From positions 1,428,501 through 1,492,500 of the forward strand of contig NZ_CP045696.1 of assembly GCF_009676955.1 (NCBI RefSeq): a stretch of DNA of 64,000 nucleotides. The letters run 5' to 3'. The position numbers and the translations under genes are program-made. Source of the stretch: Sodaliphilus pleomorphus. GTDB lineage: Bacteria > Bacteroidota > Bacteroidia > Bacteroidales > Muribaculaceae. Below are positions 1 through 64,000 of the stretch, one piece after another; position 1 is the first letter of the stretch, and the number at the start of each line of letters is the position of its first letter. Under the pieces are notes generated by a model that was not told where the DNA came from, searched no databases, and saw only the letters and a program-made list of their open reading frames with translations.

Positions 1-770
1 ATGCCAGGTATGTTTTCCTGCGGCACCTCGATGCCCAGGTCGCCGCGTGCCACCATCACACCGTCGGCAGCCTCGATGATTTCATCTATTTTGTCAACAC
101 CCTCCTGGTTCTCGATTTTGGCAATGATCTGGATGTCGGAATGACGCTCGTCGAGTATCTTGCGTATGTCGAGAATGTCCTGGCGGTTGCGCACAAAGGA
201 GTGGGCGATAAAGTCAAGGTTGTTGTCGATGGCAAACTGGATGTTGCGCTTGTCCTTCTCGGTGAGCGAGGGCAGGTTGATGCGCACGCCGGGCACGTTC
301 ACGCTCTTGCGGTGGCCCAGCACCGACTCGTTGAGCACCTCGCAAGTGAGGTAGTCGCCGCCCTTCTCCACCACCTTCATCTCAATCTCGCCGTCGTCGA
401 TGAGCACATCGGCGCCCAGCTTGAGGTCGCGCACAAAGTTGGGGTAGCTCACAGCAATCTGCTCGCGGGTGGTGAGCAACTCGGGCTTGCCCACAATGCG
501 CACCCTGTCGCCCGCGTGAAAGGTGATGGTGTCGGCGCCGCCGTCGATGGTGGTGGTGCGCACCTCGGGGCCCTTGGTGTCGATGAGCAGGGCGATGCTG
601 TTGCTCACGCGTCGCACGTTGGCGATGAGCTTGGTCATGCCCTCCTGGGTGCCGTGGGCGGTATTCATGCGCACCACGTTCATGCCAGCCTCAAAGAGCG
701 ACCTGATGAAGTCTTCTTCACATCTCAAGTCGGAGATTGAAGCCACAATTTTAGTTTGCTTGGTTGTCAT
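1..770 (-). CDS. pyk: Pyruvate kinase (C-terminal part beyond window)
   Basis: Cytosolic glycolytic enzyme that converts phosphoenolpyruvate and ADP to pyruvate and ATP. The reverse strand gives an N-terminus MTTKQTKIVASISDL, an AGMNVVRMNTAHG segment and, near the left edge, KIENQEGVDKIDEI followed by DGVMVARGDLGIEVP. The last two are the signature and Mg/PEP-binding segments of the pyruvate kinase barrel. The gene runs off position 1, so about 257 residues are visible and the rest of the barrel and the allosteric C-domain are missing. The start at 770 is the first ATG after a TAACTTTG box at 902-909, which implies a leader of about 130 nt. The gene is monocistronic as far as can be seen. Identification is secure. 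Confidence 0.95.
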   Translation of the reverse strand, partial: MTTKQTKIVASISDLRCEEDFIRSLFEAGMNVVRMNTAHGTQEGMTKLIANVRRVSNSIALLIDTKGPEVRTTTIDGGADTITFHAGDRVRIVGKPELLTTREQIAVSYPNFVRDLKLGADVLIDDGEIEMKVVEKGGDYLTCEVLNESVLGHRKSVNVPGVRINLPSLTEKDKRNIQFAIDNNLDFIAHSFVRNRQDILDIRKILDERHSDIQIIAKIENQEGVDKIDEIIEAADGVMVARGDLGIEVPQENIPG

Positions 771-901
771 ATATTCAGGATTGAGTTGTGTCATTGCGAT
801 AAAAATTTTGCGATTGATTCTATATAGTGCCTTGTCACAAATGGCAAAAAGTGATGACAGCGAGCCGCAACAGGCCAGTGCTCACTTTCCCCTTGAGTGT
901 G

Positions 902-909
902 CAAAGTTA
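902..909 (-). promoter_or_regulatory. -7 box of pyk promoter
   Basis: Reverse-strand TAACTTTG matches the Bacteroidetes TAnnTTTG -7 consensus. It lies about 130 nt upstream of the pyk start, so the transcript would carry a long leader. Confidence 0.6.
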
Positions 910-946
910 CAACTTCTTTTTCATTCTTATGCTACAAGCAGCGCTC

Positions 947-979
947 AAAAAAAGGCCCCGCCGGTAAACGGCAGGGCCC
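947..979 (-). terminator. Rho-independent terminator of kbl
   Basis: On the reverse strand a 10-bp stem (GGCCCTGCCG paired with CGGCGGGGCC, one G-T pair) is followed at once by seven T. It sits 48 nt past the kbl stop. Confidence 0.85.
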
Positions 980-1026
980 TATGCGATAGTTATGTGCCAT
1001 CGGCGCGGGGCAAGCCCGGCGCACGA

Positions 1027-2223
<1,197 letters not shown>

Positions 2224-2288
2224 GATAGCTGTTTTATTTATGTTGGTTTTGTCAATGCGTTTTTTCTATATATAATTGATGCGATACA

Positions 2289-2296
2289 CAAAGTTA
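2289..2296 (-). promoter_or_regulatory. -7 box of kbl promoter
   Basis: Reverse-strand TAACTTTG lies about 66 nt upstream of the kbl start and matches the TAnnTTTG consensus. Confidence 0.6.
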
Positions 2297-2366
2297 CAAA
2301 AAAACTCGAAATGCAGCTCATAAATGCCACCTAAATTTATCGCATCCAGCAACAGCCGGGGGGCGC

Positions 2367-3515
2367 TCAGACTGCAAGCATGTAGAGCAGATAAATCCAG
2401 TGAGCCACCAGGGCTGCCCCCAGGCCGCCTATGGTGTGGGAGATGATGGCCTTGGAGGTGAGCTCGCGGTAGCCCAGCGAGTCGAGCATGGCCGTGTGGG
2501 TGCTCAGGAAGCCGCTCCAACACATGCCTATGGCCGTGAACACGGCGATGGCGTTGCCGTCGATCCAGCCGTGGGCCTGGAAGTTGGGCACCAGGCTCAA
2601 GGCGGCGCCCACAGCGCCCAGCGCCGTGATGGGGAAGGCAATCTGGTGCGGGTCGCTGAAGCCAAACACGGCGTCGAAGAAGCCCGCAAACACATTGGCC
2701 ACGTCGGGCAGCAGCTCGATGCCCTCGTAGGCCGCACCGGTGTAGGCCCCCGAGGTGCTGGGCCCGAAGGTGAGTATCATGACCAGCGACGAGATGATGA
2801 GCACGCCGGGGATGATCGACAGGCCCACTTCCACACCCATCTTGCCGCCGTCGAGCAGCGAGTTGAGCGTGCGCAGGAAGGTCGACTTGCGCTCCAGGGG
2901 CGTCTGTTCCGACCCGTCGTCGGCACTCGTGGGCTCGAAGTCGACCGCCACCTCGTCGCGGTACTGCGGGTAGGCCTTGAGCACGAAGTGCTGCATGCAC
3001 CGCGTCGAGATGATGCAGCCTGCAAAGGCACCCACAAAGCCTATGAAGGGCTCCACATAGTAGCCGGCACCTATCATAAACACGATCACGATGAGGCCCA
3101 TGCCAAAGGCGGTGCCGAAGTTGGTGAGCGAGATGAACTGGAACTTCTTGAAGTGGGAGGCAAAGCGCTTGTCCTTTGACAAGGTGATGATGGCCGGGTT
3201 GTCGCTCAGGAAGGTGAGCACGGCACCCAGCGAGGCCATGCCCGGCAGGTTGAACAGCGGCTTCATGAGCGGCCTGAGCATCTTCTCAAACAGGTCGACG
3301 ACACGAAACTCGACAAAGAGCTTGCCTATGGCACCCGTGATCACACAGATGCTCATCAGGTAGAAACACGTGTTGAGCAGCAGGTCGTGGGCCGTGTGCA
3401 TCACGGTGTTGAGCATGTTGGCAGCGCCCATGCGCCACCCTATGAACGAGAACAGTGCGCCCACTATCAAGAGGCACATGCATCCACTGGCATTCTTGAG
3501 GCCTTTCAGTTTCAT
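2367..3515 (-). CDS. Nucleoside-recognition (Gate) domain membrane protein, CD0519/CD1768-like
   Basis: Polytopic inner-membrane protein of 382 residues. Hydrophobic segments lie near residues 12-30, 45-65, 95-115, 130-155, 235-255 and 280-380. A soluble stretch at about 195-225 (EPTSADDGSEQTPLERKS) separates two halves. The motifs LSDNPAIITLSKD and FGFSDPHQIAFPITALGAVGAALSL, cut here into shorter recognisable parts, resemble proteins annotated as nucleoside recognition domain or CD0519/CD1768 family. The substrate is unknown. It lies between kbl and tdh and reads with kbl, so a link to threonine or glycine handling is possible but inferred from position only. A TATTTTTG box at 3684-3691 could drive it with a leader of about 160 nt. 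Confidence 0.7.
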   Translation of the reverse strand: MKLKGLKNASGCMCLLIVGALFSFIGWRMGAANMLNTVMHTAHDLLLNTCFYLMSICVITGAIGKLFVEFRVVDLFEKMLRPLMKPLFNLPGMASLGAVLTFLSDNPAIITLSKDKRFASHFKKFQFISLTNFGTAFGMGLIVIVFMIGAGYYVEPFIGFVGAFAGCIISTRCMQHFVLKAYPQYRDEVAVDFEPTSADDGSEQTPLERKSTFLRTLNSLLDGGKMGVEVGLSIIPGVLIISSLVMILTFGPSTSGAYTGAAYEGIELLPDVANVFAGFFDAVFGFSDPHQIAFPITALGAVGAALSLVPNFQAHGWIDGNAIAVFTAIGMCWSGFLSTHTAMLDSLGYRELTSKAIISHTIGGLGAALVAHWIYLLYMLAV

Positions 3516-3930
3516 CAGTGATTAGCGATATTTTTTGTTTAAAGCATTGCAGCGCCGGCACTTTCTCTTGCCTGGGCAAGGGTCGGACCGCGCCGTGGGT
3601 TCAAAATAGTTGTCTTGTCGCCGCCGGGGAGCACTCCCCCCCATGCGACTTCGGGCTCAAATTTACATATTTCCCAAACAATACAAAAATAATTGTGGCA
3701 AAATGTTGGGCCACCCGCCCGCAACATTGCCCCGGCAGGGGTGTACCTGCTGCAAAATGCAAGCCCTCGCAGCAAAATAACCGAAAAAAAACGAGCCGAA
3801 AAACGCAAATTCTCGACAAAGTAGTGTAACTTTGCATCACAGTGCCATTGCGGGCAGCCCCGGCTCTTGCGCTCGAGGCCTGGCTGCACGGCTACAAAAT
3901 GATGAAACAAATTATCTTTAAAACGACAAT
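3516..3930. other. Divergent intergenic region between transporter gene and tdh
   Basis: No convincing gene is present. The stretch holds a reverse-strand TATTTTTG box at 3684-3691 for the membrane protein gene and a forward TAACTTTG box at 3827-3834 for tdh. ORFs here are short, unconserved in appearance and overlap both promoters. Confidence 0.6.
3827..3834 (+). promoter_or_regulatory. -7 box of tdh promoter
   Basis: TAACTTTG followed by C matches the Bacteroidetes -7 consensus, about 97 nt upstream of the tdh ATG. Confidence 0.6.
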
Positions 3931-4893
3931 ATGAAAAACGTGTTGATTATCGGGTCAACTGGCCAAATCGGGTCGGAGTTGACCATGAAACTGAGAGGAA
4001 TTTACGGTGGCGGCCACATTGTAGCAGGCTATATCCCAGGGGCTGAGCCCAAGGGAGAGCTCGCCGAGAGCGGCCCGAGCGAGATTGTAGACATCACCAA
4101 CGCGCAGCAGATTGCCCAGGCCGTGCGCAAGTACCACATCGACACGATCTACAACCTGGCTGCACTGCTCAGCGCCGTGGCCGAGAACAAGCCGCAACTG
4201 GCTTGGAAGATAGGCATAGGCGGATTGATGAACGTGCTTGAGGTGGCGCGCGAGCAGCACTGCGCCGTATTCACCCCCAGCTCGATAGGCTCGTTTGGCC
4301 CCAACACGCCCAAAGACGGCACGCCGCAAGACACCCTGCAGCAGCCCAAGACCATGTATGGCGTGACCAAGGTCACCGGCGAGCTGCTGAGCAACTACTA
4401 CGCCCTCAAGTTTGGCGTCGACACCCGCTCGGTGCGCTTCCCGGGGCTCATCTCCTATGTGACGCCTCCCGGCGGCGGCACCACCGACTATGCCGTCGAC
4501 ATCTACTACTATGCCGTGCAGGGCAAGAAATTCACCTGCCCCATCAAGGCCGGCACCTTCATGGACATGATGTACATGCCCGACGCCTTGCGAGGCGCCA
4601 TCGAGATCATGGAGGCCGACCCCGCCAAGCTCAAGCACCGCAACTCGTTCAACATCGCCTCGATGAGCTTTGACCCCGAAATTATCTACAACAAGATCAA
4701 GGAGTACATACCTGGCTTTGAGATGGTATACGACGTCGACCCCCTGCGCCAGGGCATCGCCGAGTCGTGGCCCAACCGCCTCGACGACACCTGCGCCCGC
4801 ATGGAGTGGGGCTGGAAACCCGAGTATGACCTCGACGCCATGACACGCGACATGATCGAGAAGCTGCGCGTCAAGTTCGGCATCAAGCAATAG
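3931..4893 (+). CDS. tdh: L-threonine 3-dehydrogenase, short-chain (epimerase-like) type
   Basis: Cytosolic NAD-dependent enzyme that oxidises L-threonine to 2-amino-3-ketobutyrate, the substrate of Kbl. The 320-residue protein is the extended-SDR (NAD-dependent epimerase-like) type, not the zinc alcohol dehydrogenase type. The Rossmann loop GSTGQIG is at 8-14, the catalytic YGVTK at Y143/K147 and TPSSIGSFGP at 115-124. The stretch SVRFPGLISY is typical of this family. The start at 3931 gives an immediate beta-strand MKNVLIIGSTGQIG. A strong hairpin terminator follows at 4926. The kbl gene in the same window supports the assignment. Confidence 0.93.
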   Translation: MKNVLIIGSTGQIGSELTMKLRGIYGGGHIVAGYIPGAEPKGELAESGPSEIVDITNAQQIAQAVRKYHIDTIYNLAALLSAVAENKPQLAWKIGIGGLMNVLEVAREQHCAVFTPSSIGSFGPNTPKDGTPQDTLQQPKTMYGVTKVTGELLSNYYALKFGVDTRSVRFPGLISYVTPPGGGTTDYAVDIYYYAVQGKKFTCPIKAGTFMDMMYMPDALRGAIEIMEADPAKLKHRNSFNIASMSFDPEIIYNKIKEYIPGFEMVYDVDPLRQGIAESWPNRLDDTCARMEWGWKPEYDLDAMTRDMIEKLRVKFGIKQ

Positions 4894-4925
4894 CAAAACT
4901 GCTTTTCCCCCAAAAAAGGCTACAC

Positions 4926-4972
4926 GGCGGGGGCTGCACGCGGCAAGCATGCAGCCCCCGCCGCCGTTTCTC
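4926..4972 (+). terminator. Hairpin terminator of tdh
   Basis: A perfect 13-bp inverted repeat GGCGGGGGCTGCA / TGCAGCCCCCGCC (4926-4938 and 4950-4962) follows the tdh stop by 33 nt. Only a short T stretch follows, so termination efficiency is uncertain. Confidence 0.6.
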
Positions 4973-5036
4973 GCTGCCGCAAGGGCGCAAGCCAAATCGG
5001 GTGCCCCAAAAGTGATGCAATGTGGGAATAAATCTT

Positions 5037-5044
5037 TAACTTTG
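5037..5044 (+). promoter_or_regulatory. -7 box of lolD-like operon
   Basis: TAACTTTG lies 26 nt upstream of the ATG at 5070, giving a short leader. Confidence 0.6.
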
Positions 5045-5069
5045 CACATCAAGCAAAGTTGAAAGTAAC

Positions 5070-5738
5070 ATGATTGAAGCTAAAAACATCATCAAGCGAT
5101 ATGGCAACCTCGAGGTGCTCAAGGGCGTTGACGTGACCATAGGCGACGGCATGATCGTGTCGATCGTGGGGCCCAGCGGCGCCGGCAAGACCACCCTGCT
5201 CCAAATCATAGGCACCCTCGACAAGCCCGACAGCGGCACCGTGACCTACGACGGCGTCGACGTGCTGCGGCTCAAGGACAAGCGCCTGGCCCAGTTCCGA
5301 AACAAGAACATAGGCTTCGTGTTTCAGTTCCACCAGCTGCTGCCCGAGTTCACCATGCTCGAGAATGTGGCCATACCGGCCCTCATAGGCGGCTGCAAGC
5401 AGAGCCAGGCCTTCAAGCGGGCCGCCGAGCTGCTCGACTACATGGGGCTGAGCGACCGGCTCGAGCACAAGCCCGCCGAGCTCTCGGGCGGCGAGCGGCA
5501 ACGCGTGGCCGTGGCACGCGCCCTGGTCAACAAGCCTGCCGTGATACTGGCCGACGAGCCCTCGGGCAGCCTCGACACGGCCAACAAGCAGGAGCTGCAC
5601 AAGCTCTTCTTCACCCTGCGCGACGAGATGAAACAGACCTTTGTGATCGTGACCCACGACGAGAGCCTGGCCGGCAACAGCGACCGCATCCTGCACATGC
5701 GCGACGGCATGATCGTGGAACCCGACAGCGTGATATGA
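5070..5738 (+). CDS. ABC transporter ATP-binding protein, LolD/MacB-like
   Basis: ATPase of 222 residues from the LolD/MacB/FtsE group, which energises lipoprotein release or efflux permeases at the inner membrane. Walker [10 protein letters not shown] is at 34-42, the Q-loop is near [13 protein letters not shown] (84-96), the ABC signature [15 protein letters not shown] starts at 138 and Walker [13 protein letters not shown] at 158. No permease gene is adjacent, so the partner must be elsewhere. A NigD-like lipoprotein gene starts 7 nt after the stop and is probably co-transcribed. The [10 protein letters not shown] segment resembles LolD, but without a LolC/E partner in view I assign no symbol. 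Confidence 0.85.
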
Positions 5739-5745
5739 CCACGAG

Positions 5746-6441
5746 ATGACTGCCTTCTTCACATCACACGCGAGCCGCCTGCTGGCCCTGCTGCTGGCCG
5801 TGGCCGCACTATCGGCGTGCCACGGCAGCGACGACGACGACACTCGCATCGTCGAGTGGCGCTACGACTTTGTGACCTACATGGGCTACTCGGGCAGCAC
5901 AGCCACCTTCGAGTACCTGGGCCGTGGCGACTCGGCCGCCATCGTGCTGCGGGCCTCGGGGCTCGACAAGCCCGGGCACTTGGCCACGGGGCAGCGCGTG
6001 CTGCTCTACTACACCGTGACGGGCACACCCAGCCCCGGCGTGCGCGATGTGCAGGCCCGCTACTACACCAGCGGCAACGTGGCCAGCGACTCGCTCAGGG
6101 TCAACACCAAGCCCGTAGAGCAATATGCCATGCACCCCATCAAGCTGCGCAGCCTGTGGCGCACGGGGGGCTACATCAACCTGCGCGGCCAGGTCGAGTA
6201 CACCGGCCACCCCCGCCAGCTCTACCTCATGGCCGACGGCGCCACCCTCGACAGCGACACCGTCGACGTCTATCTCGTGCACGACCTCATGCAGGGCCAG
6301 GACAGCACCCGCTTCTGGCGCAACTGCTACGGCTCCTTCTATGTGGGCGAGGCCTGGTACAAGCCCTCGTGCCGCGTCATGAGAGTGCACGTGCGCGACG
6401 TGGTGCGCCCCCAGGCCACCTGCTACGACTTTGCCAAGTGA
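5746..6441 (+). CDS. NigD-like lipoprotein
   Basis: Predicted outer-membrane or periplasmic lipoprotein of 231 residues. The signal peptide ends in a lipobox (LSAC, Cys near residue 25) followed by an acidic stretch GSDDDD. Short beta-strand-rich segments follow, including a GQRVLLYYTVTG motif near residue 85 and repeated aromatic strands, the pattern of NigD-like proteins of Bacteroidales. The molecular role of the family is not established; the founding member is linked to a bacteriocin locus. It begins 7 nt after the ATPase gene and likely shares its transcript. Confidence 0.65.
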   Translation: MTAFFTSHASRLLALLLAVAALSACHGSDDDDTRIVEWRYDFVTYMGYSGSTATFEYLGRGDSAAIVLRASGLDKPGHLATGQRVLLYYTVTGTPSPGVRDVQARYYTSGNVASDSLRVNTKPVEQYAMHPIKLRSLWRTGGYINLRGQVEYTGHPRQLYLMADGATLDSDTVDVYLVHDLMQGQDSTRFWRNCYGSFYVGEAWYKPSCRVMRVHVRDVVRPQATCYDFAK

Positions 6442-6514
6442 GCGACGGCCCCCACGCGTGTGGCACGCCGCCAAATATTAGGCCCCCAGGCTTGACATGT
6501 ACTCCAGTTTTTGC

Positions 6515-6522
6515 TACTTTTG
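6515..6522 (+). promoter_or_regulatory. -7 box of DUF3467-cysS transcript
   Basis: TACTTTTG at 6515-6522 matches TAnnTTTG and lies 90 nt upstream of the ATG at 6612. Confidence 0.5.
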
Positions 6523-6611
6523 TGTAGCAAAACCGCGCCTGCCGTGGCACGCATTTTGCAACCACACTTTTTTTATATTTTTGACAACAACAACATCAAC
6601 ATTACAAGAAA

Positions 6612-6941
6612 ATGGCTAACAACGACAACCAACAGCAAATCCAAATCGAAGTGCCTGCCGATGAAATGCAAGGCAAATATGCCAACCTGGCAATGATCAC
6701 CCACGGGCCAAACGACTTCTTTATCGACATGATACTCATGGCCCCCAACATGCCCAAGGCACGCGTGCAGAGCCGCATCATCATGACCCCCGAAAACGCC
6801 AAGCAGCTGCTCAACGCCCTGGCACAGAACGTGCAGAAGTATGAGCAGACCTTCGGCGAGATTCAGCCCCGCATGCCCCGCAACGTCAAGCCAGGCGCCG
6901 GCGACATCATCGACTTCCCCCTGCCCAAGGGCCAGGCCTGA
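6612..6941 (+). CDS. DUF3467 domain protein
   Basis: Small soluble protein of 109 residues with the DUF3467 pattern: an N-terminal polar stretch, then [21 protein letters not shown] and the helix [21 protein letters not shown] (quoted in part), ending in a proline-rich tail. Function is unknown; the family is often near translation or housekeeping genes in Bacteroidetes. It lies 59 nt upstream of cysS on the same strand and probably shares its transcript from the promoter at 6515. Confidence 0.85.
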
Positions 6942-7000
6942 AACAGCGGCACAACTGCATCACAACACAGCAACACTTCTTTTTAAAGCAGAGAACGACA

Positions 7001-8479
7001 ATGGAAAACAAATTGTTTATCTACAACACCCTCACCCGCAGCAAGGAGCTCTTCAAGCCCATCGACCCGCCCCACGTGGGCATGTACGTGTGCGGCCCCA
7101 CGGTGTACGGCGACCCGCACCTGGGCCACGCCCGGCCGGCCATCACCTTCGACGTGCTCTTCCGCTACCTCAAGTACCTGGGCTACAAGGTGCGCTACGT
7201 GCGCAACATCACCGATGTGGGCCATCTTGAGCACGATGCCGACGAGGGCGACGACAAGATCGAGAAAAAGGCACGGCTCGAGCAGCTCGAGCCCATGGAG
7301 ATAGCCCAGTACTACACCAACCGCTACCACGCCGCCATGCAGGCGCTCAACGTGCTGCCCCCCAGCATCGAGCCCCACGCCACAGGCCACATCATCGAGC
7401 AAGAGCAGCTCGTGAAGGAAATCATGCACAACGGCTACGCCTATGAGAGCAACGGCAGCGTCTACTTCGACATCGAGAAGTACAACCACGACCACCACTA
7501 CGGCGTGCTCTCGCACCGCAACCTCGACAACGTCATCAACGAGAGCCGACAGCTCGACGGTGTGGGCGAGAAGCACAACCAAGCCGACTTCGCCCTGTGG
7601 AAGAAAGCCTCGCCCGAGCACATCATGCGCTGGCCCTCGCCCTGGAGCGACGGCTTCCCGGGCTGGCACTGCGAGTGCACCGCCATGGGACGCAAGTACC
7701 TGGGCAACCACTTCGACATCCACGGCGGCGGCATGGACCTGGTGTTTCCCCACCACGAGTGCGAGATCGCACAGGCCGTGGCCAGCCAGGGCGACCAGAT
7801 GGTGCACTACTGGATGCACAACAACATGATCACCATCAACGGCCAGAAGATGGGCAAGTCGCTGGGCAACTTCATCACCCTCGAGCAGTTCTTCACCGGC
7901 AAGCACGAGAGCCTCGACCAGGCCTACAGCCCCATGACCATACGCTTCTTCATTCTCCAGGCCCACTACCGCGGCACCGTCGACTTCTCCAACGAGGCCC
8001 TCAAGGCCGCCCAAAAGGCCTATGAGCGCATCATCGACGGCTGGCACCGCCTGTGCGAGCTCAAGCCCGCCAGCAAGACCACTGTGCGGCTCGACAACTA
8101 CCGCCAGCGCTGCGCCGAGGCCATGAACGACGACCTGCAGACGCAAAACGTGATCGCCACCCTCTTCGACGCCTGCAAGGCCATCAACCAAGTCAATGAC
8201 GGCCTCGCCACCATCGACCAGGCCGACCTCGACGAGCTCAAGAGCGTGTTCAACGACTACCTGTTCACCGTGCTCGGCGTGCGCGACGACGCCGCTGGCG
8301 CCGGCGGCGTCGACCTGGAACCCTACAAGAAAGCCGTCGACCTGCTGCTCGAGGTGCGCAAGCAGGCCAAGGCCGCCAAGGACTGGGCCACCAGCGACCT
8401 GATACGCAACAAGATGAACGAAGCCGGCTTCGACGTGAAAGACACCAAAGACGGCTTTGAGTGGAAAGTGAAACAATAG
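7001..8479 (+). CDS. cysS: Cysteine--tRNA ligase
   Basis: Class I aminoacyl-tRNA synthetase that charges tRNA-Cys in the cytosol. The 492 residues are typical. The zinc ligand Cys31 is in [19 protein letters not shown], whose HLGH at 40-43 is the HIGH motif. The zinc-site GWHCECTAM segment is near 222-230, the [14 protein letters not shown] motif near 246, and KMGKS (K283-S287) is the KMSKS loop. The DALR-like anticodon region fills the C-terminus. It follows the DUF3467 gene and precedes a tRNA pair. All catalytic motifs are intact. Confidence 0.97.
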
Positions 8480-8491
8480 CCCACACCGCCC

Positions 8492-8525
8492 CCGTGGCCC
8501 CGCCGCAAGAGCGGCCAGGCCACGG
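8492..8525 (+). terminator. Hairpin downstream of cysS, weak terminator
   Basis: CCGTGGCC / GGCCACGG stem, with extra inner pairing (CCGC/GCGG), lies 12 nt past the cysS stop. It is followed by A-rich sequence and only then by four T, so it may be a weak or RNA-stabilising element. Confidence 0.4.
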
Positions 8526-8574
8526 AGCAAAAAAAATTTTGGGCCAAACACTTGCACAATTATAAAAACATCGT

Positions 8575-8582
8575 TAATTTTG
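8575..8582 (+). promoter_or_regulatory. -7 box of tRNA-Gln/tRNA-Leu promoter
   Basis: TAATTTTG lies 38 nt upstream of the tRNA-Gln 5' end, with TTG at 8552-8554 spaced 20 nt upstream as a -33 element. It fits the Bacteroidetes sigma-ABfr promoter layout. Confidence 0.6.
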
Positions 8583-8620
8583 CACCGCTATTGAGACGAT
8601 GAGTTTCATGGCGATAGGAT

Positions 8621-8694
8621 TGTCCTATAGTGTAATGGTAACACAACGGTTTTTGGTGCCGCATTTCCTGGTTCGAGTCCGGGTAGGACAACCA
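8621..8694 (+). tRNA. tRNA-Gln (anticodon TTG)
   Basis: The acceptor stem TGTCCTA / TAGGACA pairs perfectly (8621-8627 and 8684-8690). The anticodon loop reads TTTTGGT, giving TTG. A T-arm GGTTCGAGTCC is present and CCA appears to be encoded at 8692-8694. A 117-bp span including a hairpin separates its start from the tRNA-Leu. Confidence 0.95.
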
Positions 8695-8702
8695 AATGTG
8701 TG

Positions 8703-8737
8703 AAAGGGCCTCCTACATTGCGAGAAGGCCCTTTTTA
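8703..8737 (+). terminator. Hairpin between the two tRNAs
   Basis: AAGGGCC / GGCCCTT stem with a 16-nt loop, followed by a run of five T. It could terminate or process the transcript between tRNA-Gln and tRNA-Leu. Confidence 0.55.
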
Positions 8738-8742
8738 TTGAA

Positions 8743-8824
8743 GCCCAGATGGCGGAATCGGTAGACGCGCTGGTCTCAAACACCAGTGGAGCAATCCGTG
8801 CCGGTTCGACCCCGGCTCTGGGTA
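8743..8824 (+). tRNA. tRNA-Leu (anticodon CAA), integration target
   Basis: The acceptor stem GCCCAGA / TCTGGGT (8743-8749 and 8817-8823) includes one G-T pair. The anticodon stem CTGGT/ACCAG encloses CTCAAAC, giving CAA. A long variable arm and the T-arm GGTTCGACCCC are present. Its last bases form the left copy of a 15-bp sequence repeated at 15542 and 16528, so the tRNA 3' end is the integration site of the neighbouring element and is restored by it. Confidence 0.93.
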
Positions 8825-8827
8825 CAA
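8813..8827 (+). repeat. att core copy 1 (left junction)
   Basis: CGGCTCTGGGTACAA overlaps the last 12 bases of tRNA-Leu. The identical 15 bp occur at 15542-15556 and 16528-16542. Confidence 0.85.
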
Positions 8828-8829
8828 AG

Positions 8830-8871
8830 ATAGGCTGTTAATCGGTTGATTTTCAGCCTATTTTTATTTTT
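8830..8871 (+). terminator. Terminator-like hairpin just inside the element's left end
   Basis: ATAGGCTG / CAGCCTAT stem (8830-8837 and 8854-8861) followed by a T-rich run. It sits 6 nt after the tRNA-Leu 3' end, so the element brings its own tRNA terminator. A diverged copy lies at 16545-16588. Confidence 0.65.
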
Positions 8872-8893
8872 CAATAAGCAACCAATAAGCAAA
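8872..8893 (+). repeat. Left arm-type repeat of the integrative element
   Basis: Two tandem CAATAAGCAA units (11-bp spacing) form a 22-bp sequence found identically and in the same orientation at 15405-15426, close to the other end. Paired tandem motifs near each att core are what an arm-binding tyrosine integrase needs. Binding is inferred. Confidence 0.65.
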
Positions 8894-9115
8894 AACCAAC
8901 ACAATACCTCATTTTTGCCCTCAAAATTGCCTCATTTGTGGCGGTCGCTGGGTTCAACATCGGCGGCGGTGGATTGTGCCAGCGGTTGAAGGTGGCGGCT
9001 CATCGCCTCGGCGAGGGTTGAGGTGTTGAGGTCGGGGCGGCTGGCGGTGCTGGGGTGCTGCTTTCCACCTGTGGCGAGGTGTGACGGCGAGGCACAAAAG
9101 AAACAGGGCAAAACC
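8894..9115. other. Left-end region of the element, possible broken coding sequence
   Basis: No intact gene is called here. On the minus strand the frame one step from the preceding gene stays open from about 9115 down to a stop at 8932-8934. It reads protein-like segments such as DLNTSTLAEAMSRHLQPL but has no upstream start. This could be the frameshifted tail of the gene at 9116-9364 or chance. Confidence 0.3.
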
Positions 9116-9364
9116 TCATCGGCTCGCCCTGTCGCTCATCGGCGAGGGTGGGTGTTTACAATATAAGCACAATCCTAACCGCTGCACTCGCTTACAGGTG
9201 TCGGGGTGGGTGGCTTTGGTGAGGCGGTCTAACTCGCTCTCAATTTCCTCGGCGGTGGCGGTGTCATAAGATAGCCAGCCCCTCAACTCATCATCTTCAA
9301 TATAACCACGCTGCAAAGCCTGTAACAGCATTATTTTTTTCTCTCTATTAAGTTCAATCCTCAT
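9116..9364 (-). CDS. Unknown small element protein
   Basis: Unrecognised protein of 82 residues. The first half is helical and charged (MRIELNREKKIMLLQALQRG, then YIEDDELRGWLSY and EEIESELDRLTKA). The second half has CLYCKHPP, a possible metal-binding cysteine pair. Its start overlaps the end of the 95-residue gene by 11 nt, suggesting coupled translation. An open frame continues beyond its stop in another phase to 8932, so the C-terminus may have been changed by a frameshift. It is the last gene of the element's minus-strand series. Confidence 0.55.
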   Translation of the reverse strand: MRIELNREKKIMLLQALQRGYIEDDELRGWLSYDTATAEEIESELDRLTKATHPDTCKRVQRLGLCLYCKHPPSPMSDRASR

Positions 9365-9641
9365 CGGCTAAATTGTTTGAAATCTCATTTATAACGCTGG
9401 TTAATTGCTCATCGGTGAGGGAGGTTATATCAATGCTTTGTGCCTGTTGTTTTGGGATTATATATTGCATTAACTTTTCAAGTATTATTAGCCTGTCTTT
9501 GGGTTCTAACGCTTTCAAATCCCTCACCATTTGGCGGCGGTTCTTATCAATCACCTCGCCAATAAACGCCCTCACGCTCTTTGTTACTTTGTTAGGCACG
9601 CCCTTTGGTCTGCCGTTTGGGTTGTTGGTCTTACCTTTCAT
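9354..9641 (-). CDS. Small GRPKG-type mobile-element protein (DUF5681-like)
   Basis: 95 residues with the N-terminus NNPNGRPKGVPNKVTKSVR, then a helical region containing ALEPKDRLIILEKLMQYIIPK. This pattern is common in small proteins next to terminase or integrase genes of Bacteroidetes prophages and integrative elements, sometimes annotated DUF5681 or terminase-small-subunit-like. The role is unknown; the basic GRPKG stretch suggests nucleic-acid contact. It follows the HTH gene by 21 nt and overlaps the next gene. Confidence 0.65.
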   Translation of the reverse strand: MKGKTNNPNGRPKGVPNKVTKSVRAFIGEVIDKNRRQMVRDLKALEPKDRLIILEKLMQYIIPKQQAQSIDITSLTDEQLTSVINEISNNLADED

Positions 9642-9662
9642 CTTTGTAAATCTTTGTTGTTT

Positions 9663-10172
9663 TCAAACATCGGCTTTCTCGCTCAACCCCAAATCTTTTA
9701 ACGCCTGTCTGTAGGCTTTATCGTTGAGGCTGGTTTTTGATAGGTCAAAAATCGGCTCGGTGTGCTGGGCTTTTAATACCTCTCTCACATCGGTAGCCCC
9801 CACCTCTACCGCCTCAACCCTTTCAAGCAACCAAATAGCGGCTTTCAATCGGGTACCCTCGCCGCCGTTGTTCATTAACTCTCTCACGGTGTCAACCGCC
9901 TCGGCGTGCAATCCTAACAGGGCGTTTCTCACATCGGCTTTAAAGTCGCTGCATTGCTTATTGTAGAAACATTGAAACGGCAACAGGTCTTGCCACTTAT
10001 ACAGCGTGCCTCGGTTAATATTCAACCGCTGGGCTACCGCCGTGTAACTCTCACCGCTCGCCAGCAATATACAGGCTTGCTCTTGCTGGGGCGTTAATCC
10101 TGTCGCTGGCGATATTGTTGTATTTTGTTCACTTTTGTTGCCCTCGGTCGGGGCGGTCTTTCTCTCTCTCAT
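9663..10172 (-). CDS. HTH protein resembling a small terminase subunit (phBC6A51-like)
   Basis: 169 residues. An N-terminal polar tail (1-24) precedes a clear helix-turn-helix, LTPQQEQACILLASGES then YTAVAQRLNINRGTLYKWQ (about 27-62). A helical stretch with NALLGLHAEAVDTVRELM and GEGTRLKAAIWLLERVEAV follows. This order is typical of phBC6A51-type HTH proteins and small terminase subunits, which bind phage DNA. No large terminase is present, as in phage satellites that redirect a helper's packaging; the packaging role is inferred. The ATG overlaps the stop of a 9-codon leader (MLNQQHQQR) in an ATGA junction, and a dyad operator lies at 10206-10226. Confidence 0.6.
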   Translation of the reverse strand: MRERKTAPTEGNKSEQNTTISPATGLTPQQEQACILLASGESYTAVAQRLNINRGTLYKWQDLLPFQCFYNKQCSDFKADVRNALLGLHAEAVDTVRELMNNGGEGTRLKAAIWLLERVEAVEVGATDVREVLKAQHTEPIFDLSKTSLNDKAYRQALKDLGLSEKADV

Positions 10173-10198
10173 CGTTGTTGGTGTTGCTGGTTTAACAT
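10169..10198 (-). CDS. Possible 9-codon leader peptide upstream of the TerS-like gene
   Basis: ATG at 10198 reads MLNQQHQQR and stops at TGA 10169-10171, which overlaps the next gene's ATG (ATGA). The ATG sits in the same sequence context (CCGATGTT after the dyad operator) as the real start codon of rep at 11210. It therefore looks like a duplicated rep start that now couples translation of the terminase-like gene. Confidence 0.35.
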   Translation of the reverse strand: MLNQQHQQR

Positions 10199-10205
10199 CG
10201 GTCTA

Positions 10206-10243
10206 AAATTACCGATTTAGTAATTTGTGACAACTTAATATAG
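10206..10243 (-). promoter_or_regulatory. Dyad operator/promoter module, copy 1
   Basis: AAATTAC-N7-GTAATTT (10206-10226; core CGATTTA on the plus strand) is followed by GTGACAACTTAATATAG (10227-10243). The same module stands before rep at 11216-11253 with the core inverted to TAAATCG. It is upstream of the terminase-like gene, so it probably serves as a regulator-binding site and promoter. Confidence 0.6.
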
Positions 10244-10271
10244 AGGCAATTTGAAAAACAGGGCGGCGGTG

Positions 10272-11210
10272 TCAGCGGTAAAACCTCACCGCCTCGGCTA
10301 CCTTTTTGTTAAGTTCATCAATCGCCTCACTTTTGACGGTCAAACCCTCTCGCTCTTGGCACGCCGCCTTAACCGCTTGCCTCAAATCGTGTGCCTGTTT
10401 TGCCGTCAACTCGCCTCGCTTTTGTGCCTCGGCGATTTGGGCTATAAATTCCACCTCGCCGCCAGCACGCTCAACCAAAGACAAAACCCCAAACCTGTAT
10501 AACTGTTGCTTGCTTTTCATCGCTTGGAAATTTAATTGAATTTCATTGATTTTTCTTATTGCTTTGTAGGTATCTCGCCAGCGTTTGACCACGGCAATAT
10601 AAAATGCCTCATCAAACAGGGTTGCCCCTGTGACGGCTGGCACGCCTAAAACACTCGCCAGCCTGTGGGTATATCGTTGCTCATACCTCAAAACGTTTCT
10701 ACCTCGGTAGAGGTCGGGCGGTTGCTCGCCCCTCGCTCTTTGCTCTCGGTTTTTATCATAGAAACAAAGTTTCTCATCTCGGCGGTGATAATACAAACCG
10801 CTGGGCTGCAACAATCGCTTTGCCCACGCCAGCACGCCCAAATGATTTATATAAACCTCGGTGGGGTGCTGGGTGATAATATTGCACCCCACATCGAGGC
10901 GAGTAACGGCGGCGAGGTTCATAGGTAGGTGTAACTCATCGCTCAACCGCTCAACCGCTCTTTGCACATCGGCTCGCCCCATTGACTTGAAGTTATCGCC
11001 CAAAAACCATTTGCAAAGTGAACCGTCTTTAACTCTCACTTGCCAGCGGTTAACGGTCACTTTCAAGCCAGCGAGGTTGCCTGTGACAACCAAATCGCCG
11101 CCGTTGTATTGGTGGGTCGCTACATCGGTGAGGTAACAGGGTGTTTCCTCAATGAAACTCACCCCCTCAACATCGGCGGCGGTTAACTTGAAATTAACGG
11201 TGTCAAACAT
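10272..11210 (-). CDS. Phage/plasmid replication initiation protein, II/X-like
   Basis: 312 residues starting MFDTVNFKLTAADVEG. Segments such as VTRLDVGCNI, YYHRRDEKLCFYDKNRE and RNVLRYEQRYTHRLAS resemble the gene II/X-type rolling-circle replication proteins of filamentous phages and related plasmids. These nick one strand through tyrosines; several Tyr are available in YYHRRDEKLCFYDK (about 165-180), but I cannot name the catalytic one. The C-terminal third is helical and charged. It suggests that the excised element can replicate as a circle. The gene begins 5 nt after a dyad operator (11216-11236), so binding there would probably block its own translation or transcription. Identification rests on pattern similarity. 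Confidence 0.6.
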   Translation of the reverse strand: MFDTVNFKLTAADVEGVSFIEETPCYLTDVATHQYNGGDLVVTGNLAGLKVTVNRWQVRVKDGSLCKWFLGDNFKSMGRADVQRAVERLSDELHLPMNLAAVTRLDVGCNIITQHPTEVYINHLGVLAWAKRLLQPSGLYYHRRDEKLCFYDKNREQRARGEQPPDLYRGRNVLRYEQRYTHRLASVLGVPAVTGATLFDEAFYIAVVKRWRDTYKAIRKINEIQLNFQAMKSKQQLYRFGVLSLVERAGGEVEFIAQIAEAQKRGELTAKQAHDLRQAVKAACQEREGLTVKSEAIDELNKKVAEAVRFYR

Positions 11211-11215
11211 CGGCT

Positions 11216-11253
11216 AAATTACTAAATCGGTAATTTGTGACAACTTAATATAG
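11216..11253 (-). promoter_or_regulatory. Dyad operator/promoter module, copy 2 (upstream of rep)
   Basis: AAATTAC-N7-GTAATTT with plus-strand core TAAATCG (11216-11236), then GTGACAACTTAATATAG (11237-11253). Arms and tail equal those at 10206-10243, while the 7-bp core is the exact reverse complement. The ATG of rep lies 5 bp downstream. Confidence 0.6.
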
Positions 11254-11303
11254 TGTCAGTTTGTTTTGAAGTGGGTTTGATACAATCGCCCCCACCTTTG
11301 TTG

Positions 11304-11852
11304 TTACTCGCTGGGTTCTTGGTGCTGGGTGCCGATGGCGGCGGCTGGGTGGTGCTGGGTTGCTCGCTCTCTCAAAAGGTTCATTTCCTCATAAAGTTCA
11401 CCGTCACACAAAAGGTTATACAGCGGCACTCGGTCTTTACTCTTGCCTCTCGCTATAAAAACCTCCAACATTGCCCCCTGTTGAGGCTTGCCGTTAACCA
11501 CATCAAAGCCCTCAAATACAATCAAAATAGCGTCACTTGTGCCTCTCACATCACCATAGGCGAGATTAACCGCTGGGTCGGGTACAAATATACTGCTTAA
11601 ATTGTTGCTTTTCATTGTGAGGCTCTTATCGGCTTTCCTGTGTACATCGCCGCCAAAGGTTTTAGGCACATCACCAAAATATACAACCAAATCTCCCACG
11701 GCGGTAGCGTCAAAACGCTCGCTTGCTTTTCTCGGCTTGGTGGCTCGGTTTTGTTCAAACATCGGGTAACTCTCGGTGCTGGCGGTGCAATCAAGCCTCA
11801 TTTTGGCTTTGCTCGCCACTTTCTCAAAGCGGTAGTAATCGGTAAGTAACAT
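11304..11852 (-). CDS. Unknown element protein coupled to the Xis-like gene
   Basis: About 182 residues starting MLLTDYYRFEKVASKAKMR. The start is chosen at 11852 because the upstream gene's TGA overlaps this ATG (TGATG); a longer reading in this frame would run through that gene. The middle region (AVGDLVVYFGDVPKTFGG then DVRGTSDAILIVFEGFDVVNG) looks like a beta-rich single-domain protein. The C-terminus is helical (LYNLLCDGELYEEMNLLRERA). I do not recognise the family. Coupling to the Xis-like regulator and position before rep suggest a role in regulation or replication of the element. Confidence 0.5.
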   Translation of the reverse strand: MLLTDYYRFEKVASKAKMRLDCTASTESYPMFEQNRATKPRKASERFDATAVGDLVVYFGDVPKTFGGDVHRKADKSLTMKSNNLSSIFVPDPAVNLAYGDVRGTSDAILIVFEGFDVVNGKPQQGAMLEVFIARGKSKDRVPLYNLLCDGELYEEMNLLRERATQHHPAAAIGTQHQEPSE

Positions 11853-12148
11853 CACGCTGCACCCCCTCTCTCGCTGCAATAGGCGGCGGCTTGGTTGGTT
11901 AACTCGGTGTCGCTGGCAACTCGGTTGGATTGTAACCACGCCTCAACCTCACGGCGATTGAAATAACAAATCTTGCCTGTGGGTTTGTAGTGGGGTATCT
12001 CACGCCTCATTGTCAGTTTGTAAAGGTAACTTTTGGAAATCCCCATATATCGGGCGGTTTCCTCGCTGGTCAATACCTCTTTGGTGGCAAAGATTGTTCT
12101 TGCTGTTACCAAATCGGTAATTTGGTTCAAATCCTCTTGGCTCATCAC
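11850..12148 (-). CDS. Helix-turn-helix excisionase/AlpA-like protein
   Basis: 98 residues with the winged-helix pattern of MerR/Xis-type DNA-binding proteins: LTSEETARYMGISKSYLYKL (26-45) then TMRREIPHYKPTGKICYFNRREVEAWL (split here). Such proteins act as excisionases or as activators of integrative elements. Its own -7 box, TACCTTTG at 12264-12271, follows the terminator that closes the integrase operon, so it heads a second transcription unit. The stop codon overlaps the next start. The start is 12148, or the second Met three bases on. Confidence 0.8.
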
Positions 12149-12263
12149 GTTTCAAGCGTTAAGGGTCGGGGCTTTCCTGTGGTCGGTGTGAGGCGGCACA
12201 ATCTTTGCCCTGTGGTTTCACGCTGGGGCGGCTCACACTCTTGCTCCTTTGTGAAATCATCGG

Positions 12264-12271
12264 CAAAGGTA
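12264..12271 (-). promoter_or_regulatory. -7 box of the Xis-like operon
   Basis: Reverse-strand TACCTTTG lies about 116 nt before the Xis-like start. A 33-codon ORF beginning MISQRSKSVSRPS (12260-12159) occupies the leader; whether it is translated is unknown. Confidence 0.5.
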
Positions 12272-12280
12272 GAGGGTATT

Positions 12281-12327
12281 AGAAACAAAGCACCCCCACA
12301 ACAGCCCATTATCGGGGTTGTGGGGGT
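12281..12327 (-). terminator. Terminator of the integrase operon
   Basis: Perfect 11-bp stem ACCCCCACAAC / GTTGTGGGGGT (12292-12302, 12317-12327) lies 31 nt past the stop of the 460-residue gene, with GCTTTGTTTCT after it on the minus strand. Confidence 0.7.
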
Positions 12328-12357
12328 AATATCTTGGTGGCGGTGTCGGGGCTGGTG

Positions 12358-13740
12358 TTAATCCTTAAATATCGCCTCAACCTTTTCAATTCCTATCGGG
12401 TCTTGACCTGTTTTCTTAATGTCGTTTAGGCTGGTTGTTAAATTCTTGGCTTTAACGTTAAATAATGCCTCAAAGGGTTTCCAACTCAACCGCTTTTGCC
12501 CCTCGCTACTGTAACCCTTTCCCAAATCTAAATTAACGCTCATTTCACGGCAAAAACACGCTAACAGGGATTGACTTGCCAGCCACTTATATTGCTCGCT
12601 CATCAAGCCAGCGACAACCGCTCTTGCAAAATATTCCCTCGCTTGCTCGGTATCTAACTCGCTGGGCAACTCTCGCCCTGTGGCTGGTTCTTGGCTCGCT
12701 GGCGGCTGGTTGCCTTGTGGCTGGTCGGCGGTCGCTGGCTCATCATCGGCGAGGCGATGCACGCCAAAAAAGGTATTTTGCACTAATCGCCCCACCTCGG
12801 TACTATACAGGTAATCGGTTAGCGGTTTCAGTCGCTCTCTATCGCCCTTGCCCCACGGCTTAAAGGTGAAACTAATTAGTTTCTCACTCAACCGCTCTTG
12901 CAACCATTCATAAAGCAAAACAGCGTCTTGGTAGCCTGTATCGCTCTCGGTGAGGGTGCAACACTCTAACATCTTGCAAAGCCCCTGTAACAACAGGATT
13001 TGAAACAACAGCCCCCAAATTGGCACATCATCAAGCCCCCTCAACCGCTCAATGATTTTGAATTTTACTTTGTGAGGCTCGGCGGTGTTGCTCTTAATAT
13101 CATCGCCCATTGATTTGAGCAAAGCAAACAGCAATCGGGTTAGTTCTTTGTTTAGTAGTCTGGGCGTTATCCCATAGTTTTTAAGGTCGCTATAAAACGG
13201 CTGGTTACTGCATTGCACATTGTAAGCCTCTACACACATAAACTCATCTAACCCCTCATCATCATCGCTCGGCTCGGTTTCATTTGCCCATAGCCCCACG
13301 CCCTTAACCGCTTGGCGGTCTAACTCGCTGGTTATTGCTTGGTGCAATTCCTGTGGGGCGATAATACTGAAATTCATAAACCGCCAGCCCTCGCCCTGTT
13401 GAAGTCGGGGCGGCTCATCGGTCGGGGTGGCTTGGCTGGTTAACTCGGCGAGGTAGCTTTGCTGCAACCGCTTGCCCTCTAAAACAATCTCACAATATCG
13501 GGTAAAATCCTTACACAATGCCTCATTGCCAGCAAAGCCAGCGTTATTTATCGCCTCGGCAATCTTGGCGGTGTCGGGGCTGGCTGGTAATTCCTCGGTG
13601 CCATCCCAAAACGCCGTTTTATATATTACTCGCTGTCGCTCATCGGCGGCAAACAGGGCGGCAAATACTTGCTCAAACTCGGCTCTATATAGCCCCTCTT
13701 GCTCGGTGCAAAGCCTCTCAAATTTCTCGCTGTCGCTCAT
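12358..13740 (-). CDS. Unknown 460-residue element protein
   Basis: I do not recognise a characterised family. The N-terminal 60 residues are helical (FERLCTEQEGLYRAEFEQVF). A middle region is acidic with ETEPSDDDEGLDEF (about 178-191), and a proline-rich linker lies near 345-365. The C-terminal about 100 residues (REYFARAVVAGLMSEQYKWL, then ALLACFCREM) resemble a domain repeatedly seen at the end of accessory proteins next to tyrosine integrases in Bacteroidetes elements. It overlaps the coiled-coil gene by 4 nt (ATGA) and closes the integrase operon before the terminator at 12281. A regulatory or accessory role in integration is a guess. Confidence 0.6.
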   Translation of the reverse strand: MSDSEKFERLCTEQEGLYRAEFEQVFAALFAADERQRVIYKTAFWDGTEELPASPDTAKIAEAINNAGFAGNEALCKDFTRYCEIVLEGKRLQQSYLAELTSQATPTDEPPRLQQGEGWRFMNFSIIAPQELHQAITSELDRQAVKGVGLWANETEPSDDDEGLDEFMCVEAYNVQCSNQPFYSDLKNYGITPRLLNKELTRLLFALLKSMGDDIKSNTAEPHKVKFKIIERLRGLDDVPIWGLLFQILLLQGLCKMLECCTLTESDTGYQDAVLLYEWLQERLSEKLISFTFKPWGKGDRERLKPLTDYLYSTEVGRLVQNTFFGVHRLADDEPATADQPQGNQPPASQEPATGRELPSELDTEQAREYFARAVVAGLMSEQYKWLASQSLLACFCREMSVNLDLGKGYSSEGQKRLSWKPFEALFNVKAKNLTTSLNDIKKTGQDPIGIEKVEAIFKD

Positions 13741-14102
13741 AATTGTAAACCGTTTAGTTTCAGTTTCAAGTCAATAATCTCGCTCGCCTGTGATATTACT
13801 TTGTCGGTTAACTCGCCTATTTGGGCGGTTTGCTGGGCTATAACATCAAGCAATTTTTGTATTACCACATCACTGTTAATGCTAATATTACCAAAACTTT
13901 TGCACCCCTCACCATAGCAATAAATTTGAATATTGTTGCTACCGCTTACATTTTGAAAATTGTTGCCCCCTATGTCGGTCGGGGTAATATTAAGGTTTCC
14001 AGCGGCGAGGTTGCCCCCTCGCTCATCGTCGGCGAGGGTGGCGGCTGGCTGGTTGAGGCTCGCCAGCGGCTGGCGGCTCTTTGTGGCTGGTAATTTGCTC
14101 AT
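13737..14102 (-). CDS. Small coiled-coil element protein
   Basis: 121 residues from ATG 14102. An apparent earlier start (14111) uses TTG inside the integrase stop region and is rejected. A polar N-terminus is followed by an Asn/Gly-rich strand region (NNFQNVSGSNNIQIYCYGEG, about residues 46-65) and a heptad-like helix at the C-terminus (VVIQKLLDVIAQQTAQIGEL, then TDKVISQASEIIDLKLKL), probably a coiled coil. It begins 6 nt after the integrase stop and overlaps the next gene by 4 nt. Function unknown. Confidence 0.55.
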   Translation of the reverse strand: MSKLPATKSRQPLASLNQPAATLADDERGGNLAAGNLNITPTDIGGNNFQNVSGSNNIQIYCYGEGCKSFGNISINSDVVIQKLLDVIAQQTAQIGELTDKVISQASEIIDLKLKLNGLQL

Positions 14103-14107
14103 CGCTC

Positions 14108-15349
14108 TCAATCAATATTTAACGCTGGTAGGCTGGCAATCGCCTGTTGTTTTAGGCTGTCAACCGCTCTTGTATATTTCTCGGTGTGTTTCAAACCGCT
14201 GTGTCCTAACAGGCTCGCCACGGTCTTAATATTAGCCCCATTGTTCAAGATATTCACGGCAAAACTATGTCTTGCACAATGCCAACTAATATGCTTGGAA
14301 ATTCCAGCACGTTTAACCCACCTTTTAAGGGCTTTTAGGCACATTTCATAACTCGGTAAGGGAAATATCACCTCGCCCCTGTTATCGGGCTGTGACGGCT
14401 CGCCAATTAGTTTTAGGTGGGTTTCATCAAGCGGTATCACAACACCGCTGTTAACGCTGTGTCCTTTGGTCTTGTTTTGCTCAAACTTTAACAGGCGGTT
14501 GGCAAAATCCACGTTTGTAAATGTAAGGTCTTTCACATCACAAAATCTCAACCCTGTATAGAGGCAAAACAGGAAAGCACGCCTAATATTGGGGTTCTCA
14601 TTATCATAGTGGGTTGAGGCTAATTGTGCAATCTCATCAAGCGACAAAATTTCTTTCCTTAATTGGTTATCGTCAACCTTAATGCTTATCGTTTTGCCGT
14701 CAACATCGGTAAACGGCTCGGTATAGTTAAACTTATACTTAACCCCACAACTTTTATAGACTTTCTTAAAGCGTGCAAATATGCCTCTCGCCCCCTCACC
14801 TATACTCCTACTTTGTAGGTACTCGGTAAAGGTCAACATCATTTCACGGCTTATTTGCTGGGGCGTGATATGCTTTTGAAATTTCTTGTACTCGGCGGTA
14901 TCTCTCAAAAAATCTTGAAAGCGGTGCAAAGCAATTTCAATCATTCTAATATCTTTCTTGGTGTAACTCTCAATGTAGGATTGAAAGTAAGCAATAAAAT
15001 CAATGTCTTTGGGCTTTGCCAGCCTGTAACCCTCATTGCTCTCTAACAACTCTTGCCCACGCTCATAACGTATCTTTTTGGCGAGGGCTAACGTTTCTTT
15101 GTTTTGCTGTCGCTCAATCGGGGTTCTTGGTGCTTGCCACAGGTAAAGCCCCAAACGCTCGGTTTGGCGGTTCACTTTCTTGTAAGTGTTACCGCTCTTG
15201 CTCACCGCCTCGGTATAGCCTAAATAAAACTCCAAATATAGGCTCTCTCTACCGTCACTCAATACCTGTGCAAATAGTTTGGGGTTATCGCCACTTGCAC
15301 CCTCAATTAGATAGGTATTGTTAGCCCTGTAATTCTTTTTGGTTGCCAT
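14108..15349 (-). CDS. int: Tyrosine recombinase (integrase)
   Basis: Site-specific integrase of 413 residues. The N-terminal 100 residues form an arm-binding-type region, a SAM-like core-binding domain covers about 110-205, and the catalytic domain about 230-400. The catalytic set is intact: R268 in LYTGLRFCD, H357 and R360 in HCARHSF, H383 in LLGHS, and Y392 in HTEKYTR. It probably drives integration into the tRNA-Leu 3' end, consistent with the 15-bp core repeats. It is transcribed inward from the right end, where a TACCTTTG box (15382-15389) lies beside the arm repeat. Confidence 0.95.
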   Translation of the reverse strand: MATKKNYRANNTYLIEGASGDNPKLFAQVLSDGRESLYLEFYLGYTEAVSKSGNTYKKVNRQTERLGLYLWQAPRTPIERQQNKETLALAKKIRYERGQELLESNEGYRLAKPKDIDFIAYFQSYIESYTKKDIRMIEIALHRFQDFLRDTAEYKKFQKHITPQQISREMMLTFTEYLQSRSIGEGARGIFARFKKVYKSCGVKYKFNYTEPFTDVDGKTISIKVDDNQLRKEILSLDEIAQLASTHYDNENPNIRRAFLFCLYTGLRFCDVKDLTFTNVDFANRLLKFEQNKTKGHSVNSGVVIPLDETHLKLIGEPSQPDNRGEVIFPLPSYEMCLKALKRWVKRAGISKHISWHCARHSFAVNILNNGANIKTVASLLGHSGLKHTEKYTRAVDSLKQQAIASLPALNID

Positions 15350-15381
15350 TGTCTTTGTTGCTTTTTATTTCCTTTACTTTG

Positions 15382-15389
15382 CAAAGGTA
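15382..15389 (-). promoter_or_regulatory. -7 box of integrase promoter
   Basis: Reverse-strand TACCTTTG lies 33 nt before the integrase ATG and 16 bp from the right arm repeat. Integrase bound to the arm could therefore repress its own promoter (inferred). Confidence 0.5.
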
Positions 15390-15404
15390 AATTTTATTTT
15401 CACT

Positions 15405-15426
15405 CAATAAGCAACCAATAAGCAAA
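15405..15426 (+). repeat. Right arm-type repeat of the integrative element
   Basis: Identical in sequence and orientation to 8872-8893, with two CAATAAGCAA units. It lies 116 bp inside the right att core. Confidence 0.65.
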
Positions 15427-15541
15427 TTTTGTCAAAATAAGGTCTTTTTTTTGAAATCAAGTGAAAATGTAGGCAACTTAATAGGCTGATTTTCTTTGTT
15501 GTTAGTTTCTCTTGGTTATTGTTTTTTGCTGGGTACATTAT

Positions 15542-15556
15542 CGGCTCTGGGTACAA
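15542..15556 (+). repeat. att core copy 2 (right junction)
   Basis: Same 15 bp as the tRNA-Leu 3' end. It is followed at once by a strong terminator hairpin, probably the native downstream flank of the tRNA. Confidence 0.8.
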
Positions 15557-15560
15557 TATA

Positions 15561-15602
15561 AATCCCGTAAGTCCTTTTACATAAAAAGCTTACGGGATTT
15601 TT
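15561..15602 (+). terminator. Probable native tRNA-Leu terminator, displaced by the element
   Basis: AATCCCGTAAG / CTTACGGGATT, an 11-bp perfect stem followed by T5. It lies 5 nt after att copy 2, the place expected for the original tRNA terminator. Confidence 0.75.
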
Positions 15603-16059
15603 CATTTCCTCTTGGGAAACATTTGAGAAACATTTCGGGAAGAAGTCTGCCAAAAAGTGATAAGGATAAGACCCAGGCAGAGTCTTATTGAATAGCGTCG
15701 GATAAGAATGATTATTTCACCAACATCTTATAGCTTCTGCGCGCTGATTATTGCGAGAAAGACGTATGTTGTTAAGCCCAATCTAAGAATGCCCAAGATG
15801 TAGCATGCAAGATGATTGGGTATATTCTGACATGTAAAGAAAGCCATCTTTATTCTTTGACAAGTCACTCTTTAGCACTATCTTTGACGTACAAATCTGT
15901 GTCAAAACACATAAATATATTCCAAAGCGATGCTATTTGAACGAAAACATTATCTGAACCTGCTGCAGAATGCCGATGGAAACGGTATACACACATAAAT
16001 AGGTATGCCCCACAGACCGACCAGCACTTAGACTGACTATCTGTGGGGCTTGATTGTTC
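15603..16059. other. AT-rich non-coding stretch between att copies
   Basis: No ORF with coding character is seen. At its right end lies a GCCCCACAGA / TCTGTGGGGC inverted repeat (16007-16016, 16040-16049), just past the stop of the truncated ORF, as a terminator would be. Confidence 0.5.
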
Positions 16060-16542
16060 TTACGGTTGCTTGTCGGGAGCCAGAGTGTACTTGATCTCTC
16101 CGCTTTCCCACTTCTTCCACGAATTGGGATTTTTCTCCTTCATGTAGTGGCCCCAGTTTACGAACTTCTGATAGTCTTTCTTTTGCTGCTCCACTTCCTT
16201 CACTTTGTCGCCGAGCTGAGCATTGCGGAACCAGAAGAGAACAGTGAAGCATGTGCCGAAAGCAATGGAGAATACAAGCGAGAGAATGTAATAGATGCGC
16301 TGCTTGTAGAACTTTTCGAGCAGTGCCTCATGTTTCTGCGACAGGTTTGCCTCCACTTTCTCAGGGATGCTCTTCAGAAGTTCGTTCTTGAAGGCGGTGA
16401 AGTCGTTGATGGCGGTCAGAAGAATATCGGTATTCTCCTGGATATTTGCCTTCATCGCCTCACGCCCCTCATGGTCTGAGAAGTCGCGCGGCGTGCCGTC
16501 CTCACGGAGGTAGGCCGAGCAGATCTCCGGCTCTGGGTACAA
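16060..16542 (-). pseudogene. Truncated membrane/coiled-coil protein, 5' end replaced by an att copy
   Basis: The open frame enters from the third att core (16528-16542) without a good start; only TTG at 16542 or a late ATG at 16455 is available. It encodes EICSAYLREDGTPRDFSDHE, a long helix, one transmembrane segment (IYYILSLVFSIAFGTCFTVLF, split here) and a helical tail ending KWESGEIKYTLAPDKQP. The look is that of the C-terminal part of an accessory or mobilisation-type membrane protein of Bacteroidales elements, but I cannot name it. The gene seems to have lost its 5' part when an element integrated or was deleted. Confidence 0.5.
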
Positions 16543-16620
16543 AGATAGGCTGTTGATCGCTTGATTTTCAGCCTATTTTTATTTTTTCAACAAGCAACCT
16601 ACAAGCAAAAACCGGCTCAG
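16528..16620 (+). mobile_element. Third att core with decayed left end of a related element
   Basis: The att core at 16528-16542 is followed by the ATAGGCTG/CAGCCTAT hairpin and CAACAAGCAACC-type motifs that parallel 8813-8896 with scattered substitutions. It looks like the left end of a sister element that is otherwise gone, indicating repeated or tandem integration at this tRNA. Confidence 0.65.
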
Positions 16621-16830
16621 TGCGAAACAAATGGAGGCAATGCGTCGGTCGATGACACACCGACTTCTCTGTGTATTGCCCTTCTGCCTCCAATGTGATT
16701 CCCATTGCCTCCAAGTACAAAGGGCAGGGATCGACATGAGCGCATCGGGGGAAAAAAGCAAGTCAATCCATATTAAGGACTTACCGCGGGGGCTCGCCGC
16801 TTGGGAAACATGTGCTAAACCTCTCGGGTG
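16621..16830. other. Non-coding remnant region
   Basis: No supported gene. Short ORFs here lack coding character. It may be residual element DNA between the decayed left end and the protease terminator. Confidence 0.4.
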
Positions 16831-16881
16831 AAAAAAACAGAAGCCCGAAGCGCTGGGCTGTCGCAGCTGGCGCTTCGGGCT
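16831..16881 (-). terminator. Terminator of C10 protease gene
   Basis: 12-bp stem AGCCCGAAGCGC / GCGCTTCGGGCT (16842-16853, 16870-16881), followed on the minus strand by CTG and seven T. Confidence 0.85.
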
Positions 16882-16905
16882 AAAAACACTGATATGATAA
16901 AAAAA

Positions 16906-19900
16906 CTACTTCACAACTTTACGTCCGTCAACAATGTAGATGCCGTGCGGCAGCTCCTGGAGGCTGCCCTGCATCACGCGGCCGGTGATGTCGTAGACGA
17001 TACCTGCCTTGGGCGCTGCAACGCTCACGCCGGTCACGCCGGTCACGATGTCGCTGGGCAGCACGATGTTGAGTGCCGTGGCTGCTGTGGTGCCGTCGAG
17101 CATCTGGGCCCAGGCTTCGAATGGCTGCACCTCGGCGCCCGGCGAGGGCACAAACTGGCACAGGTCGCTGCGCAACACGTAGGGGGCTGCGGGCGAGGCC
17201 GTGTTGAAGGTGCCGCGCAACAGGTAGCTCTGGCCGCTGGTGATGGCCTTGGTCTCGGCGGTGACGCGGGCCTGCGTAGCCTCGAAGGTGACCATGCCTT
17301 GTGCCGGTGCCACACCACGGGCCAGGGCCACCAGATAGGGCCTGCAGCTGTGCATCTGGGCAGCATAGTCAAAGATGAGCTCGCTGCTGGCTGCATCCTC
17401 CCCGACCAGCTCGAGCACCAGCACCTGCTGTGAGCGGCCGGCGGGGGCGTGGCGCCAGTTGATCTCGTTGCCCTGGGCCAACACGCGCTGCGGGGCAAAG
17501 GGCAGCACCATCGTGCTCCAGTTGTAGTGCTCGCCTGCGGGCTCAAGACTGCGGGTGAATGTGGCCTGCTGCGCGGTGAAATCGACCGGCGTGAAGAAGG
17601 GGTGGCCGGCGGTGAGAGACAGCGACGGGGCCACCGTGCCCAGCACCACGTTTTTGCCTTGCAGGCCGGCGGGCACCGTGTCGGCAGCGCCGAGCAAGTA
17701 CACCACGTTGGGGTTGGCGCTGGCCGTGACGTTGTCGAAGCTCAGGCCCTCAAGGCTCACTGCGGCGGCATCGGCAGGGATGGTGATCGAGGCCGCAGCC
17801 TGCTGGCTGTGGCGCACGCCGCTTGCCGTCCAGGTCACGAGGCCGCGCTGCAGGTCGTAGTACTTGCTCTCGCCCGGCTTCACCAGGTTGGTGAGGTGGC
17901 TGGCCTCGCTGTCGTCGGGCTCGTCGTTGCGGGCATACACGTTGAGCGAGTAGGTGCTGCCATAGGCCAGGTTGTCGAAGGTGAATTGCAAGTCCTTGCT
18001 CTCGCCTGGCTTGAGATTGAGCGACGCTTGCTCATAGGTGACCATGCTGCCACGGGTGTTGCCGGCGCTGTCGGTCTTGACGATGAAGAGCGGGGCCAGC
18101 ACATAGCGGTTGTAGTCGCCTGCGGCCTTGTTGGTGACCGTGACCTTGAAGGTCACCTGGTTGTCCCACACGATGCCGTGCTCGCCGGCCTGTGCAGGCT
18201 GCTGTGCGCCCAGGGCCGAGATGGCGACCTCAAGATTCATGGCCGCCTCCGACTTGGCCTCGACGGTCATCGAGCCCGTGGCGCCAGTCACGGCATGCAT
18301 TCCGTCTTGGTCGGTGGTCACCACGATCGACTTGGTGCCGGCGCTGGTGGGGGTGAAGTTGAAGCTCACCGTCTTCTGCTCGCCGGCAGGCACCTCGGCA
18401 GTGATACAGCTCGTGTAGGGGGTGAAGGTGGGATCGAGTGCCTCGCCGTCGACCCACAGGTAGAGGTTGCCATAGTAGCGGTCGGCACTGTTGTTGGCCA
18501 GCGTCACATCGACGCGTGCCGAGAGACCCACCTTCTCGCCGCCTTTCACCACTACAGCCTTGCCCTCGAGGTTGGTCACCGGGTGGCAAGTGAGCGTGGC
18601 CGTGTAATTGGTGAGCTTGGCCTCGATATAGTAGCGGTCGCTCTCCAGCATGGGCAGCCACTGGGTGCTGTCTTTCTCCTGGCACACGGGCACGAGGCGG
18701 TAGTCGCCCACCAGGCCCTTGCCGAACTTCTTGCTACTGCTTGCGCTCAGGTCGCGGCCAAACTGCACCCTGTCGCCCAAGGCGCTGGAAGTGACCTGGC
18801 CATAGACAGGAGTGGTCATGATGAGCTCCACCATGTTGCCCTCCATGTCGTAGAGGGCAAGACCCTCTTTGAATTTCTTCTTGCTGCCCTGGTGATCGCT
18901 GAAGTTCACGTTGATGTAGTGGCTCTTGTAGATCGAGAAGCCCGCGCTCTTGCTGTCGCGCTCCCAGGTGGCAGTAGTCGAGTTGTAGTTGATGCTGATG
19001 CCCGTGGCCGAGAGCAGGCTGCGCGGCTGCGGCACGACTGTGGTGTCGGGGGGCGCCACCGTGGTGTCGCCCGTCTGGCTCAGGTCGGGCTTGATGCCCA
19101 CGATGGCGTTCTGCTTCATGTTGTAGCCCTCGCCCACGCCGGCGCCGCCTATGCCGCTGGCATTGGGATTGAGCACCGAGAGCTGGAAGTAGCCGTTGCC
19201 CATGCCACCCCAACCCCAGTTGATGTGGAAGAAGTCGCCCATCTCAAAGCCGTCGCACACAAAGGAGTGACCGCCGCCCGAGCCCGCCGTGCCGTTGTAC
19301 ACCACGGGGCGTCCCGACTCGAGCTCGCCGTAGATGAGGTTGTCCCAGTCGGTCTGGCTGTAGTCGTTGCGGTAGGCGATGTGCAGCGAGGTGCTGTCGT
19401 AGCCGAAGTAGCGCGTGAAGGCAACGGGGATATCATCGGTATAGGCACCGCTCGAGTTGCGCCCATACTGCATCTTCACGGCATAGCCGGCATATTGCAT
19501 GAGCTGGGCCACAGCGTGGATGCTGGCCTCGTCCTCGGCTCCGGTGTAGCTGTTGCGCATGTGGTCCCAGTCGAAGCTCGCCACGGGCAGCTCCTCGGTG
19601 GTGGCGGTGCCATAGTCGTAGCCGCCGTTGCTGTAGGTGAACGTGTAGGAGGGTATGACGCGCGTCGTCGTCTTGGGCCACTTGTGGTAGTTCATCACCT
19701 GGGCTATGCTGGTGGCCACACACCCGGTGTAGGCCAGCTCGCTCGAGCCGTCACTGTTCATAAACTGGGGGCACAGGTTCCAGTAGGGCGTTGCCTGGTC
19801 CCACTTGCTGGCGATGAGGGGGGCAATGCTGTGGCGTGTGGCCACTGGCACCCTGGCGGCAGCGCTCATGCTGCGGCGCGCCGTGGCGTCGTCCATCATG

Positions 19901-20262
19901 CTCAGCGCCTGCAGCTGGTGCTCATAGTCGGCGAGCAGGGCTTGCATCGCAGGCGACAGGCGGCCAGGGTCGATAGTGCCTTGCGGGCTATAGGCCAGCA
20001 CGGGTGCAGTGCGGTCGTCGCCCGACACGATGGCCCAGCCTTGCTCACCGCCAGGGGCGTTGAAGATATAGTAGCTGGCGTTGTCGGCACCCGAGCGGTT
20101 CAGGCTGGTGCCTCGCTTCACCATTTTGGGTTTAGATGTGGCGACTTGCTGCCACTTCATGAATCTCATCGCCTCTTGCAGTGCGCTCTGTTGCGACACG
20201 GGACTGGCCATCATCGCAATAGAGAAGACGATCGACAGGATGAAAAAGAATCGTTTGCGCAT
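16906..20262 (-). CDS. C10 (streptopain/PrtT-like) cysteine protease with T9SS sorting domain
   Basis: Secreted multidomain protease of 1118 residues. A signal peptide (about 1-20) is followed by a Spi/C10-type propeptide with GWAIVSGDDRTAPVLAYSPQG near 75-95. The catalytic Cys181 is in YTGCVATSIAQVMNYHKWP, the catalytic His332 in GGGHSFVCDGF, and NWGWGG is at 348-353. About 650 residues of beta-sandwich repeats follow. The protein ends in a type-A T9SS CTD, VYDITGRVM...LPHGIYIVDGRKVVK, so it is expected to cross the outer membrane by the PorX/PorW-dependent system encoded in this window. It is divergent from a TPR-TM-AraC regulator at 20601. Substrate and partner are unknown. Confidence 0.92.
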   Translation of the reverse strand: MRKRFFFILSIVFSIAMMASPVSQQSALQEAMRFMKWQQVATSKPKMVKRGTSLNRSGADNASYYIFNAPGGEQGWAIVSGDDRTAPVLAYSPQGTIDPGRLSPAMQALLADYEHQLQALSMMDDATARRSMSAAARVPVATRHSIAPLIASKWDQATPYWNLCPQFMNSDGSSELAYTGCVATSIAQVMNYHKWPKTTTRVIPSYTFTYSNGGYDYGTATTEELPVASFDWDHMRNSYTGAEDEASIHAVAQLMQYAGYAVKMQYGRNSSGAYTDDIPVAFTRYFGYDSTSLHIAYRNDYSQTDWDNLIYGELESGRPVVYNGTAGSGGGHSFVCDGFEMGDFFHINWGWGGMGNGYFQLSVLNPNASGIGGAGVGEGYNMKQNAIVGIKPDLSQTGDTTVAPPDTTVVPQPRSLLSATGISINYNSTTATWERDSKSAGFSIYKSHYINVNFSDHQGSKKKFKEGLALYDMEGNMVELIMTTPVYGQVTSSALGDRVQFGRDLSASSSKKFGKGLVGDYRLVPVCQEKDSTQWLPMLESDRYYIEAKLTNYTATLTCHPVTNLEGKAVVVKGGEKVGLSARVDVTLANNSADRYYGNLYLWVDGEALDPTFTPYTSCITAEVPAGEQKTVSFNFTPTSAGTKSIVVTTDQDGMHAVTGATGSMTVEAKSEAAMNLEVAISALGAQQPAQAGEHGIVWDNQVTFKVTVTNKAAGDYNRYVLAPLFIVKTDSAGNTRGSMVTYEQASLNLKPGESKDLQFTFDNLAYGSTYSLNVYARNDEPDDSEASHLTNLVKPGESKYYDLQRGLVTWTASGVRHSQQAAASITIPADAAAVSLEGLSFDNVTASANPNVVYLLGAADTVPAGLQGKNVVLGTVAPSLSLTAGHPFFTPVDFTAQQATFTRSLEPAGEHYNWSTMVLPFAPQRVLAQGNEINWRHAPAGRSQQVLVLELVGEDAASSELIFDYAAQMHSCRPYLVALARGVAPAQGMVTFEATQARVTAETKAITSGQSYLLRGTFNTASPAAPYVLRSDLCQFVPSPGAEVQPFEAWAQMLDGTTAATALNIVLPSDIVTGVTGVSVAAPKAGIVYDITGRVMQGSLQELPHGIYIVDGRKVVK

Positions 20263-20600
20263 AGTAAAAAGTAAGTAAAGGATATTTAGTGGTTTTGGTT
20301 TAGTATGTGTGCATGTTTCGAGTCACATCGCAACAGGGGAGGAAAAACGCGCTGCAAGCATGCAGGTCATGTATCGTCGCGTGCTTTTCAAGCCCCCACG
20401 GTGCATTGCCGGTTACAAATTTAAACAAAAACAGCCAATATCGGCGCCCTTTTTTAATCCATTTCCGTCAATTTTCCGCATGTGTATAAGATTTTTCCTG
20501 CAACGCTGCACCAGGCGGCCTGTGGCACTGGCCCGAAAAAACAGTTGTGGCAGCAAGGCTGGATTGCTCCATTTTTATTATATTTGCAACAACTCATCAC
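20263..20600. promoter_or_regulatory. Divergent control region of protease and AraC-type regulator
   Basis: 338 bp without a gene. It holds a reverse-strand TAAATTTG box at 20416-20423, giving the protease a leader of about 150 nt, and a forward TATATTTG box at 20579-20586 for the regulator. Being shared, it is the natural place for the regulator to act, though no clear operator repeat is visible. Confidence 0.5.
20579..20586 (+). promoter_or_regulatory. -7 box of TPR-AraC regulator; nearly leaderless start
   Basis: TATATTTG, 14 nt before the ATG at 20601. Transcription should start within about 10 nt of the start codon, ruling out the longer ORF start at 20547. Confidence 0.55.
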
Positions 20601-22394
20601 ATGACCAACCGCCTCATGACCATAAAAACGACAAAAAACAAACTCTTGCTCCTGCACGCGCTGCGCCACGTGGCACTCGCAGCACTCGCAGTACTTGCCT
20701 GCCTGCTCCCGACACAGGCCGGCGCACAGCAGCACGAGAGCGCACAGCAGCTGCTGCACCAGTGCGAGGTGGCACGCGACAAGAGCCACCACCAGCAGCT
20801 GAGCCAGCTGGCCGGCCGACTGCTGGCCGTGGCCCGGCAGCAACACGACGCGCGGCTCGTGGCCTATGCCTTGATGTACAAGGGCTCGGCCTTGCTCTTC
20901 ACGGGCAACGACGACAAGGCCGTGGCAACGCTGCAGCAAGCCCTCAAGGCGGCTGGCGACGCCGGCAACGACAGCGTGAAAGCTGCCGTGATGAACAACC
21001 TGGGCATCTACTATGCCTCGATGGCCGGCAACCCCTTCTATGCCCAGCAGAGCTTTCTCAAGGGCAAGCGGCTGGCCATGGCCGCCGGCGACAGCAGCCT
21101 GCAACTGCGCATCGCCGGCAACCTGCTCGTGCTCACCAAGACCCCCGGCGACAACGAGAGCATAGCCCAGGCCCGCGCCATTTGGAGCTACGGCAAGGCC
21201 CACCGCATCGCCGAGCTCGCCTACATGGGGGCCTTCTACATGGCCCAGTGCCAGCACCACGCCTCCCGCTACCGCGAAGCCCTGAAGTGGGTGCAGGAGT
21301 GCCTCGACATCTACAGGCACTACCACTACAACGACATTGCCTATGTGCACGTGCTGCACTCCCAGATTTTGCTCGACATGGGCAAGACCGCCCAAGCGGC
21401 CGCCATGGCGCAAACGGCCGTCGAGGTGGCCACCCGGCTGCACCAGCTGCGCATTGTGCCCGATGCCCTGCTGCAGCTGGCCCACGTGGAGCGCAAGCGC
21501 GGCAACCTCGAGGCCTCGACAGGGCTTGCCCGCAAGGCCCTCGACGCCGCCCGCAGGGCCAGGACCAACACAATGCTCGTCGACGCTCAGGAGCTGCTGG
21601 CCAGCAACTACATCGACTTGCGGCAGCCCGACTCGGCCTATGCTCACCTCATGAGCGCATTTAAGGCCATGCAGAGCGTGCAGTCGTTCGACTTCAAGCA
21701 GCTCGAGCACGAGCAAAGCATCATGCAAAACATCGAGGCCATGGAGCACCAGGCACAGCTGCACGCGCTCGAGTCGGCCTCGCAGCGGCGCGTGGCCTGG
21801 GCCCTGGCGGCCGTCGTGGCAGTGCTCGTGGCACTGCTTGCGACAACAATTGCGGCTGCCCGGCGACGCAGCAAGCTATACCGCGGCATCGTGGCACAAA
21901 ACGTGAAGGCACTGGCCCGGCAGCAAGAGCTGCAAGAGCGCCTGGCCAGCCTCGCAGCCTCCTCGGCAAGCGATAGTGCCAGCAGTGCCAAGACGGTGAA
22001 AATCGACGAGAAGCGCGGCCAGGAAATCTACGACCGCCTGTGCCAGCTCATGGAGCAAGACCGCGTGTTCACCAACCCGCAGCTGGGCCGCGAGGCCCTG
22101 GCCGAGATGCTGGGCACCAACCGCACCTATCTATCGGCCATCGTGAAAGAGAAAAGCGGCATGAACGTGCTGCAGTACATCAACAGCTACCGCATAGGCG
22201 AGGCCGTGAAGATACTGAGCGACAAGGCCATGGTGTCGCTCCCGCTCAAGCGCATCTACAGCGAGGTAGGCTTTGCCTCGCCCACCACATTCTACAAGCT
22301 GTTTCAGCAGCAGGTGGGCATCACGCCGCACACCTACCGCAAGCAATTTCTCGAGATGGACCACGACAGCAGCCACGACCACAACAGCGCTTAG
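20601..22394 (+). CDS. TPR-transmembrane-AraC family regulator
   Basis: 597 residues. An N-terminal signal/anchor segment (LRHVALAALAVLACLLP) precedes a periplasmic TPR-type helical array (about 45-390). One transmembrane helix follows (WALAAVVAVLVALLATTIAA, about 410-430), then a coiled linker and a cytoplasmic AraC-type DNA-binding domain at the C-terminus with VLQYINSYRIGEAVKIL and GFASPTTFYKLFQQQVGITP. Such one-component membrane regulators link a periplasmic signal to transcription. The divergent neighbour is a C10 protease, and the same pair recurs at 43-47 kb. The start at 20601 fits the promoter; ATG 20616 is an alternative. Confidence 0.85.
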   Translation: MTNRLMTIKTTKNKLLLLHALRHVALAALAVLACLLPTQAGAQQHESAQQLLHQCEVARDKSHHQQLSQLAGRLLAVARQQHDARLVAYALMYKGSALLFTGNDDKAVATLQQALKAAGDAGNDSVKAAVMNNLGIYYASMAGNPFYAQQSFLKGKRLAMAAGDSSLQLRIAGNLLVLTKTPGDNESIAQARAIWSYGKAHRIAELAYMGAFYMAQCQHHASRYREALKWVQECLDIYRHYHYNDIAYVHVLHSQILLDMGKTAQAAAMAQTAVEVATRLHQLRIVPDALLQLAHVERKRGNLEASTGLARKALDAARRARTNTMLVDAQELLASNYIDLRQPDSAYAHLMSAFKAMQSVQSFDFKQLEHEQSIMQNIEAMEHQAQLHALESASQRRVAWALAAVVAVLVALLATTIAAARRRSKLYRGIVAQNVKALARQQELQERLASLAASSASDSASSAKTVKIDEKRGQEIYDRLCQLMEQDRVFTNPQLGREALAEMLGTNRTYLSAIVKEKSGMNVLQYINSYRIGEAVKILSDKAMVSLPLKRIYSEVGFASPTTFYKLFQQQVGITPHTYRKQFLEMDHDSSHDHNSA

Positions 22395-22465
22395 CCTCTA
22401 CCCCACCCCCGCGCCGGCAAATTGCGCCACCACGTGCAACGCTCATGTGGGGTGGGCACACACAC
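22395..22465. other. Short spacer before the candidate RNA
   Basis: No feature is seen apart from GC-rich sequence following the regulator stop. Confidence 0.4.
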
Positions 22466-22611
22466 AAAAAAAATCCGTGATATCACTATCGCGGATTGCT
22501 TAACTAATTAACCTTCTAATACCATTAACATAAACCTTAAACAAAAAACGAAATAAGAACCGTCTCACGACGCCTGGTATCTCGTAACCTTAAAACTAAT
22601 ACCATGAAAAA
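22466..22611 (-). ncRNA. Candidate small RNA (about 146 nt)
   Basis: On the minus strand a TACTTTTG -7 box (22618-22625) is followed by about 146 nt without an ORF. It ends in a Rho-independent terminator: AATCCGCGATA / TATCACGGATT stem (22472-22497) plus T6-T8. The RNA would contain two copies of an ATGGTATTAG...AAGGTTA motif (plus-strand 22585-22605 and 22509-22525) and a GC-rich hairpin between them. No coding gene adjoins it in the same direction, so it is not a simple leader. I recall similar A/T-rich motif pairs from other Bacteroidales intergenic regions, but I cannot assign an Rfam family. Confidence 0.6.
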
Positions 22612-22617
22612 CCGATG

Positions 22618-22625
22618 CAAAAGTA
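22618..22625 (-). promoter_or_regulatory. -7 box of candidate small RNA
   Basis: Reverse-strand TACTTTTG matches TAnnTTTG and sits directly upstream of the predicted RNA 5' end. Confidence 0.5.
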
Positions 22626-22890
22626 AGACAAATATGTTTTACAACATAATTTTTCAGCACATTTTTCTCGATTTTAAGGCTATTTAACACTCCTTGCCCC
22701 CCTCGTGAGCCCTGTGCAGCACATGTCAAAGGGCAGGCGAAGCCCTTGTAGGCAAGCAACACAAGTCTAAAACAATCAACAACTTGCACTTCATTTCATT
22801 GCACTTTCAAGAAATGTTATCTCATTGTCATGCAACTGTAACACCCCTGTCATATCACTTAAGCGCGAGAATCTGTTTTTATTGATTAGT

Positions 22891-22926
22891 GAGAAGCCTG
22901 CGGGTTGTGCAACCTGCAGGCTTCTC
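22891..22926 (-). terminator. Hairpin downstream of tcdA
   Basis: GAGAAGCCTGC / GCAGGCTTCTC with further inner GGTTG/CAACC pairing. It lies 63 nt past the tcdA stop. There is no strong T-run on either side, so it may be a bidirectional barrier. The 22626-22890 stretch has no other feature. Confidence 0.5.
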
Positions 22927-22988
22927 TCGTTTATCATTCAACATGTGCTGGCGGACGCCAAGCCGCCATTGCCACGCCTGGCAGGCGG

Positions 22989-23876
22989 CTACTCGTTGCC
23001 AGCCGACTGCTCTTGCAATTTCATGGTTTTCCACTCCTGCAGCATGCGGCGGGCACGGTCGGCAGCCTTGAGCGCCGGCGCGCTGGTGTCGCGCTCCTGG
23101 GGGCTGATGCGCATGGTGCCGGCAGCGGCAATGAGGTCTTTCACCACCTCGCCGCCGGCTATGATGCCCTCGGCAGCGGGCACAAAGGCGTTGCTGGCCG
23201 GGATGTTGCGGCGGTCGGTGCACTTGCGCATGTCCTTGTTGGGGCATATGCAGTGGAAGCGGCAGCTGATGTCGGCGTCGTCGAAGGGGGCCGTGGGCAG
23301 CTCGTCGCTGTAGACGCACTTGAAGTGGTTGATGCCCTCGCGGCGCAGGCGCTTGCGCATGACCTTGGCCAGGGGGTCGTTTTTGGTCTTGCTGATGTCG
23401 GCAATCCTGAAGGCTGTGGCATCAAACTTGTTGGCCGCGCCCATGCAGCACAGTATGGGCACACCCAGCTGCTTGCAGCGCCTCACGAGCTCCATCTTGG
23501 CGCTCACGGTGTCGATGCAGTCGACCACGTAGTCGTAGCAGCTCAGGTCGACCTCGTGGGCGTTGCTCACGAGATAAAACTTCTTGTAGGTGCGCACGAT
23601 GCAATGGGGGTTGATGTCGTGCACGCGCTGGGCGGCCACGTCGACCTTGTGCTTGCCGATGGTGCTGATGAGGGCGTAGAGCTGGCGGTTGACGTTGGTG
23701 AGGCACACGCGGTCGTCGTCGTAGAGGTCGATGGCGCCCACGCCGCTGCGGGCCAGCACCTCGACCACATAGCCGCCCACACCGCCCACGCCGAACACGG
23801 CCACGCGGCTGCCGGCCAGCGTGTCGATGGCAGGCTTGCCAAAGAGGAGTTGAGTGCGTGAAAACTGATTTTGCAT
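22989..23876 (-). CDS. tcdA: tRNA threonylcarbamoyladenosine dehydratase (TcdA/CsdL-like)
   Basis: ThiF/E1-like enzyme of 295 residues that uses ATP to cyclise t6A37 to ct6A in tRNAs reading ANN codons. The nucleotide-binding loop GVGGVGGYV is at 29-37, with DLYDDDRVCLTNVNRQL (50-66) containing the E1-family N-R-Q and VVDCIDTVSAK (about 116-126). The cysteine-bearing FHCICPNKDMRK segment follows at about 200-212. The TAACTTTG box at 23899-23906 gives a short leader. Fold and family are clear; the exact substrate is inferred from the YgdL/TcdA resemblance. Confidence 0.88.
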   Translation of the reverse strand: MQNQFSRTQLLFGKPAIDTLAGSRVAVFGVGGVGGYVVEVLARSGVGAIDLYDDDRVCLTNVNRQLYALISTIGKHKVDVAAQRVHDINPHCIVRTYKKFYLVSNAHEVDLSCYDYVVDCIDTVSAKMELVRRCKQLGVPILCCMGAANKFDATAFRIADISKTKNDPLAKVMRKRLRREGINHFKCVYSDELPTAPFDDADISCRFHCICPNKDMRKCTDRRNIPASNAFVPAAEGIIAGGEVVKDLIAAAGTMRISPQERDTSAPALKAADRARRMLQEWKTMKLQEQSAGNE

Positions 23877-23898
23877 TTGTTCTGAAATTTCAAGGGTG

Positions 23899-23906
23899 CA
23901 AAGTTA
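23899..23906 (-). promoter_or_regulatory. -7 box of tcdA promoter
   Basis: Reverse-strand TAACTTTG lies 23 nt upstream of the tcdA ATG. Confidence 0.6.
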
Positions 23907-23974
23907 TATATTTTTTGCCCGTCAAGGAAATATTGTGTAATTTAGAGGCTCTAAAAAATAAACGAGCTGCAACA

Positions 23975-24247
23975 ATGAAGAAAATCGTGTTTTCGCTCGT
24001 CGCCTGCCTGGCCACGGCCCTCGTGGCATGCAGCCCGAGCGGCCCCACAGGCACCCCGGCAACCGACGCCCAGGCCGTAGCACAGAAACTGAAAGAAGGC
24101 GACCGCCAGGCCGCCGCACAGCTGCTGCACGACTATGATGCCTACTATGGGAAGCTGGGCACGGGCAAGAGTGCCAAGTTCAACCTCGAGCTGTTGCGCG
24201 CAGGCGTGAACCTGAGTGTGCGCGACTCGCTGGAGCGGGGCCAGTAG
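23975..24247 (+). CDS. Small predicted lipoprotein
   Basis: 90 residues starting MKKIVFSLVACLATALVACS, a classic lipoprotein signal with a lipobox Cys near residue 19. A short flexible linker (PSGPTGTPATD) precedes one helical domain (AQKLKEGDRQAAAQLLHDYD, then FNLELLRAGVNLS). The longer frame from 23858 includes the tcdA promoter and is rejected. Function unknown. It stands alone between tcdA (divergent) and pgeF (convergent). Confidence 0.7.
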   Translation: MKKIVFSLVACLATALVACSPSGPTGTPATDAQAVAQKLKEGDRQAAAQLLHDYDAYYGKLGTGKSAKFNLELLRAGVNLSVRDSLERGQ

Positions 24248-24276
24248 CATCACCGCTCGCCGCCCCCGCGGGGGGC

Positions 24277-25077
24277 TCAATGCCGCCTGATGATGCCCGT
24301 GAACGTGCGGCCCGAGGCGATGCCCAGGCGGCGGGCCGAGAAATAGAGGTTGGGGTTGCAACGCGTGCACTCGCCGTTCCAGGTGATGTGGCGGGGATGT
24401 ACACCAGCCTCGACAAGATCGATCTTGTTGGCCGTGGGCAGGTCGACGTGCATCTTGCCGGTGCGCGTGTTGCGCACGGCCACATAGCGCTCGTCGTAGC
24501 CCGCACCAGTCAGGGCCTCGACCACCTCGTCGCCCACCTCAAAGCAATCCTGGCATATACACGCCCCCATGGTCGCCACGATGCGGCCAGGCTGGGCACC
24601 CACTGCCTGCATGGCCGCCACCGTGCGCGAGGCGATGCGGGCCACCGTGCCACGCCAGCCGGCGTGGGCCACAGCCACAACGCCTGCCGCGGGGTCGCAC
24701 AGGGCAATGTTCACACAGTCGGCCGTGTTCACCCCCAGGCACACGCCCGTGAGGCAGGTGACCAGCGCATCTACGCCATCGAGCTCGCTGGCGCGCTCGT
24801 GGCTGGACAAGGCCAGCAACCGGGCGTCGACGAGCCGCACCTGGCTCGTGTGGCGCTGGCGGGGCATGACCAGGCACTGCGGGTCGATGTGCAGCTGCTT
24901 GCACAGCTGCAAGCGGCACTGCACCACGTGCAGCGGGTCGTCGCCCACATAGTCGCACAGGTTCACCTCGCTGTAGGGGTCGGCCGGGTCGACGTGGCCG
25001 CGCAGCACGTTGAAGGCTTCGATGCCGCCCAGCGGCTCGGCCATGGGCAGGCAATCAATCTTCAGGCTTGGCATCAT
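24277..25077 (-). CDS. pgeF: Purine nucleoside phosphorylase/laccase-domain protein PgeF (YfiH family)
   Basis: 266-residue protein of the multicopper-oxidase-fold YfiH/LACC1 family. Members show purine nucleoside phosphorylase/deaminase activity or act in peptidoglycan editing. The metal-ligand signature is visible as H in [11 protein letters not shown] in [12 protein letters not shown] and H in [11 protein letters not shown]. The first 23 nt overlap the 3' end of obgE on the same strand, so translation is probably coupled. A later Met (MAEPLGG) is an alternative start without overlap. It acts in the cytosol; the exact role in this organism is not known. Confidence 0.88.
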
Positions 25078-26317
25078 CGGGGTCGCTCACTACTTGAAAA
25101 CCGTCGTTCTCGTCTTTGTAATCATCGGCCCAGTACTCGTCGTCCCACTGGCGCCGCCGCTGCTCCTCCTGGGCCGTACTCATGCTGCCGCCGCCCAGTT
25201 TCTCAAAGTCGTCGATGCGGGGCTCGGGCTTGGCCTGGGCCTCAAAGATGAAGTCGTCTTCCTCTTTCACGCGGTGGTTCTGGGCCAGGTCGCGGTGAGT
25301 GAGCGTCTCGGGTATGCGGTTGCGCTCGTCGTTGATGGTGCGCCACAGCACGTCTTTGAGCTCGGTGAGGCCTTTTTGGGCCACACTCGAGATAAACACC
25401 GTGGGCACGCCCTCGGGCAGCTCGTCGCGCATCTGCTCAATGAGCTCGTCGTCGAGCATGTCGATCTTGGTGATGGCCAGCACGCGGGGCTTCTCTACCA
25501 AGTCGGGGTTGAAGGTCTCCAGCTCGTGGCACAGTATGGCATACTCCTGCTTGATGTGGGTGGCATCGGCAGGTATCATGAAGAGCAACACGGCATTGCG
25601 CTCGATGTGGCGCAAGAAGCGCAGCCCCAGCCCGCGGCCCTCGCTGGCCCCCTCGATGATGCCGGGAATGTCGGCCATCACAAACGACTGCTGTCCCCTG
25701 TAGCTCACGATGCCCAGGTTGGGCTCGAGCGTGGTGAAGGGGTAGTTGGCTATCTTGGGCTTGGCCGCCGATATCACCGAGAGCAGGGTCGACTTGCCGG
25801 CATTGGGGAAGCCCACCAGGCCCACATCGGCCAGCAGCTTGAGCTCGAGTATCACCTGCTTCTCCACACCGGGCTCGCCAGGCTGGGCATAGCGGGGAGT
25901 CTGGCGCGTGGCCGTCTTGAAGTGCTGGTTGCCCAGCCCGCCGCGGCCGCCCTTGAGCAGCTTCACGACCTGCCCGTCGCGCGTCACGTCGCACAAGAAC
26001 TGGCCCGTCTCGGCGTCATACACGGCCGTGCCGCAAGGCACCTCGATGGTGCGGTCCTCGCCATCCTTGCCCGTGCACTGGTTCTCATAGCCCGGCTGGC
26101 CGTCGGTGGCAATGATGTGGCGGGTGTACTTCAAGTGAATGAGCGTCCACAAGTTGGCGTTGCCCTTCAAGTACACGTGGCCGCCACGGCCGCCGTCGCC
26201 GCCGTCGGGACCGCCCTTGGGCATGTACTTGGCGCGGTGCAGGTGGGCCGAGCCGCGGCCGCCGTGGCCGCTGCGGCACAATATCTTCACATAGTCGATG
26301 AAATTGGATTCTGCCAT
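25055..26317 (-). CDS. obgE: Obg-family GTPase
   Basis: 420-residue ribosome-associated GTPase needed for 50S assembly and stress control. The glycine-rich Obg fold covers about 1-160 with [19 protein letters not shown] near 35-53. The G domain follows with G1 GFPNAGKST (169-177), a switch region, and NKID-type G4 given as ITKIDMLDD (about 280). The C-terminus is acidic ([19 protein letters not shown]). It heads an operon with pgeF from the TAACTTTG box at 26361-26368. Confidence 0.96.
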
Positions 26318-26360
26318 AATTCCTTTTTGATTGGGAGTGCTTGTTGTTGTAATGCAGTGG

Positions 26361-26368
26361 CAAAGTTA
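26361..26368 (-). promoter_or_regulatory. -7 box of obgE-pgeF operon
   Basis: Reverse-strand TAACTTTG lies 44 nt upstream of the obgE ATG. Confidence 0.6.
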
Positions 26369-26543
26369 CGCATTTTTTGCGACATTACTGCAAGCCCCAC
26401 GCCCGCCACGGCCGGCTGGCAACAATTGCTGTTCCAAACCACGCAAATAGTGGTAAAAATATCTACATGGGAGGGGTAAAATTGGAATTTTTCATTAGCT
26501 TTAGGGTGTGTAAATCAGAAACAAGCAAAACCTTCTCAACCAC

Positions 26544-26744
26544 ATGAATGTTTCACCCACCACATCGCACGACAAGGGCACGGGGCGCGACACGGTAGTG
26601 ACGCACACGAGGGCGCGGCTCTACGACCCCGTGGTCATGCACTTCACCACCATCGACCCCCTGGCCGAGAAAAACAAATCTATACGTCAAACGACGCAGT
26701 ATATTCTACTTATTGACAAATCAAACAGAGAAAGCAGAACATGA
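26544..26744 (+). pseudogene. Remnant of an Rhs core domain
   Basis: The 66-residue frame contains RARLYDPVVMHFTTIDPLAE, which matches the conserved end of the Rhs-repeat-associated core (R-x-YDP-x-x-x-RFTT-x-DPLAE). The key Arg before FTT is changed to His. Nothing of the large upstream Rhs repeat region is present and the frame soon ends. In intact Rhs proteins this motif marks the junction to the variable C-terminal toxin, so this is the stump of a lost polymorphic-toxin gene lying next to two small secreted protein genes. Otherwise 26369-26540 holds nothing recognised. Confidence 0.65.
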
Positions 26745-27274
26745 AACTTGCATATATTAGACTCGTGTGTGTGGCAGCGCTTGCCATGTGCAGCCACGGC
26801 CTGTGCCACTCGAGCGGCATCTACAATCCCGACGATTATATCGACACCTTTACGGTCGTGGTGCCAGAGTTGAATGTCGACAGTACTTTTTTGGAAGACA
26901 TTCACAACTACATGCTCGAAGACACAACCGAAAAGTATGCCCAATGGGAAAAGTCGGTCCACACAAATGGTGACGAGAAAAACCCAATTTCTATATATTG
27001 CAATGTAAAAAATGATTCAATCTGTGTAATGGATTACAGTTTTGATGGCTGGCGCGCTCGAATGTCAACAGGCTTCACAAAATACCGGGGGTGGCTGTAT
27101 TGGTTCAACACCATGCTGCCCGGGGGCTTGATGCGGGGCTACACCACATCTCCTCCCACAACCCGCAAGTTCCACATAAGCAACTACCAGTTTGCCGACA
27201 TTTTCCCTTACAGAGTTGTATATGACTACAAAAACAGGAAGTTTCTGCACAAGTGTGCCACGGCAAAATACTGA
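26741..27274 (+). CDS. Secreted hypothetical protein, tandem paralogue A
   Basis: 177 residues with an N-terminal signal peptide (MKLAYIRLVCVAALAMCSHG) and no lipobox. The body has FTVVVPELNVDSTFLEDIHN, then an aromatic segment FTKYRGWLYWFNTMLPGGLM that is shared with the next gene (FTKYNGWLYWFNDMLPDGLM). Both end in a basic strand region. No family is recognised. GC is lower than the neighbours, and the gene starts inside the Rhs remnant's tail (26741 against 26744). It could be a secreted or periplasmic partner of the lost Rhs toxin, but no evidence fixes this. Confidence 0.6.
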   Translation: MKLAYIRLVCVAALAMCSHGLCHSSGIYNPDDYIDTFTVVVPELNVDSTFLEDIHNYMLEDTTEKYAQWEKSVHTNGDEKNPISIYCNVKNDSICVMDYSFDGWRARMSTGFTKYRGWLYWFNTMLPGGLMRGYTTSPPTTRKFHISNYQFADIFPYRVVYDYKNRKFLHKCATAKY

Positions 27275-27424
27275 GCTGCGGTATCGCCGGTGCCGAGACT
27301 CAAGGCCATGCAACTTGAACATGAAATTGCTGGTTCACATGTATGTGACCAGCCCATTACATCAGGTCCTGCCAGCAACAGCGACCTATGGCTCATTACA
27401 GATGTTTTCAAAAAAAAATGCAAC

Positions 27425-27961
27425 ATGAAATTGACTTGTATAAAAACTGCTGTCGCAATGGTTATTTTGTTGTGCAGCCACATCAATTGCCTCTCCCAGG
27501 GCACCTATGAAATCGATCTTTATGCCGTCACCTTCACCGCCGAAATACCTGAAGTGAAGGTGGATCAATTGTTGCTGAGAGAAATCCACAACTTCATATT
27601 TAGCGACAAAACCGACAAGCAGGCCCAACGGCTGAAAGCCAACCACCAAGACGACGACAGCCACTATATTATGGTTTCGTGTCGCGTTTACAACGATTCA
27701 ATTTGTGAGATTTATTTCAATATTGATGGCATCCGCGACTGCATATCTGCGGGCTTCACAAAGTACAATGGGTGGCTGTATTGGTTCAACGACATGTTGC
27801 CCGACGGGTTGATGCTGGGTTACTCAGCCTCTCCTCAGGTAACACGCCGATTCTTTGTAGACAATAATAAAGCAAACTACCTGACTTCCCACAAGTTTGT
27901 GTATAACTACAAAAAATGCAAAATCACGAGTAAATGGTATAGGAAAAAACGTATATACTGA
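27425..27961 (+). CDS. Secreted hypothetical protein, tandem paralogue B
   Basis: 178 residues from ATG 27425; the longer frame from 27290 has no signal-like start. Signal peptide MKLTCIKTAVAMVILLCSHI, then a layout parallel to paralogue A: a strand pair with FTAEIPEVKVDQLLLREIHN, a Cys/Ser segment VYNDSICEIYFNIDG, and the shared aromatic motif at about 115-134. The C-terminus is strongly basic (KKCKITSKWYRKKRIY). The two genes arose by tandem duplication and have since diverged widely. Function unknown. Confidence 0.6.
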   Translation: MKLTCIKTAVAMVILLCSHINCLSQGTYEIDLYAVTFTAEIPEVKVDQLLLREIHNFIFSDKTDKQAQRLKANHQDDDSHYIMVSCRVYNDSICEIYFNIDGIRDCISAGFTKYNGWLYWFNDMLPDGLMLGYSASPQVTRRFFVDNNKANYLTSHKFVYNYKKCKITSKWYRKKRIY

Positions 27962-28006
27962 GGCATGCAACACTACCAATAATAACTAACAAACACTGAA
28001 ACAAAA

Positions 28007-28681
28007 ATGACGAAAACTGCCAAACGACTGCTGCTGGCGGCAATGCTGCTGCTGGCAAGCGTGCCGGCCACCAAGGCCGGCGAGAGCCTGGGAGCCTACT
28101 TGAAGGCGGGCTTCAACATGTCGAACTACGTGATGGGCGAGATGCCCCACGGCATGAAGCCGGGGTTCCACTTCGGGGCAGGCTACGAGTACCGCATGGC
28201 GCCACGCTGGGGCATGGCCGTGGAAATGTACATGAGCTTCCAGGGCGCCAAGTTCGACCCCAAGAAGATCGACAACATCGACGAGGTGATGGAGGCCGAC
28301 GAGCAGGGCGTGAAGCTCGACAAAGACATCACGCTCAACGCCATCTACTTTGAGCTGCCAGTGCTGGCCAAGTTCTACGTCACGCCACGCTTGAGCATCG
28401 ACTTGGGCCCGCAGCTGGGCATAGCGGCGCAAAACCACCTGAAGATGGGCGATGTGCAGGTCGACAAGGTGGGGCGCTCGTTTGAGGCCTGGGACTTGAG
28501 TGCCTCGGCAGGCCTCACGTGGTGCGTCACGCCGCGCCTGCTGGTGCAGGCCCGCTACAACCTGAGCTTGATAAAGGTGATGAAAGGCATCGACATCGAC
28601 GAGTACATGCCGCAGGCGGGCAACCGCAACTACGACGACCGCATCCAGAACCTCCAGCTCTCGGTGGGCTACCGCTTCTGA
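28007..28681 (+). CDS. Outer-membrane beta-barrel protein (PorT-like family)
   Basis: 224 residues. The signal peptide ends near residue 24 (PATKAGES). Alternating strands follow in the pattern of small 8-stranded Bacteroidetes barrels: GAYLKAGFNMSNYV, FGAGYEYRMAPRWGMAVEMY, AIYFELPVLAKFYVTPRLSI, ASAGLTWCVTPRLLVQARYN, and a final LQLSVGYRF with the terminal Phe typical of outer-membrane insertion. This is the outer membrane beta-barrel (OMP_b-brl_2/PorT-like) type. Ligand unknown. It is monocistronic. Confidence 0.75.
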   Translation: MTKTAKRLLLAAMLLLASVPATKAGESLGAYLKAGFNMSNYVMGEMPHGMKPGFHFGAGYEYRMAPRWGMAVEMYMSFQGAKFDPKKIDNIDEVMEADEQGVKLDKDITLNAIYFELPVLAKFYVTPRLSIDLGPQLGIAAQNHLKMGDVQVDKVGRSFEAWDLSASAGLTWCVTPRLLVQARYNLSLIKVMKGIDIDEYMPQAGNRNYDDRIQNLQLSVGYRF

Positions 28682-28767
28682 GCGACAGGGCGCCGAGAGC
28701 GGCAAGAATTTAGACCGATTTTTGAAAAAATGTGGGCTTTTTGCTTTTAAATCTTGAGAATATCGAT

Positions 28768-28775
28768 TAATTTTG
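28768..28775 (+). promoter_or_regulatory. -7 box upstream of TPR protein gene
   Basis: TAATTTTG matches TAnnTTTG, 137 nt upstream of the ATG at 28912; the transcript would carry a long leader. Confidence 0.45.
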
Positions 28776-28911
28776 CAACCGAATTTGCTAAAATGTGAAA
28801 GAGCAATGCCGCACAAGCCACACTGGCAGGCGGCGCGGTGCTCTCGCATGGCTGCAGGTTGAAAGAAAAAAAGACTTATATCTTTAATCTAAGTAAATTA
28901 CAAAGCAAGAT

Positions 28912-29613
28912 ATGGCAAACAAGACAAAAGGTAGTGCTCGCACCTCGGTAGAAGGCATCAATGATTCCCTCTCGTCAATCGAGCAAAAGTTGGAGAACAA
29001 TCAGAAATACATCTACTATGCGCTCATCGCAGTGGCGGTGGTCATCCTGGCCGTGGGCGGATACCTGTGGTATCGCAGCAGTGCCATCGAGAAGGGCAAC
29101 AAGGAGATAGGCAAGGCCGACATACAGCTGCTCATGTACAACAACCCCGACAGCGCCCTCACGCTCTACAAGCGCGTGGCCGAGCGCAACAGCTTCGGGC
29201 CCGCCAACCGCGCCGCCCAGATGGCCGCAACCATCCTGTTCCAGAAGGGCAAGTACGATGAGGCACTCAAGTACTTGAAGAAGAGCAAACCCGAGGGTGA
29301 CGTGGCCGGCCCGGCCATGAAGTCGCTCGAGGGCGACTGCTATGTCAACAAGAGCCAGGCCAAGGGAGGCAAGCAATACTACAACGAGGCACTCAGCGCC
29401 TATGACGAGGCCATAAAGCTCGCCGGCGACAACGAGAACTACACGCCGGTGTTCATGCTCAAGAAGGCCACTGTGCTGCACGCCAACGCAAAATATGCCG
29501 ACGAGCTCAAGGTGTATGAAGACATGAAGCAGCAGTTCCCCACCTACGCGCTGCAGAACCGCATCAACCTCGACAAGTACATCGAGCGTGCCAAGGCTCT
29601 TGCCGGCAAGTGA
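28912..29613 (+). CDS. Membrane-anchored TPR protein (YfgM-like)
   Basis: 233 residues. A cytoplasmic N-terminus (1-33) is followed by one transmembrane helix (YYALIAVAVVILAVGGYLWY, about 34-53) and a periplasmic TPR-like helical region: NPDSALTLYKRVAE, KYDEALKYLKKSKPEG, ALSAYDEAIKLAGDNE and YADELKVYEDMKQ. The layout is that of YfgM-type proteins linked with Sec translocon and periplasmic chaperones. It is a core Bacteroidales gene followed by a strong terminator (29667) and pyrH. The role is inferred from architecture. Confidence 0.75.
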   Translation: MANKTKGSARTSVEGINDSLSSIEQKLENNQKYIYYALIAVAVVILAVGGYLWYRSSAIEKGNKEIGKADIQLLMYNNPDSALTLYKRVAERNSFGPANRAAQMAATILFQKGKYDEALKYLKKSKPEGDVAGPAMKSLEGDCYVNKSQAKGGKQYYNEALSAYDEAIKLAGDNENYTPVFMLKKATVLHANAKYADELKVYEDMKQQFPTYALQNRINLDKYIERAKALAGK

Positions 29614-29666
29614 TCGTGCGCCTGAGCGGCGATATCATTCAAGTATATATATTATAATTTTTCAAG

Positions 29667-29708
29667 AGGCTGGACAACTGCACACCACATTGTCCGGCCT
29701 TTTTTTTA
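29667..29708 (+). terminator. Rho-independent terminator of TPR gene
   Basis: AGGCTGGACAA / TTGTCCGGCCT stem with one mismatch, then eight T. Confidence 0.85.
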
Positions 29709-29730
29709 TGCTTTTTGCCTGGAAAAGCCG

Positions 29731-29738
29731 TATCTTTG
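29731..29738 (+). promoter_or_regulatory. -7 box of pyrH promoter
   Basis: TATCTTTG, with a TTTTTG element about 15 nt upstream (29711-29716). The ATG follows 57 nt later. Confidence 0.6.
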
Positions 29739-29795
29739 CCACTGCAAAAGAAACAACACAACATCATCATCAAACCATCAAAGCAAAACAAAGCA

Positions 29796-30524
29796 ATGAA
29801 GACAATCTACAAGCGCATTCTGCTCAAGCTCAGCGGCGAGTCGCTGGCAGGCGAGCAGGGCTTCGGCATCGACCAGCAGCGCGTGGCCGACTATAGCGAG
29901 CAAATCAAGGAAATCGTCGACGCTGGCGTCGAGGTGGCTGTCGTGATAGGCGGCGGCAACATCTTCCGCGGCCTCAAGGGCGCCGCCCAGGGTGTCGACC
30001 GCGTGAAAGGCGACTACATGGGCATGCTGGCCACGGTGATCAACTCGCTGGCCCTCTCGAGCGGCCTCGACGCCGTGGGGCAGCCCTCGCAGGTGCTCAC
30101 AGCCGTGGGCATGTTTCCCATAGGCGAGCAGTACAGCAAGTGGCGTGCCATCGAGGCCATGCAGCAGGGCAAGGTAGCCATCATGTCGTGCGGCACGGGC
30201 AACCCGTTTTTCACCACCGACACGGGCTCGGCCCTGCGCGGCATCGAGGTGGGGGCCGACGTGATGCTCAAGGGCACGCGCGTCGACGGCATCTACACGG
30301 CCGACCCCGAGAAAGACCCCACGGCCACCAAGTTTGACCGCATCACCTACGACGAGATCTACCGCCGCGGGCTGAAAGTGATGGACATGACGGCCACCAT
30401 CATGTGCAAGGAAAACAACCTGCCCATACACGTGTTCAACATGGACGTGAAGGGCAACCTGCGCAAGGTGGTGAGCGGCGAGCCGTGCGGCACCGTCGTG
30501 TACCAGGACAACACCGGCCGGTAA
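29796..30524 (+). CDS. pyrH: UMP kinase
   Basis: 242-residue cytosolic kinase that phosphorylates UMP to UDP. The start at 29796 gives MKTIYKRILLKLSGESLAGEQGFGI, the standard amino-acid-kinase opening; the longer frame from 29715 overlaps the promoter. The nucleotide-binding VAVVIGGGNIFRG is at about 51-63, with ATVINSLALSSGLDAVG near 80-96. The GTGNPFFTTDTGSALRGIEV segment (about 132-151) is typical of UMP kinases. All motifs are intact and the length is normal. Confidence 0.96.
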   Translation: MKTIYKRILLKLSGESLAGEQGFGIDQQRVADYSEQIKEIVDAGVEVAVVIGGGNIFRGLKGAAQGVDRVKGDYMGMLATVINSLALSSGLDAVGQPSQVLTAVGMFPIGEQYSKWRAIEAMQQGKVAIMSCGTGNPFFTTDTGSALRGIEVGADVMLKGTRVDGIYTADPEKDPTATKFDRITYDEIYRRGLKVMDMTATIMCKENNLPIHVFNMDVKGNLRKVVSGEPCGTVVYQDNTGR

Positions 30525-30576
30525 AAGCTATCGTTTTTCTTCTCACGCCACGCCCGCAGCGCAGAGACAGACAGGG

Positions 30577-32040
30577 CTACATGTACTGCATCTGCACGTA
30601 GTGGCACACACACAGCGTCACCGCCAGCACGAGGGCATAGACTGCCGCAAAGGTGCACAGCGCGTGACGCATTTTCTTGTCGCGCCACTGGCACAGCACA
30701 TAGACGGCGATCACCACAAACAGCGGTTGCAGCGGCAGCGTGTAGCGCGCCACCGAGCCGCCGGTGGCATAGGCCACAGCCAGGAAGCACGCCACAGGCC
30801 ACAGCGCCAGCCAGCCCAGCGAGCGAGCACGCCGCCAGCTCATAAACAGGAAGTAGAACAGCGACAGCCCGCCCACGGCATACCACGTGCAGGTGGTGCG
30901 CGACAAGATGTTGAGCACGCTGTAGTCGCCCCTGAGCCAGGGGAAGGGCACCAGGTAGAGCGCCGTGGCCGTGACGGGGGTGAGCAGCACCTTGAGCCAC
31001 AGCGGGTGGTAGAAGTAGTCGCCCAGCACCGCGCGCAAGGGCTGCTGCGAGGGGCCCACAATGTACATCTCGCTCATGCGGTCGGCACTGCGGGTGGTGT
31101 TGACCAGGGTGCGCACCTGGTGGTAGAAGTAGGCCTCGCGGGCAAACACCTCGGTGCCCAGCACAAAGAGCACCAGGGTGATGAGCAGCAGCGCCCCGCC
31201 GCGCCGCCAGTTGCGCCGCCAGTCATGGGCCACGGCCAGCACGATGCCCGCCGCCACAAAATAGGCCATGGTGCCGCGCGTGGAAATGAGCATGCCGGCA
31301 CCCAGAAAGAACACAAGCGTCTCGCGCCAGAGCTTTGCGCCGTGCAAGGTCTCGCTCCGGGCCAGGCCCGAGAGCACATAGCCCACCATGGCCATGCCCA
31401 TGTAGTTGAGCGCCTCCTTCTGCAAGAGCGCCCCCTGCGAGAGCATGTAGGTAGACAGCGCCATGAGCAGCATGGCCAGCAGCATGACCTGGCGGCCGCC
31501 GCTCTCGAGGCGGCCGGCCAACAGGCGGCACGCCATGAACCCGAACACCACCATCGAGAGCAACGTGAGCATGTAGTTCACCGCCATGGGCCACACCAGG
31601 CTCACGCCCAGCAGCTTCCACGTGAGGTAGATCATGGCCGGCAGCCCGTAGTAGTGCACATTGCGCTGGGGCGGCACGCTGCCGTCGTAGTAGTGCAAGG
31701 CACACTTATAGTACTTGCCGCCGTCGCTCAAGATGTGGGGAGCATCGAGGGGGCGCCCGGCGTGCACAGTCCACGACCACATGTTGTAGACTGCAAAAGC
31801 CATGAGCCCTGCACCCACCACATAGAGCAGCACAAGGCTGCCCGTGGAGCAGTGGCGCGAGCGCGACAACACGGCACGCGGCACGGCATAGCCCACGGCC
31901 ATGGCTGCAACGATGCGGGCGGCGTCGGGCATGGCGAAGTATCGCCAGGTGAGCACCGCGGCCACGGCAAGCGATAGCAGCTCGAGCAAGAGCAGCCCAC
32001 GGCGCAGGCGCGGCGAGGGAGTGGCGGTGATTTTTTCCAT
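30577..32040 (-). CDS. Polytopic membrane protein (GT39/mannosyltransferase-like)
   Basis: 487 residues from ATG 32040. Twelve or so hydrophobic helices are visible, separated by short basic loops. A large loop between the first two helix groups carries HILSDGGKYYKCALHYYDGS and NVHYYGLPAMIYLTWK, an Asp/aromatic region like the donor-binding loops of GT-C (ArnT/PMT-like) glycosyltransferases. The C-terminal helices follow GGSVARYTLPLQPLFVVIAV. No certain catalytic motif is visible, so the activity is unproven. The TACTTTTG box at 32059-32066 excludes the 32124 start; ATG 32049 is an alternative. The gene stands alone between pyrH and the glycine-lipid operon. Confidence 0.55.
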   Translation of the reverse strand: MEKITATPSPRLRRGLLLLELLSLAVAAVLTWRYFAMPDAARIVAAMAVGYAVPRAVLSRSRHCSTGSLVLLYVVGAGLMAFAVYNMWSWTVHAGRPLDAPHILSDGGKYYKCALHYYDGSVPPQRNVHYYGLPAMIYLTWKLLGVSLVWPMAVNYMLTLLSMVVFGFMACRLLAGRLESGGRQVMLLAMLLMALSTYMLSQGALLQKEALNYMGMAMVGYVLSGLARSETLHGAKLWRETLVFFLGAGMLISTRGTMAYFVAAGIVLAVAHDWRRNWRRGGALLLITLVLFVLGTEVFAREAYFYHQVRTLVNTTRSADRMSEMYIVGPSQQPLRAVLGDYFYHPLWLKVLLTPVTATALYLVPFPWLRGDYSVLNILSRTTCTWYAVGGLSLFYFLFMSWRRARSLGWLALWPVACFLAVAYATGGSVARYTLPLQPLFVVIAVYVLCQWRDKKMRHALCTFAAVYALVLAVTLCVCHYVQMQYM

Positions 32041-32058
32041 CAAGTACATAATTTGACA

Positions 32059-32066
32059 CAAAAGTA
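32059..32066 (-). promoter_or_regulatory. -7 box of the polytopic membrane protein gene
   Basis: Reverse-strand TACTTTTG, which implies a very short leader before ATG 32049 or 32040. Confidence 0.5.
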
Positions 32067-32131
32067 ATGCTTTTATTCGGTATCTTGCCAAAGTTTCATG
32101 CAATGTTGATTGCAGTGTGGCCAATATTTCC

Positions 32132-32139
32132 TATCTTTG
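32132..32139 (+). promoter_or_regulatory. -7 box of glsA-glsB-wzi operon
   Basis: TATCTTTG lies 24 nt before the first ATG at 32163. No terminator is seen until after 35984. Confidence 0.55.
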
Positions 32140-32162
32140 CTTAGTCTACTTCACAGGAAATC

Positions 32163-33008
32163 ATGACGAGCGACAAGGAAATGATGCGTATCGATGTGGA
32201 TGAGGTGTTGCGCAAGCGCATGCCCCGGTACTACCGGCACATTCCAAAGTGGCTGACGGGCTGGCTCAAGCGCACCATTCACCAAGACGAGCTCAACGCC
32301 ATCTTGCAGCACATGACGGCCCAGCCGGGCGGCGTGGAGGCTGCCGATGCCGCCCTGAGCGACCTGCAAGTCACGGCCACCCTGGTGGGCGGCCACAACG
32401 TGCCCAGCCAGGGGCGCTACATCTTTGTGAGCAACCACCCGCTGGGCGGCCTCGACGGGCTGTCGCTCATCTCGGTGCTGGGCCACAAGTACGACGGGCA
32501 CATACGCTTCCTGGTCAACGACCTGCTCATGGCCGTGAAGCCCCTGCAAGGCATCTTCCTGCCCGTCAACAAGTACGGGCGCCAGAGCCGCCTGGCCGCA
32601 GTCGAAATCGAGCGCCAGTACCAGGGCGACAACCAGATGATCACCTTCCCGGCCGGGCTGTGCTCGCGCATGACGGGCAGCGGCGAGATTCACGACCTGG
32701 AGTGGCACAAGATGGTGGTGACCCACGCCCTGCACAGCCACCGCGACGTGGTGCCCCTGTACTTCGACGGGCGCAACTCGGGTTTCTTCTACCGGCTGGC
32801 GCGCTGGCGCAAGCGGCTGGGCCTCAAGTTCAACTACGAGATGGTGTATCTGCCCGGCGAGATGTTCAAGTGCCGCGGCAGCAACTTCAAGATCTATGTG
32901 GGGCAGCCCGTGCCGTGGCAGTCGCTCGATGCCAGGCACCCGGCGCAGGAAGCGCGCCGCCTGTGCAGCATGACCTACGGGCTCAGGCCCGCCAAGGAAA
33001 AGGAATAG
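32163..33008 (+). CDS. glsA: Lysophospholipid/glycine-lipid O-acyltransferase
   Basis: 281-residue PlsC-type acyltransferase. The acyltransferase motif SNHPLGGLDG (90-99, H92 and D98) and a second motif TFPAGLCSR take the place of the PlsC EGTRS block. In Bacteroides thetaiotaomicron a GNAT-type N-acyltransferase (GlsB) and a PlsC-type O-acyltransferase (GlsA) make N-acyl-3-acyloxy glycine lipids. Here the two families are adjacent, separated by 3 nt, in the order PlsC then GNAT. The symbol rests on this pairing and on family type, not on direct similarity data. It acts on the cytoplasmic face of the inner membrane. Confidence 0.8.
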   Translation: MTSDKEMMRIDVDEVLRKRMPRYYRHIPKWLTGWLKRTIHQDELNAILQHMTAQPGGVEAADAALSDLQVTATLVGGHNVPSQGRYIFVSNHPLGGLDGLSLISVLGHKYDGHIRFLVNDLLMAVKPLQGIFLPVNKYGRQSRLAAVEIERQYQGDNQMITFPAGLCSRMTGSGEIHDLEWHKMVVTHALHSHRDVVPLYFDGRNSGFFYRLARWRKRLGLKFNYEMVYLPGEMFKCRGSNFKIYVGQPVPWQSLDARHPAQEARRLCSMTYGLRPAKEKE

Positions 33009-33011
33009 TAA

Positions 33012-33974
33012 ATGACACATATACATCACAGCAAGATGGTTGAAAAAATTATTGATCCTGTCGACCCAGCCCTCATCGAGCAAGAGCTCACACCCGAGCG
33101 CTTCCTGCGCCGCACCAACAAGGCCGACAACGTGATCTATGTTGTCGACGCCAAGTGCGCCCCCCACACGATGCGCGAGATAGGGCGCCTGCGCGAGATT
33201 TCGTTCAGGGCCTCGGGCGGCGGCACGGGCAAGGCCTGCGACATCGACGAGTTTGACCTCATGGCTCCGCCGTGCCGGCAGCTGCTGGTGTGGAACCCGC
33301 ACAAGCGCGAAATCATAGGTGCCTACCGCTTTATCGCCGGCAACGACATCAAGACCAATGCCGACGGCTCGCCCCGCATAGCCATGGGGCACATGTTCAG
33401 GTTCTCGCCCGCCTTCATGCGCGACTACCTGCCCGTGACCATAGAGCTGGGCCGATCGTTTGTGCGCCCCGAGTACCAGTCGACCCACGCCGGCGTGAAG
33501 GCCATCTTTGCCCTCGACAACCTGTGGGACGGCCTGGGCGCGCTCACCGTGGTGCACCCCGAGATGAAATACCTCATGGGCAAGATGACCATGTATCCCG
33601 CCTACCGGCACGACTGCCGCAACCTGCTGCTGGCCTTCCTCAACCTCTACTTCCCCGACCCCGACGTGCTGGTGCGGCCCATCGACCCGCTCGAGACCAA
33701 TGCCGACGAGCAAGAGCTGGAGTCGTTCTTCGCCGGCAACGACTTCAAAGAGGACTACCGGCGGCTCAACGCCTACATACGCGACCACGGCATCAACATC
33801 CCTCCGCTGGTGAATGCCTACATGAGCCTGTCGCCCAAGATGCGCATGTTTGGCACAGCCATCAACCACGAGTTTGGCGAGGTGGAGGAGAGCGGCATCT
33901 TCTTCAAAATCGACGAGATTGCCAACCAGAAGAAAAGCCGCCACATCGACACCTACATAAAAGACAGCATGTAG
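33012..33974 (+). CDS. glsB: GNAT-type N-acyltransferase for glycine lipids
   Basis: 320 residues of the hemolysin/OlsB-like acetyltransferase type (Acetyltransf_5). The N-terminal APHTMREIGRLREISFRASG and FDLMAPPCRQLLVWNPHKRE match the acyl-CoA/ACP-binding beta region. IGAYRFIAGNDI and VTIELGRSFVRPEYQST follow, the core signature of this family. It probably attaches a 3-hydroxyacyl chain to glycine, with GlsA (upstream) adding the second acyl chain. The first ATG at 33012 is 3 nt after the glsA stop; a later Met at MVEKIID is possible. Confidence 0.8.
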   Translation: MTHIHHSKMVEKIIDPVDPALIEQELTPERFLRRTNKADNVIYVVDAKCAPHTMREIGRLREISFRASGGGTGKACDIDEFDLMAPPCRQLLVWNPHKREIIGAYRFIAGNDIKTNADGSPRIAMGHMFRFSPAFMRDYLPVTIELGRSFVRPEYQSTHAGVKAIFALDNLWDGLGALTVVHPEMKYLMGKMTMYPAYRHDCRNLLLAFLNLYFPDPDVLVRPIDPLETNADEQELESFFAGNDFKEDYRRLNAYIRDHGINIPPLVNAYMSLSPKMRMFGTAINHEFGEVEESGIFFKIDEIANQKKSRHIDTYIKDSM

Positions 33975-34014
33975 CGTGCGCACAGGCCTGCGACACACTA
34001 CCCAACAGCTACCG

Positions 34015-35556
34015 ATGAAACTGAGACTCAACACACTCGCACTGCTCGCGGCAGCCATGACCAGCACCCTGGCCACGGCCGCACAAGGAGGCATCGACTA
34101 TGAGGCTGGCGTGACCGTGAATGCCGGCAGCAGCCACCTGGCCCCCTACTACATCGCCTCCAACCGCGGCGGCACGCTCACCCAGCAATACGGCACGCTG
34201 GCATTTGCCAGCGCCGTGCACGAGCTCGACACGGCCCGGCGCGTGTCGTGGGGCTTCGGCGCCGAGGCATGGGCAGGCTACAGCTCGAGTGCCGACTACG
34301 ACCGCTACAGCGTGGCCGGCGACCTCTTCTACAACAACAGCCAGCACCCGGCCCGCCTGTGGGTGCAGCAACTCTACATCGAGGGCAAGTACCGCTCGGT
34401 GAGGGCCACGCTGGGAGCCAAGACGCTCACCTCGCCAGTGGTGAACCCAGCCCTGTCGAGCGGCGACATGGTGATGAGCGGCAACGCGCGCCTGGGCGGC
34501 GGCGTCAACGTGGGCTTTGTCGACTTCCAGCCCGTGCCCTTCACCCACGGCTGGCTCCAGCTGTGCGGGCAGGTGGGCTACTGGCGCACGGGCGACAGCC
34601 AGTGGCTCAAGCACCACTACAACTACTACAACAACTTCTTGACCACCGGCACGTGGTTCAACTACAAGTATGCCCACTTCCGCACCCGCCCCGACCAGCC
34701 CGTGGTGGTGACCTTCGGCATGCAGGCCGCCTACCAGTTTGGCGGCACCCAGGTGAAATATGACCACGGCATCGAGACCGGGCGCGTCAAGATGAAAAGC
34801 GACATGAAGGCCATCTTTCGCAGCATGATACCCGGCAGCGGCGGCGGCAACGCGGGCGACACCTTTGTCGAGGGCAACCACGTGGGCTCGTGGGACGTGG
34901 CCCTGGAGTGCCGCCTGCCCCGCGAAGCCCGCCTGCGCGCCTACCACGAGCGCCTGTGGGAAGACGGCAGCGGCATCGGCTTCCAGAACGGCTTCGACGG
35001 CCTGTGGGGCATCGAGTACCGCGCCGGCCACAGCGGCCCTGTCGAGGGCGTGGTGCTCGAGTGGGTAGAGCTCACCAACCAGAGCGGCCCCATCCACTTC
35101 AACCCGGCCGACCACGAGGGCAACCAGCTCACAGGCCAGGCCACCGGCGCCGACAACTACTACAACAACTATGCCTACAACGGCTATGCCAGCCACGGCA
35201 TGTCGATAGGGTCGCCCTTTGTGAAGGCACCCCTCTACAACACCAACGGCTACATGGGCTATCTCGACACCCAGATGCGCGGTCTGCACTTGGGCATCGC
35301 GGGCACCGTGGCGCCAGGCATTGGCTACCGTGCCCTGGCCAGCTACCGCCGCGCTTGGGGCACGCCCTTCCTGCCTCGCGTCGAGGGAGCCGGCTGCACC
35401 TCGCTGCTGGTCGAGACCGTGATCGTGCCCGCATGGATGCGCCAGCTCACCCTCAAGGCACAGTTTGCCTGCGACCTGGGCAAGCTCTACGGCGACAACG
35501 CCGGCGCCCTGGTATCGATCACCTATCACGGCAACCTAAACTTCAAGAAACGATGA
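34015..35556 (+). CDS. Wzi-type capsule assembly outer-membrane protein
   Basis: 513 residues with a signal peptide (MKLRLNTLALLAAAMTSTLA). Repeated amphipathic strands rich in Tyr/Asn/Gly follow, with DYEAGVTVNAGSSHLAPYYI near the start, WVQQLYIEGKYRSVRATLGA and ALECRLPREARLRAYHERLW in the middle, and a GALVSITYHGNLNFKKR end. This is the Wzi/capsule-assembly family, which in other bacteria anchors capsule polysaccharide. It follows the glycine-lipid genes by 40 nt and overlaps the next gene by 4 nt. The start at 34015 replaces a longer frame from 33976. Confidence 0.8.
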   Translation: MKLRLNTLALLAAAMTSTLATAAQGGIDYEAGVTVNAGSSHLAPYYIASNRGGTLTQQYGTLAFASAVHELDTARRVSWGFGAEAWAGYSSSADYDRYSVAGDLFYNNSQHPARLWVQQLYIEGKYRSVRATLGAKTLTSPVVNPALSSGDMVMSGNARLGGGVNVGFVDFQPVPFTHGWLQLCGQVGYWRTGDSQWLKHHYNYYNNFLTTGTWFNYKYAHFRTRPDQPVVVTFGMQAAYQFGGTQVKYDHGIETGRVKMKSDMKAIFRSMIPGSGGGNAGDTFVEGNHVGSWDVALECRLPREARLRAYHERLWEDGSGIGFQNGFDGLWGIEYRAGHSGPVEGVVLEWVELTNQSGPIHFNPADHEGNQLTGQATGADNYYNNYAYNGYASHGMSIGSPFVKAPLYNTNGYMGYLDTQMRGLHLGIAGTVAPGIGYRALASYRRAWGTPFLPRVEGAGCTSLLVETVIVPAWMRQLTLKAQFACDLGKLYGDNAGALVSITYHGNLNFKKR

Positions 35557-35984
35557 AAGCATTACTCCATACACTACTGTGCACCCTCGTGGTGCTCGCT
35601 GCCGGGTGGGCAACCCAGTCGTGCACCCACAACGGCGGCGACGTGAGCCCCTGGTGGGGCACTTGGCACGTGGAGAGCGTCGAGGCCCAGGGCAAGCCAG
35701 TGACCACTATCGCAGGCGACTTCTTCTTCCAGTTCCAGGGCGAAGTGGTGCGCTTGAGCTGGCGCAACGACCGCTACGACAGCGCCGAGAGCTACGGCAA
35801 CTGGAGCGAGGGCCAGGGCACCATCACCATGCGCTTTGTCAACCCCGACGCGCAGCCGCTCGCCCTGCCAGGCCTGGGCGCGACCACCACTTTCACCATC
35901 GAGCACAAGAGCCACCAGCGCATCGTGCTCTCGACAGTGGCCCAGGGCGCGAGCTACCGCTACACGCTCAAGAAAGTGGTATAG
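35553..35984 (+). CDS. Lipocalin-like lipoprotein
   Basis: 143 residues. The signal peptide has a lipobox Cys near residue 24 (WATQSCTHNGG). A compact beta-barrel-type domain has WWGTWHVESVEAQGKPVTT (34-52) as the lipocalin-like opening and RIVLSTVAQGASYRYTLKKV at the end. The ATG overlaps the wzi stop (ATGA), indicating coupled translation, and the gene closes the glsA-glsB-wzi operon. Ligand unknown. Confidence 0.65.
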   Translation: MKALLHTLLCTLVVLAAGWATQSCTHNGGDVSPWWGTWHVESVEAQGKPVTTIAGDFFFQFQGEVVRLSWRNDRYDSAESYGNWSEGQGTITMRFVNPDAQPLALPGLGATTTFTIEHKSHQRIVLSTVAQGASYRYTLKKVV

Positions 35985-36009
35985 TGTTGCTTTTTTCGCC
36001 CCAAAGTCG

Positions 36010-36017
36010 TAACTTTG
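36010..36017 (+). promoter_or_regulatory. -7 box of tyrS promoter
   Basis: TAACTTTG, 54 nt upstream of the tyrS ATG. Confidence 0.6.
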
Positions 36018-36071
36018 CACACCGCAACAATATTGGAAACAATTCACAACTAAACGTTTATCATTCAATCG

Positions 36072-37376
36072 ATGGATAATAAAATCAACTTTGTAAAAGA
36101 ACTTGAATGGCGTGGCATGATCAACAACATCATGCCAGGCACCGACGAACAACTCAACCGCGAGATGACATCGGCCTACGTGGGCATCGACCCCACGGCC
36201 GACTCACTGCATATAGGCCACCTGGTGGGCATCATGATGCTCAAGCACTTCCAGCGCGCCGGCCACCGGCCCATCGCCCTCATAGGCGGCGCCACCGGCA
36301 TGATAGGCGACCCCTCGATGAAGTCGCAAGAGCGCGTGCTCATCGACGAGCCCACCCTGCGCCACAACCAGGAGTGCATACGCCGCCAGCTGGCCAAGTT
36401 TCTCGACTTCGACAGCGACGCCCCCAACCACGCCATCCTGGTCAACAACTACGACTGGATGAAAAACTACAGCTTCCTGCAGTTCATACGCGACATTGGC
36501 AAGCACATCACCGTCAACTACATGATGGCCAAGGACTCGGTCAAGAAGCGCCTGGCCGCCAACGCCGACCACGGCATGTCGTTCACCGAGTTCTCCTACC
36601 AGCTGTTGCAGGGCTACGACTTCCTGCACCTGTACCGCGCCGAGGGCTGCAAGCTGCAGATGGGCGGCAGCGACCAGTGGGGCAACATCACCACCGGCAC
36701 CGAGCTCATACGCCGCATGGACGGCGGCGAGGCCTATGCCATCACCTGCCCCCTGATCACCAAGGCCGACGGCACCAAGTTTGGCAAGACCGAGGGCGGC
36801 AACGTGTGGCTCGACCCCAAGCGCACCTCGCCCTACAAGTTCTACCAGTTCTGGGTGAACGTGAGCGACGCCGATGCTGCCAAGTATATCAAAATCTTCA
36901 CCGACCTCACCCAAGACGACATCGCCGCCCTCGAGCAGCAACAGGCCGCCGACCCCGGCCAGCGCCCCCTGCAGAAGCGCCTGGCCAAGGAAATCACCAC
37001 CATGGTGCACAGCGCCCAGGACTACGAGACCGCAGTCGAGGCCTCGCAAATCCTCTTCAGCAACAAGGCCAACGACATCCTGCACAAGATCGACGAGGCC
37101 ACGCTGCTCAGCGTCTTCGAGGGCGTGCCGCAGTTTGAGGTGAGTCGCGACCGCCTCTCGGCCGGCATCCCCGCCATCCAGCTGCTCACCGACGAGGCCG
37201 CCGTCTTCTCCAGCAAGGGCGAAATGCGCAAGATGACACAGGGCGGCGGCGTGAGCATCAACAAGGAGAAACTCACCGACCCCAACGCCACTATCGACGC
37301 CAGCCACCTGCTCAACGGCAAGTACATCCTGGCCCAGCGCGGCAAGAAAAACTACTACCTGCTCATCGCCAAGTAG
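36072..37376 (+). CDS. tyrS: Tyrosine--tRNA ligase
   Basis: Class I synthetase of 434 residues. The HIGH motif is in [10 protein letters not shown] (47-50), and VGIDPTA (37-43) and [12 protein letters not shown] are the tyrosine-binding segments. [13 protein letters not shown] is the KMSKS-type loop. A C-terminal S4-type RNA-binding region follows, with [19 protein letters not shown] near the end. Length and motifs are normal; it charges tRNA-Tyr in the cytosol. Confidence 0.97.
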
Positions 37377-37390
37377 CCACAGCCGCCAGC

Positions 37391-37473
37391 GTGCTGCCAG
37401 GCGGCAGCACGACAGCCCGCCACAACACACAGCGAGGGAGTGCCCCACCCACGGGAGCCTCCCTCGCTTTTGA
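37391..37473 (+). terminator. Terminator region after tyrS
   Basis: Two hairpins: GTGCTGCC / GGCAGCAC at 37391-37410, and AGCGAGGGAG / CTCCCTCGCT at 37431-37440 and 37459-37468 followed by T4. The second has the form of an intrinsic terminator. The remaining 37474-37660 holds nothing recognised. Confidence 0.75.
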
Positions 37474-37668
37474 TTTCACACCCCGCTGCCACGGGAGTCT
37501 CGCGTCACGTGCCACCATTAGTCCCCTGGCATTTTGTGGGTGAAGAATGGGCGGGCTGGCGGCGGGGCATGGCTTGGCACGCGACCCTTGCGCGGTGGCC
37601 CGCACGGCGGCAGGGGCGTGTTTACATCTATTAATAGTCGCGATGGGAGAAAGTCGGGTTTTTATTTG

Positions 37669-37676
37669 TAATTTTG
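37669..37676 (+). promoter_or_regulatory. -7 box of DUF1573 pair and meaB
   Basis: TAATTTTG, 18 nt before the ATG at 37695; this excludes the longer frame starting at 37674. Confidence 0.6.
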
Positions 37677-37694
37677 CCCAAAAACAAGGATAAC

Positions 37695-38087
37695 ATGAAG
37701 CGTATTCTCACAACGATTGTCATCGCCCTGGCCTTCAGCATCATGTCGCTGGCCCAGGGCTATGCCCAGGCCTACTTCCCGGTGCGCCTGCACGACTTTG
37801 GGTACATCAAGGAGGAGAAGGGTCCTGTGTCCTACACCTTCGAGCTCGAGAACAAGGGCACCAAGCCGCTCATCATCGTGCAGGTCACGGCCTCGTGCGG
37901 CTGCACGCGGCCCGAGTACTCGACGCGGCCCATCAAGCCTGGCAAGAAAGGCAAGATCCAGGTCACCTACAGCCCCTACGGGCGGCCGGGAGCCTTTGAA
38001 AAAATCATAAAAGTGAAGACCAACGGCCGCGAGAAGCGCACCCTGCTTGTGATCTCGGGCACTGTGATACCACGAGGCAAGAAATGA
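37695..38087 (+). CDS. DUF1573 secreted protein
   Basis: 130 residues. Signal peptide MKRILTTIVIALAFSIMSLA, then one DUF1573/ASH-like immunoglobulin-fold domain. It begins with VRLHDFGYIKEEKGPVSYTF and includes the cysteine pair TASCGCTRPEYS. Such proteins are widespread and uncharacterised in Bacteroidetes. The stop overlaps the next ATG (ATGA), and the next gene carries the same domain, so this is an operon of related proteins. Confidence 0.85.
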   Translation: MKRILTTIVIALAFSIMSLAQGYAQAYFPVRLHDFGYIKEEKGPVSYTFELENKGTKPLIIVQVTASCGCTRPEYSTRPIKPGKKGKIQVTYSPYGRPGAFEKIIKVKTNGREKRTLLVISGTVIPRGKK

Positions 38088-39211
38088 AACGAAGCATCGA
38101 GCTACACGAGTTGCTGCGCTGCACTGTGGCAGTGCTGGCGCTGGCGCTGTGGCTGCCGGCCGCATGGGGGCAGGGCGTGCCCACGTGGGTAGAGCAGGTG
38201 CACGACTTCGGCACCTTCAAGGAGGAGCTCAACACCGTGACCTGCACCATGCGCGTGGTGAACACGGGCGACTCGGCCATGGTCATCACCCGCGTGCAGC
38301 CCAACTGCGGCTGCACTGTGGCCCAATACAGCCACGAGGTGATGCAGCCTGGCGACACTGGCAGCGTCACGCTCACCTACAACGCCCGCCACATTCCAGG
38401 CCAGTTTGAGAAGAAGGTGCTGGTCTACACCAGCGGGCGGCCGCGCAAGACGGTGCTCACCATCAAGGGCAAGGTCATAGGCACGCCCGAGACCGTGAGC
38501 GACACCTACCCCTTTGCCGTGGGGCCGCTGCGCCTGAGCACGGGCAACTTGCCGCTGGGCGAGATCTACAAGGGCAAGGCCACCGATGCCTACATAAGCG
38601 GCTACAACACCGCCCCCGACACCATGCTCGTGAGCCTGGGCCGCGACATGCCTGCCACCATCTCGGCCCACGCCGTGCCCGACACCGTCGAGCCTGGCGG
38701 CCTCTTTATCATCTCGGTCTACTACCGCACGGCCCAAGCCAGGCTGTGGGGGCTCAACATCGACACGCTGAGCGTGCTGGCCACACCGCTGCACGCCACG
38801 TCGACAGCCACGAGCGGCGCTGCCAAGGTGAGCGTGATGTGCAACGTGAAAGAGGACTTCTCGCGCCTGGGCGACAAGCAGCGGCGCCAGGCCCCCGTAG
38901 TGGAGCTCTCGGCCACCAAGGTCGACTTTGGCGACGTGGCGGCAGGCACGGGTGCGGTCGAGCGCACGTTGCAGGTCAAGAACACCGGCCGCCACGCGCT
39001 CAAGCTGCGGCGGCTCTTTGTGCCCGGCGGCGAGGGCATCACGGCCACTTGCGACCAGGCCGAGATCAAGCGGGGGCGCACGGCCACCGTCACCTTGCGC
39101 CTCGACCCCAGCCGGCGCCGCGGCACGGTGGTGAACACGAGCCTCAACGTCATCACCAACGACCCCTACACCCCGCAGTCGCTGGTGCGGCTCGTGGGCA
39201 TCGTGCACTGA
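38084..39211 (+). CDS. DUF1573/ASH multi-domain secreted protein
   Basis: 375 residues. After a signal peptide (about 1-29) comes a first DUF1573 domain with EQVHDFGTFKEELNTVTCTM and PNCGCTVAQYSHEVMQPGD. A second, more diverged region lies at about 145-260, and a third ASH-like domain starts at VELSATKVDFGDVAAGTGAV. Only the first carries the CGC pair. It is translationally coupled to the single-domain homologue upstream. A structural or adhesive role in the envelope is likely, though no function is established. Confidence 0.8.
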   Translation: MKRSIELHELLRCTVAVLALALWLPAAWGQGVPTWVEQVHDFGTFKEELNTVTCTMRVVNTGDSAMVITRVQPNCGCTVAQYSHEVMQPGDTGSVTLTYNARHIPGQFEKKVLVYTSGRPRKTVLTIKGKVIGTPETVSDTYPFAVGPLRLSTGNLPLGEIYKGKATDAYISGYNTAPDTMLVSLGRDMPATISAHAVPDTVEPGGLFIISVYYRTAQARLWGLNIDTLSVLATPLHATSTATSGAAKVSVMCNVKEDFSRLGDKQRRQAPVVELSATKVDFGDVAAGTGAVERTLQVKNTGRHALKLRRLFVPGGEGITATCDQAEIKRGRTATVTLRLDPSRRRGTVVNTSLNVITNDPYTPQSLVRLVGIVH

Positions 39212-39270
39212 AACGGGTGCAAGCACAATCACAAGCAAAAAGAAACCTCTTAACTACATCAACAATCGAA

Positions 39271-40422
39271 ATGAGCACAACAAAAATCATCAAGCACACC
39301 GACGAGAATCCACAGGTCGAACACCCCGAGAACGAGGCCTGCTACAGCGGCCTGCAAGTGAACGCAGGCATCGAGCAGCCACCCGTGATCAACCCCTACC
39401 TGAAACACCGCAAGCACAGGCCGCAGCTCACGGCCGCCGACTATGTCGAGGGCCTGCGCAAGGGCGACACCACCATTCTGGGGCAGGCAGTGACCCTGGT
39501 CGAGAGCCTGCTGCCCGAGAAGCAAGCCGTGGCCCAGGAAGTGATCGAAAAGTGCCTGCCCTATGCGGGCAAGAGCCGCCGCATAGGCATCACCGGCGTG
39601 CCCGGCGCCGGCAAGAGCACCTCGATCGACGTCTTCGGCACCTACCTGCTCGACCGCAACCCCGCCGACAAGCTGGCCGTGCTGGCCATCGACCCCAGCA
39701 GCGAGCGCTCCAAGGGCTCGATACTGGGCGACAAGACCCGCATGGAGAAACTCTCGATACATCCCCGCGCCTTCATTCGCCCTTCGCCATCGGCCGGCTC
39801 GCTGGGCGGCGTGGCACGCAAGACCCGCGAGACGATAGTGCTGTGCGAGGCCGCCGGCTACAACCACATCTTTGTCGAGACCGTGGGCGTGGGCCAGAGC
39901 GAGACCGCCGTGCACTCGATGGTCGACTTCTTCCTGCTCATTCAGATTGCCGGCGCCGGCGACGAGCTGCAAGGCATCAAGCGCGGCATCATGGAGATGG
40001 CCGACGCCATCGCCATCAACAAGGCCGACGGCGACAACGTGGACCGCGCCAAGATTCAGGCCGCCGAGTTCCAGAATGCCCTCCACCTCTATCCCCTGCC
40101 TCCCAGCGGCGTCGAGCCCAAGGTCACGACCTACTCGGGCTACTACAACCTCAACATCGACACGCTGTGGCACATCATCGACGACTACTTCCAGGCTGTG
40201 GACCGCAACGGCTACTTCCAGGAGCGCCGCCGCCAGCAAGAGAAGTACTGGATGTATGAGACCATCAACGAGCAACTCAAAAGCAACTTCTACAACGACC
40301 CCGAAATCGACGACCTGCTGCGCATCAAGCAGCGCATGGTGCTCGACAACAAGCAGTCGTCGTTTGTGGCCGCTGGCGACATATTGAAATTTTATTTCGA
40401 CAAACTAAAAAAAACAGATTGA
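39271..40422 (+). CDS. meaB: Methylmalonyl-CoA mutase-associated GTPase
   Basis: 383-residue G3E-family GTPase that guards B12-dependent methylmalonyl-CoA mutase against inactivation. G1 is GVPGAGKST (109-117), switch/Walker B-like VLAIDPSSERSKGSILGDK follows at about 135-155, EAAGYNHIFVETVGVGQSET holds G3, and NKADGD is the G4 motif. No mutase subunit is adjacent. The start at 39271 follows the DUF1573 stop by 59 nt. The protein supports propionate/succinate metabolism. Confidence 0.93.
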   Translation: MSTTKIIKHTDENPQVEHPENEACYSGLQVNAGIEQPPVINPYLKHRKHRPQLTAADYVEGLRKGDTTILGQAVTLVESLLPEKQAVAQEVIEKCLPYAGKSRRIGITGVPGAGKSTSIDVFGTYLLDRNPADKLAVLAIDPSSERSKGSILGDKTRMEKLSIHPRAFIRPSPSAGSLGGVARKTRETIVLCEAAGYNHIFVETVGVGQSETAVHSMVDFFLLIQIAGAGDELQGIKRGIMEMADAIAINKADGDNVDRAKIQAAEFQNALHLYPLPPSGVEPKVTTYSGYYNLNIDTLWHIIDDYFQAVDRNGYFQERRRQQEKYWMYETINEQLKSNFYNDPEIDDLLRIKQRMVLDNKQSSFVAAGDILKFYFDKLKKTD

Positions 40423-40424
40423 TT

Positions 40425-40892
40425 ATGAACCGACTGATGCATATCGTGGCACTGCTGGCAGTGATACTGCTGTGTGCCAATTGCTCGACAACCCGCAAGC
40501 TCGAGGCCGACGCCGTGCCCATGGGCTATACCGAACTCCAGAACTACTATGTGAGCAACACCGTCTCGGTCAAGCAGCCTTATCGCCACGTGTTCACCAC
40601 CGAAGAGGAATTTAGCCGCTACTTCGGCGAGGCGGCCACCATGAGCCCCAACGGGCAAGCCACCGTCGTGAACTGGGGCACCCAGTATGTGCTGGCCGTG
40701 ATCAACCCGTCGACCGACCGCGCCACGCGCATGTATCCAGTGAGCGTGCTGCAAAACGGCGACGCCATCATCTTCAACTACAAGGTAGAGAAGGGCGAGA
40801 AGCAGTCCTACACCATCACCCCCTATGTGGCCGTGGTGCTCGACAAGCCCGTGAGCCAGCAGCAATACACCTTCTACTACAACGAGAAGTGA
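40425..40892 (+). CDS. Putative lipoprotein, conserved Bacteroidales type
   Basis: 155 residues starting MNRLMHIVALLAVILLCANC, a lipoprotein signal with Cys near residue 20. The mature part (YTELQNYYVSNTVSVKQPYR, then EEEFSRYFGEAATMSPNG and a closing strand PVSQQQYTFYYNEK) is beta-rich. I do not recognise the family. The start follows the meaB stop by 2 nt, so it is probably translated with meaB. A TTG/ATT start at 40419 is unlikely. Confidence 0.6.
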   Translation: MNRLMHIVALLAVILLCANCSTTRKLEADAVPMGYTELQNYYVSNTVSVKQPYRHVFTTEEEFSRYFGEAATMSPNGQATVVNWGTQYVLAVINPSTDRATRMYPVSVLQNGDAIIFNYKVEKGEKQSYTITPYVAVVLDKPVSQQQYTFYYNEK

Positions 40893-40944
40893 GCCTGGCA
40901 TTAACCTATATATATACACACACCAAAAAAGCAACAACACCACT

Positions 40945-41382
40945 ATGGACGACGACAAGAAATATTGCTACAAGTATCCACGTCCCGCAGTCACGACCGA
41001 CTGCGTGCTGCTCTCGCCCGACGGCGGACAGATGCAAGTGCTGCTCGTTGAGCGCGGCCACGAGCCCTACAAGGGCTGCTGGGCACTGCCTGGCGGCTTT
41101 ATCAACATCGACGAGGACGCCCCTGCCGCCTGCCGCCGCGAGCTCAAGGAGGAGACGGGCATCGCCGCGGGCCAGCTCATGCAGCTGGGCGCCTACACCA
41201 AGCCCGACCGCGACCCGCGCGGCCGCGTGATATCGATCGTGTTTCTGGCCTACGTCGACAAGCGCGTCGAGCCCCAGGCCGGCGACGACGCCAGCAAGGC
41301 CCGCTGGTTCAAGCTCACCGAGCTGCCCGAGTTGGCCTTCGACCATGCCCAGATACTGCGCGACGTGGCCGCAATGCTATAG
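40945..41382 (+). CDS. NUDIX hydrolase
   Basis: 145 residues. The Nudix box G-x5-E-x7-RELKEETGI is complete at 51-73. TDCVLLSPDGGQMQVLLVER before it and FLAYVDKRVEPQAGDDASKA after it match ADP-ribose pyrophosphatase-like members. It hydrolyses a nucleoside diphosphate linked to another group; the substrate is unproven. It is the last plus-strand gene before the convergent porX. Confidence 0.88.
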   Translation: MDDDKKYCYKYPRPAVTTDCVLLSPDGGQMQVLLVERGHEPYKGCWALPGGFINIDEDAPAACRRELKEETGIAAGQLMQLGAYTKPDRDPRGRVISIVFLAYVDKRVEPQAGDDASKARWFKLTELPELAFDHAQILRDVAAML

Positions 41383-41498
41383 CGCCACGCCGCACAGGGG
41401 GAGGGTAAGGGACAAAAAAATATTGCGCTCACCCGCCGCTATTGGGCAAAACCATGTGGCTCCACAGCACAGTGCGGCGGGGGTGCCGCCCCCTTCCT

Positions 41499-43043
41499 CT
41501 ACTTGGCCGTGAGTGTGACCAGCGGCACGAGCATTTCCTCCATCGAGATGCCGCCGTGCTGGAAGGTGTCGGTGTAATACTGCACGTAGTAGTTGTAGTT
41601 GTTGGGATAGGCAAAAAAGTCGCGGTTAGACGCAAAAATGTAGGTCGACGACACGTTGAGCAGCGGCAGCCCGTAGCGCTTGGGCTGTTTTATTTCATAC
41701 ACCTGCTTGGGGTTGTAGCTCAGGTTCTTGCCCACCTTGTAGCGCAGGTTGGTGTTGGTGTTCTTGTCGCCCACCACCTTGATGGCATTTTCCACGCGCA
41801 CGGTGCCGTGGTCGGTTGTGAGCACCACCTTCCACCCCTTGCGGGCGATGAGCTTGAAAATCTCGAGGGCATAGCTGTTGCGAAACCACGTCTCGGTGAG
41901 ACGGCGGTAGGCCTCGTCGTCGTTGGCCAGCTCGCGTATCATCTTGCTCTCGGTGCGGGCGTGCGACAAGATGTCGACAAAGTTGAACACCAGCACATTC
42001 AGGTCGTAGTTGTCGAGCTGGGAAAAATTCTGCACCAGGTGCTCGCCGGCAGCCGTGTCGTTCATCTTGTTGTAGGAGAACTTGAAGCGGCGTCGGTAGC
42101 GGTCGAAAAACGTCTGTATGAGCGGCGCCTCGTTCAGGTTCTTGCCCTCGTCCTCATCCTCGTCGACCCACAGGTCGGGAAACATGCGCTCGATGTCGAT
42201 AGGCATCAGGCCCGAGAAAATGGCGTTGCGGGCATATTGCGTGGCCGTGGGCAGGATGGTGGTGTAGAGCGCCTCGCTCTCCACGTTGAAGTAGTCGCTC
42301 AGCAGGGGGCTTATCGTCTTCCACTGGTCGAGGCGGAAGTTGTCGATCACTACAAAGCACACCTTCTCCTGGTTGTCGAGCAGGGGCAGCAGTTGCGTCT
42401 TGAATATCTCGTGGCTCATGAGCGGGTGCGTGTCGGTAGTGACCCATTTCTCATAGTTGCGACGCACAAACTTGGCCCAGGCGCTGTTGGCCTCCACCTT
42501 CTGGGCATGCAGCAAGTCGACCATGCCCGTGTCGGCATTGGAGAGCGACAGCTCCCAGCGCACGAGCGTGCTGTACACCTCATACCAGTCGTCGATCGTG
42601 GCCGCCATGTTGATCATCTGGCTTATGCGCATGAACTCCTGCTGGTAGTCGCTCTGCACCTTCTCGGCCACCAGGTCGCTGCTGTGCAGGTTCTTCTTTA
42701 TCGACAGCAATATCTGCATGGGGTTGACCGGCTTTATCAAGTAGTCGGCAATCTCGCTGCCTATGGCCTGGTTCATGATGTTCTCCTCCTCGCTCTTGGT
42801 GATCATGATCACCGGCACGTTGGGCTGTGCAATCTTTATCTGCTGCAAGGCCTCCAGGCCGCTTATGCCCGGCATGTTCTCGTCGAGAATGATCAAGTCG
42901 AAGTTTTGCGACTGCAGCAAGTCGAGCGCATCGCGGCCGTTGGTCACCGTGGTCACCTCGTAGCCCTTGTTGTTGAGAAACAAAATGTGTGGTTTCAGCA
43001 AGTCGATCTCGTCGTCGGCCCACAATATCTGTTCTTTGCTCAT
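41499..43043 (-). CDS. porX: T9SS response regulator PorX (REC-PglZ)
   Basis: 514 residues. A receiver domain (about 4-120) has the phospho-acceptor D54 in DLIILDENMPG, and K-type ITKSEEE follows. A linker leads to a large PglZ/alkaline-phosphatase-like domain with VCFVVIDNFRLDQW, PTATQYARNAIFSG and VVLTTDHGTVRVENA metal-site segments. PorX regulates and energises type IX secretion in Porphyromonas with the PorY kinase. It lies beside an AraC-type regulator, a C10 protease and a T9SS cargo gene. The TAACTTTG box is at 43114-43121. Confidence 0.9.
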   Translation of the reverse strand: MSKEQILWADDEIDLLKPHILFLNNKGYEVTTVTNGRDALDLLQSQNFDLIILDENMPGISGLEALQQIKIAQPNVPVIMITKSEEENIMNQAIGSEIADYLIKPVNPMQILLSIKKNLHSSDLVAEKVQSDYQQEFMRISQMINMAATIDDWYEVYSTLVRWELSLSNADTGMVDLLHAQKVEANSAWAKFVRRNYEKWVTTDTHPLMSHEIFKTQLLPLLDNQEKVCFVVIDNFRLDQWKTISPLLSDYFNVESEALYTTILPTATQYARNAIFSGLMPIDIERMFPDLWVDEDEDEGKNLNEAPLIQTFFDRYRRRFKFSYNKMNDTAAGEHLVQNFSQLDNYDLNVLVFNFVDILSHARTESKMIRELANDDEAYRRLTETWFRNSYALEIFKLIARKGWKVVLTTDHGTVRVENAIKVVGDKNTNTNLRYKVGKNLSYNPKQVYEIKQPKRYGLPLLNVSSTYIFASNRDFFAYPNNYNYYVQYYTDTFQHGGISMEEMLVPLVTLTAK

Positions 43044-43113
43044 AGTCTTTCTGTGCTCTTTGATTTGTTTTACACCTCAGGCGGCCCTGCTGGCGCATCG
43101 GCCCGCCCGCCTG

Positions 43114-43121
43114 CAAAGTTA
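43114..43121 (-). promoter_or_regulatory. -7 box of porX promoter
   Basis: Reverse-strand TAACTTTG, 71 nt before the porX ATG. Confidence 0.6.
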
Positions 43122-43216
43122 ACCCATAATTCCTCCCCCTGCAATACCCCCGCACGCCCAGCCACAGCGAAAAAATGGCGTGGCATGTGCGGCAGGGCTG
43201 GCGGGGGCTGGCGGCC

Positions 43217-44863
43217 TTAGCCCTTGTGGTGCGCCTGGCGAAGATAATCGGAAGGCGAGATGCCCGTGACGCGCTTGAAAGCCAAGGCAAAATTAGACCG
43301 CGACCCGAAGCCCACATCGTTGGCAATAGCCGCAATGGTGAGGTGGCCATAGTGCTCCTGGTCACCAAGCCGCCTGCAGGCCTCGGCCACACGCGCCTCA
43401 TTGAGAAGCTGCTTGAAGTTCTTGCGATACCGCTCGTTGATGACATGCGACACATATTTGTCGTTCGACTCCACAAGTGTGGCCAGTTGATGCAGAGAGA
43501 AGTCTTGCGCACAGAAGATTTCAGGGTTGTTGATCGTCTGGTCTATGTGCTCCAGCAGCGAACTCTTCAGGTCCTCGCTGAGCCCCGCCGCGCGATTGAG
43601 GCCCGATTGCGCGGCGGTCGCAATTGCGCTCTTGTGCTCCAGCAGCTCCACATTTTTCTCATAGAGTTTTCTCACATAGGCCTTCTGCTTGCGCAGCCCG
43701 CGTATGTTCACCACCAGCGCCACGGCAATGACAATGATGAAAGCCAGCAACACCAGCACGGCCATCACCATCTGGTGGTGCCGGGCATTGCTCTCGGCAA
43801 GCTGGGTGTTCACCCTTGAAAGCTCGTGTACGAAAACCGAGCGCTCCATGCGGTCGGCATTGCTCCTTGTGAGCAGACTGTCTTTTGATTTCAAATACAG
43901 GTAGTCGTAGTGAGTGGCCAAGGCCGTCTCCCCACGTTCGCGATACAGGTCCGACTTGTGTTGCAAAACCTTGTTGTGGGTGGCGGCGTCGGCATATTGC
44001 GAGGCATATTCCTCAAGTCGGTCAAGGATGTGCATTGCCTCGTCCCATTGCTTTGTCTTGTGATAGACTTCATATATATTCCAGAGCGCCAGCACCCTGC
44101 AGTTCATTGTCACCGACTTCACGGCGTCGGCATCGCGCAGTTGCTGCCTGAACGTGGCCAAAGCTTCCCGGTATGCCCCCCTGTTGTAGGCCAACGTGCC
44201 CCGATAGTCGTCATAAACAAACTTCGACAGCGGGTCGTGTCTCAGAGCGGGAATGCTTAGGAACCGCCGGAGATCATCCTGTATCTTGCCTGCTGAACCC
44301 GCTTCGGAAAACGATGTAAACAGATTGAGGAAACTTGCGCTTGCCACATCCCATTGCTTCTGCCTCACGGCTTCGTCAAAGGCCAGGCGGCAGTATTTCT
44401 GTATTTGATTCTCGCTGTCGCCTATGCCCAGCAGCTCGCTGCGGCTGGAATATATGCCAGCCAGGTTCACATAGGCATAGGCGAGATTGTCGTCGATGCG
44501 GTATTTCTTGCTTACCGCCACCGCCTGCGAGAGATAGTCGTAGGCGTGTTCAAAGTCAAGATAGTAGCACCCGTAGAGATAGCCCAAATTGTTTAGGGCA
44601 AGTGCATAGCACCGCATTTCGGCCTTGCTGCCCGTTTTTTTTCTATACCTGTTGGCTATGATGGTGTAGCACACCAATGCCGAATCGGGCTTGTGCCGCA
44701 CATCGAGATAGTGCTTGCCCAAGTTCAAAAGGCGCTCGGTGGGCATGACGTTGTATTTCTTAAACTCCCTTGTGCCGAAGGCGGCCCCTGCCGCATAGCC
44801 ACGCGTCGCAACAAGAAATAGCAATGACAATATATATATTATGGTGTGTCGCATGAGTAGCAA
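43217..44863 (-). CDS. TPR-transmembrane-AraC family regulator (second copy)
   Basis: 548 residues. N-terminal signal/anchor segment (MRHTIIYILSLLFLVATRGY; starts at 44863 or 44854), TPR-like helical region (about 35-340), transmembrane helix MVMAVLVLLAFIIVIAVALV (about 370-390), then a coiled linker and C-terminal AraC-type domain with FKQLLNEARVAEACRRLGD and GFGSRSNFALAFKRVTGISP. It shares architecture with the regulator at 20601 and is also divergent from a C10 protease, here at 45066. It follows porX in direction but has its own upstream region. Confidence 0.85.
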   Translation of the reverse strand: MLLMRHTIIYILSLLFLVATRGYAAGAAFGTREFKKYNVMPTERLLNLGKHYLDVRHKPDSALVCYTIIANRYRKKTGSKAEMRCYALALNNLGYLYGCYYLDFEHAYDYLSQAVAVSKKYRIDDNLAYAYVNLAGIYSSRSELLGIGDSENQIQKYCRLAFDEAVRQKQWDVASASFLNLFTSFSEAGSAGKIQDDLRRFLSIPALRHDPLSKFVYDDYRGTLAYNRGAYREALATFRQQLRDADAVKSVTMNCRVLALWNIYEVYHKTKQWDEAMHILDRLEEYASQYADAATHNKVLQHKSDLYRERGETALATHYDYLYLKSKDSLLTRSNADRMERSVFVHELSRVNTQLAESNARHHQMVMAVLVLLAFIIVIAVALVVNIRGLRKQKAYVRKLYEKNVELLEHKSAIATAAQSGLNRAAGLSEDLKSSLLEHIDQTINNPEIFCAQDFSLHQLATLVESNDKYVSHVINERYRKNFKQLLNEARVAEACRRLGDQEHYGHLTIAAIANDVGFGSRSNFALAFKRVTGISPSDYLRQAHHKG

Positions 44864-45065
44864 TCTTTGAATACACTCGTAAAGTTACTAAAAAAGTTAC
44901 TAAAATATTTCATGCCGATTTCCTTTTTTTTCGACCCCGACGAGGAGGACAACGTTTCTTTTATGTTCTGTTTCCTTGAAATTAGACACGCCCAAGAGGT
45001 TGAAAAGGAAGCCACTGCCCATAAATTTCCTAAATTTGCGACGAACCAACAAAACCATTAATATT
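44864..45065. promoter_or_regulatory. Divergent control region of regulator 2 and protease 2
   Basis: 202 bp. It holds a forward TAAATTTG box at 45031-45038 for the protease. Near the regulator start is a tandem 12-bp repeat, AAAGTTACTAA at 44881 and 44893, whose reverse strand reads TAACTTT-type -7 sequences. The repeat could be a double promoter or a binding site. Confidence 0.5.
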
Positions 45066-47579
45066 ATGAACAAAATTTTTCTGACCGGGCTTATTCTACT
45101 TTTGACAAGCCTCAACATCACATCAGCTCCTGTCACACCCGGCAGGGCCAAGGACATTGCAGCGCAGTTCCTCATCAAGGCTGCAAAGGCCAAGGGACAC
45201 AACGTAGCTCCAGCCCCCGCGACGCTCTCGCTTGCCTACACAGGCATGGACGCCAATGGCCAGGCCACGCTCTACGCATTCAACCGCCGACCCAACGAGG
45301 GATTTGTGGTCATTGCCGCCGACGACCGGGCACCCGAGGTGCTCGGATATGCCGACCAGGGAACCTACGACACCGCCAGCATGCCAGCCAACATGAAATG
45401 GTGGCTCGGCCAGATGGAAGCGCAGATGGCTTACCTTATCACGCACCCCAACATGACCATGACCAAACCCCGCCACGCAGCAACGGTGGTGAAACCCCTG
45501 CTCGGGGAGATTGCTTGGGACCAGACGTCGCCCTACAACCTCTTATGCCCCTATATCTCCTACTATGACAAAGACGAGGAGGAAAACGTGAGCGGACGCG
45601 CCCCCACAGGCTGCGTGGCCACAGCCCTGGCACAGGTGATGTACTACTGGAAGTATCCTGCCGCATCCACGGGCAGCATTTCCTATACCACGGCCACGGC
45701 CAAAAAAAAGGTCAGTGCCGACTTGAACACGACCTACGACTGGAGCGTGATGACCCCGAAATGCAACAAGTATAGCGACGATACCACCAAAAACGCCATT
45801 GCAAAGCTCATGTTCAACGTCGGGGCTGCTCTCAAGAGCGACTATTTGCCCAATGGCACCGGGGCCTTCGATGTGGATGTGGTCCCCACCATCACAAAAT
45901 ATTTTGGCTACGACAAGGGAGCTCGTTATGTCCCGCGCGACTACACTCCTGCTGCCGACTACGAGCAGATGCTCATCGACGAGATTGAAGCCGGCCGACC
46001 CGTGCCCTACGGCGGTGTGACCAAGAAGCAAGAAGGCCACTTCTTTGTGCTCGATGGCATTGATGCCGACGGCCTCTACCACATCAACTGGGGATGGGGC
46101 GGCATGGACAACGGCTACTTCCTGATCTCCTCGCTCCACCCTGATGAACAAGGCACTGGCGGCAGCGCGTCGAGCGATGCCTTCAAGTATCACCAGCTCT
46201 TCATCGCCGGCATGCAGCCCGATCATGGCGGAACGGCCGAGACGGTGTGGCAGCTGAGCTACGACAAAGTGGGCGATATCTCCGGCACCTTCAACCGCAA
46301 CAAAGCAGTGAAAACCACTGTCTACGGACTAACGAATATCTCATCCACCTCTGACACCCTATTCTGCAAGCTCTACTGGACACTCATGACGCCCGACAGT
46401 GCCGTCGTATGGCAGTCGCCCATAATGTCAGACACTCTGGGCCTCTATGACGGGTATAGCAAAATCACGCACAAGATCTCCATCCCCGACAGCATCAAGG
46501 CTGGAGCCTATCTGCTGGTGCCCTCCTACACCATCGCCAACGACAACTACAGCAAGATGCACTTCATGCACGTGCTCGCTGGTGCCAACAACTGCTACCG
46601 ACTGACCCTGACCGACAAAGACATGACATGGCAGACCGCAGGCAGCCCGAAGGTCTCGGTCGAGGCTATCACTCCCGACACCCTCGTCGCCGGACAGACC
46701 AATCACATCTCGGTCACTTTCAACAACCAGGGCGGTGACTACGTGGGCGACTTGCACTTACAGCTCTATGTGAACGGGAAACGCAGGGTCTATCCCACTC
46801 AAACCACCGAGGACCGCATCGTGGCCATTCCCGGGAATGCCATCACCACCATAACCTTCGACGAGCCGCTCAAAAACAACCTTGTCAACGACAACGACTA
46901 CGTGATAAGGTTCATCGGGGAAAGTGCCGAAGAAGATGAAGACGGGTTCAAGTCCGACATCGAACTGGCTGTAGCCCACATCGCCGTGAAAGGTGTAGAG
47001 AAACCTGCCGTGTTGTATATTGAAAATGAGCTTGAGCTCCTCAACGACTCCAACGGTGTCGTCCCCTTCAACAATATTGTCGTGCAAACAACCATCAGCA
47101 ACGAGGGAAATGATTTCAACGGCCCGCTCACGGCAGTCTTCTACGACGAGGACGAATGGGATGAAACCGAGCGAATCAACACCCCCTCCATCACCATTCC
47201 ATCGGGCAGCACGGGCACCAAGTTCACTTTTACTTTTGCAATGGAGAAGGCTGTACAGGGCCACAACTACAGTTTATCGCTCTACAACCCGCAATTGGAG
47301 GAGTCTTTGTTGCCAAGCTACAGAAACGAGGTGACCTTTGTGGCCGGAGCACCCATCGCTACAGGTGTGGCACAGCCCGTGGCCGACGACATGGTAAGCT
47401 TCGACGGCAGCCAGATAAGTTGCCAGGCACTGCACATCAGCCTCTACAACATCGTTGGCCAGCTCGTAGCATCGGTCAATGGGTCAACACTGTCGACTGC
47501 AGGCCTGCCTCAGGGCAACTACATCTTGCGCGCCAAGACGGCCCAGGGCATTGTGACAAAGAAAATAATCATCCGCTAA
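45066..47579 (+). CDS. C10 cysteine protease with T9SS sorting domain (second copy)
   Basis: 837-residue secreted protease. A signal peptide (1-20) precedes a Spi-like propeptide with GFVVIAADDRAPEVLGYADQ (79-98). The catalytic Cys183 is in APTGCVATALAQVMYYWKYP, the catalytic His325 in EGHFFVLDGID, and NWGWGG is at 341-346. Beta domains fill about 360-750 and a type-A T9SS CTD ends the protein (SLYNIVGQLVASV, LPQGNYILRAKTAQGIVTKK). It is divergent from the TPR-AraC regulator and precedes a cargo protein gene by 26 nt. The start at 45066 fits the promoter; the longer frame from 44976 does not. Confidence 0.92.
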   Translation: MNKIFLTGLILLLTSLNITSAPVTPGRAKDIAAQFLIKAAKAKGHNVAPAPATLSLAYTGMDANGQATLYAFNRRPNEGFVVIAADDRAPEVLGYADQGTYDTASMPANMKWWLGQMEAQMAYLITHPNMTMTKPRHAATVVKPLLGEIAWDQTSPYNLLCPYISYYDKDEEENVSGRAPTGCVATALAQVMYYWKYPAASTGSISYTTATAKKKVSADLNTTYDWSVMTPKCNKYSDDTTKNAIAKLMFNVGAALKSDYLPNGTGAFDVDVVPTITKYFGYDKGARYVPRDYTPAADYEQMLIDEIEAGRPVPYGGVTKKQEGHFFVLDGIDADGLYHINWGWGGMDNGYFLISSLHPDEQGTGGSASSDAFKYHQLFIAGMQPDHGGTAETVWQLSYDKVGDISGTFNRNKAVKTTVYGLTNISSTSDTLFCKLYWTLMTPDSAVVWQSPIMSDTLGLYDGYSKITHKISIPDSIKAGAYLLVPSYTIANDNYSKMHFMHVLAGANNCYRLTLTDKDMTWQTAGSPKVSVEAITPDTLVAGQTNHISVTFNNQGGDYVGDLHLQLYVNGKRRVYPTQTTEDRIVAIPGNAITTITFDEPLKNNLVNDNDYVIRFIGESAEEDEDGFKSDIELAVAHIAVKGVEKPAVLYIENELELLNDSNGVVPFNNIVVQTTISNEGNDFNGPLTAVFYDEDEWDETERINTPSITIPSGSTGTKFTFTFAMEKAVQGHNYSLSLYNPQLEESLLPSYRNEVTFVAGAPIATGVAQPVADDMVSFDGSQISCQALHISLYNIVGQLVASVNGSTLSTAGLPQGNYILRAKTAQGIVTKKIIIR

Positions 47580-47605
47580 TCTAAATATCAATTCTATTTT
47601 TCATC

Positions 47606-49639
47606 ATGAAAGCAAAAAACATGTTTGTTGCTATCAGTCTGGCCGCCATGCTGCTTAGCGGCATGGCGGGCATGGCGGGCACGTTCGAGGCCTCACACTA
47701 CTCGGCAGTCCTTCAGGGCTCGTGCATCTACGCCAAGTCATGGGACAGCGACGAGGGCTACACCCCCATGGGTATCTACCAGATGAGCGAGAGCGACACG
47801 TTTGCAGTGGTTCCGTTCCTAATCACCAAGAAAGTGATGTACAGCAACGGCGGCGGTGCCTTTGTGGGCGACGACTTCTACTGCGTGTGGAAACAAGAAG
47901 ACCCAAGTTCGGGATACACCGTAACCCAGGTCATAAAGTGGAACTTGAAAACGGGCGAACGCGAAAACCTCGGTGTATGCGACAACAATCTCGCAGCCAC
48001 AACGGCAGGCACTGCCATCGACCCGCAGTCGGGCAAGGTGTACGGCATCTTCTGGAACTCGTCCCAAAAAAGTGCTCGAGAACTCGGCATCGTTGACTAT
48101 TCCAACAAGAAACGTACCACTATAGCCACCATCGGCAAGGCGCTCTATGCATTGTGCATCGACAAGACCGGGCAGATGTATGCCATCGATGGCGACGGCA
48201 ACCTTGTGAAGATAGACAAGTCCAACGGCGAAATCGCTGTTGTAGGCCCAACGGGCATCAAGCCCAAATACATGCAGGCAGCCGTGGTCGACACCTACAC
48301 CAACAAGATGTATTGGAACGCCATCACATCAAAGGATGCCTGGATTTGCGCTGTCGACCTGTCGACGGGTGCCGCGACCAAGCTGGCTCACCTGAGCGAC
48401 CAAAACGAATTCTCGGCCATGCGCGTCCTCCCGCCGGCAGCAGCCGACAAGGCTCCCGCTCCTGTCACCAGCCTGAAGGCCAACTTTGTCGAGGCCAATA
48501 CCACTGGCACTGTATCCTTCACAATGCCCACCGAGGCTTTCGACGGCACTCCGCTTGCCGGCACACTCGCCTACCAGATATCCAATGCCGACGAGAAGCT
48601 GCTTGAGGGCACTGCCTCGCCCGGACAACAGGTGAGCGACCAGGTCACGACTGCCCAGGGCATGCAAACCATCACCGTGGTGGCAGTCAACAACCAGGGC
48701 ATCAGCCCGAAGCAAAGTGTCGAGAAATATGTGGGCTACGACACGCCCACTGCCCCCACCGGCGTCGCGCTCACAATCGACGAGACGGGCCAAGCCTCAC
48801 TCTCGTGGCAGGCTCCTGCCCAGGGCGTGCATGGTGGATACATCGATGGCCAGCACCTCACCTACAACGTCGCTCGCCAGCCCGACGGAGAAACCATGGC
48901 AACAGGATTGACGGCTACGCAATGGACCACAACGCTCGGCCAGGGCTATGCCAATGCCTACAAGTATAGCGTCACAGCCAGCAATCACGGTCTTGAGAGT
49001 GAAGCAGCAGTCTCCAACCTCGCCGTATATGGCAGCGGTCTGGAAATTCCGTGGAGCTGCACCTTCGACGACGCATCTTCGCTCGACCTCTTTACCATCA
49101 TCGATGCCAACGGCGACGACCACACGTGGAGATGGACAAAGTATCACGAGGGTGCCGCCTACTACATTTATAGCAAAACCAATGCCGCCGACGACTGGCT
49201 CATCTCGCCACCCCTGGCCTTGAAGGCCAACAAGGACTATATTGTGAAATTTGACAACGAGGTGCTGAAATCCATATACCCTGAAAAGATGGAGCTGCGT
49301 TACGGCCAAGGACTCGACACCGCCGACTATAAGGTGGTGATGCCGGTCACAACGTTCACCAACGCAGAATACAACACCAACGCCTTTACTATCGTTCCAG
49401 AACAAGACGGCGACTACCGGCTGGCTTTCCACATCGTGAGCGATGCCAACCAGGGCTCGATGTCGATCGACAGCCTCCAGGTAGACTATGCCCCCGTATC
49501 GGGCGTCAAGACAGTGACCGCCTGCGATAGCGAAAACGACAATCTCACCTTCGATCTGTGCGGGCGTCAAGTCGACGGCAACAATTTGCAGTCGGGCATC
49601 TACATCCGCAATGGCAAGAAGGTGATCATCGTCAAGTAA
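47606..49639 (+). CDS. Secreted adhesin-like T9SS cargo protein
   Basis: 677 residues. A signal peptide (about 1-25) is followed by a repetitive beta-propeller-like region to about 280 (TGQMYAIDGDGNLVKIDKSN). Fibronectin-type-III-like domains follow (APAPVTSLKANFVEANTTGT; YVGYDTPTAPTGVALTIDET). A choice-of-anchor/cleaved-adhesin-like domain begins near SCTFDDASSLDLFTIIDANG. The end is T9SS-type (DLCGRQV...LQSGIYIRNGKKVIIVK). It shares the TIIDANGD...DDWLISP layout with the protein at 52695. It lies 26 nt after the C10 protease and is probably co-expressed with it. Confidence 0.75.
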   Translation: MKAKNMFVAISLAAMLLSGMAGMAGTFEASHYSAVLQGSCIYAKSWDSDEGYTPMGIYQMSESDTFAVVPFLITKKVMYSNGGGAFVGDDFYCVWKQEDPSSGYTVTQVIKWNLKTGERENLGVCDNNLAATTAGTAIDPQSGKVYGIFWNSSQKSARELGIVDYSNKKRTTIATIGKALYALCIDKTGQMYAIDGDGNLVKIDKSNGEIAVVGPTGIKPKYMQAAVVDTYTNKMYWNAITSKDAWICAVDLSTGAATKLAHLSDQNEFSAMRVLPPAAADKAPAPVTSLKANFVEANTTGTVSFTMPTEAFDGTPLAGTLAYQISNADEKLLEGTASPGQQVSDQVTTAQGMQTITVVAVNNQGISPKQSVEKYVGYDTPTAPTGVALTIDETGQASLSWQAPAQGVHGGYIDGQHLTYNVARQPDGETMATGLTATQWTTTLGQGYANAYKYSVTASNHGLESEAAVSNLAVYGSGLEIPWSCTFDDASSLDLFTIIDANGDDHTWRWTKYHEGAAYYIYSKTNAADDWLISPPLALKANKDYIVKFDNEVLKSIYPEKMELRYGQGLDTADYKVVMPVTTFTNAEYNTNAFTIVPEQDGDYRLAFHIVSDANQGSMSIDSLQVDYAPVSGVKTVTACDSENDNLTFDLCGRQVDGNNLQSGIYIRNGKKVIIVK

Positions 49640-49746
49640 ACACGTTTGCGATTCCACCTTACTGGCCTGTTTTTAGCATCAGCACATCATCGCAGATTCT
49701 GGAAAAAATAGATATATAGCACACCACAAGCCAACGAGGTGCACTA

Positions 49747-50642
49747 TCGAGTAGGAGGTAAACACTAATCATAGGGTGTTTATCTCCTATTTTCGTGTTT
49801 ACCGACCTCTCACACCACCGTACGTGCCGTTCGGCATACGGCGGTTCTTAACGCGGGTGCTTTTTTCTCGTAATATTCCGTAAGCGTGGGATAGTGCGCT
49901 CGTTTCAAGTTCTCATTGGATATAGCACGTGTAAGTATGGGGCTATGGACGGTGCGCCAATAGCCTTTTCGGGTATTTGCCCACTGCCATGCCTGCCATT
50001 TGGCGATGCCACATCTTTGTAGGTTCTTGAAGCGTGTCCGCACTCGTTTCCAGCCTTTCCATATACACATGCGTATGCGACTACGCAACCATTCATCGGT
50101 TTCCCTTAGAAAGCACTTCTACGAGTTCGTCTCCAACTATCCCAATCAAAGTAGGCGCTCCCTCATACCTTTCGCTTTCCGAGCTATTCTTCCGAGGGCA
50201 GCTTTCTGTTGTTTTCGGCTTTTCTCCTTTCATCGGGTAAATAAAGTTTTGCTCGTGTGGTTAAGTTTTGCCCTTCGTCTCCGCCCACGAGCTTTAAGGC
50301 GTTGACTACTATGGCATCTGCTGACTTCTGTGGGTTCGTTGTTACTGCTTGCCTTGCGGCTCGCCCCACAGACCTCCCCGATTAAGAACATAATCTTTCA
50401 GTCTTATACTCCCTTGATTTACTCGCGTCAGTCCGGATAGCTATCGGGCTTTGGTTTGTTTAGCAACCTTACCCCTGACTTTGAGCCTTGTATCAAGTTT
50501 CTGTGCGTGGAGCCAGACTTTTGTCCTTAGCTTCCTTCCGATTCTCCTCGCGGTCAACACCGTTGCTTCGGACTATGCGCTTCCCGCTATCGGGGCACGC
50601 TCGGGACTTGCACCCATTAGATTATGCCCATGTCGGGCGAAC
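49747..50642 (-). mobile_element. Group II intron remnant lacking the reverse-transcriptase core
   Basis: Read on the minus strand, the sequence opens GTTCGCCCGACATGGGCA and carries the domain I element GGTGCAAGTCCC and the AAGTCAGCAGATGCCATAGT block typical of Bacteroidetes group II introns. Near the right side of the strand come a maturase C-terminal region, then a domain V-like hairpin around AACCGCCGTATGCC / GGCACGTACGGTGG (about 49820-49855) and a domain VI-like stem ending CCTCCTACTCGAT. Only about 900 bp remain; an intact intron with its protein is near 2 kb or more. The 49640-49746 spacer holds nothing recognised. Confidence 0.75.
49810..50091 (-). pseudogene. C-terminal fragment of group II intron maturase
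   Basis: About 92 codons read RSRIRMCIWKGWKRVRTRF, then NLQRCGIAKWQAWQWANTRK and GYWRTVHSPIL, matching the maturase-specific (GIIM) C-terminal domain of group II intron-encoded proteins. The reverse-transcriptase domain, with its YADD box, is absent. The deletion junction falls near 50090-50240, where the start of the intron ORF is joined to its end. It is non-functional as a retrotransposition protein. Confidence 0.75.
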
Positions 50643-50758
50643 CAAACGAATTGTCCTCCTAAGTCGGGCAATTTTACAGATAATAATTTTAATTTGTCTA
50701 AATAGTAGCAATATATGCCAATTATTCATTTTTCTGATTGATTATCAAGATAAAACAT

Positions 50759-50766
50759 TATATTTG
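50759..50766 (+). promoter_or_regulatory. -7 box of DUF1016 nuclease gene
   Basis: TATATTTG, 22 nt before the ATG at 50789. Confidence 0.55.
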
Positions 50767-50788
50767 TAGCATTAAATGTTTTGGAATA

Positions 50789-51940
50789 ATGGCAAAGAAC
50801 AATATAGACTTATCTGTAGTCCTTCATGATAATAGTGACTATAAGGACTGGCTTGTAGAATTGAAAGAAAGATTCTACAGCCATCGCCTCAAAGCATCGT
50901 GTGCCACCAATGGCTACTTGTTGGACTTCTATTGGAAGTTGGGACGAGACATTGAAGCTAAGCAATATACTAATACTTATGGCTCTGGATTTTACAAAAA
51001 TCTCAGTCAGGACTTGAAGAACGAAATGCCAGGGGTGAAGGGATTCTCACCTATAAACTTGCGCTATATGAGTAAGTTTTTCAAACTCTATGCTCCTCTA
51101 TATAGAAATATTCCGCAGACTGCGGAACTTTTCTCTGATTCGTTGTCAGACTCAAATGTTCCGCAAGTTGCGGAACAATTTGAAAAACGTCAACAGCCTG
51201 TTGATGATTTCAATTTGCTTTTTCTTATTCCTTGGGACCACCATCGTCGTATCATAGATAAGTGCAAGGGCAATATGGATAAGGCTTTGTTCTTTGTAAG
51301 AAAGACTTGGGAGAACAATTGGGGGCGTGACGTTCTGCTCAACTGGCTTGACACAGACCTTTATGAGCGTGACGGCAAGGCTATCACCAACTTCCAGGCT
51401 ACGCTTCCTGCTGTACAAAGCAACTTGGCACAACAGATAACCAAAGACCCTTATCAGTTGGACTTTCTTAACTTAAGGGAGAAATATGACGAGCATGACA
51501 TTGAGGAAGAATTGGTGAACAATGTAACACGTTTTCTTTTGGAACTCGGAAAGGGATTCTCTTATATGGGCAGACAATTCCGCTTGGAGGTAGGACAACA
51601 GGAATTCTTCCCAGACTTGCTGTTTTACAATGCCCACCTCCATGCCTATGTGGTCATTGAGCTAAAAGCCCAGTCGTTCCATCCATCATTCCTGGGGCAA
51701 CTAAGTTTCTATGTGTCAGCCGTCAACCATCAGTTCAAGACCGATATAGACAATCCTACCATTGGTTTGCTCATCTGTAAGGACAAGGACAACGTAGTGG
51801 CTAAATATGCCTTGGAGTCATACAAGGAACCAATGGGTATATCAGAATATCAACTGTCAAAGCTCTTCCCGAAAGACTTCAAATCTTCCATGCCGACTAT
51901 TGAGGAATTGGAAAAGGGTTTGAAAGATAATCGAGAATAA
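50789..51940 (+). CDS. PDDEXK nuclease domain protein (DUF1016/YhcG family)
   Basis: 383 residues from ATG 50789. The N-terminal DUF1016_N region (about 15-110) includes NGYLLDFYWKLGRDIEAKQY and GVKGFSPINLRYMSKFFKLY. The C-terminal nuclease-like region has PDLLFYNAHLHAYVVIELKA, where D, E and K of the PD-(D/E)XK core are visible. YhcG-type proteins are linked to DNA recombination and mobile-element contexts, and the exact role is unsettled. GC is much lower than in the chromosome, and it sits between an intron remnant and a broken gene. The middle holds two repeated NIPQTAE / NVPQVAE segments, encoded as palindromes. Confidence 0.85.
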   Translation: MAKNNIDLSVVLHDNSDYKDWLVELKERFYSHRLKASCATNGYLLDFYWKLGRDIEAKQYTNTYGSGFYKNLSQDLKNEMPGVKGFSPINLRYMSKFFKLYAPLYRNIPQTAELFSDSLSDSNVPQVAEQFEKRQQPVDDFNLLFLIPWDHHRRIIDKCKGNMDKALFFVRKTWENNWGRDVLLNWLDTDLYERDGKAITNFQATLPAVQSNLAQQITKDPYQLDFLNLREKYDEHDIEEELVNNVTRFLLELGKGFSYMGRQFRLEVGQQEFFPDLLFYNAHLHAYVVIELKAQSFHPSFLGQLSFYVSAVNHQFKTDIDNPTIGLLICKDKDNVVAKYALESYKEPMGISEYQLSKLFPKDFKSSMPTIEELEKGLKDNRE

Positions 51941-51949
51941 CGAGCCAAG

Positions 51950-52081
51950 ATGCTTAATATGAATAAAGAAGAAATAAAACAAGAACAAAATAAAGGGCTG
52001 ATAGCTCGCATATTAGGAGGAACACCCACTATTTTACAGAAGGTGTTCTTTATACTTATGGCATTTAATATTAATTCTTAG
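51950..52081 (+). CDS. Possible small or broken ORF
   Basis: 43 codons, MLNMNKEEIKQEQNKGLIAR..., ending with a hydrophobic stretch VFFILMAFNINS. The next frame begins with similar hydrophobic residues (LLFSISTISAP) one base later, so it may be the 5' part of a frameshifted gene that continues at 52083. However, a GAACACC / GGTGTTC hairpin with T3 (52020-52053), perhaps the nuclease terminator, lies inside it. Confidence 0.25.
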   Translation: MLNMNKEEIKQEQNKGLIARILGGTPTILQKVFFILMAFNINS

Positions 52082-52082
52082 G

Positions 52083-52418
52083 TTGTTATTTTCAATTAGT
52101 ACAATCAGTGCTCCGAAAATAGACAATACCGAATTTTGCACTAATGAGGATTTGGTTGGCCATTGGACTTTGAATGGTGGAGAAAGACAGATCAATTATC
52201 CTGAGATTGAATTTTTCAATGATAGTACGGTGGAATTGTACTCACGAGCTGATACCCTATACAGATATACCTATTGTTTGCAAAATGATTCCTTATATCT
52301 CAATGACATAAATGGAAGACAATACGTAAATAAAATCAATAAAGTCGATGACGAAACCATTATGTTTGAGGGTATCGCAGATATTAAAGGCATACAGATT
52401 TATATCAAAAAACAATGA
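52083..52418 (+). CDS. Lipocalin-like small protein, possibly 5'-truncated
   Basis: About 111 residues, starting only at TTG (52083). After MLFSISTISAPKIDN comes a lipocalin-like opening LVGHWTLNGGERQINYPEIE and strands VELYSRADTLYRYTYCLQND and VDDETIMFEGIADIKGIQIY. It lacks a normal signal peptide, which may have been lost by a frameshift near 52080. AT-rich like its neighbours. The 52419-52606 stretch has no gene. Confidence 0.45.
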   Translation: MLFSISTISAPKIDNTEFCTNEDLVGHWTLNGGERQINYPEIEFFNDSTVELYSRADTLYRYTYCLQNDSLYLNDINGRQYVNKINKVDDETIMFEGIADIKGIQIYIKKQ

Positions 52419-52606
52419 GCAGCTAATGCAAAATAAATGGAGCAAACACCTTCTTGGTTCTGCCGAAAAACCATGGTTAACCTTTGTGCAGTATAGCATT
52501 CTACATTCTGACAAATTAACAATTATACGCGCCCTAACACTCAATACCCCAGCCCGCGTGTGAGGGCGGAGTGAAATTTTTTTTTGCGGTATCGGTTTTT
52601 AATCGC

Positions 52607-52614
52607 TACCTTTG
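52607..52614 (+). promoter_or_regulatory. -7 box with -33 element, T9SS cargo gene
   Basis: TACCTTTG with TTTG at 52583-52586 about 20 nt upstream; the ATG lies 80 nt downstream. Confidence 0.6.
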
Positions 52615-52694
52615 GAAGCGTGCGCGACCGAGCCGCGCTCACCCTATATGACAAAAACAAAAAACCCTTTTTTATTCACCATCAACTCACAAAA

Positions 52695-54566
52695 ATGAAC
52701 AAAAAGCTATTACTACTGTCACTCACTGTGGCGGCTTGCACCCTCCAGGCAAGCGCCATCGGCACAAGCGGCAGGGCTGGCAGGGCTGCTGCCGGCGACG
52801 ACGACATCATCAACCCGCCCTACACGCTCAACCTGAAAAGCGAGACCGAGCGGGCACGCTACACCATCATCGATGCCAACGGCGACGGCAACACCTGGGT
52901 GGGCTACAGCTTTGCCTTCCGCTGCTACACGCAGGGCGAGCTGCCTGCCGACGACTGGCTCGTCTCGCCAGGCATCGCGCTCACCCAGGGCAGCACCTAC
53001 ACCATCACCTTCAAGGGGCACAACCGGCAAAGCGACAAGCCCGAAGTCTACACCCTGCTCGCGGGCAGCAAGCCCGAGGCAGCCGCGCTGACCGACACGG
53101 TGGCCCCCACCGTCACCTTTACCGCCGTCGAGACCGAGGAGTACACCACAACCTATCGCGCGCCGTCGACGGGCGTGTACTACTTTGGCTTCCACTGCAC
53201 GTCGCCCGCGGCCAGCGCCTCGGCCTACCTGGAAGCCTGGTCGATAAGCGCCCCTGCCGGCAAGGCCAGCCCCGACTCGGTGACCGCCCTGCAAGTCACA
53301 GCCGGCGCCCGTGGCCAGATGAGCGCCACCATCGCCTTCACCACACCCGTAAAGAATGCCGACGGCTCGGCACTGACCCAAATCGCCACTGCCACAGTCA
53401 CCAACCTCACCACCGGCAACACGGTGGCCACCCTCACCGCCCCACAGGCCGGCAAGCCGCTTTCGGTCACCGACCAGGCCCCTGTGAACGGCAACAACAA
53501 GTATCGCGTGGTGTGCGCCTCGGCCGAGGGCGAGGGCATCCCCGCCGAGGCATCGGCCTATGTGGGCATCGACACGCCTCTGCCCGTGGGCCGCGGCAAC
53601 TGGACGCAACAGGGCACGAAGGCCGTGCTCACGTGGCCTGCCGTGTCGACCACGGGGGTGCACGGCGGCTATGTGAACCCCGACGAGGTGACCTACAAAA
53701 TCGCCATGATGTCGCCCGAGCCCCAGGTGATCGCCACTGGCGTGAAAGGCACCACCTATACCGACGCCACGCTGGCGACGCTCCAGGGGCAAACGTTCCT
53801 GTACTATGCCGTGTATCCCGTGAGCAAGGCTGGCACCGGAGGCGGGTCGCCCACCTTCAGCGGCACCTTCGGCACGCCGTTTGCCACCCCGGCAACCGAG
53901 TCGTTTGCCGGCGCCCAGCTCACCCACTCGCCCTGGTATGTGGTCGACTATGCCGGCGACGAAAACTCGTCGTGGGACATCGTGGCACAGAGCACCTCGC
54001 CCGCCATGCAGCCGCAAGACAGCGATGGCGGCATGGCCGTGATGCACACCGCCGACGACGGCGACCACATGCTCACCTCGCCCATGTTTGCCCTGGGCTC
54101 GGCTGTGAGCCAGCTCAAGTTCTACGTCAACAACTACGCCTTCGACAACCGCCTGCGCGTGTTCATCTCCGACGACCGCGGCCACTCGTGGACGCAGGTC
54201 CACGAGGTGGGCATGACCGGAAAGGCGTGGGAGGAGCGCACCGTCGACCTGGCCGACTATGCCGGCAAGACGGTCAACATAGGCTTCCGTGGCGAGGTGC
54301 TGGCCTACAACAACCCCATCATGCTCGACAACATAAGCATCGCCACCACCCAGTCGGGCATCACCGCGACCACGACAGCGCCCCAGCTGCGGCTCGACGG
54401 CCGCACACTCACAGCGCCCGCGCAGCAGCACCGGCTCACGGTCTACAGCACGAGCGGGCACACTGTGGCCACAGTCGCCCCTGGCCAGCCCGTCGACGTG
54501 ACGCTGGCCCCCGGCATCTACCTCGTGCGCACCGGCGCCGTCACCACCAAGCTCGCCGTGCGATAA
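52695..54566 (+). CDS. Secreted adhesin-like T9SS cargo protein (second)
   Basis: 623 residues. The signal peptide (MNKKLLLLSLTVAACTLQAS) precedes a first cleaved-adhesin/choice-of-anchor-type region (TIIDANGDGNTWVGYSFAFR ... DDWLVSPGIAL). Fn3-like domains follow near 210-390 (PDSVTALQVTAGARGQMSAT). A second adhesin-like domain has DEVTYK-type linker, then NYAFDNRLRVFISDDRGHSW and IGFRGEVLAYNNPIMLDNIS. It ends in a CTD-like HRLTVYSTSGHTVATV ... GIYLVRTGAVTTKLAV. Sequence order parallels 47606. It is monocistronic and ends at the bidirectional terminator 54632. Confidence 0.75.
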   Translation: MNKKLLLLSLTVAACTLQASAIGTSGRAGRAAAGDDDIINPPYTLNLKSETERARYTIIDANGDGNTWVGYSFAFRCYTQGELPADDWLVSPGIALTQGSTYTITFKGHNRQSDKPEVYTLLAGSKPEAAALTDTVAPTVTFTAVETEEYTTTYRAPSTGVYYFGFHCTSPAASASAYLEAWSISAPAGKASPDSVTALQVTAGARGQMSATIAFTTPVKNADGSALTQIATATVTNLTTGNTVATLTAPQAGKPLSVTDQAPVNGNNKYRVVCASAEGEGIPAEASAYVGIDTPLPVGRGNWTQQGTKAVLTWPAVSTTGVHGGYVNPDEVTYKIAMMSPEPQVIATGVKGTTYTDATLATLQGQTFLYYAVYPVSKAGTGGGSPTFSGTFGTPFATPATESFAGAQLTHSPWYVVDYAGDENSSWDIVAQSTSPAMQPQDSDGGMAVMHTADDGDHMLTSPMFALGSAVSQLKFYVNNYAFDNRLRVFISDDRGHSWTQVHEVGMTGKAWEERTVDLADYAGKTVNIGFRGEVLAYNNPIMLDNISIATTQSGITATTTAPQLRLDGRTLTAPAQQHRLTVYSTSGHTVATVAPGQPVDVTLAPGIYLVRTGAVTTKLAVR

Positions 54567-54631
54567 CCCCCACCCCCGCCCACATGGCAGCCATGTAGCG
54601 AAATCGCTTGGCGGCGGTGGCCTTACGCTTC

Positions 54632-54663
54632 AAAAAAAAGTGGCATGTGTGCCACTTTTTTTT
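54632..54663. terminator. Bidirectional terminator
   Basis: AAAAAAAAGTGGCA / TGCCACTTTTTTTT, an almost perfect palindrome with A- and T-runs at both sides. Confidence 0.85.
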
Positions 54664-54664
54664 C

Positions 54665-54672
54665 TATATTTG
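54665..54672 (+). promoter_or_regulatory. -7 box of GT90 gene
   Basis: TATATTTG directly after the terminator; the ATG at 54756 lies 83 nt on and another at 54717 lies 44 nt on. Confidence 0.5.
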
Positions 54673-54755
54673 CATTTATGAATGCCGCAGGTCGGCCTCT
54701 CAAGTGAGAGACACCTATGGTCTTTCCCCACTTTTCTAAACAACCAATATTTCAC

Positions 54756-55736
54756 ATGAGTTTTACTGAATTACGCAAGAAGATATTCAACGGGAAGAAT
54801 CCTAAGTTTGTGTACTACGCCGAGGCCTATGCCAAGCTGCACCTGCCGCGCTTCGTGCTGCGCCCGCGGGTAGAGGATCTCGACCGTGAGCTGGCGCGCC
54901 GCCCCGATCGCGACCACATCGTCGACCGGGTGAACTACTACTGCAAGGCCAGTGCCTACCCCGGCACGAGCCACCAGCAGTGGCTGGCGCAGTCGACCGA
55001 GCTGTGCCGGCAGCCGCTCACCCACCAGAAGGTGTACTACCTCGACTCGATGTGGCTGGCGCGCTTCTTCGATCCACACTTGCGGTGGCACCTCGAGGAG
55101 GGCGATGTCGACTATGTGCCGCAGGTGCCGAGCATCGTCAAGAGCCGGCCCATCGCGGGCGACAACAGCCGCTCGACGATACTCAAACTCGACCTGGTGC
55201 GGCATTTCATCTTTGTCAACGACCACACGGCATGGCGCGACAAGCAAGACCGCGTGGTCTTCAGGGGCAAGGTGAGCGGCAAGGCGCCGCGCATTGCGTT
55301 CTTGCAACGCTGGGCGCAATCGCCTCGCGTCGACGCCGGCTCAGTCGACCGGGAGCAATCGCAGTATTCACGACCTAAGCTCACGCTGCGCGACCACCTG
55401 CGGTTTCGCTACATCATGGCCATCGAGGGCAACGACGTGGCCTCCAACTTGAAGTGGGTGATGTCGTCCAACTCGATTGCCGTGATGCCGCGGCCCACGT
55501 GTGAAACGTGGTTTATGGAGGGCAGGCTCAAGCCCGACTATCACTACATCGAGGTGAAGCCCGACTTTTCCGACCTCGAGCAACGCCTCGACTACTACTC
55601 GTCGCACCCCGACCAGGCCCAGGCCATCATCGCCCATGCCCACGAGTGGGTGGCACAATTCCGCAACGCGCGCCGCGAGCGCCTCATCGCCCTGCTGGTG
55701 CTGCGCAAGTACTTCGACGCAGTGGCCCAGCTGTGA
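54756..55736 (+). CDS. Glycosyltransferase family 90 (CAP10/LpsA-like)
   Basis: 326 residues. The region from FVYYAEAYAKLHLPRFVLRP to the core DYVPQVPSIVKSRPIAGDNS is the LPS glycosyltransferase/CAP10 pattern. RDKQDRVVFRGKVSGKAPRI and LRFRYIMAIEGNDVASNLKW contain the donor-binding R-G-x-x-x-G-type and EGND segments. WFMEGRLKPDYHYIEVKPDF follows near the end. It probably adds a sugar (often xylose, glucose or a related one) to an envelope glycan. The start is 54756, or 54717 in frame (adding MVFPHFSKQPIFH). It is convergent with porW. Confidence 0.82.
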   Translation: MSFTELRKKIFNGKNPKFVYYAEAYAKLHLPRFVLRPRVEDLDRELARRPDRDHIVDRVNYYCKASAYPGTSHQQWLAQSTELCRQPLTHQKVYYLDSMWLARFFDPHLRWHLEEGDVDYVPQVPSIVKSRPIAGDNSRSTILKLDLVRHFIFVNDHTAWRDKQDRVVFRGKVSGKAPRIAFLQRWAQSPRVDAGSVDREQSQYSRPKLTLRDHLRFRYIMAIEGNDVASNLKWVMSSNSIAVMPRPTCETWFMEGRLKPDYHYIEVKPDFSDLEQRLDYYSSHPDQAQAIIAHAHEWVAQFRNARRERLIALLVLRKYFDAVAQL

Positions 55737-55762
55737 TCTATACACACCCCCTGTGATGCAGC

Positions 55763-55806
55763 CATGGCAGTGCACGTCCCCAATGAGATGGGTGTGCACT
55801 GCCATG
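55763..55806. terminator. Hairpin between convergent genes
   Basis: CATGGCAGTGCAC / GTGCACTGCCATG, a 13-bp perfect stem between the GT90 gene and porW. No T-run, so it is a weak or bidirectional terminator. Confidence 0.5.
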
Positions 55807-55838
55807 AGATGTGATCGAGTGCGCGTGGGGGGCAGCCC

Positions 55839-58800
55839 TCAGCGCTCGCGGGCCTTGCGGCGCTCCTCGGCAGCCTTCTTGCGGGCCTTGGCTTCCTCCT
55901 GTTTCTTCTTTTGGTAGGCCTTGCGCTCGGCCTCGCGTTGCTTCTGGCGCTCCTTGCGCTCGCGGGCTTTCTGCTTCTGGGCTTCTTGCTTGGCCTTGAT
56001 TTGGGCTTTGCGCTCTTGCTCCTTCTGCTTGCGGGCCTCTTCCTTTTGCTTCTGAGCTTGCTTCAAGGCTTCCTCCTTCTGCTTGCGCGCATTTTTTTCG
56101 GCCTCCTCGCGGGCTTTTTGTTCGGCTTTGGCCGTCTTCTCGCGGGCCTTAGCCTCGCGCTCGGCCTGCCGCTGGCGCTCTTTCTCGGCGGCTTTCTGCT
56201 CACGTTCCTGCTGTTTCACCTCATCGCTCTTCTGCTTCAACAGGCGGCGGGTGTCGTCCTGCGGCTCGGCAGCCTTCTTGTTCAGGGCTGGCTCGGCCTC
56301 GGGGCGGGTTGTGGTGGCTGGCTGCTGCATGTCGACTGCCGTGTCTACGACTGCCGTGTCTACGCCCTCGATGTGCGGTTGCTGCGTCTCGATCTCGCGG
56401 TGCGGGTATTGATATTGCTCCTCGATCACCGAGTCGGGCACGGTGCCGTCGTCGATCACCAGGTCGGGATTGTCGGGGATCACGGTGGGCAGCTTCGACT
56501 TGGCAATAGAGTCGGCACGGTGCTTCTGCTCCAGTCGCTCACGCTCGATGCGGGCCTTGCGCTCGGCCTCCTGGCGGGCTTTCTCGGCCTTGGCACGGCG
56601 GGCAGCCTCTTTCTTCGAGAGCTTCTCGGGCTTGGCCGGGGCAACCTTGGCGGGACGCACGCTCTTGACAGGCTGGGCAGGCTCGAGTGCCGGCTTGCCG
56701 GCAGCAGCAGCTGCAGTGGCAATCGAGTCGTCGTCGACAGCGGTTGCGGGTATGCGGTCGGCCTGCTTCTTGTCGTTCTGCTCCTCAAGATACTGGAAGT
56801 AGTCGGCAAACGTGCGGCCCTCGTTGACGAGCAGGTTGAAGTTGTCCTCGCTGATGAGCACCTGGTGCACCTCGCGGGGCAGCTGCAAGCCCTTGTCGGC
56901 CTCGAGCGTGCTGCGGTATTGCAGCAGCTCCTGATAGTTGGCAAATCCCTTGACCACGAGCAGGCCCATGCTGCCGAAGGTCATCGGCTCCAGGTCGTAG
57001 TCCTTGATTTTGTAGGTCTTGAAATTGTGGCGTGCCACCTCATAGAGCAGCTGGTTGCTGCTCACCGAGTCGTTGTCGAAGGCCAGCACAAAGAGCTGAG
57101 CCTTGCCGCGAGTCTCTGTCAAGGGCTTGAAGGCGGCCTTCTCGCCAGCCTTGCCGGTGCTGTCGTTGCCCAGCTTGAACGACGACCAGTCCATGCCGCG
57201 CATGTTGCCGCCTCCCGCGCCGGCGAGCTTGCGGCCGGCGTTGAGCTCCTTGAGCATGCCCGATGCCGTGGGGGTGATGTCGGTCTCGGGATAGCGCTCG
57301 AGCAGCTCCTTGAGCGTTGACTTGAATTTCTCGCTGTTGCGCTGGGTCACATAGGCAAGGGCGTCGATAAACATGAACTTGGGCATGAGCTTGGAGAGCG
57401 GGTACTTGCGCATCATCTCGGCATAGGCCTCATGCACGGCGGCATTGTTGTTGCTCAAGTAGTTGCGATAGGCCTCGGCATACATTTGCTCCTGCACCTT
57501 GCCCATGTTTTTCAAGTTGTCGATATAGTTGGGGTCCTCGAGCGCCATGCCGTATTTTGAGTCCTTGAAGTCGCTCAAGATGAGCTGCCGGTAGGTCTCG
57601 GCCTGTGCGGTCATGTTCTGCCGCATGTAGAGCAAATACAGGTTGTAGTACACATCGAGGCGGTAAGTGTTGTCGGGGTAGCGGTCGAGCAGCTGCTTGA
57701 ACTCGTAGGCCGAGGCGTCGTAGTCTTCAAGCTTGTCCTTGAGGATGAGGCCCATGTTGTAGAGGCCCTCTTGAATCACATCGTTGGCCGTTGCCACCTG
57801 CTCGGGGGTGCTGGGTATCTGCTTGAGGTAGTATTCCTCGTAGTGGGGGTCCTCCTCGCGCTTGAGCTTCTCCTTGTCGACCTTGGCAGTGTCGCCCGGG
57901 GCGCCGCCCTGGGTGGTGTCGGCCGAGGCGGCGGTGTTCTCCTCGTTGTCGCCCTCGAGCGAGAAGGTGTTCTTGTTGCGGCGGCGCCAGTTGTCCTCGA
58001 GCTTGCGGTTGCCCCATTGCTGCTGGAAGGTGGTCTTGCCCTGGTTTTTGGCAGCCGTGTTGTAGAAGTACCACGACTTGTCGGTGTTGAGGGTGTATTG
58101 CGTGGGAGCTGCCGAGGCACCCTTGTTAGTACTGGTGCGGCCGGCTGCGTTCTGCTGGGCCAGATATTCCTCGCGCTTGGCGTTTTCGGCCTCTTCCTTT
58201 TCCTTTTTCTTGAGCTCGTCGATGATTTTCTTTATCACCTTTTTCTGGTCGGCCAGGGGCAGCTTCGACAGCTTGAGCAGCGAGTCCTGCAGGGTCACGT
58301 TGCCCGAGTACACCGAGAGCTCGTCGAGCACGTCGCTGCGCTTCTTGATTTCCTTGTAGTTGGGATACTCCTCGTTGATTTGCGACACGGCCTCGCTGTA
58401 GCAGGGCTGGGCCAGGTCATACTTGCGCTGGGCAAAGTAGATGCCGCCCAGCCTGAGCTGGCTTATGGCCTTGTCGATGCCGTTGCGCGTGCTCTTCTTG
58501 GCCGCCGTCACATAGTTTTCTACGGCCCGGGCCGTGTCGCCGCGCGAGAGATAGAGGTTGCCTATGGCATAGTATATCTGGTCGAGATACTCCTTGTTGC
58601 GGTCGTAGCGGGTCATGGCCTTGAGCGACTTCACCTCGCTCTTGATGTCCTTGCCCTGGAACACGGCACTCTGCTTGATGCGCGCATTGAACTTAGTGCG
58701 GTAGGTCGAGCCCATGCTGCTGCCGGCCCGCTTGTAGGCCTGGTAGGCCAGCTGGTTTTGCCCCGTCTCCTCATAGAGCTGCCCCAGCAGGAAGTTGAGC

Positions 58801-59543
58801 CTCACCTTCTGCCCGCCGTGCTGCCCGTGCAGTGCAGCGCTCAGGTGGGGAATGGCCTGGGCATATTTCTTGTCTTGGATGTAGTAGTCGGCAAAGGCCA
58901 GGTTGGCCAGCGCCAGCAGCCGCTTGTCGTCAATCTTGTCGATGTGCACGTGGGCAAGCACGTTGTCGGCCTCGGTGGTCCAGCCCATGGCGCAGTAGCT
59001 CAAGGCCTCCCACAGGTTGCACTCGAGCTGCAGCTCGGGCTTCCAGGTGAAGTGGCGGGCGATGTAGTGAAAGGTGGCACTGCTGCTCAAGAAGTCGCCC
59101 TTCATGTACTCGGCCTTGGCCAGCATGTACCAGGCGTTGTGCAGAAACGGGTTGTACTCGTCGCGCTTCATCCACTCCTTGTACTTGGGGTCGTTCTGCT
59201 TGCCGGCTTTCTTCTTGGGCTTCTTCTTGATGGAGTGCAGCGAGATGGCTTTCTCCATCTTCTGGATTGTGCGGTCAAACGAGCCGCTGGGCTGCGGCGA
59301 CTTGGGGTGCTGGTAGGCTTCGGCCGGGTGAATGAACAGGCGCTGCGAGTAGTCGTCCTGGTAGTTGTTCTCCAGCAGTTTTATCTGCTCGTTGTAGTTG
59401 GTCATGCCGTTGTAGTACACGTTGTAGCGCGTGTTGAACGCTTGCCAAAAGCGCGAGCCGGCCGTGTTTTTCTTGGCGCTGCACGCGCTCAGCAACACGG
59501 CCGCAACGGCCAGCCACAGTATGTAAGCCCTCGTTTTCCTCAT
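55839..59543 (-). CDS. porW: T9SS lipoprotein PorW/SprE with long charged tail
   Basis: 1234 residues. A lipoprotein signal (LAVAAVLLSACSAKKN) precedes a TPR-rich body to about 900: FWQAFNTRYNVYYNGMTNYN near 32-51, TRYDRNKEYLDQIYYAIGNL, YPDNTYRLDVYYNLYLLYMR. This is the SprE/PorW layout that couples the T9SS PorLM motor to PorKN. After about 930 comes a tail rich in Lys/Ala/Glu/Arg (long helical KEEARKQKEQERKAQIKAKQ-type segments) that makes the protein longer than usual. It overlaps the upstream permease gene by 4 nt and lies at the end of the aroA operon. Its PorW assignment is based on architecture. Confidence 0.85.
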   Translation of the reverse strand: MRKTRAYILWLAVAAVLLSACSAKKNTAGSRFWQAFNTRYNVYYNGMTNYNEQIKLLENNYQDDYSQRLFIHPAEAYQHPKSPQPSGSFDRTIQKMEKAISLHSIKKKPKKKAGKQNDPKYKEWMKRDEYNPFLHNAWYMLAKAEYMKGDFLSSSATFHYIARHFTWKPELQLECNLWEALSYCAMGWTTEADNVLAHVHIDKIDDKRLLALANLAFADYYIQDKKYAQAIPHLSAALHGQHGGQKVRLNFLLGQLYEETGQNQLAYQAYKRAGSSMGSTYRTKFNARIKQSAVFQGKDIKSEVKSLKAMTRYDRNKEYLDQIYYAIGNLYLSRGDTARAVENYVTAAKKSTRNGIDKAISQLRLGGIYFAQRKYDLAQPCYSEAVSQINEEYPNYKEIKKRSDVLDELSVYSGNVTLQDSLLKLSKLPLADQKKVIKKIIDELKKKEKEEAENAKREEYLAQQNAAGRTSTNKGASAAPTQYTLNTDKSWYFYNTAAKNQGKTTFQQQWGNRKLEDNWRRRNKNTFSLEGDNEENTAASADTTQGGAPGDTAKVDKEKLKREEDPHYEEYYLKQIPSTPEQVATANDVIQEGLYNMGLILKDKLEDYDASAYEFKQLLDRYPDNTYRLDVYYNLYLLYMRQNMTAQAETYRQLILSDFKDSKYGMALEDPNYIDNLKNMGKVQEQMYAEAYRNYLSNNNAAVHEAYAEMMRKYPLSKLMPKFMFIDALAYVTQRNSEKFKSTLKELLERYPETDITPTASGMLKELNAGRKLAGAGGGNMRGMDWSSFKLGNDSTGKAGEKAAFKPLTETRGKAQLFVLAFDNDSVSSNQLLYEVARHNFKTYKIKDYDLEPMTFGSMGLLVVKGFANYQELLQYRSTLEADKGLQLPREVHQVLISEDNFNLLVNEGRTFADYFQYLEEQNDKKQADRIPATAVDDDSIATAAAAAGKPALEPAQPVKSVRPAKVAPAKPEKLSKKEAARRAKAEKARQEAERKARIERERLEQKHRADSIAKSKLPTVIPDNPDLVIDDGTVPDSVIEEQYQYPHREIETQQPHIEGVDTAVVDTAVDMQQPATTTRPEAEPALNKKAAEPQDDTRRLLKQKSDEVKQQEREQKAAEKERQRQAEREAKAREKTAKAEQKAREEAEKNARKQKEEALKQAQKQKEEARKQKEQERKAQIKAKQEAQKQKARERKERQKQREAERKAYQKKKQEEAKARKKAAEERRKARER

Positions 59544-60379
59544 GAAGATATCATTTTATTAACGTCGCGCCTGTGCATTTTATTGCCTGCCCACTTGAGG
59601 CAGCGCGCCACGGCATAGGTGGCGATGAGCACCACCACTATCGTGGCCGACACCGGGGCGCCCACCCAGCAGCCCACGGTCAGCCCCAGCACAGCGCCCG
59701 CCACGCTCACTACCACCGCCCAACCCATGATGGGCAGCAGCCGGCGGGCCCACAGCTCGGCCGTGATGGGAGGCAGGGTGAGCAACGACATGAGCAGCAT
59801 GATGCCTATGAGCCTGATGGTGAGCACCACACACACACTCACAAGCACGGTCATCAGCAGGTTGACGGCGGCCACTGGCAGACCCTGGGTGCGTGCAAAG
59901 TCGCTGTCGAAGGCACATGCCACAATGGGCCTGAAAAACAAGGCCATGCACGCAACGAGCACCACGAGATACAGGGCAAAGGCTATCAGGTCGGGGGTGT
60001 CGATGGTGAGCACGTTGCCGAAGAGGAAGCTCGTGAGCTCGGGCACATAGCCGGGAGTGACAAAGATGAAAATGGTGCCCAAGGCCATGCCCAGGGCCCA
60101 CACCACGCCTATGGCCGAGTCCTCGCGCACGTGCCCGCTGCGCGTGAGCCACTCAACGCCCATGGCAGCGGCCACGGCAAAGGCGCCTGCTGCCACCACT
60201 GGATTGAGGCCGGCATAGAAGCCCAGCCCCAAGCCGCCAAAGCTGGCATGGGTGATGCCGCCGGTGATAAACACCATGCGCCGACTCACCACATAGGTGC
60301 CTATGATGGCCGAGGCTATGCTCACGAGCAACAGGCCCGCCAGGGCGTGCTGAAAAAATGTGTAACTCAGTATCTCCAC
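59540..60379 (-). CDS. Metal ABC transporter permease (ZnuB/MntB family)
   Basis: 279-residue inner-membrane permease of the ABC-3 family for zinc or manganese. Conserved parts include GTYVVSRRMVFITGGITHAS (near 28-47), SAIGVVWALGMALGTIFIFV, LFGNVLTI and IRLIGIMLLMSLLTLPPITA. The C-terminal tail is basic with HRR residues. No ATPase or solute-binding gene adjoins it. It lies 3 nt after the unknown 144-residue gene and overlaps porW by 4 nt. Metal specificity cannot be told from the sequence. Confidence 0.85.
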   Translation of the reverse strand: MEILSYTFFQHALAGLLLVSIASAIIGTYVVSRRMVFITGGITHASFGGLGLGFYAGLNPVVAAGAFAVAAAMGVEWLTRSGHVREDSAIGVVWALGMALGTIFIFVTPGYVPELTSFLFGNVLTIDTPDLIAFALYLVVLVACMALFFRPIVACAFDSDFARTQGLPVAAVNLLMTVLVSVCVVLTIRLIGIMLLMSLLTLPPITAELWARRLLPIMGWAVVVSVAGAVLGLTVGCWVGAPVSATIVVVLIATYAVARCLKWAGNKMHRRDVNKMISS

Positions 60380-60382
60380 TTG

Positions 60383-60817
60383 TCAATTGCTGGTTTTGGC
60401 ATCGTTGTAAAGGGCGATAAACTCGTCGCGTATCGAGGTGGGCAGCACAATGCCGCGCTTGGTCACGCTTTGCTCCCAGCCCAGCATGTCGGCGGGCTTG
60501 AGCGTGTAGAGCACATCTCTGAACTGCTCGATCTCGGCCTCGGTGTAGTCGCGGGCGCCGCGGCCCTTGAAGGCATCGAGTTCCTCGTCGTCGTAGTACA
60601 CGATCTCGTTGCTCACTGCACACTGCATGATGGCCTCGCTGGGGCACAGGTCGTGCAGGGCACAGGTGGTGTCGGCACAGGTGGGCGTCGCCGCCGGCTG
60701 GCCGCCGCCAGGCTCGGCTGCCTGCCCGGGGTGCTTCTTGCGGCTGCGCAAGTCGAGCAGGTAGAGCACCACGCCCACCGCCACCATCAGGCAAAATATG
60801 TAAAATGCTGGTATCAT
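60383..60817 (-). CDS. Unknown single-span membrane protein in the aroA-porW operon
   Basis: 144 residues. One N-terminal transmembrane helix (PAFYIFCLMVAVGVVLYLLD) is followed by a basic/polar linker with four cysteines (TCADTTCALHDLCPSEAIMQ, then CAVSNEIVYYDDEELDAF). The C-terminal region ends ...KPADMLGWEQSVTKRGIVLPTS. The cysteine cluster suggests metal or Fe-S contact. I cannot name the family. It lies 2 nt after the aroA stop and 3 nt before the permease gene, so it belongs to the same transcript. Confidence 0.6.
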   Translation of the reverse strand: MIPAFYIFCLMVAVGVVLYLLDLRSRKKHPGQAAEPGGGQPAATPTCADTTCALHDLCPSEAIMQCAVSNEIVYYDDEELDAFKGRGARDYTEAEIEQFRDVLYTLKPADMLGWEQSVTKRGIVLPTSIRDEFIALYNDAKTSN

Positions 60818-60819
60818 CG

Positions 60820-62052
60820 TTATGCTTGTTCTATTTTAAATCCTGCTTGGCGCAGGTGTTGCCAGAATTGCGGATAAGACTTGCTCACGACCTGGGCATC
60901 GTCGATGACCAGGCCAGGAAACTTCACGGCCGCTATGGCCATAGCCATCGCCATGCGGTGATCGCAGTAGGTGGCAATGTGCGGCACGGGGGCGGCGGGC
61001 AGGGTCGTGCTGCCGTCCCAGCACAGGGCCTCGTCGCCCTCGGCGTGCACCACATAGCCCAGCTTGCCCAGTTCGGTCTGCAAGGCAGCCAGCCGGTCGG
61101 TCTCCTTGATGCGCAAGGTGGCGAGCCCCGCGAGGCGGTAGGGGCGGCCCAGCAGGCACAGCGTCACGGCCAGGGTCTGGGCCAGGTCGGGCACGTCGGC
61201 CAGGTCGACAGTCACAGGCCCGTCGGGCACCACAGCAGCCGTACCCAGGTCGAGATAGCTGCCGCACCAGTTGCCCGTCACGCCCAAGTCCCACATGAGC
61301 CGGGCGATGCGGCTGTCGCCCTGGCAGCTGTTGGCTTCCAGGCCCTTGAGGCTGATGCGCGACCCCGGCAGCACGGCCTGCAAGCCATACCAGTAGCTGG
61401 CCGCGCTCCAGTCGGCCTCGATGCTGTAGTCGCGAGGCTGGTAGCTGCCGGCCGGCACCGTAATCACGTTGCCCTCGACACGCGAAGCGATGCCGAATTG
61501 CTTCATCAGGCCCAAGGTCATGTCGATGTAGGGGCGCGAGGCAATGTCGCCCTCCACCGTGAGCTCGATGCCGCCTATTGCGGGGGCAATGAGCAGCAAG
61601 GCGGTGACGTATTGCGAACTCACATTGCCCGCCATCCTCACTCGGCCGCCATGCAGCTTCCTGCCCTCGATGCGCAACGGGGCACAGCCCTGCTGGCCGG
61701 CATAGTCGATGCTCGCGCCCAGCTGCCGCAAGGCGTCGACGAGCACCCCTATGGGCCGGTGGCGCATGCGCTCGCTGCCGTCGATGGTCACATCGCGGCC
61801 CTCGCAGGTAGCCAGGTAGGCCGTGAGAAACCGCATGGCCGTGCCCGCAGCGCCCACGTCGACCACTCGGGCATCGGGGCTGGCCAGTGCGCGCTGCACG
61901 GCCGCAGTGTCGTCGCACTGGGCCAAACCGTGCACCTTGCAACGGCCGCCGCACAGCGCATCGATGATGAGCACGCGGTTGCTCATGCTCTTGGACGCGG
62001 GCAAGTCGATCTCGCACGCGATGCGCGACGGTGCAGTGAGTTGAATATTCAT
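60820..62052 (-). CDS. aroA: 3-phosphoshikimate 1-carboxyvinyltransferase
   Basis: EPSP synthase of 410 residues, the sixth step of the shikimate pathway, making EPSP from shikimate-3-phosphate and PEP. ASKSMSNRVLIIDAL (about 19-33) is the start motif, GAAGTAMRFLTAYLA is at about 67-81, RMRHRPIGVLVDAL follows, then SSQYVTALLLIAP and the C-terminal LRIKETDRLAALQTEL and DHRMAMAMAIAAV. The start at 62052 is used because the longer frame from 62100 overlaps the promoter at 62080. It is the first gene of an operon through to porW. Confidence 0.94.
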   Translation of the reverse strand: MNIQLTAPSRIACEIDLPASKSMSNRVLIIDALCGGRCKVHGLAQCDDTAAVQRALASPDARVVDVGAAGTAMRFLTAYLATCEGRDVTIDGSERMRHRPIGVLVDALRQLGASIDYAGQQGCAPLRIEGRKLHGGRVRMAGNVSSQYVTALLLIAPAIGGIELTVEGDIASRPYIDMTLGLMKQFGIASRVEGNVITVPAGSYQPRDYSIEADWSAASYWYGLQAVLPGSRISLKGLEANSCQGDSRIARLMWDLGVTGNWCGSYLDLGTAAVVPDGPVTVDLADVPDLAQTLAVTLCLLGRPYRLAGLATLRIKETDRLAALQTELGKLGYVVHAEGDEALCWDGSTTLPAAPVPHIATYCDHRMAMAMAIAAVKFPGLVIDDAQVVSKSYPQFWQHLRQAGFKIEQA

Positions 62053-62079
62053 GTGCCTCTCTATTTTGCGTTTTATCCA

Positions 62080-62087
62080 CAAAGTTA
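62080..62087 (-). promoter_or_regulatory. -7 box of aroA-porW operon
   Basis: Reverse-strand TAACTTTG, 28 nt before the aroA ATG. No terminator is seen between aroA and porW. Confidence 0.6.
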
Positions 62088-62158
62088 GCAACATTTTCAC
62101 GATTATCAGTCATTGCGACTCCCATTTTGCATCACAATGGGCCGCCGGCACGCAACAG

Positions 62159-62192
62159 GCAAAAAAAAGGTCACCGTCGCAATGGCGGTGAC
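62159..62192 (-). terminator. Rho-independent terminator of pckA
   Basis: GGTCACCG / CGGTGACC stem followed by seven T on the minus strand, 46 nt past the pckA stop. Confidence 0.85.
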
Positions 62193-62237
62193 CCCACGAA
62201 AGGATATAATTATCTTGTTTTATTATTCTGTCGCTCT

Positions 62238-63851
62238 TTAGAGTTGAGGACCGGCAGCAACAAGTGCCTTGCCAGCCTCGTTGTCCTCGTATTTCACGAA
62301 GTTCTTGATGAAGCGTGCAGCCAGGTCCTTGGCCTTCTCGTCCCACTGCTTGGCATCGGCATAGGTGTCGCGTGGATCCAGGATGTGGGTGTCGACGCCC
62401 TCGAGCTTGGTAGGAACAACGAAGTTGAAGTAAGGAATGGTCTTGGTGGGAGCTGCATCGATCGAGTGGTCGAGAATGGCGTCGATGATGCCGCGAGTGT
62501 CGCGTATAGAGATACGCTTGCCCGTTCCGTTCCAGCCAGTGTTCACCAGGTAAGCCTTGGCACCGCTCTTCTTCATGTGCTCAACCAGCAGCTCGGCATA
62601 CTTGGTGGGGTGCAGCTCGAGGAAGGCCTGGCCGAAGCAAGCCGAGAAGGTGGGAGTGGGCTCGGTGATACCGCGCTCGGTACCTGCCAGCTTAGCAGTG
62701 AAACCGCTCAGGAAGTAGTACTTGGTCTGCTCAGGATTCAGAATCGACACAGGGGGCAGCACGCCGAAGGCATCGGCGCTCAGGAAAATCACCTGCTTGG
62801 CTGCAGGACCCTGAGAGAACGGACGCTGTATGTTCTTGATGTGGTAGATAGGATAGCTCACGCGAGTGTTCTCGGTCACGCTCTTGTCGGCAAAGTCGAT
62901 CTTGCCGTTCTTGTCGACGGTCACATTCTCGAGCAGAGCGTCGCGAGTGATAGCGCCGTAGATGTCGGGCTCAGCTTCCTTGTCGAGGTTGATCACCTTG
63001 GCATAGCAGCCGCCCTCGAGGTTGAACACGCCCTCGTCGTCCCATCCGTGCTCGTCGTCGCCTATGAGCTTACGCTTGGGGTCGGTCGACAGTGTGGTCT
63101 TGCCCGTGCCCGACAGGCCGAAGAAGATGGCCGTGTTCTCACCGTTCATGTCGGTGTTGGCCGAGCAGTGCATCGAAGCAATGCCCTTGAGAGGCAAGAA
63201 GTAGTTCTGCATCGAGAACATACCCTTCTTCATCTCGCCGCCATACCAGGTGTTGATGATCACCTGCTCTTTGGTCGTCACGTTGAACACAACTGCAGTC
63301 TCGCTGTGAAGTCCCAGCTCCTTCCAGTTGGTCACCTTGCCCTTAGAAGCGTTGTAGACAATGAAGTCGGGCTCCTGGTCAAACTCCTCCTCGTTTTGAG
63401 GACGGATAAACATGTTGGTCACAAAGTGAGCCTGCCATGCCACTTCCATGATGAAACGCACTTTCATGCGCGTGTCCTTGTGCGTGCCGCAGAAACCGTC
63501 AACCACATAGAGCTTCTTGTTGCTCAGCTCCTTCTTGGCGATCTCCTTCACAGCAGCCCAAGTCTCCTTGCTGGCACGGTGGTTGTCGTTGTGATAGCCC
63601 TCGCTGTCCCACCACACGGTGTTGTGAGAGTTCTCGTCGTCTACAATGAATTTATCTTTAGGTGAACGGCCGGTGAACTCACCAGTCATCACATTGATAG
63701 CGCCCAGTTCAGTTTCCTGACCTTTGTCATAGCCAGTCAAGCCTGGCTTAGTCTCCTCGTTAAACAGTACCTCATAAGTAGGGTTGTACAGAACCTCGGT
63801 AGTGCCCGTGATTCCGTATTTCTCTAAAACTGACTTGTCAAACTTTGCCAT
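62238..63851 (-). CDS. pckA: Phosphoenolpyruvate carboxykinase (ATP)
   Basis: 537 residues. The enzyme interconverts oxaloacetate plus ATP and PEP plus CO2; in anaerobic Bacteroidales it is usually run toward oxaloacetate for succinate production. The P-loop GLSGTGKTT is at 245-253, with [20 protein letters not shown] at 264-283 as the metal/kinase-1a region. [13 protein letters not shown] (200-212) and [10 protein letters not shown] (61-70) also match. The TAATTTTG box at 63925-63932 gives a leader of about 75 nt. The final stretch 63933-64000 is AT-rich and holds no other feature. Confidence 0.97.
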
Positions 63852-63924
63852 TTTTAATTGAAATTTAAGTTGTTAGATGTGTATGTTATTTACTAATTTT
63901 CTTTCTCGTCTATAATTTCGACTG

Positions 63925-63932
63925 CAAAATTA
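63925..63932 (-). promoter_or_regulatory. -7 box of pckA promoter
   Basis: Reverse-strand TAATTTTG matches TAnnTTTG, 73 nt before the pckA start. Confidence 0.6.
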
Positions 63933-64000
63933 CTCAATTATTTTTCCTTGCAACAATTTAATAAGGAAAAAATTCCATAATGTGCCAATATTATATTTTT

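What the first reader, a model, noticed from the sequence alone, without database searches (positions are those of the whole stretch)
8813..15556. Compact tRNA-Leu element with II/X-like Rep, Xis/AlpA-like HTH and TerS-like HTH but no capsid or mobilisation genes
Seen: a 15-bp core repeated at 8813 and 15542, intact integrase, all genes on one strand, a rep-like gene, a small-terminase-like HTH gene and a GRPKG-type protein. Known: phage satellites (PICI-type) combine integrase, AlpA/Xis-like regulator, own replication gene and small terminase while lacking structural genes. Inference: this could be a Bacteroidales phage satellite that uses a filamentous-phage-type replication protein instead of a primase, an uncommon combination; alternatively it is a minimal integrative plasmid.
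Basis: partly seen in the sequence, partly recalled or inferred. Interest (0 to 1): 0.78.

Follow-up and report, generated by a model that had tools for sequence, protein, structure and literature searches.

The report
Bacteroidota phage-satellite family with filamentous-type Rep
A small DNA island in a Bacteroidota bacterium looks like a parasite of viruses: it appears to copy itself with a replication protein of the kind used by filamentous phages and to steal the shells of tailed phages by supplying its own packaging-start protein, and relatives in other Bacteroidota carry different versions of that protein in the same spot.

Summary
The island is real: 6.7 kb, nine likely genes on one strand, at tRNA-Leu(CAA), 15-bp core at 8813 and 15542. 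It belongs to a Bacteroidota family: Int - variable gene - AlpA - unknown p211 - Phage_CRI Rep - slot. The slot holds, in different relatives, five kinds of small-terminase or terS-position protein: HTH TerS, GRPKG, KGG, P27/Terminase_4, phrog_309 TerS; some kinds may be distant kin. All 29 hits by models of the first four lie in the slot, of 5,430 ORFs scanned. GRPKG lies just 5' of terL in 44 of 74 viral loci, 29 of 36 clusters. A dyad operator with three sites in the 3.34-Mb chromosome, all in the island, sits at alpA, rep and terS. No relaxase, coupling-protein or capsid family matched the nine proteins. Best reading: a tailed-phage satellite that replicates by rolling circle and redirects packaging with exchangeable small terminases. 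Against: 11 of 33 core loci lack a recognised terS, including the nearest sister; helper, excision and packaging are not shown. IME is the main rival. Paper listings showed no such family.

The parts
8743..8825 (+). tRNA-Leu (CAA), integration target
   Evidence: ARAGORN
8813..8827 (.). attL core, 15 bp
8873..8892 (.). paired arm-type repeats AATAAGCAA, left end
9116..9364 (-). 82-aa ORF, 97% identical over 71 aa in L003, dN/dS 0.04 over 70 codons, function unknown
9354..9641 (-). GRPKG protein (DUF5681-like), proposed second small-terminase-type gene
   Evidence: homologs often lie 5' of terL in viral contigs; not so in BF1-TP2 and BKO1-TP3
9663..10172 (-). small-terminase-like HTH protein (169 aa)
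   Evidence: PHROG terS E=5.6e-7; PDB profile; fold search; dN/dS 0.22 against L003
10206..10253 (.). regulatory repeat with dyad operator, before the terS gene
10272..11210 (-). Rep, Phage_CRI (filamentous-phage gpII-type replication initiator), 312 aa
   Evidence: Pfam E=1e-21
11216..11263 (.). second copy of the regulatory repeat with dyad operator, before rep
11304..11855 (-). p211: core gene of the family, about 183 aa from ATG, no known domain
11852..12148 (-). AlpA/Xis-like HTH_17 protein
   Evidence: Pfam E=2.9e-13
12104..12122 (.). third operator copy, inside the 5' end of alpA
12358..13740 (-). 460-aa variable gene whose C-terminal part (up to about 130 aa) is shared with relatives
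13737..14111 (-). 124-aa ORF, unknown
14108..15349 (-). tyrosine integrase with arm-binding domain
15406..15425 (.). paired arm-type repeats AATAAGCAA, right end
15542..15556 (.). attR core, 15 bp
16527..16616 (.). third core plus decayed left-arm copy: probable remnant of another insertion

Best explanation
A phage satellite of tailed phages. Shown: an integrated element with its own integrase, AlpA-type protein, Phage_CRI replication protein and a slot of small-terminase-type genes, with one dyad operator at alpA, rep and terS. Inferred: a helper phage (or another signal) activates alpA; Int and AlpA excise the circle; the Phage_CRI Rep nicks it and makes concatemers by rolling circle; the island's TerS (HTH protein, perhaps with GRPKG) marks island DNA and feeds it to the helper's large terminase, so that helper capsids carry the island. 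Relatives change helpers by exchanging the terS gene.
For: Rep is Phage_CRI. The slot behind Rep holds P27 TerS in L010 (Terminase_4 E=2.5e-11, above its cut-off; PHROG terS 1.6e-19); phrog_309 TerS in L189 (3.2e-13); KGG in L120 (phrog_2412 E=2.8e-18) and L121 (own model), whose relatives lie directly 5' of annotated terL in phages EJ-1 and Javan213 (two of 26 hit records opened); HTH TerS and GRPKG in others. 29 of 29 hits by models of four classes (HTH, GRPKG, KGG, P27) lie in the slot, 0 elsewhere, of 5,430 ORFs in 56 loci. Seeds came from 11 of these loci; 13 loci that gave no seed also hit (one, L121, close to the seed L120). GRPKG: the longest nearby downstream ORF is TerL by BLAST linkage in 44 of 74 viral loci and 29 of 36 clusters, in 23 of those 29 overlapping or within 10 bp; Pfam/PHROG terminase hits. 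HTH TerS: its only hits in the phage collection are 3 Streptococcus satellite phages (E 2e-3 to 4e-3); a KGG relative is in satellite Javan342. TerS dN/dS 0.22 against L003. Operator: 3 sites in 3.34 Mb, all in the island; looser form before rep in 17 of 36 loci, before the slot in 8 of 36, at alpA in 10 of 32, background 0.007 per 170 bp. The chromosome holds a prophage with integrase, terS-position gene, TerL, portal, head protease, major head protein and tape measure. No relaxase, coupling-protein or capsid family matched the nine proteins.
Against: 11 of 33 loci with Rep+p211 have no recognised terS class in the slot; L119 and L126 end at a contig edge, but L002, the nearest sister (96% in Rep), lacks it outright. 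The five kinds are not shown to be unrelated: GRPKG and KGG proteins both touch DUF5681 below its cut-off, and the HTH and phrog_309 kinds share weak PHROG hits. Pfam's matches to the HTH protein are transposase/resolvase-type HTHs, not terminases. TerS activity of GRPKG and KGG rests on gene position. The resident prophage's terS-position gene is KGG-like, unlike this island's, so it need not be the helper. Rep had no relative among phage records or viral contigs. The operator pattern was drawn from the sites themselves. No pac/cos site was searched for; circle and packaged DNA could not be looked for.
Confidence: 0.72

Rival explanations
1. An integrative and mobilizable element (or integrative plasmid): the Phage_CRI Rep doubles as relaxase, nicks an oriT and borrows a conjugation system; the TerS-like genes are accessory DNA-binding proteins.
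For: Streptococcal IMEs with relaxases related to rolling-circle initiators exist (PMC5357655, passages), and Rep is an initiator of that broad kind (Phage_CRI). Elements without a recognised terS exist. The HTH protein also resembles transposase-type HTHs.
Against: No relaxase or coupling-protein family matched the nine proteins or the variable genes; in those streptococcal IMEs 83 of 118 with a non-canonical relaxase encode TcpA (abstract). It does not explain why the slot is filled by several kinds of terS-type gene.
Confidence: 0.18
2. A satellite of filamentous phages: Rep makes single strands that a helper inovirus exports.
For: Rep is of the filamentous type.
Against: No coat or Zot-type family matched the nine proteins, and the slot proteins point to double-stranded DNA packaging by tailed phages.
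Confidence: 0.04
3. A decaying prophage remnant with no transfer of its own.
For: Small size; relatives without a recognised terS; a broken HTH terS in L151.
Against: All nine genes are open; dN/dS is 0.04-0.28 for six of seven genes compared with L002 or L003 (GRPKG 1.01, too few changes to tell; two wider comparisons were saturated); architecture conserved across the phylum.
Confidence: 0.06

Closest known systems
Phage-inducible chromosomal islands (PICI; PMC6092414, passages seen)
   Same: Integrase with specific att site, AlpA-type regulator, own replication module, optional terS
   Different: PICIs replicate with a primase/rep module; here a Phage_CRI initiator and the unknown p211; several terS kinds in one slot; Bacteroidota hosts
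PICMI (PMC10803314, passages seen)
   Same: About 6 kb, int + alpA + replication gene, rolling-circle-like replication and concatemer packaging reported for PICMI
   Different: PICMIs need a primase and the fis site, and no terS was found in the prototype; here Phage_CRI Rep, a tRNA site and terS-type genes
Streptococcus satellite phages Javan343, 479, 519, 342 (records 343, 479, 342 opened; 519 seen only in the listing)
   Same: Carry relatives of the HTH TerS (343, 479, 519) or of the KGG protein (342)
   Different: Primase annotated in 343 and helicase loader in 342; larger (9.1-11.4 kb); Streptococcus hosts
IMEs with rolling-circle-type relaxases (PMC5357655, passages seen)
   Same: Integrase plus a replication-initiator-type protein
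   Different: 83 of 118 with such relaxases encode a TcpA coupling protein; none matched here

Membership tests
PICI | integrase and specific attachment site | tested here: met
PICI | primase/rep replication module with its origin | tested here: not met
   a Phage_CRI initiator and no primase domain among the nine proteins; origin not searched for
PICI | AlpA-type regulator (Gram-negative PICIs) | tested here: met
   HTH_17, PHROG excisionase/regulator; role untested
PICI | terS homolog (present in some) | tested here: met
PICI | phage-dependent induction and packaging in phage particles | not testable with these tools
   needs culture or virion sequencing
PICMI | int + alpA + primase next to fis | tested here: not met
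   no primase; site is tRNA-Leu
Phage satellite (general) | no structural genes of its own but a gene that redirects packaging | tested here: met
   by sequence only; function inferred
Phage satellite (general) | dependence on a helper phage | not testable with these tools
   a candidate prophage exists in the same chromosome
IME | relaxase and/or coupling protein or oriT | tested here: inconclusive
   no known relaxase or coupling domain matched; Rep could act as one; oriT not searched for
Inovirus | coat proteins and a Zot-type ATPase | tested here: not met
   no such match in the nine proteins

The most novel reading that the evidence does not exclude
A phylum-wide family of Bacteroidota phage satellites, unlike PICI, P4, PICMI and PLE (P4 and PLE recalled), that unites filamentous-phage-type rolling-circle replication with packaging by tailed phages and changes helper by exchanging different small-terminase genes in one regulated slot; GRPKG (DUF5681-like) and phrog_2412 proteins are unrecognised small terminases.
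Probability: 0.58. Interest if true: 0.86.

Novelty: new variant of a known kind. Interest (0 to 1): 0.77.

Why it matters
My paper searches listed nothing on a phage-satellite family in Bacteroidota (listings, one library), a phylum central to gut and rumen. The family combines a replication type of filamentous phages with a packaging strategy of tailed-phage satellites. Its slot gives a natural series of exchanged small terminases and makes testable function predictions for two protein groups of unknown function, GRPKG (DUF5681-like) and phrog_2412.

Tried and rejected
p211: no match in Pfam, PHROGs or NCBIfam or by profile in the PDB; an AlphaFold model (pLDDT 72) gave no credible fold match; function left open. 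The variable 460-aa gene matched nothing; of nine such genes aligned, two weak Pfam hits only. The Rep profile had no credible relative among solved structures (one hit at E=0.14), so the HUH mechanism rests on the Pfam match and on recalled knowledge of that family. Rep had no match among 50,697 phage records and one distant match among plasmids. TerS and Rep searches of viral contigs found no relatives. GRPKG had no match among plasmids and three among phages. The P27 protein of L010 had no hit in the phage collection. L013 (distant Rep, Parabacteroides record) was considered as an inovirus; four of its proteins were scanned and matched nothing of use, and it is not used. The idea that L205 is a helper phage with the island's module was dropped: its 35-kb contig shows a tape-measure-like gene, and I recognised no terL or capsid gene by eye (one of its proteins was scanned). 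A Rep-independent search of the own genome for the HTH TerS was not made. LepA and MnmE names for flanking genes, and 'tape-measure-like' and 'ATPase-like' for L205, are recalled from sequence motifs, not from a call.
Full report
Observation. The island is as described: tRNA-Leu(CAA) at 8743-8825, a 15-bp core at 8813 and 15542, nine likely genes on the - strand, an intact integrase, a Phage_CRI Rep (E=1e-21) and an HTH_17 AlpA-like protein. Paired arm-type repeats lie inside both ends. A third core with a 97% copy of the left arm at 16527-16586 suggests another insertion at the same site.

Family. Rep found 11 loci in the species-genome collection. Alignment A1 then found matches at E<=0.001 in 17 of 397 genomes of the family, 16 of 393 of the order and 13 of 395 of the phylum, the window's own genome counted in each; some are distant Reps without the rest of the module. 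Of 56 loci scanned, 33 have Rep and p211. Order: Int, variable gene, AlpA, p211, Rep, slot; Int is cut off by the contig edge in some. Nearest tRNAs: Leu (CAA, TAA, CAG) in the window's kin, Met, Arg and others elsewhere; L006-L009 lie before a gene that I recall as lepA. End repeats longer than the largest of 30 shuffles: 19 of 40 scorable loci.

The slot. Behind Rep lie terS-type genes of several kinds: HTH TerS in 4 loci (window, L003, L005 and, broken in two pieces, L151); GRPKG in 19 loci, 21 genes (window, L003, L004, L006, L007, L009, L011, L012, L123, L125, L152-L159, L161; two copies in L152 and L155); KGG in L120 and L121; P27 in L010. These are 29 hits, all within 1 kb behind Rep on its strand, and none among the other ORFs of 5,430. 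L010: Terminase_4 E=2.5e-11, 44.3 bits against 24.7, and PHROG terS 1.6e-19. L189 carries a fifth kind by family scan, phrog_309 TerS, E=3.2e-13. Models were seeded with proteins from 11 of the loci (window, L003-L007, L009-L012, L120) and, for KGG, three phage or prophage proteins; hits in 13 other loci (L121, L123, L125, L151-L159, L161) were not seeded, L121 being close to L120. Of the 33 core loci 22 carry a recognised class and 11 do not (L002, L008, L119, L122, L124, L126, L160, L190-L192, L195); L119 and L126 end at a contig edge; L192 has an unassigned HTH protein there.

How separate the kinds are. GRPKG and KGG proteins both touch DUF5681 below its cut-off (E=0.0013 and 7e-5); the HTH and phrog_309 kinds share weak PHROG families. 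So there may be as few as three independent groups: HTH-type, GRPKG/KGG-type and P27.

Why these are terminase genes. HTH protein: PHROG terS families; PDB profile hits 2AO9 (E=0.001) and four Sf6 gp1 chains (0.098-0.26), and one transcription regulator (0.37); the nine top fold matches are 2AO9, NV1 small terminase at rank 17, TetR-type regulators between (model from three sequences, pLDDT 69, pTM 0.45, no E-value under 0.001, so supportive only). Against: its Pfam matches are transposase- and resolvase-type HTHs and NCBIfam gives a sub-threshold IS630 match. Its three hits in the phage collection are Streptococcus satellite phages. Terminase_6N matches 33 of 74 and Terminase_3 29 of 74, overlapping sets. 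Contrary: seven clusters, one of them with 20 loci and one with 6, are not linked. In BF1-TP2 and BKO1-TP3 GRPKG lies near the integrase with no terminase annotated in the stretch; in MW202710 it overlaps terL (profile match E=1.7e-11). KGG: 26 phage records matched; in the two that I opened, EJ-1 and Javan213, it overlaps the start of terL; it is also in satellite Javan342 and, more weakly, directly 5' of terL in the prophage of the window's genome (phrog_2412 E=1.7e-6; 39% over 41 aa to the L120 protein).

Exchange. On a tree of 35 Reps the window's neighbours differ in slot: window and L003 (HTH+GRPKG), L002 (none), L004 (GRPKG), L122 (none), L120/L121 (KGG), L005 (HTH); L010 (P27) groups with L011/L012 (GRPKG) at 100/99. 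Half of the inner branches (16 of 32) are well supported; L195 is very long.

Control. The dyad TTACYRAWTYRGTAA occurs at three places in the chromosome, all in the island: before terS, before rep and inside the start of alpA; the backward control pattern has none (in the window, 3 found against 0.01 expected). The pattern was drawn from these sites. The looser TTAC-N7-GTAA lies before rep in 17 of 36 loci, before the slot in 8 of 36 and at alpA in 10 of 32, against 0.007 per 170 bp elsewhere in the same loci; some loci are close kin. In 14 of 45 scorable loci (of 46) the sequence before rep recurs before the slot at 21/28 or better, four shuffles per locus reaching 20 at most; the repeated sequence differs between lineages. 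I infer shared control of replication and packaging genes, perhaps by AlpA.

Constraint. dN/dS: TerS 0.22, p82 0.04, Rep 0.28, p211 0.28 (against L003), AlpA 0.08, Int 0.10 (against L002), Rep 0.12 (against L004); GRPKG 1.01 against L003 with too few changes; TerS against L005 and GRPKG against L004 saturated.

Helper. The chromosome holds one TerL by two Pfam models (Terminase_3 E=2.2e-33; Terminase_6N) within a prophage with integrase, portal, head protease, major head protein and tape measure. Its terS-position gene is KGG-like, not one of the island's kinds, and GRPKG occurs only in the island. The resident prophage is a candidate at most.

Viral contigs. Through GRPKG and p211 two short IMG/VR contigs proved to be family members: L019 (Int, AlpA, Rep, GRPKG; p211 not recognised) and L204 (all of these with p211). 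Their listing as viral is not evidence of packaging.

Rivals. The IME reading is the strongest: Phage_CRI Rep could act as relaxase, as other rolling-circle-type initiators are assumed to in streptococcal IMEs (PMC5357655, passages). It leaves the slot unexplained. PICI and PICMI membership fail on the replication gene (PMC6092414, PMC10803314, passages).

In print. Searches listed no paper on a Bacteroidota satellite family; several listings were cut (15 of 16, 15 of 24, 12 of 14, 10 of 1,460). I saw passages of PMC12946183 (lateral transduction in Bacteroides) and PMC11389934, and the outline and abstract of PMC12324425 (marine Charybdis elements, not alike in gene content by its abstract). 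The library lacks most subscription papers.

Noticed in passing
window 16527-16616: Third core repeat plus decayed left arm; 15557-16527 lies between two cores and may be another inserted piece.
   Followed up: partly
G000:C1 about 2173700-2203000 (L169, L170): Tailed prophage with integrase, terS-position gene, TerL, portal, protease, capsid and tape measure in the same chromosome; ends not determined.
   Followed up: partly
L205/L209/L210 and L206: IMG/VR contigs with the island's Int-AlpA-p211 module followed not by Rep but by an ATPase-like gene, others, and a tape-measure-like gene (names recalled).
   Followed up: partly
L019 and L204: Two short IMG/VR contigs listed as viral belong to the island family; both end in GRPKG; p211 recognised only in L204, which has a GTPase gene upstream and so looks integrated.
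   Followed up: partly
L152, L155: Two GRPKG paralogs in tandem in the slot.
   Followed up: no
L159, L190, L191: Similar-looking proteins of 187-198 aa of unknown function near the slot.
   Followed up: no
L009: Family member on a 3.8-kb contig binned as Elusimicrobiaceae whose Rep groups closely with Bacteroidales members; possibly misbinned.
   Followed up: no
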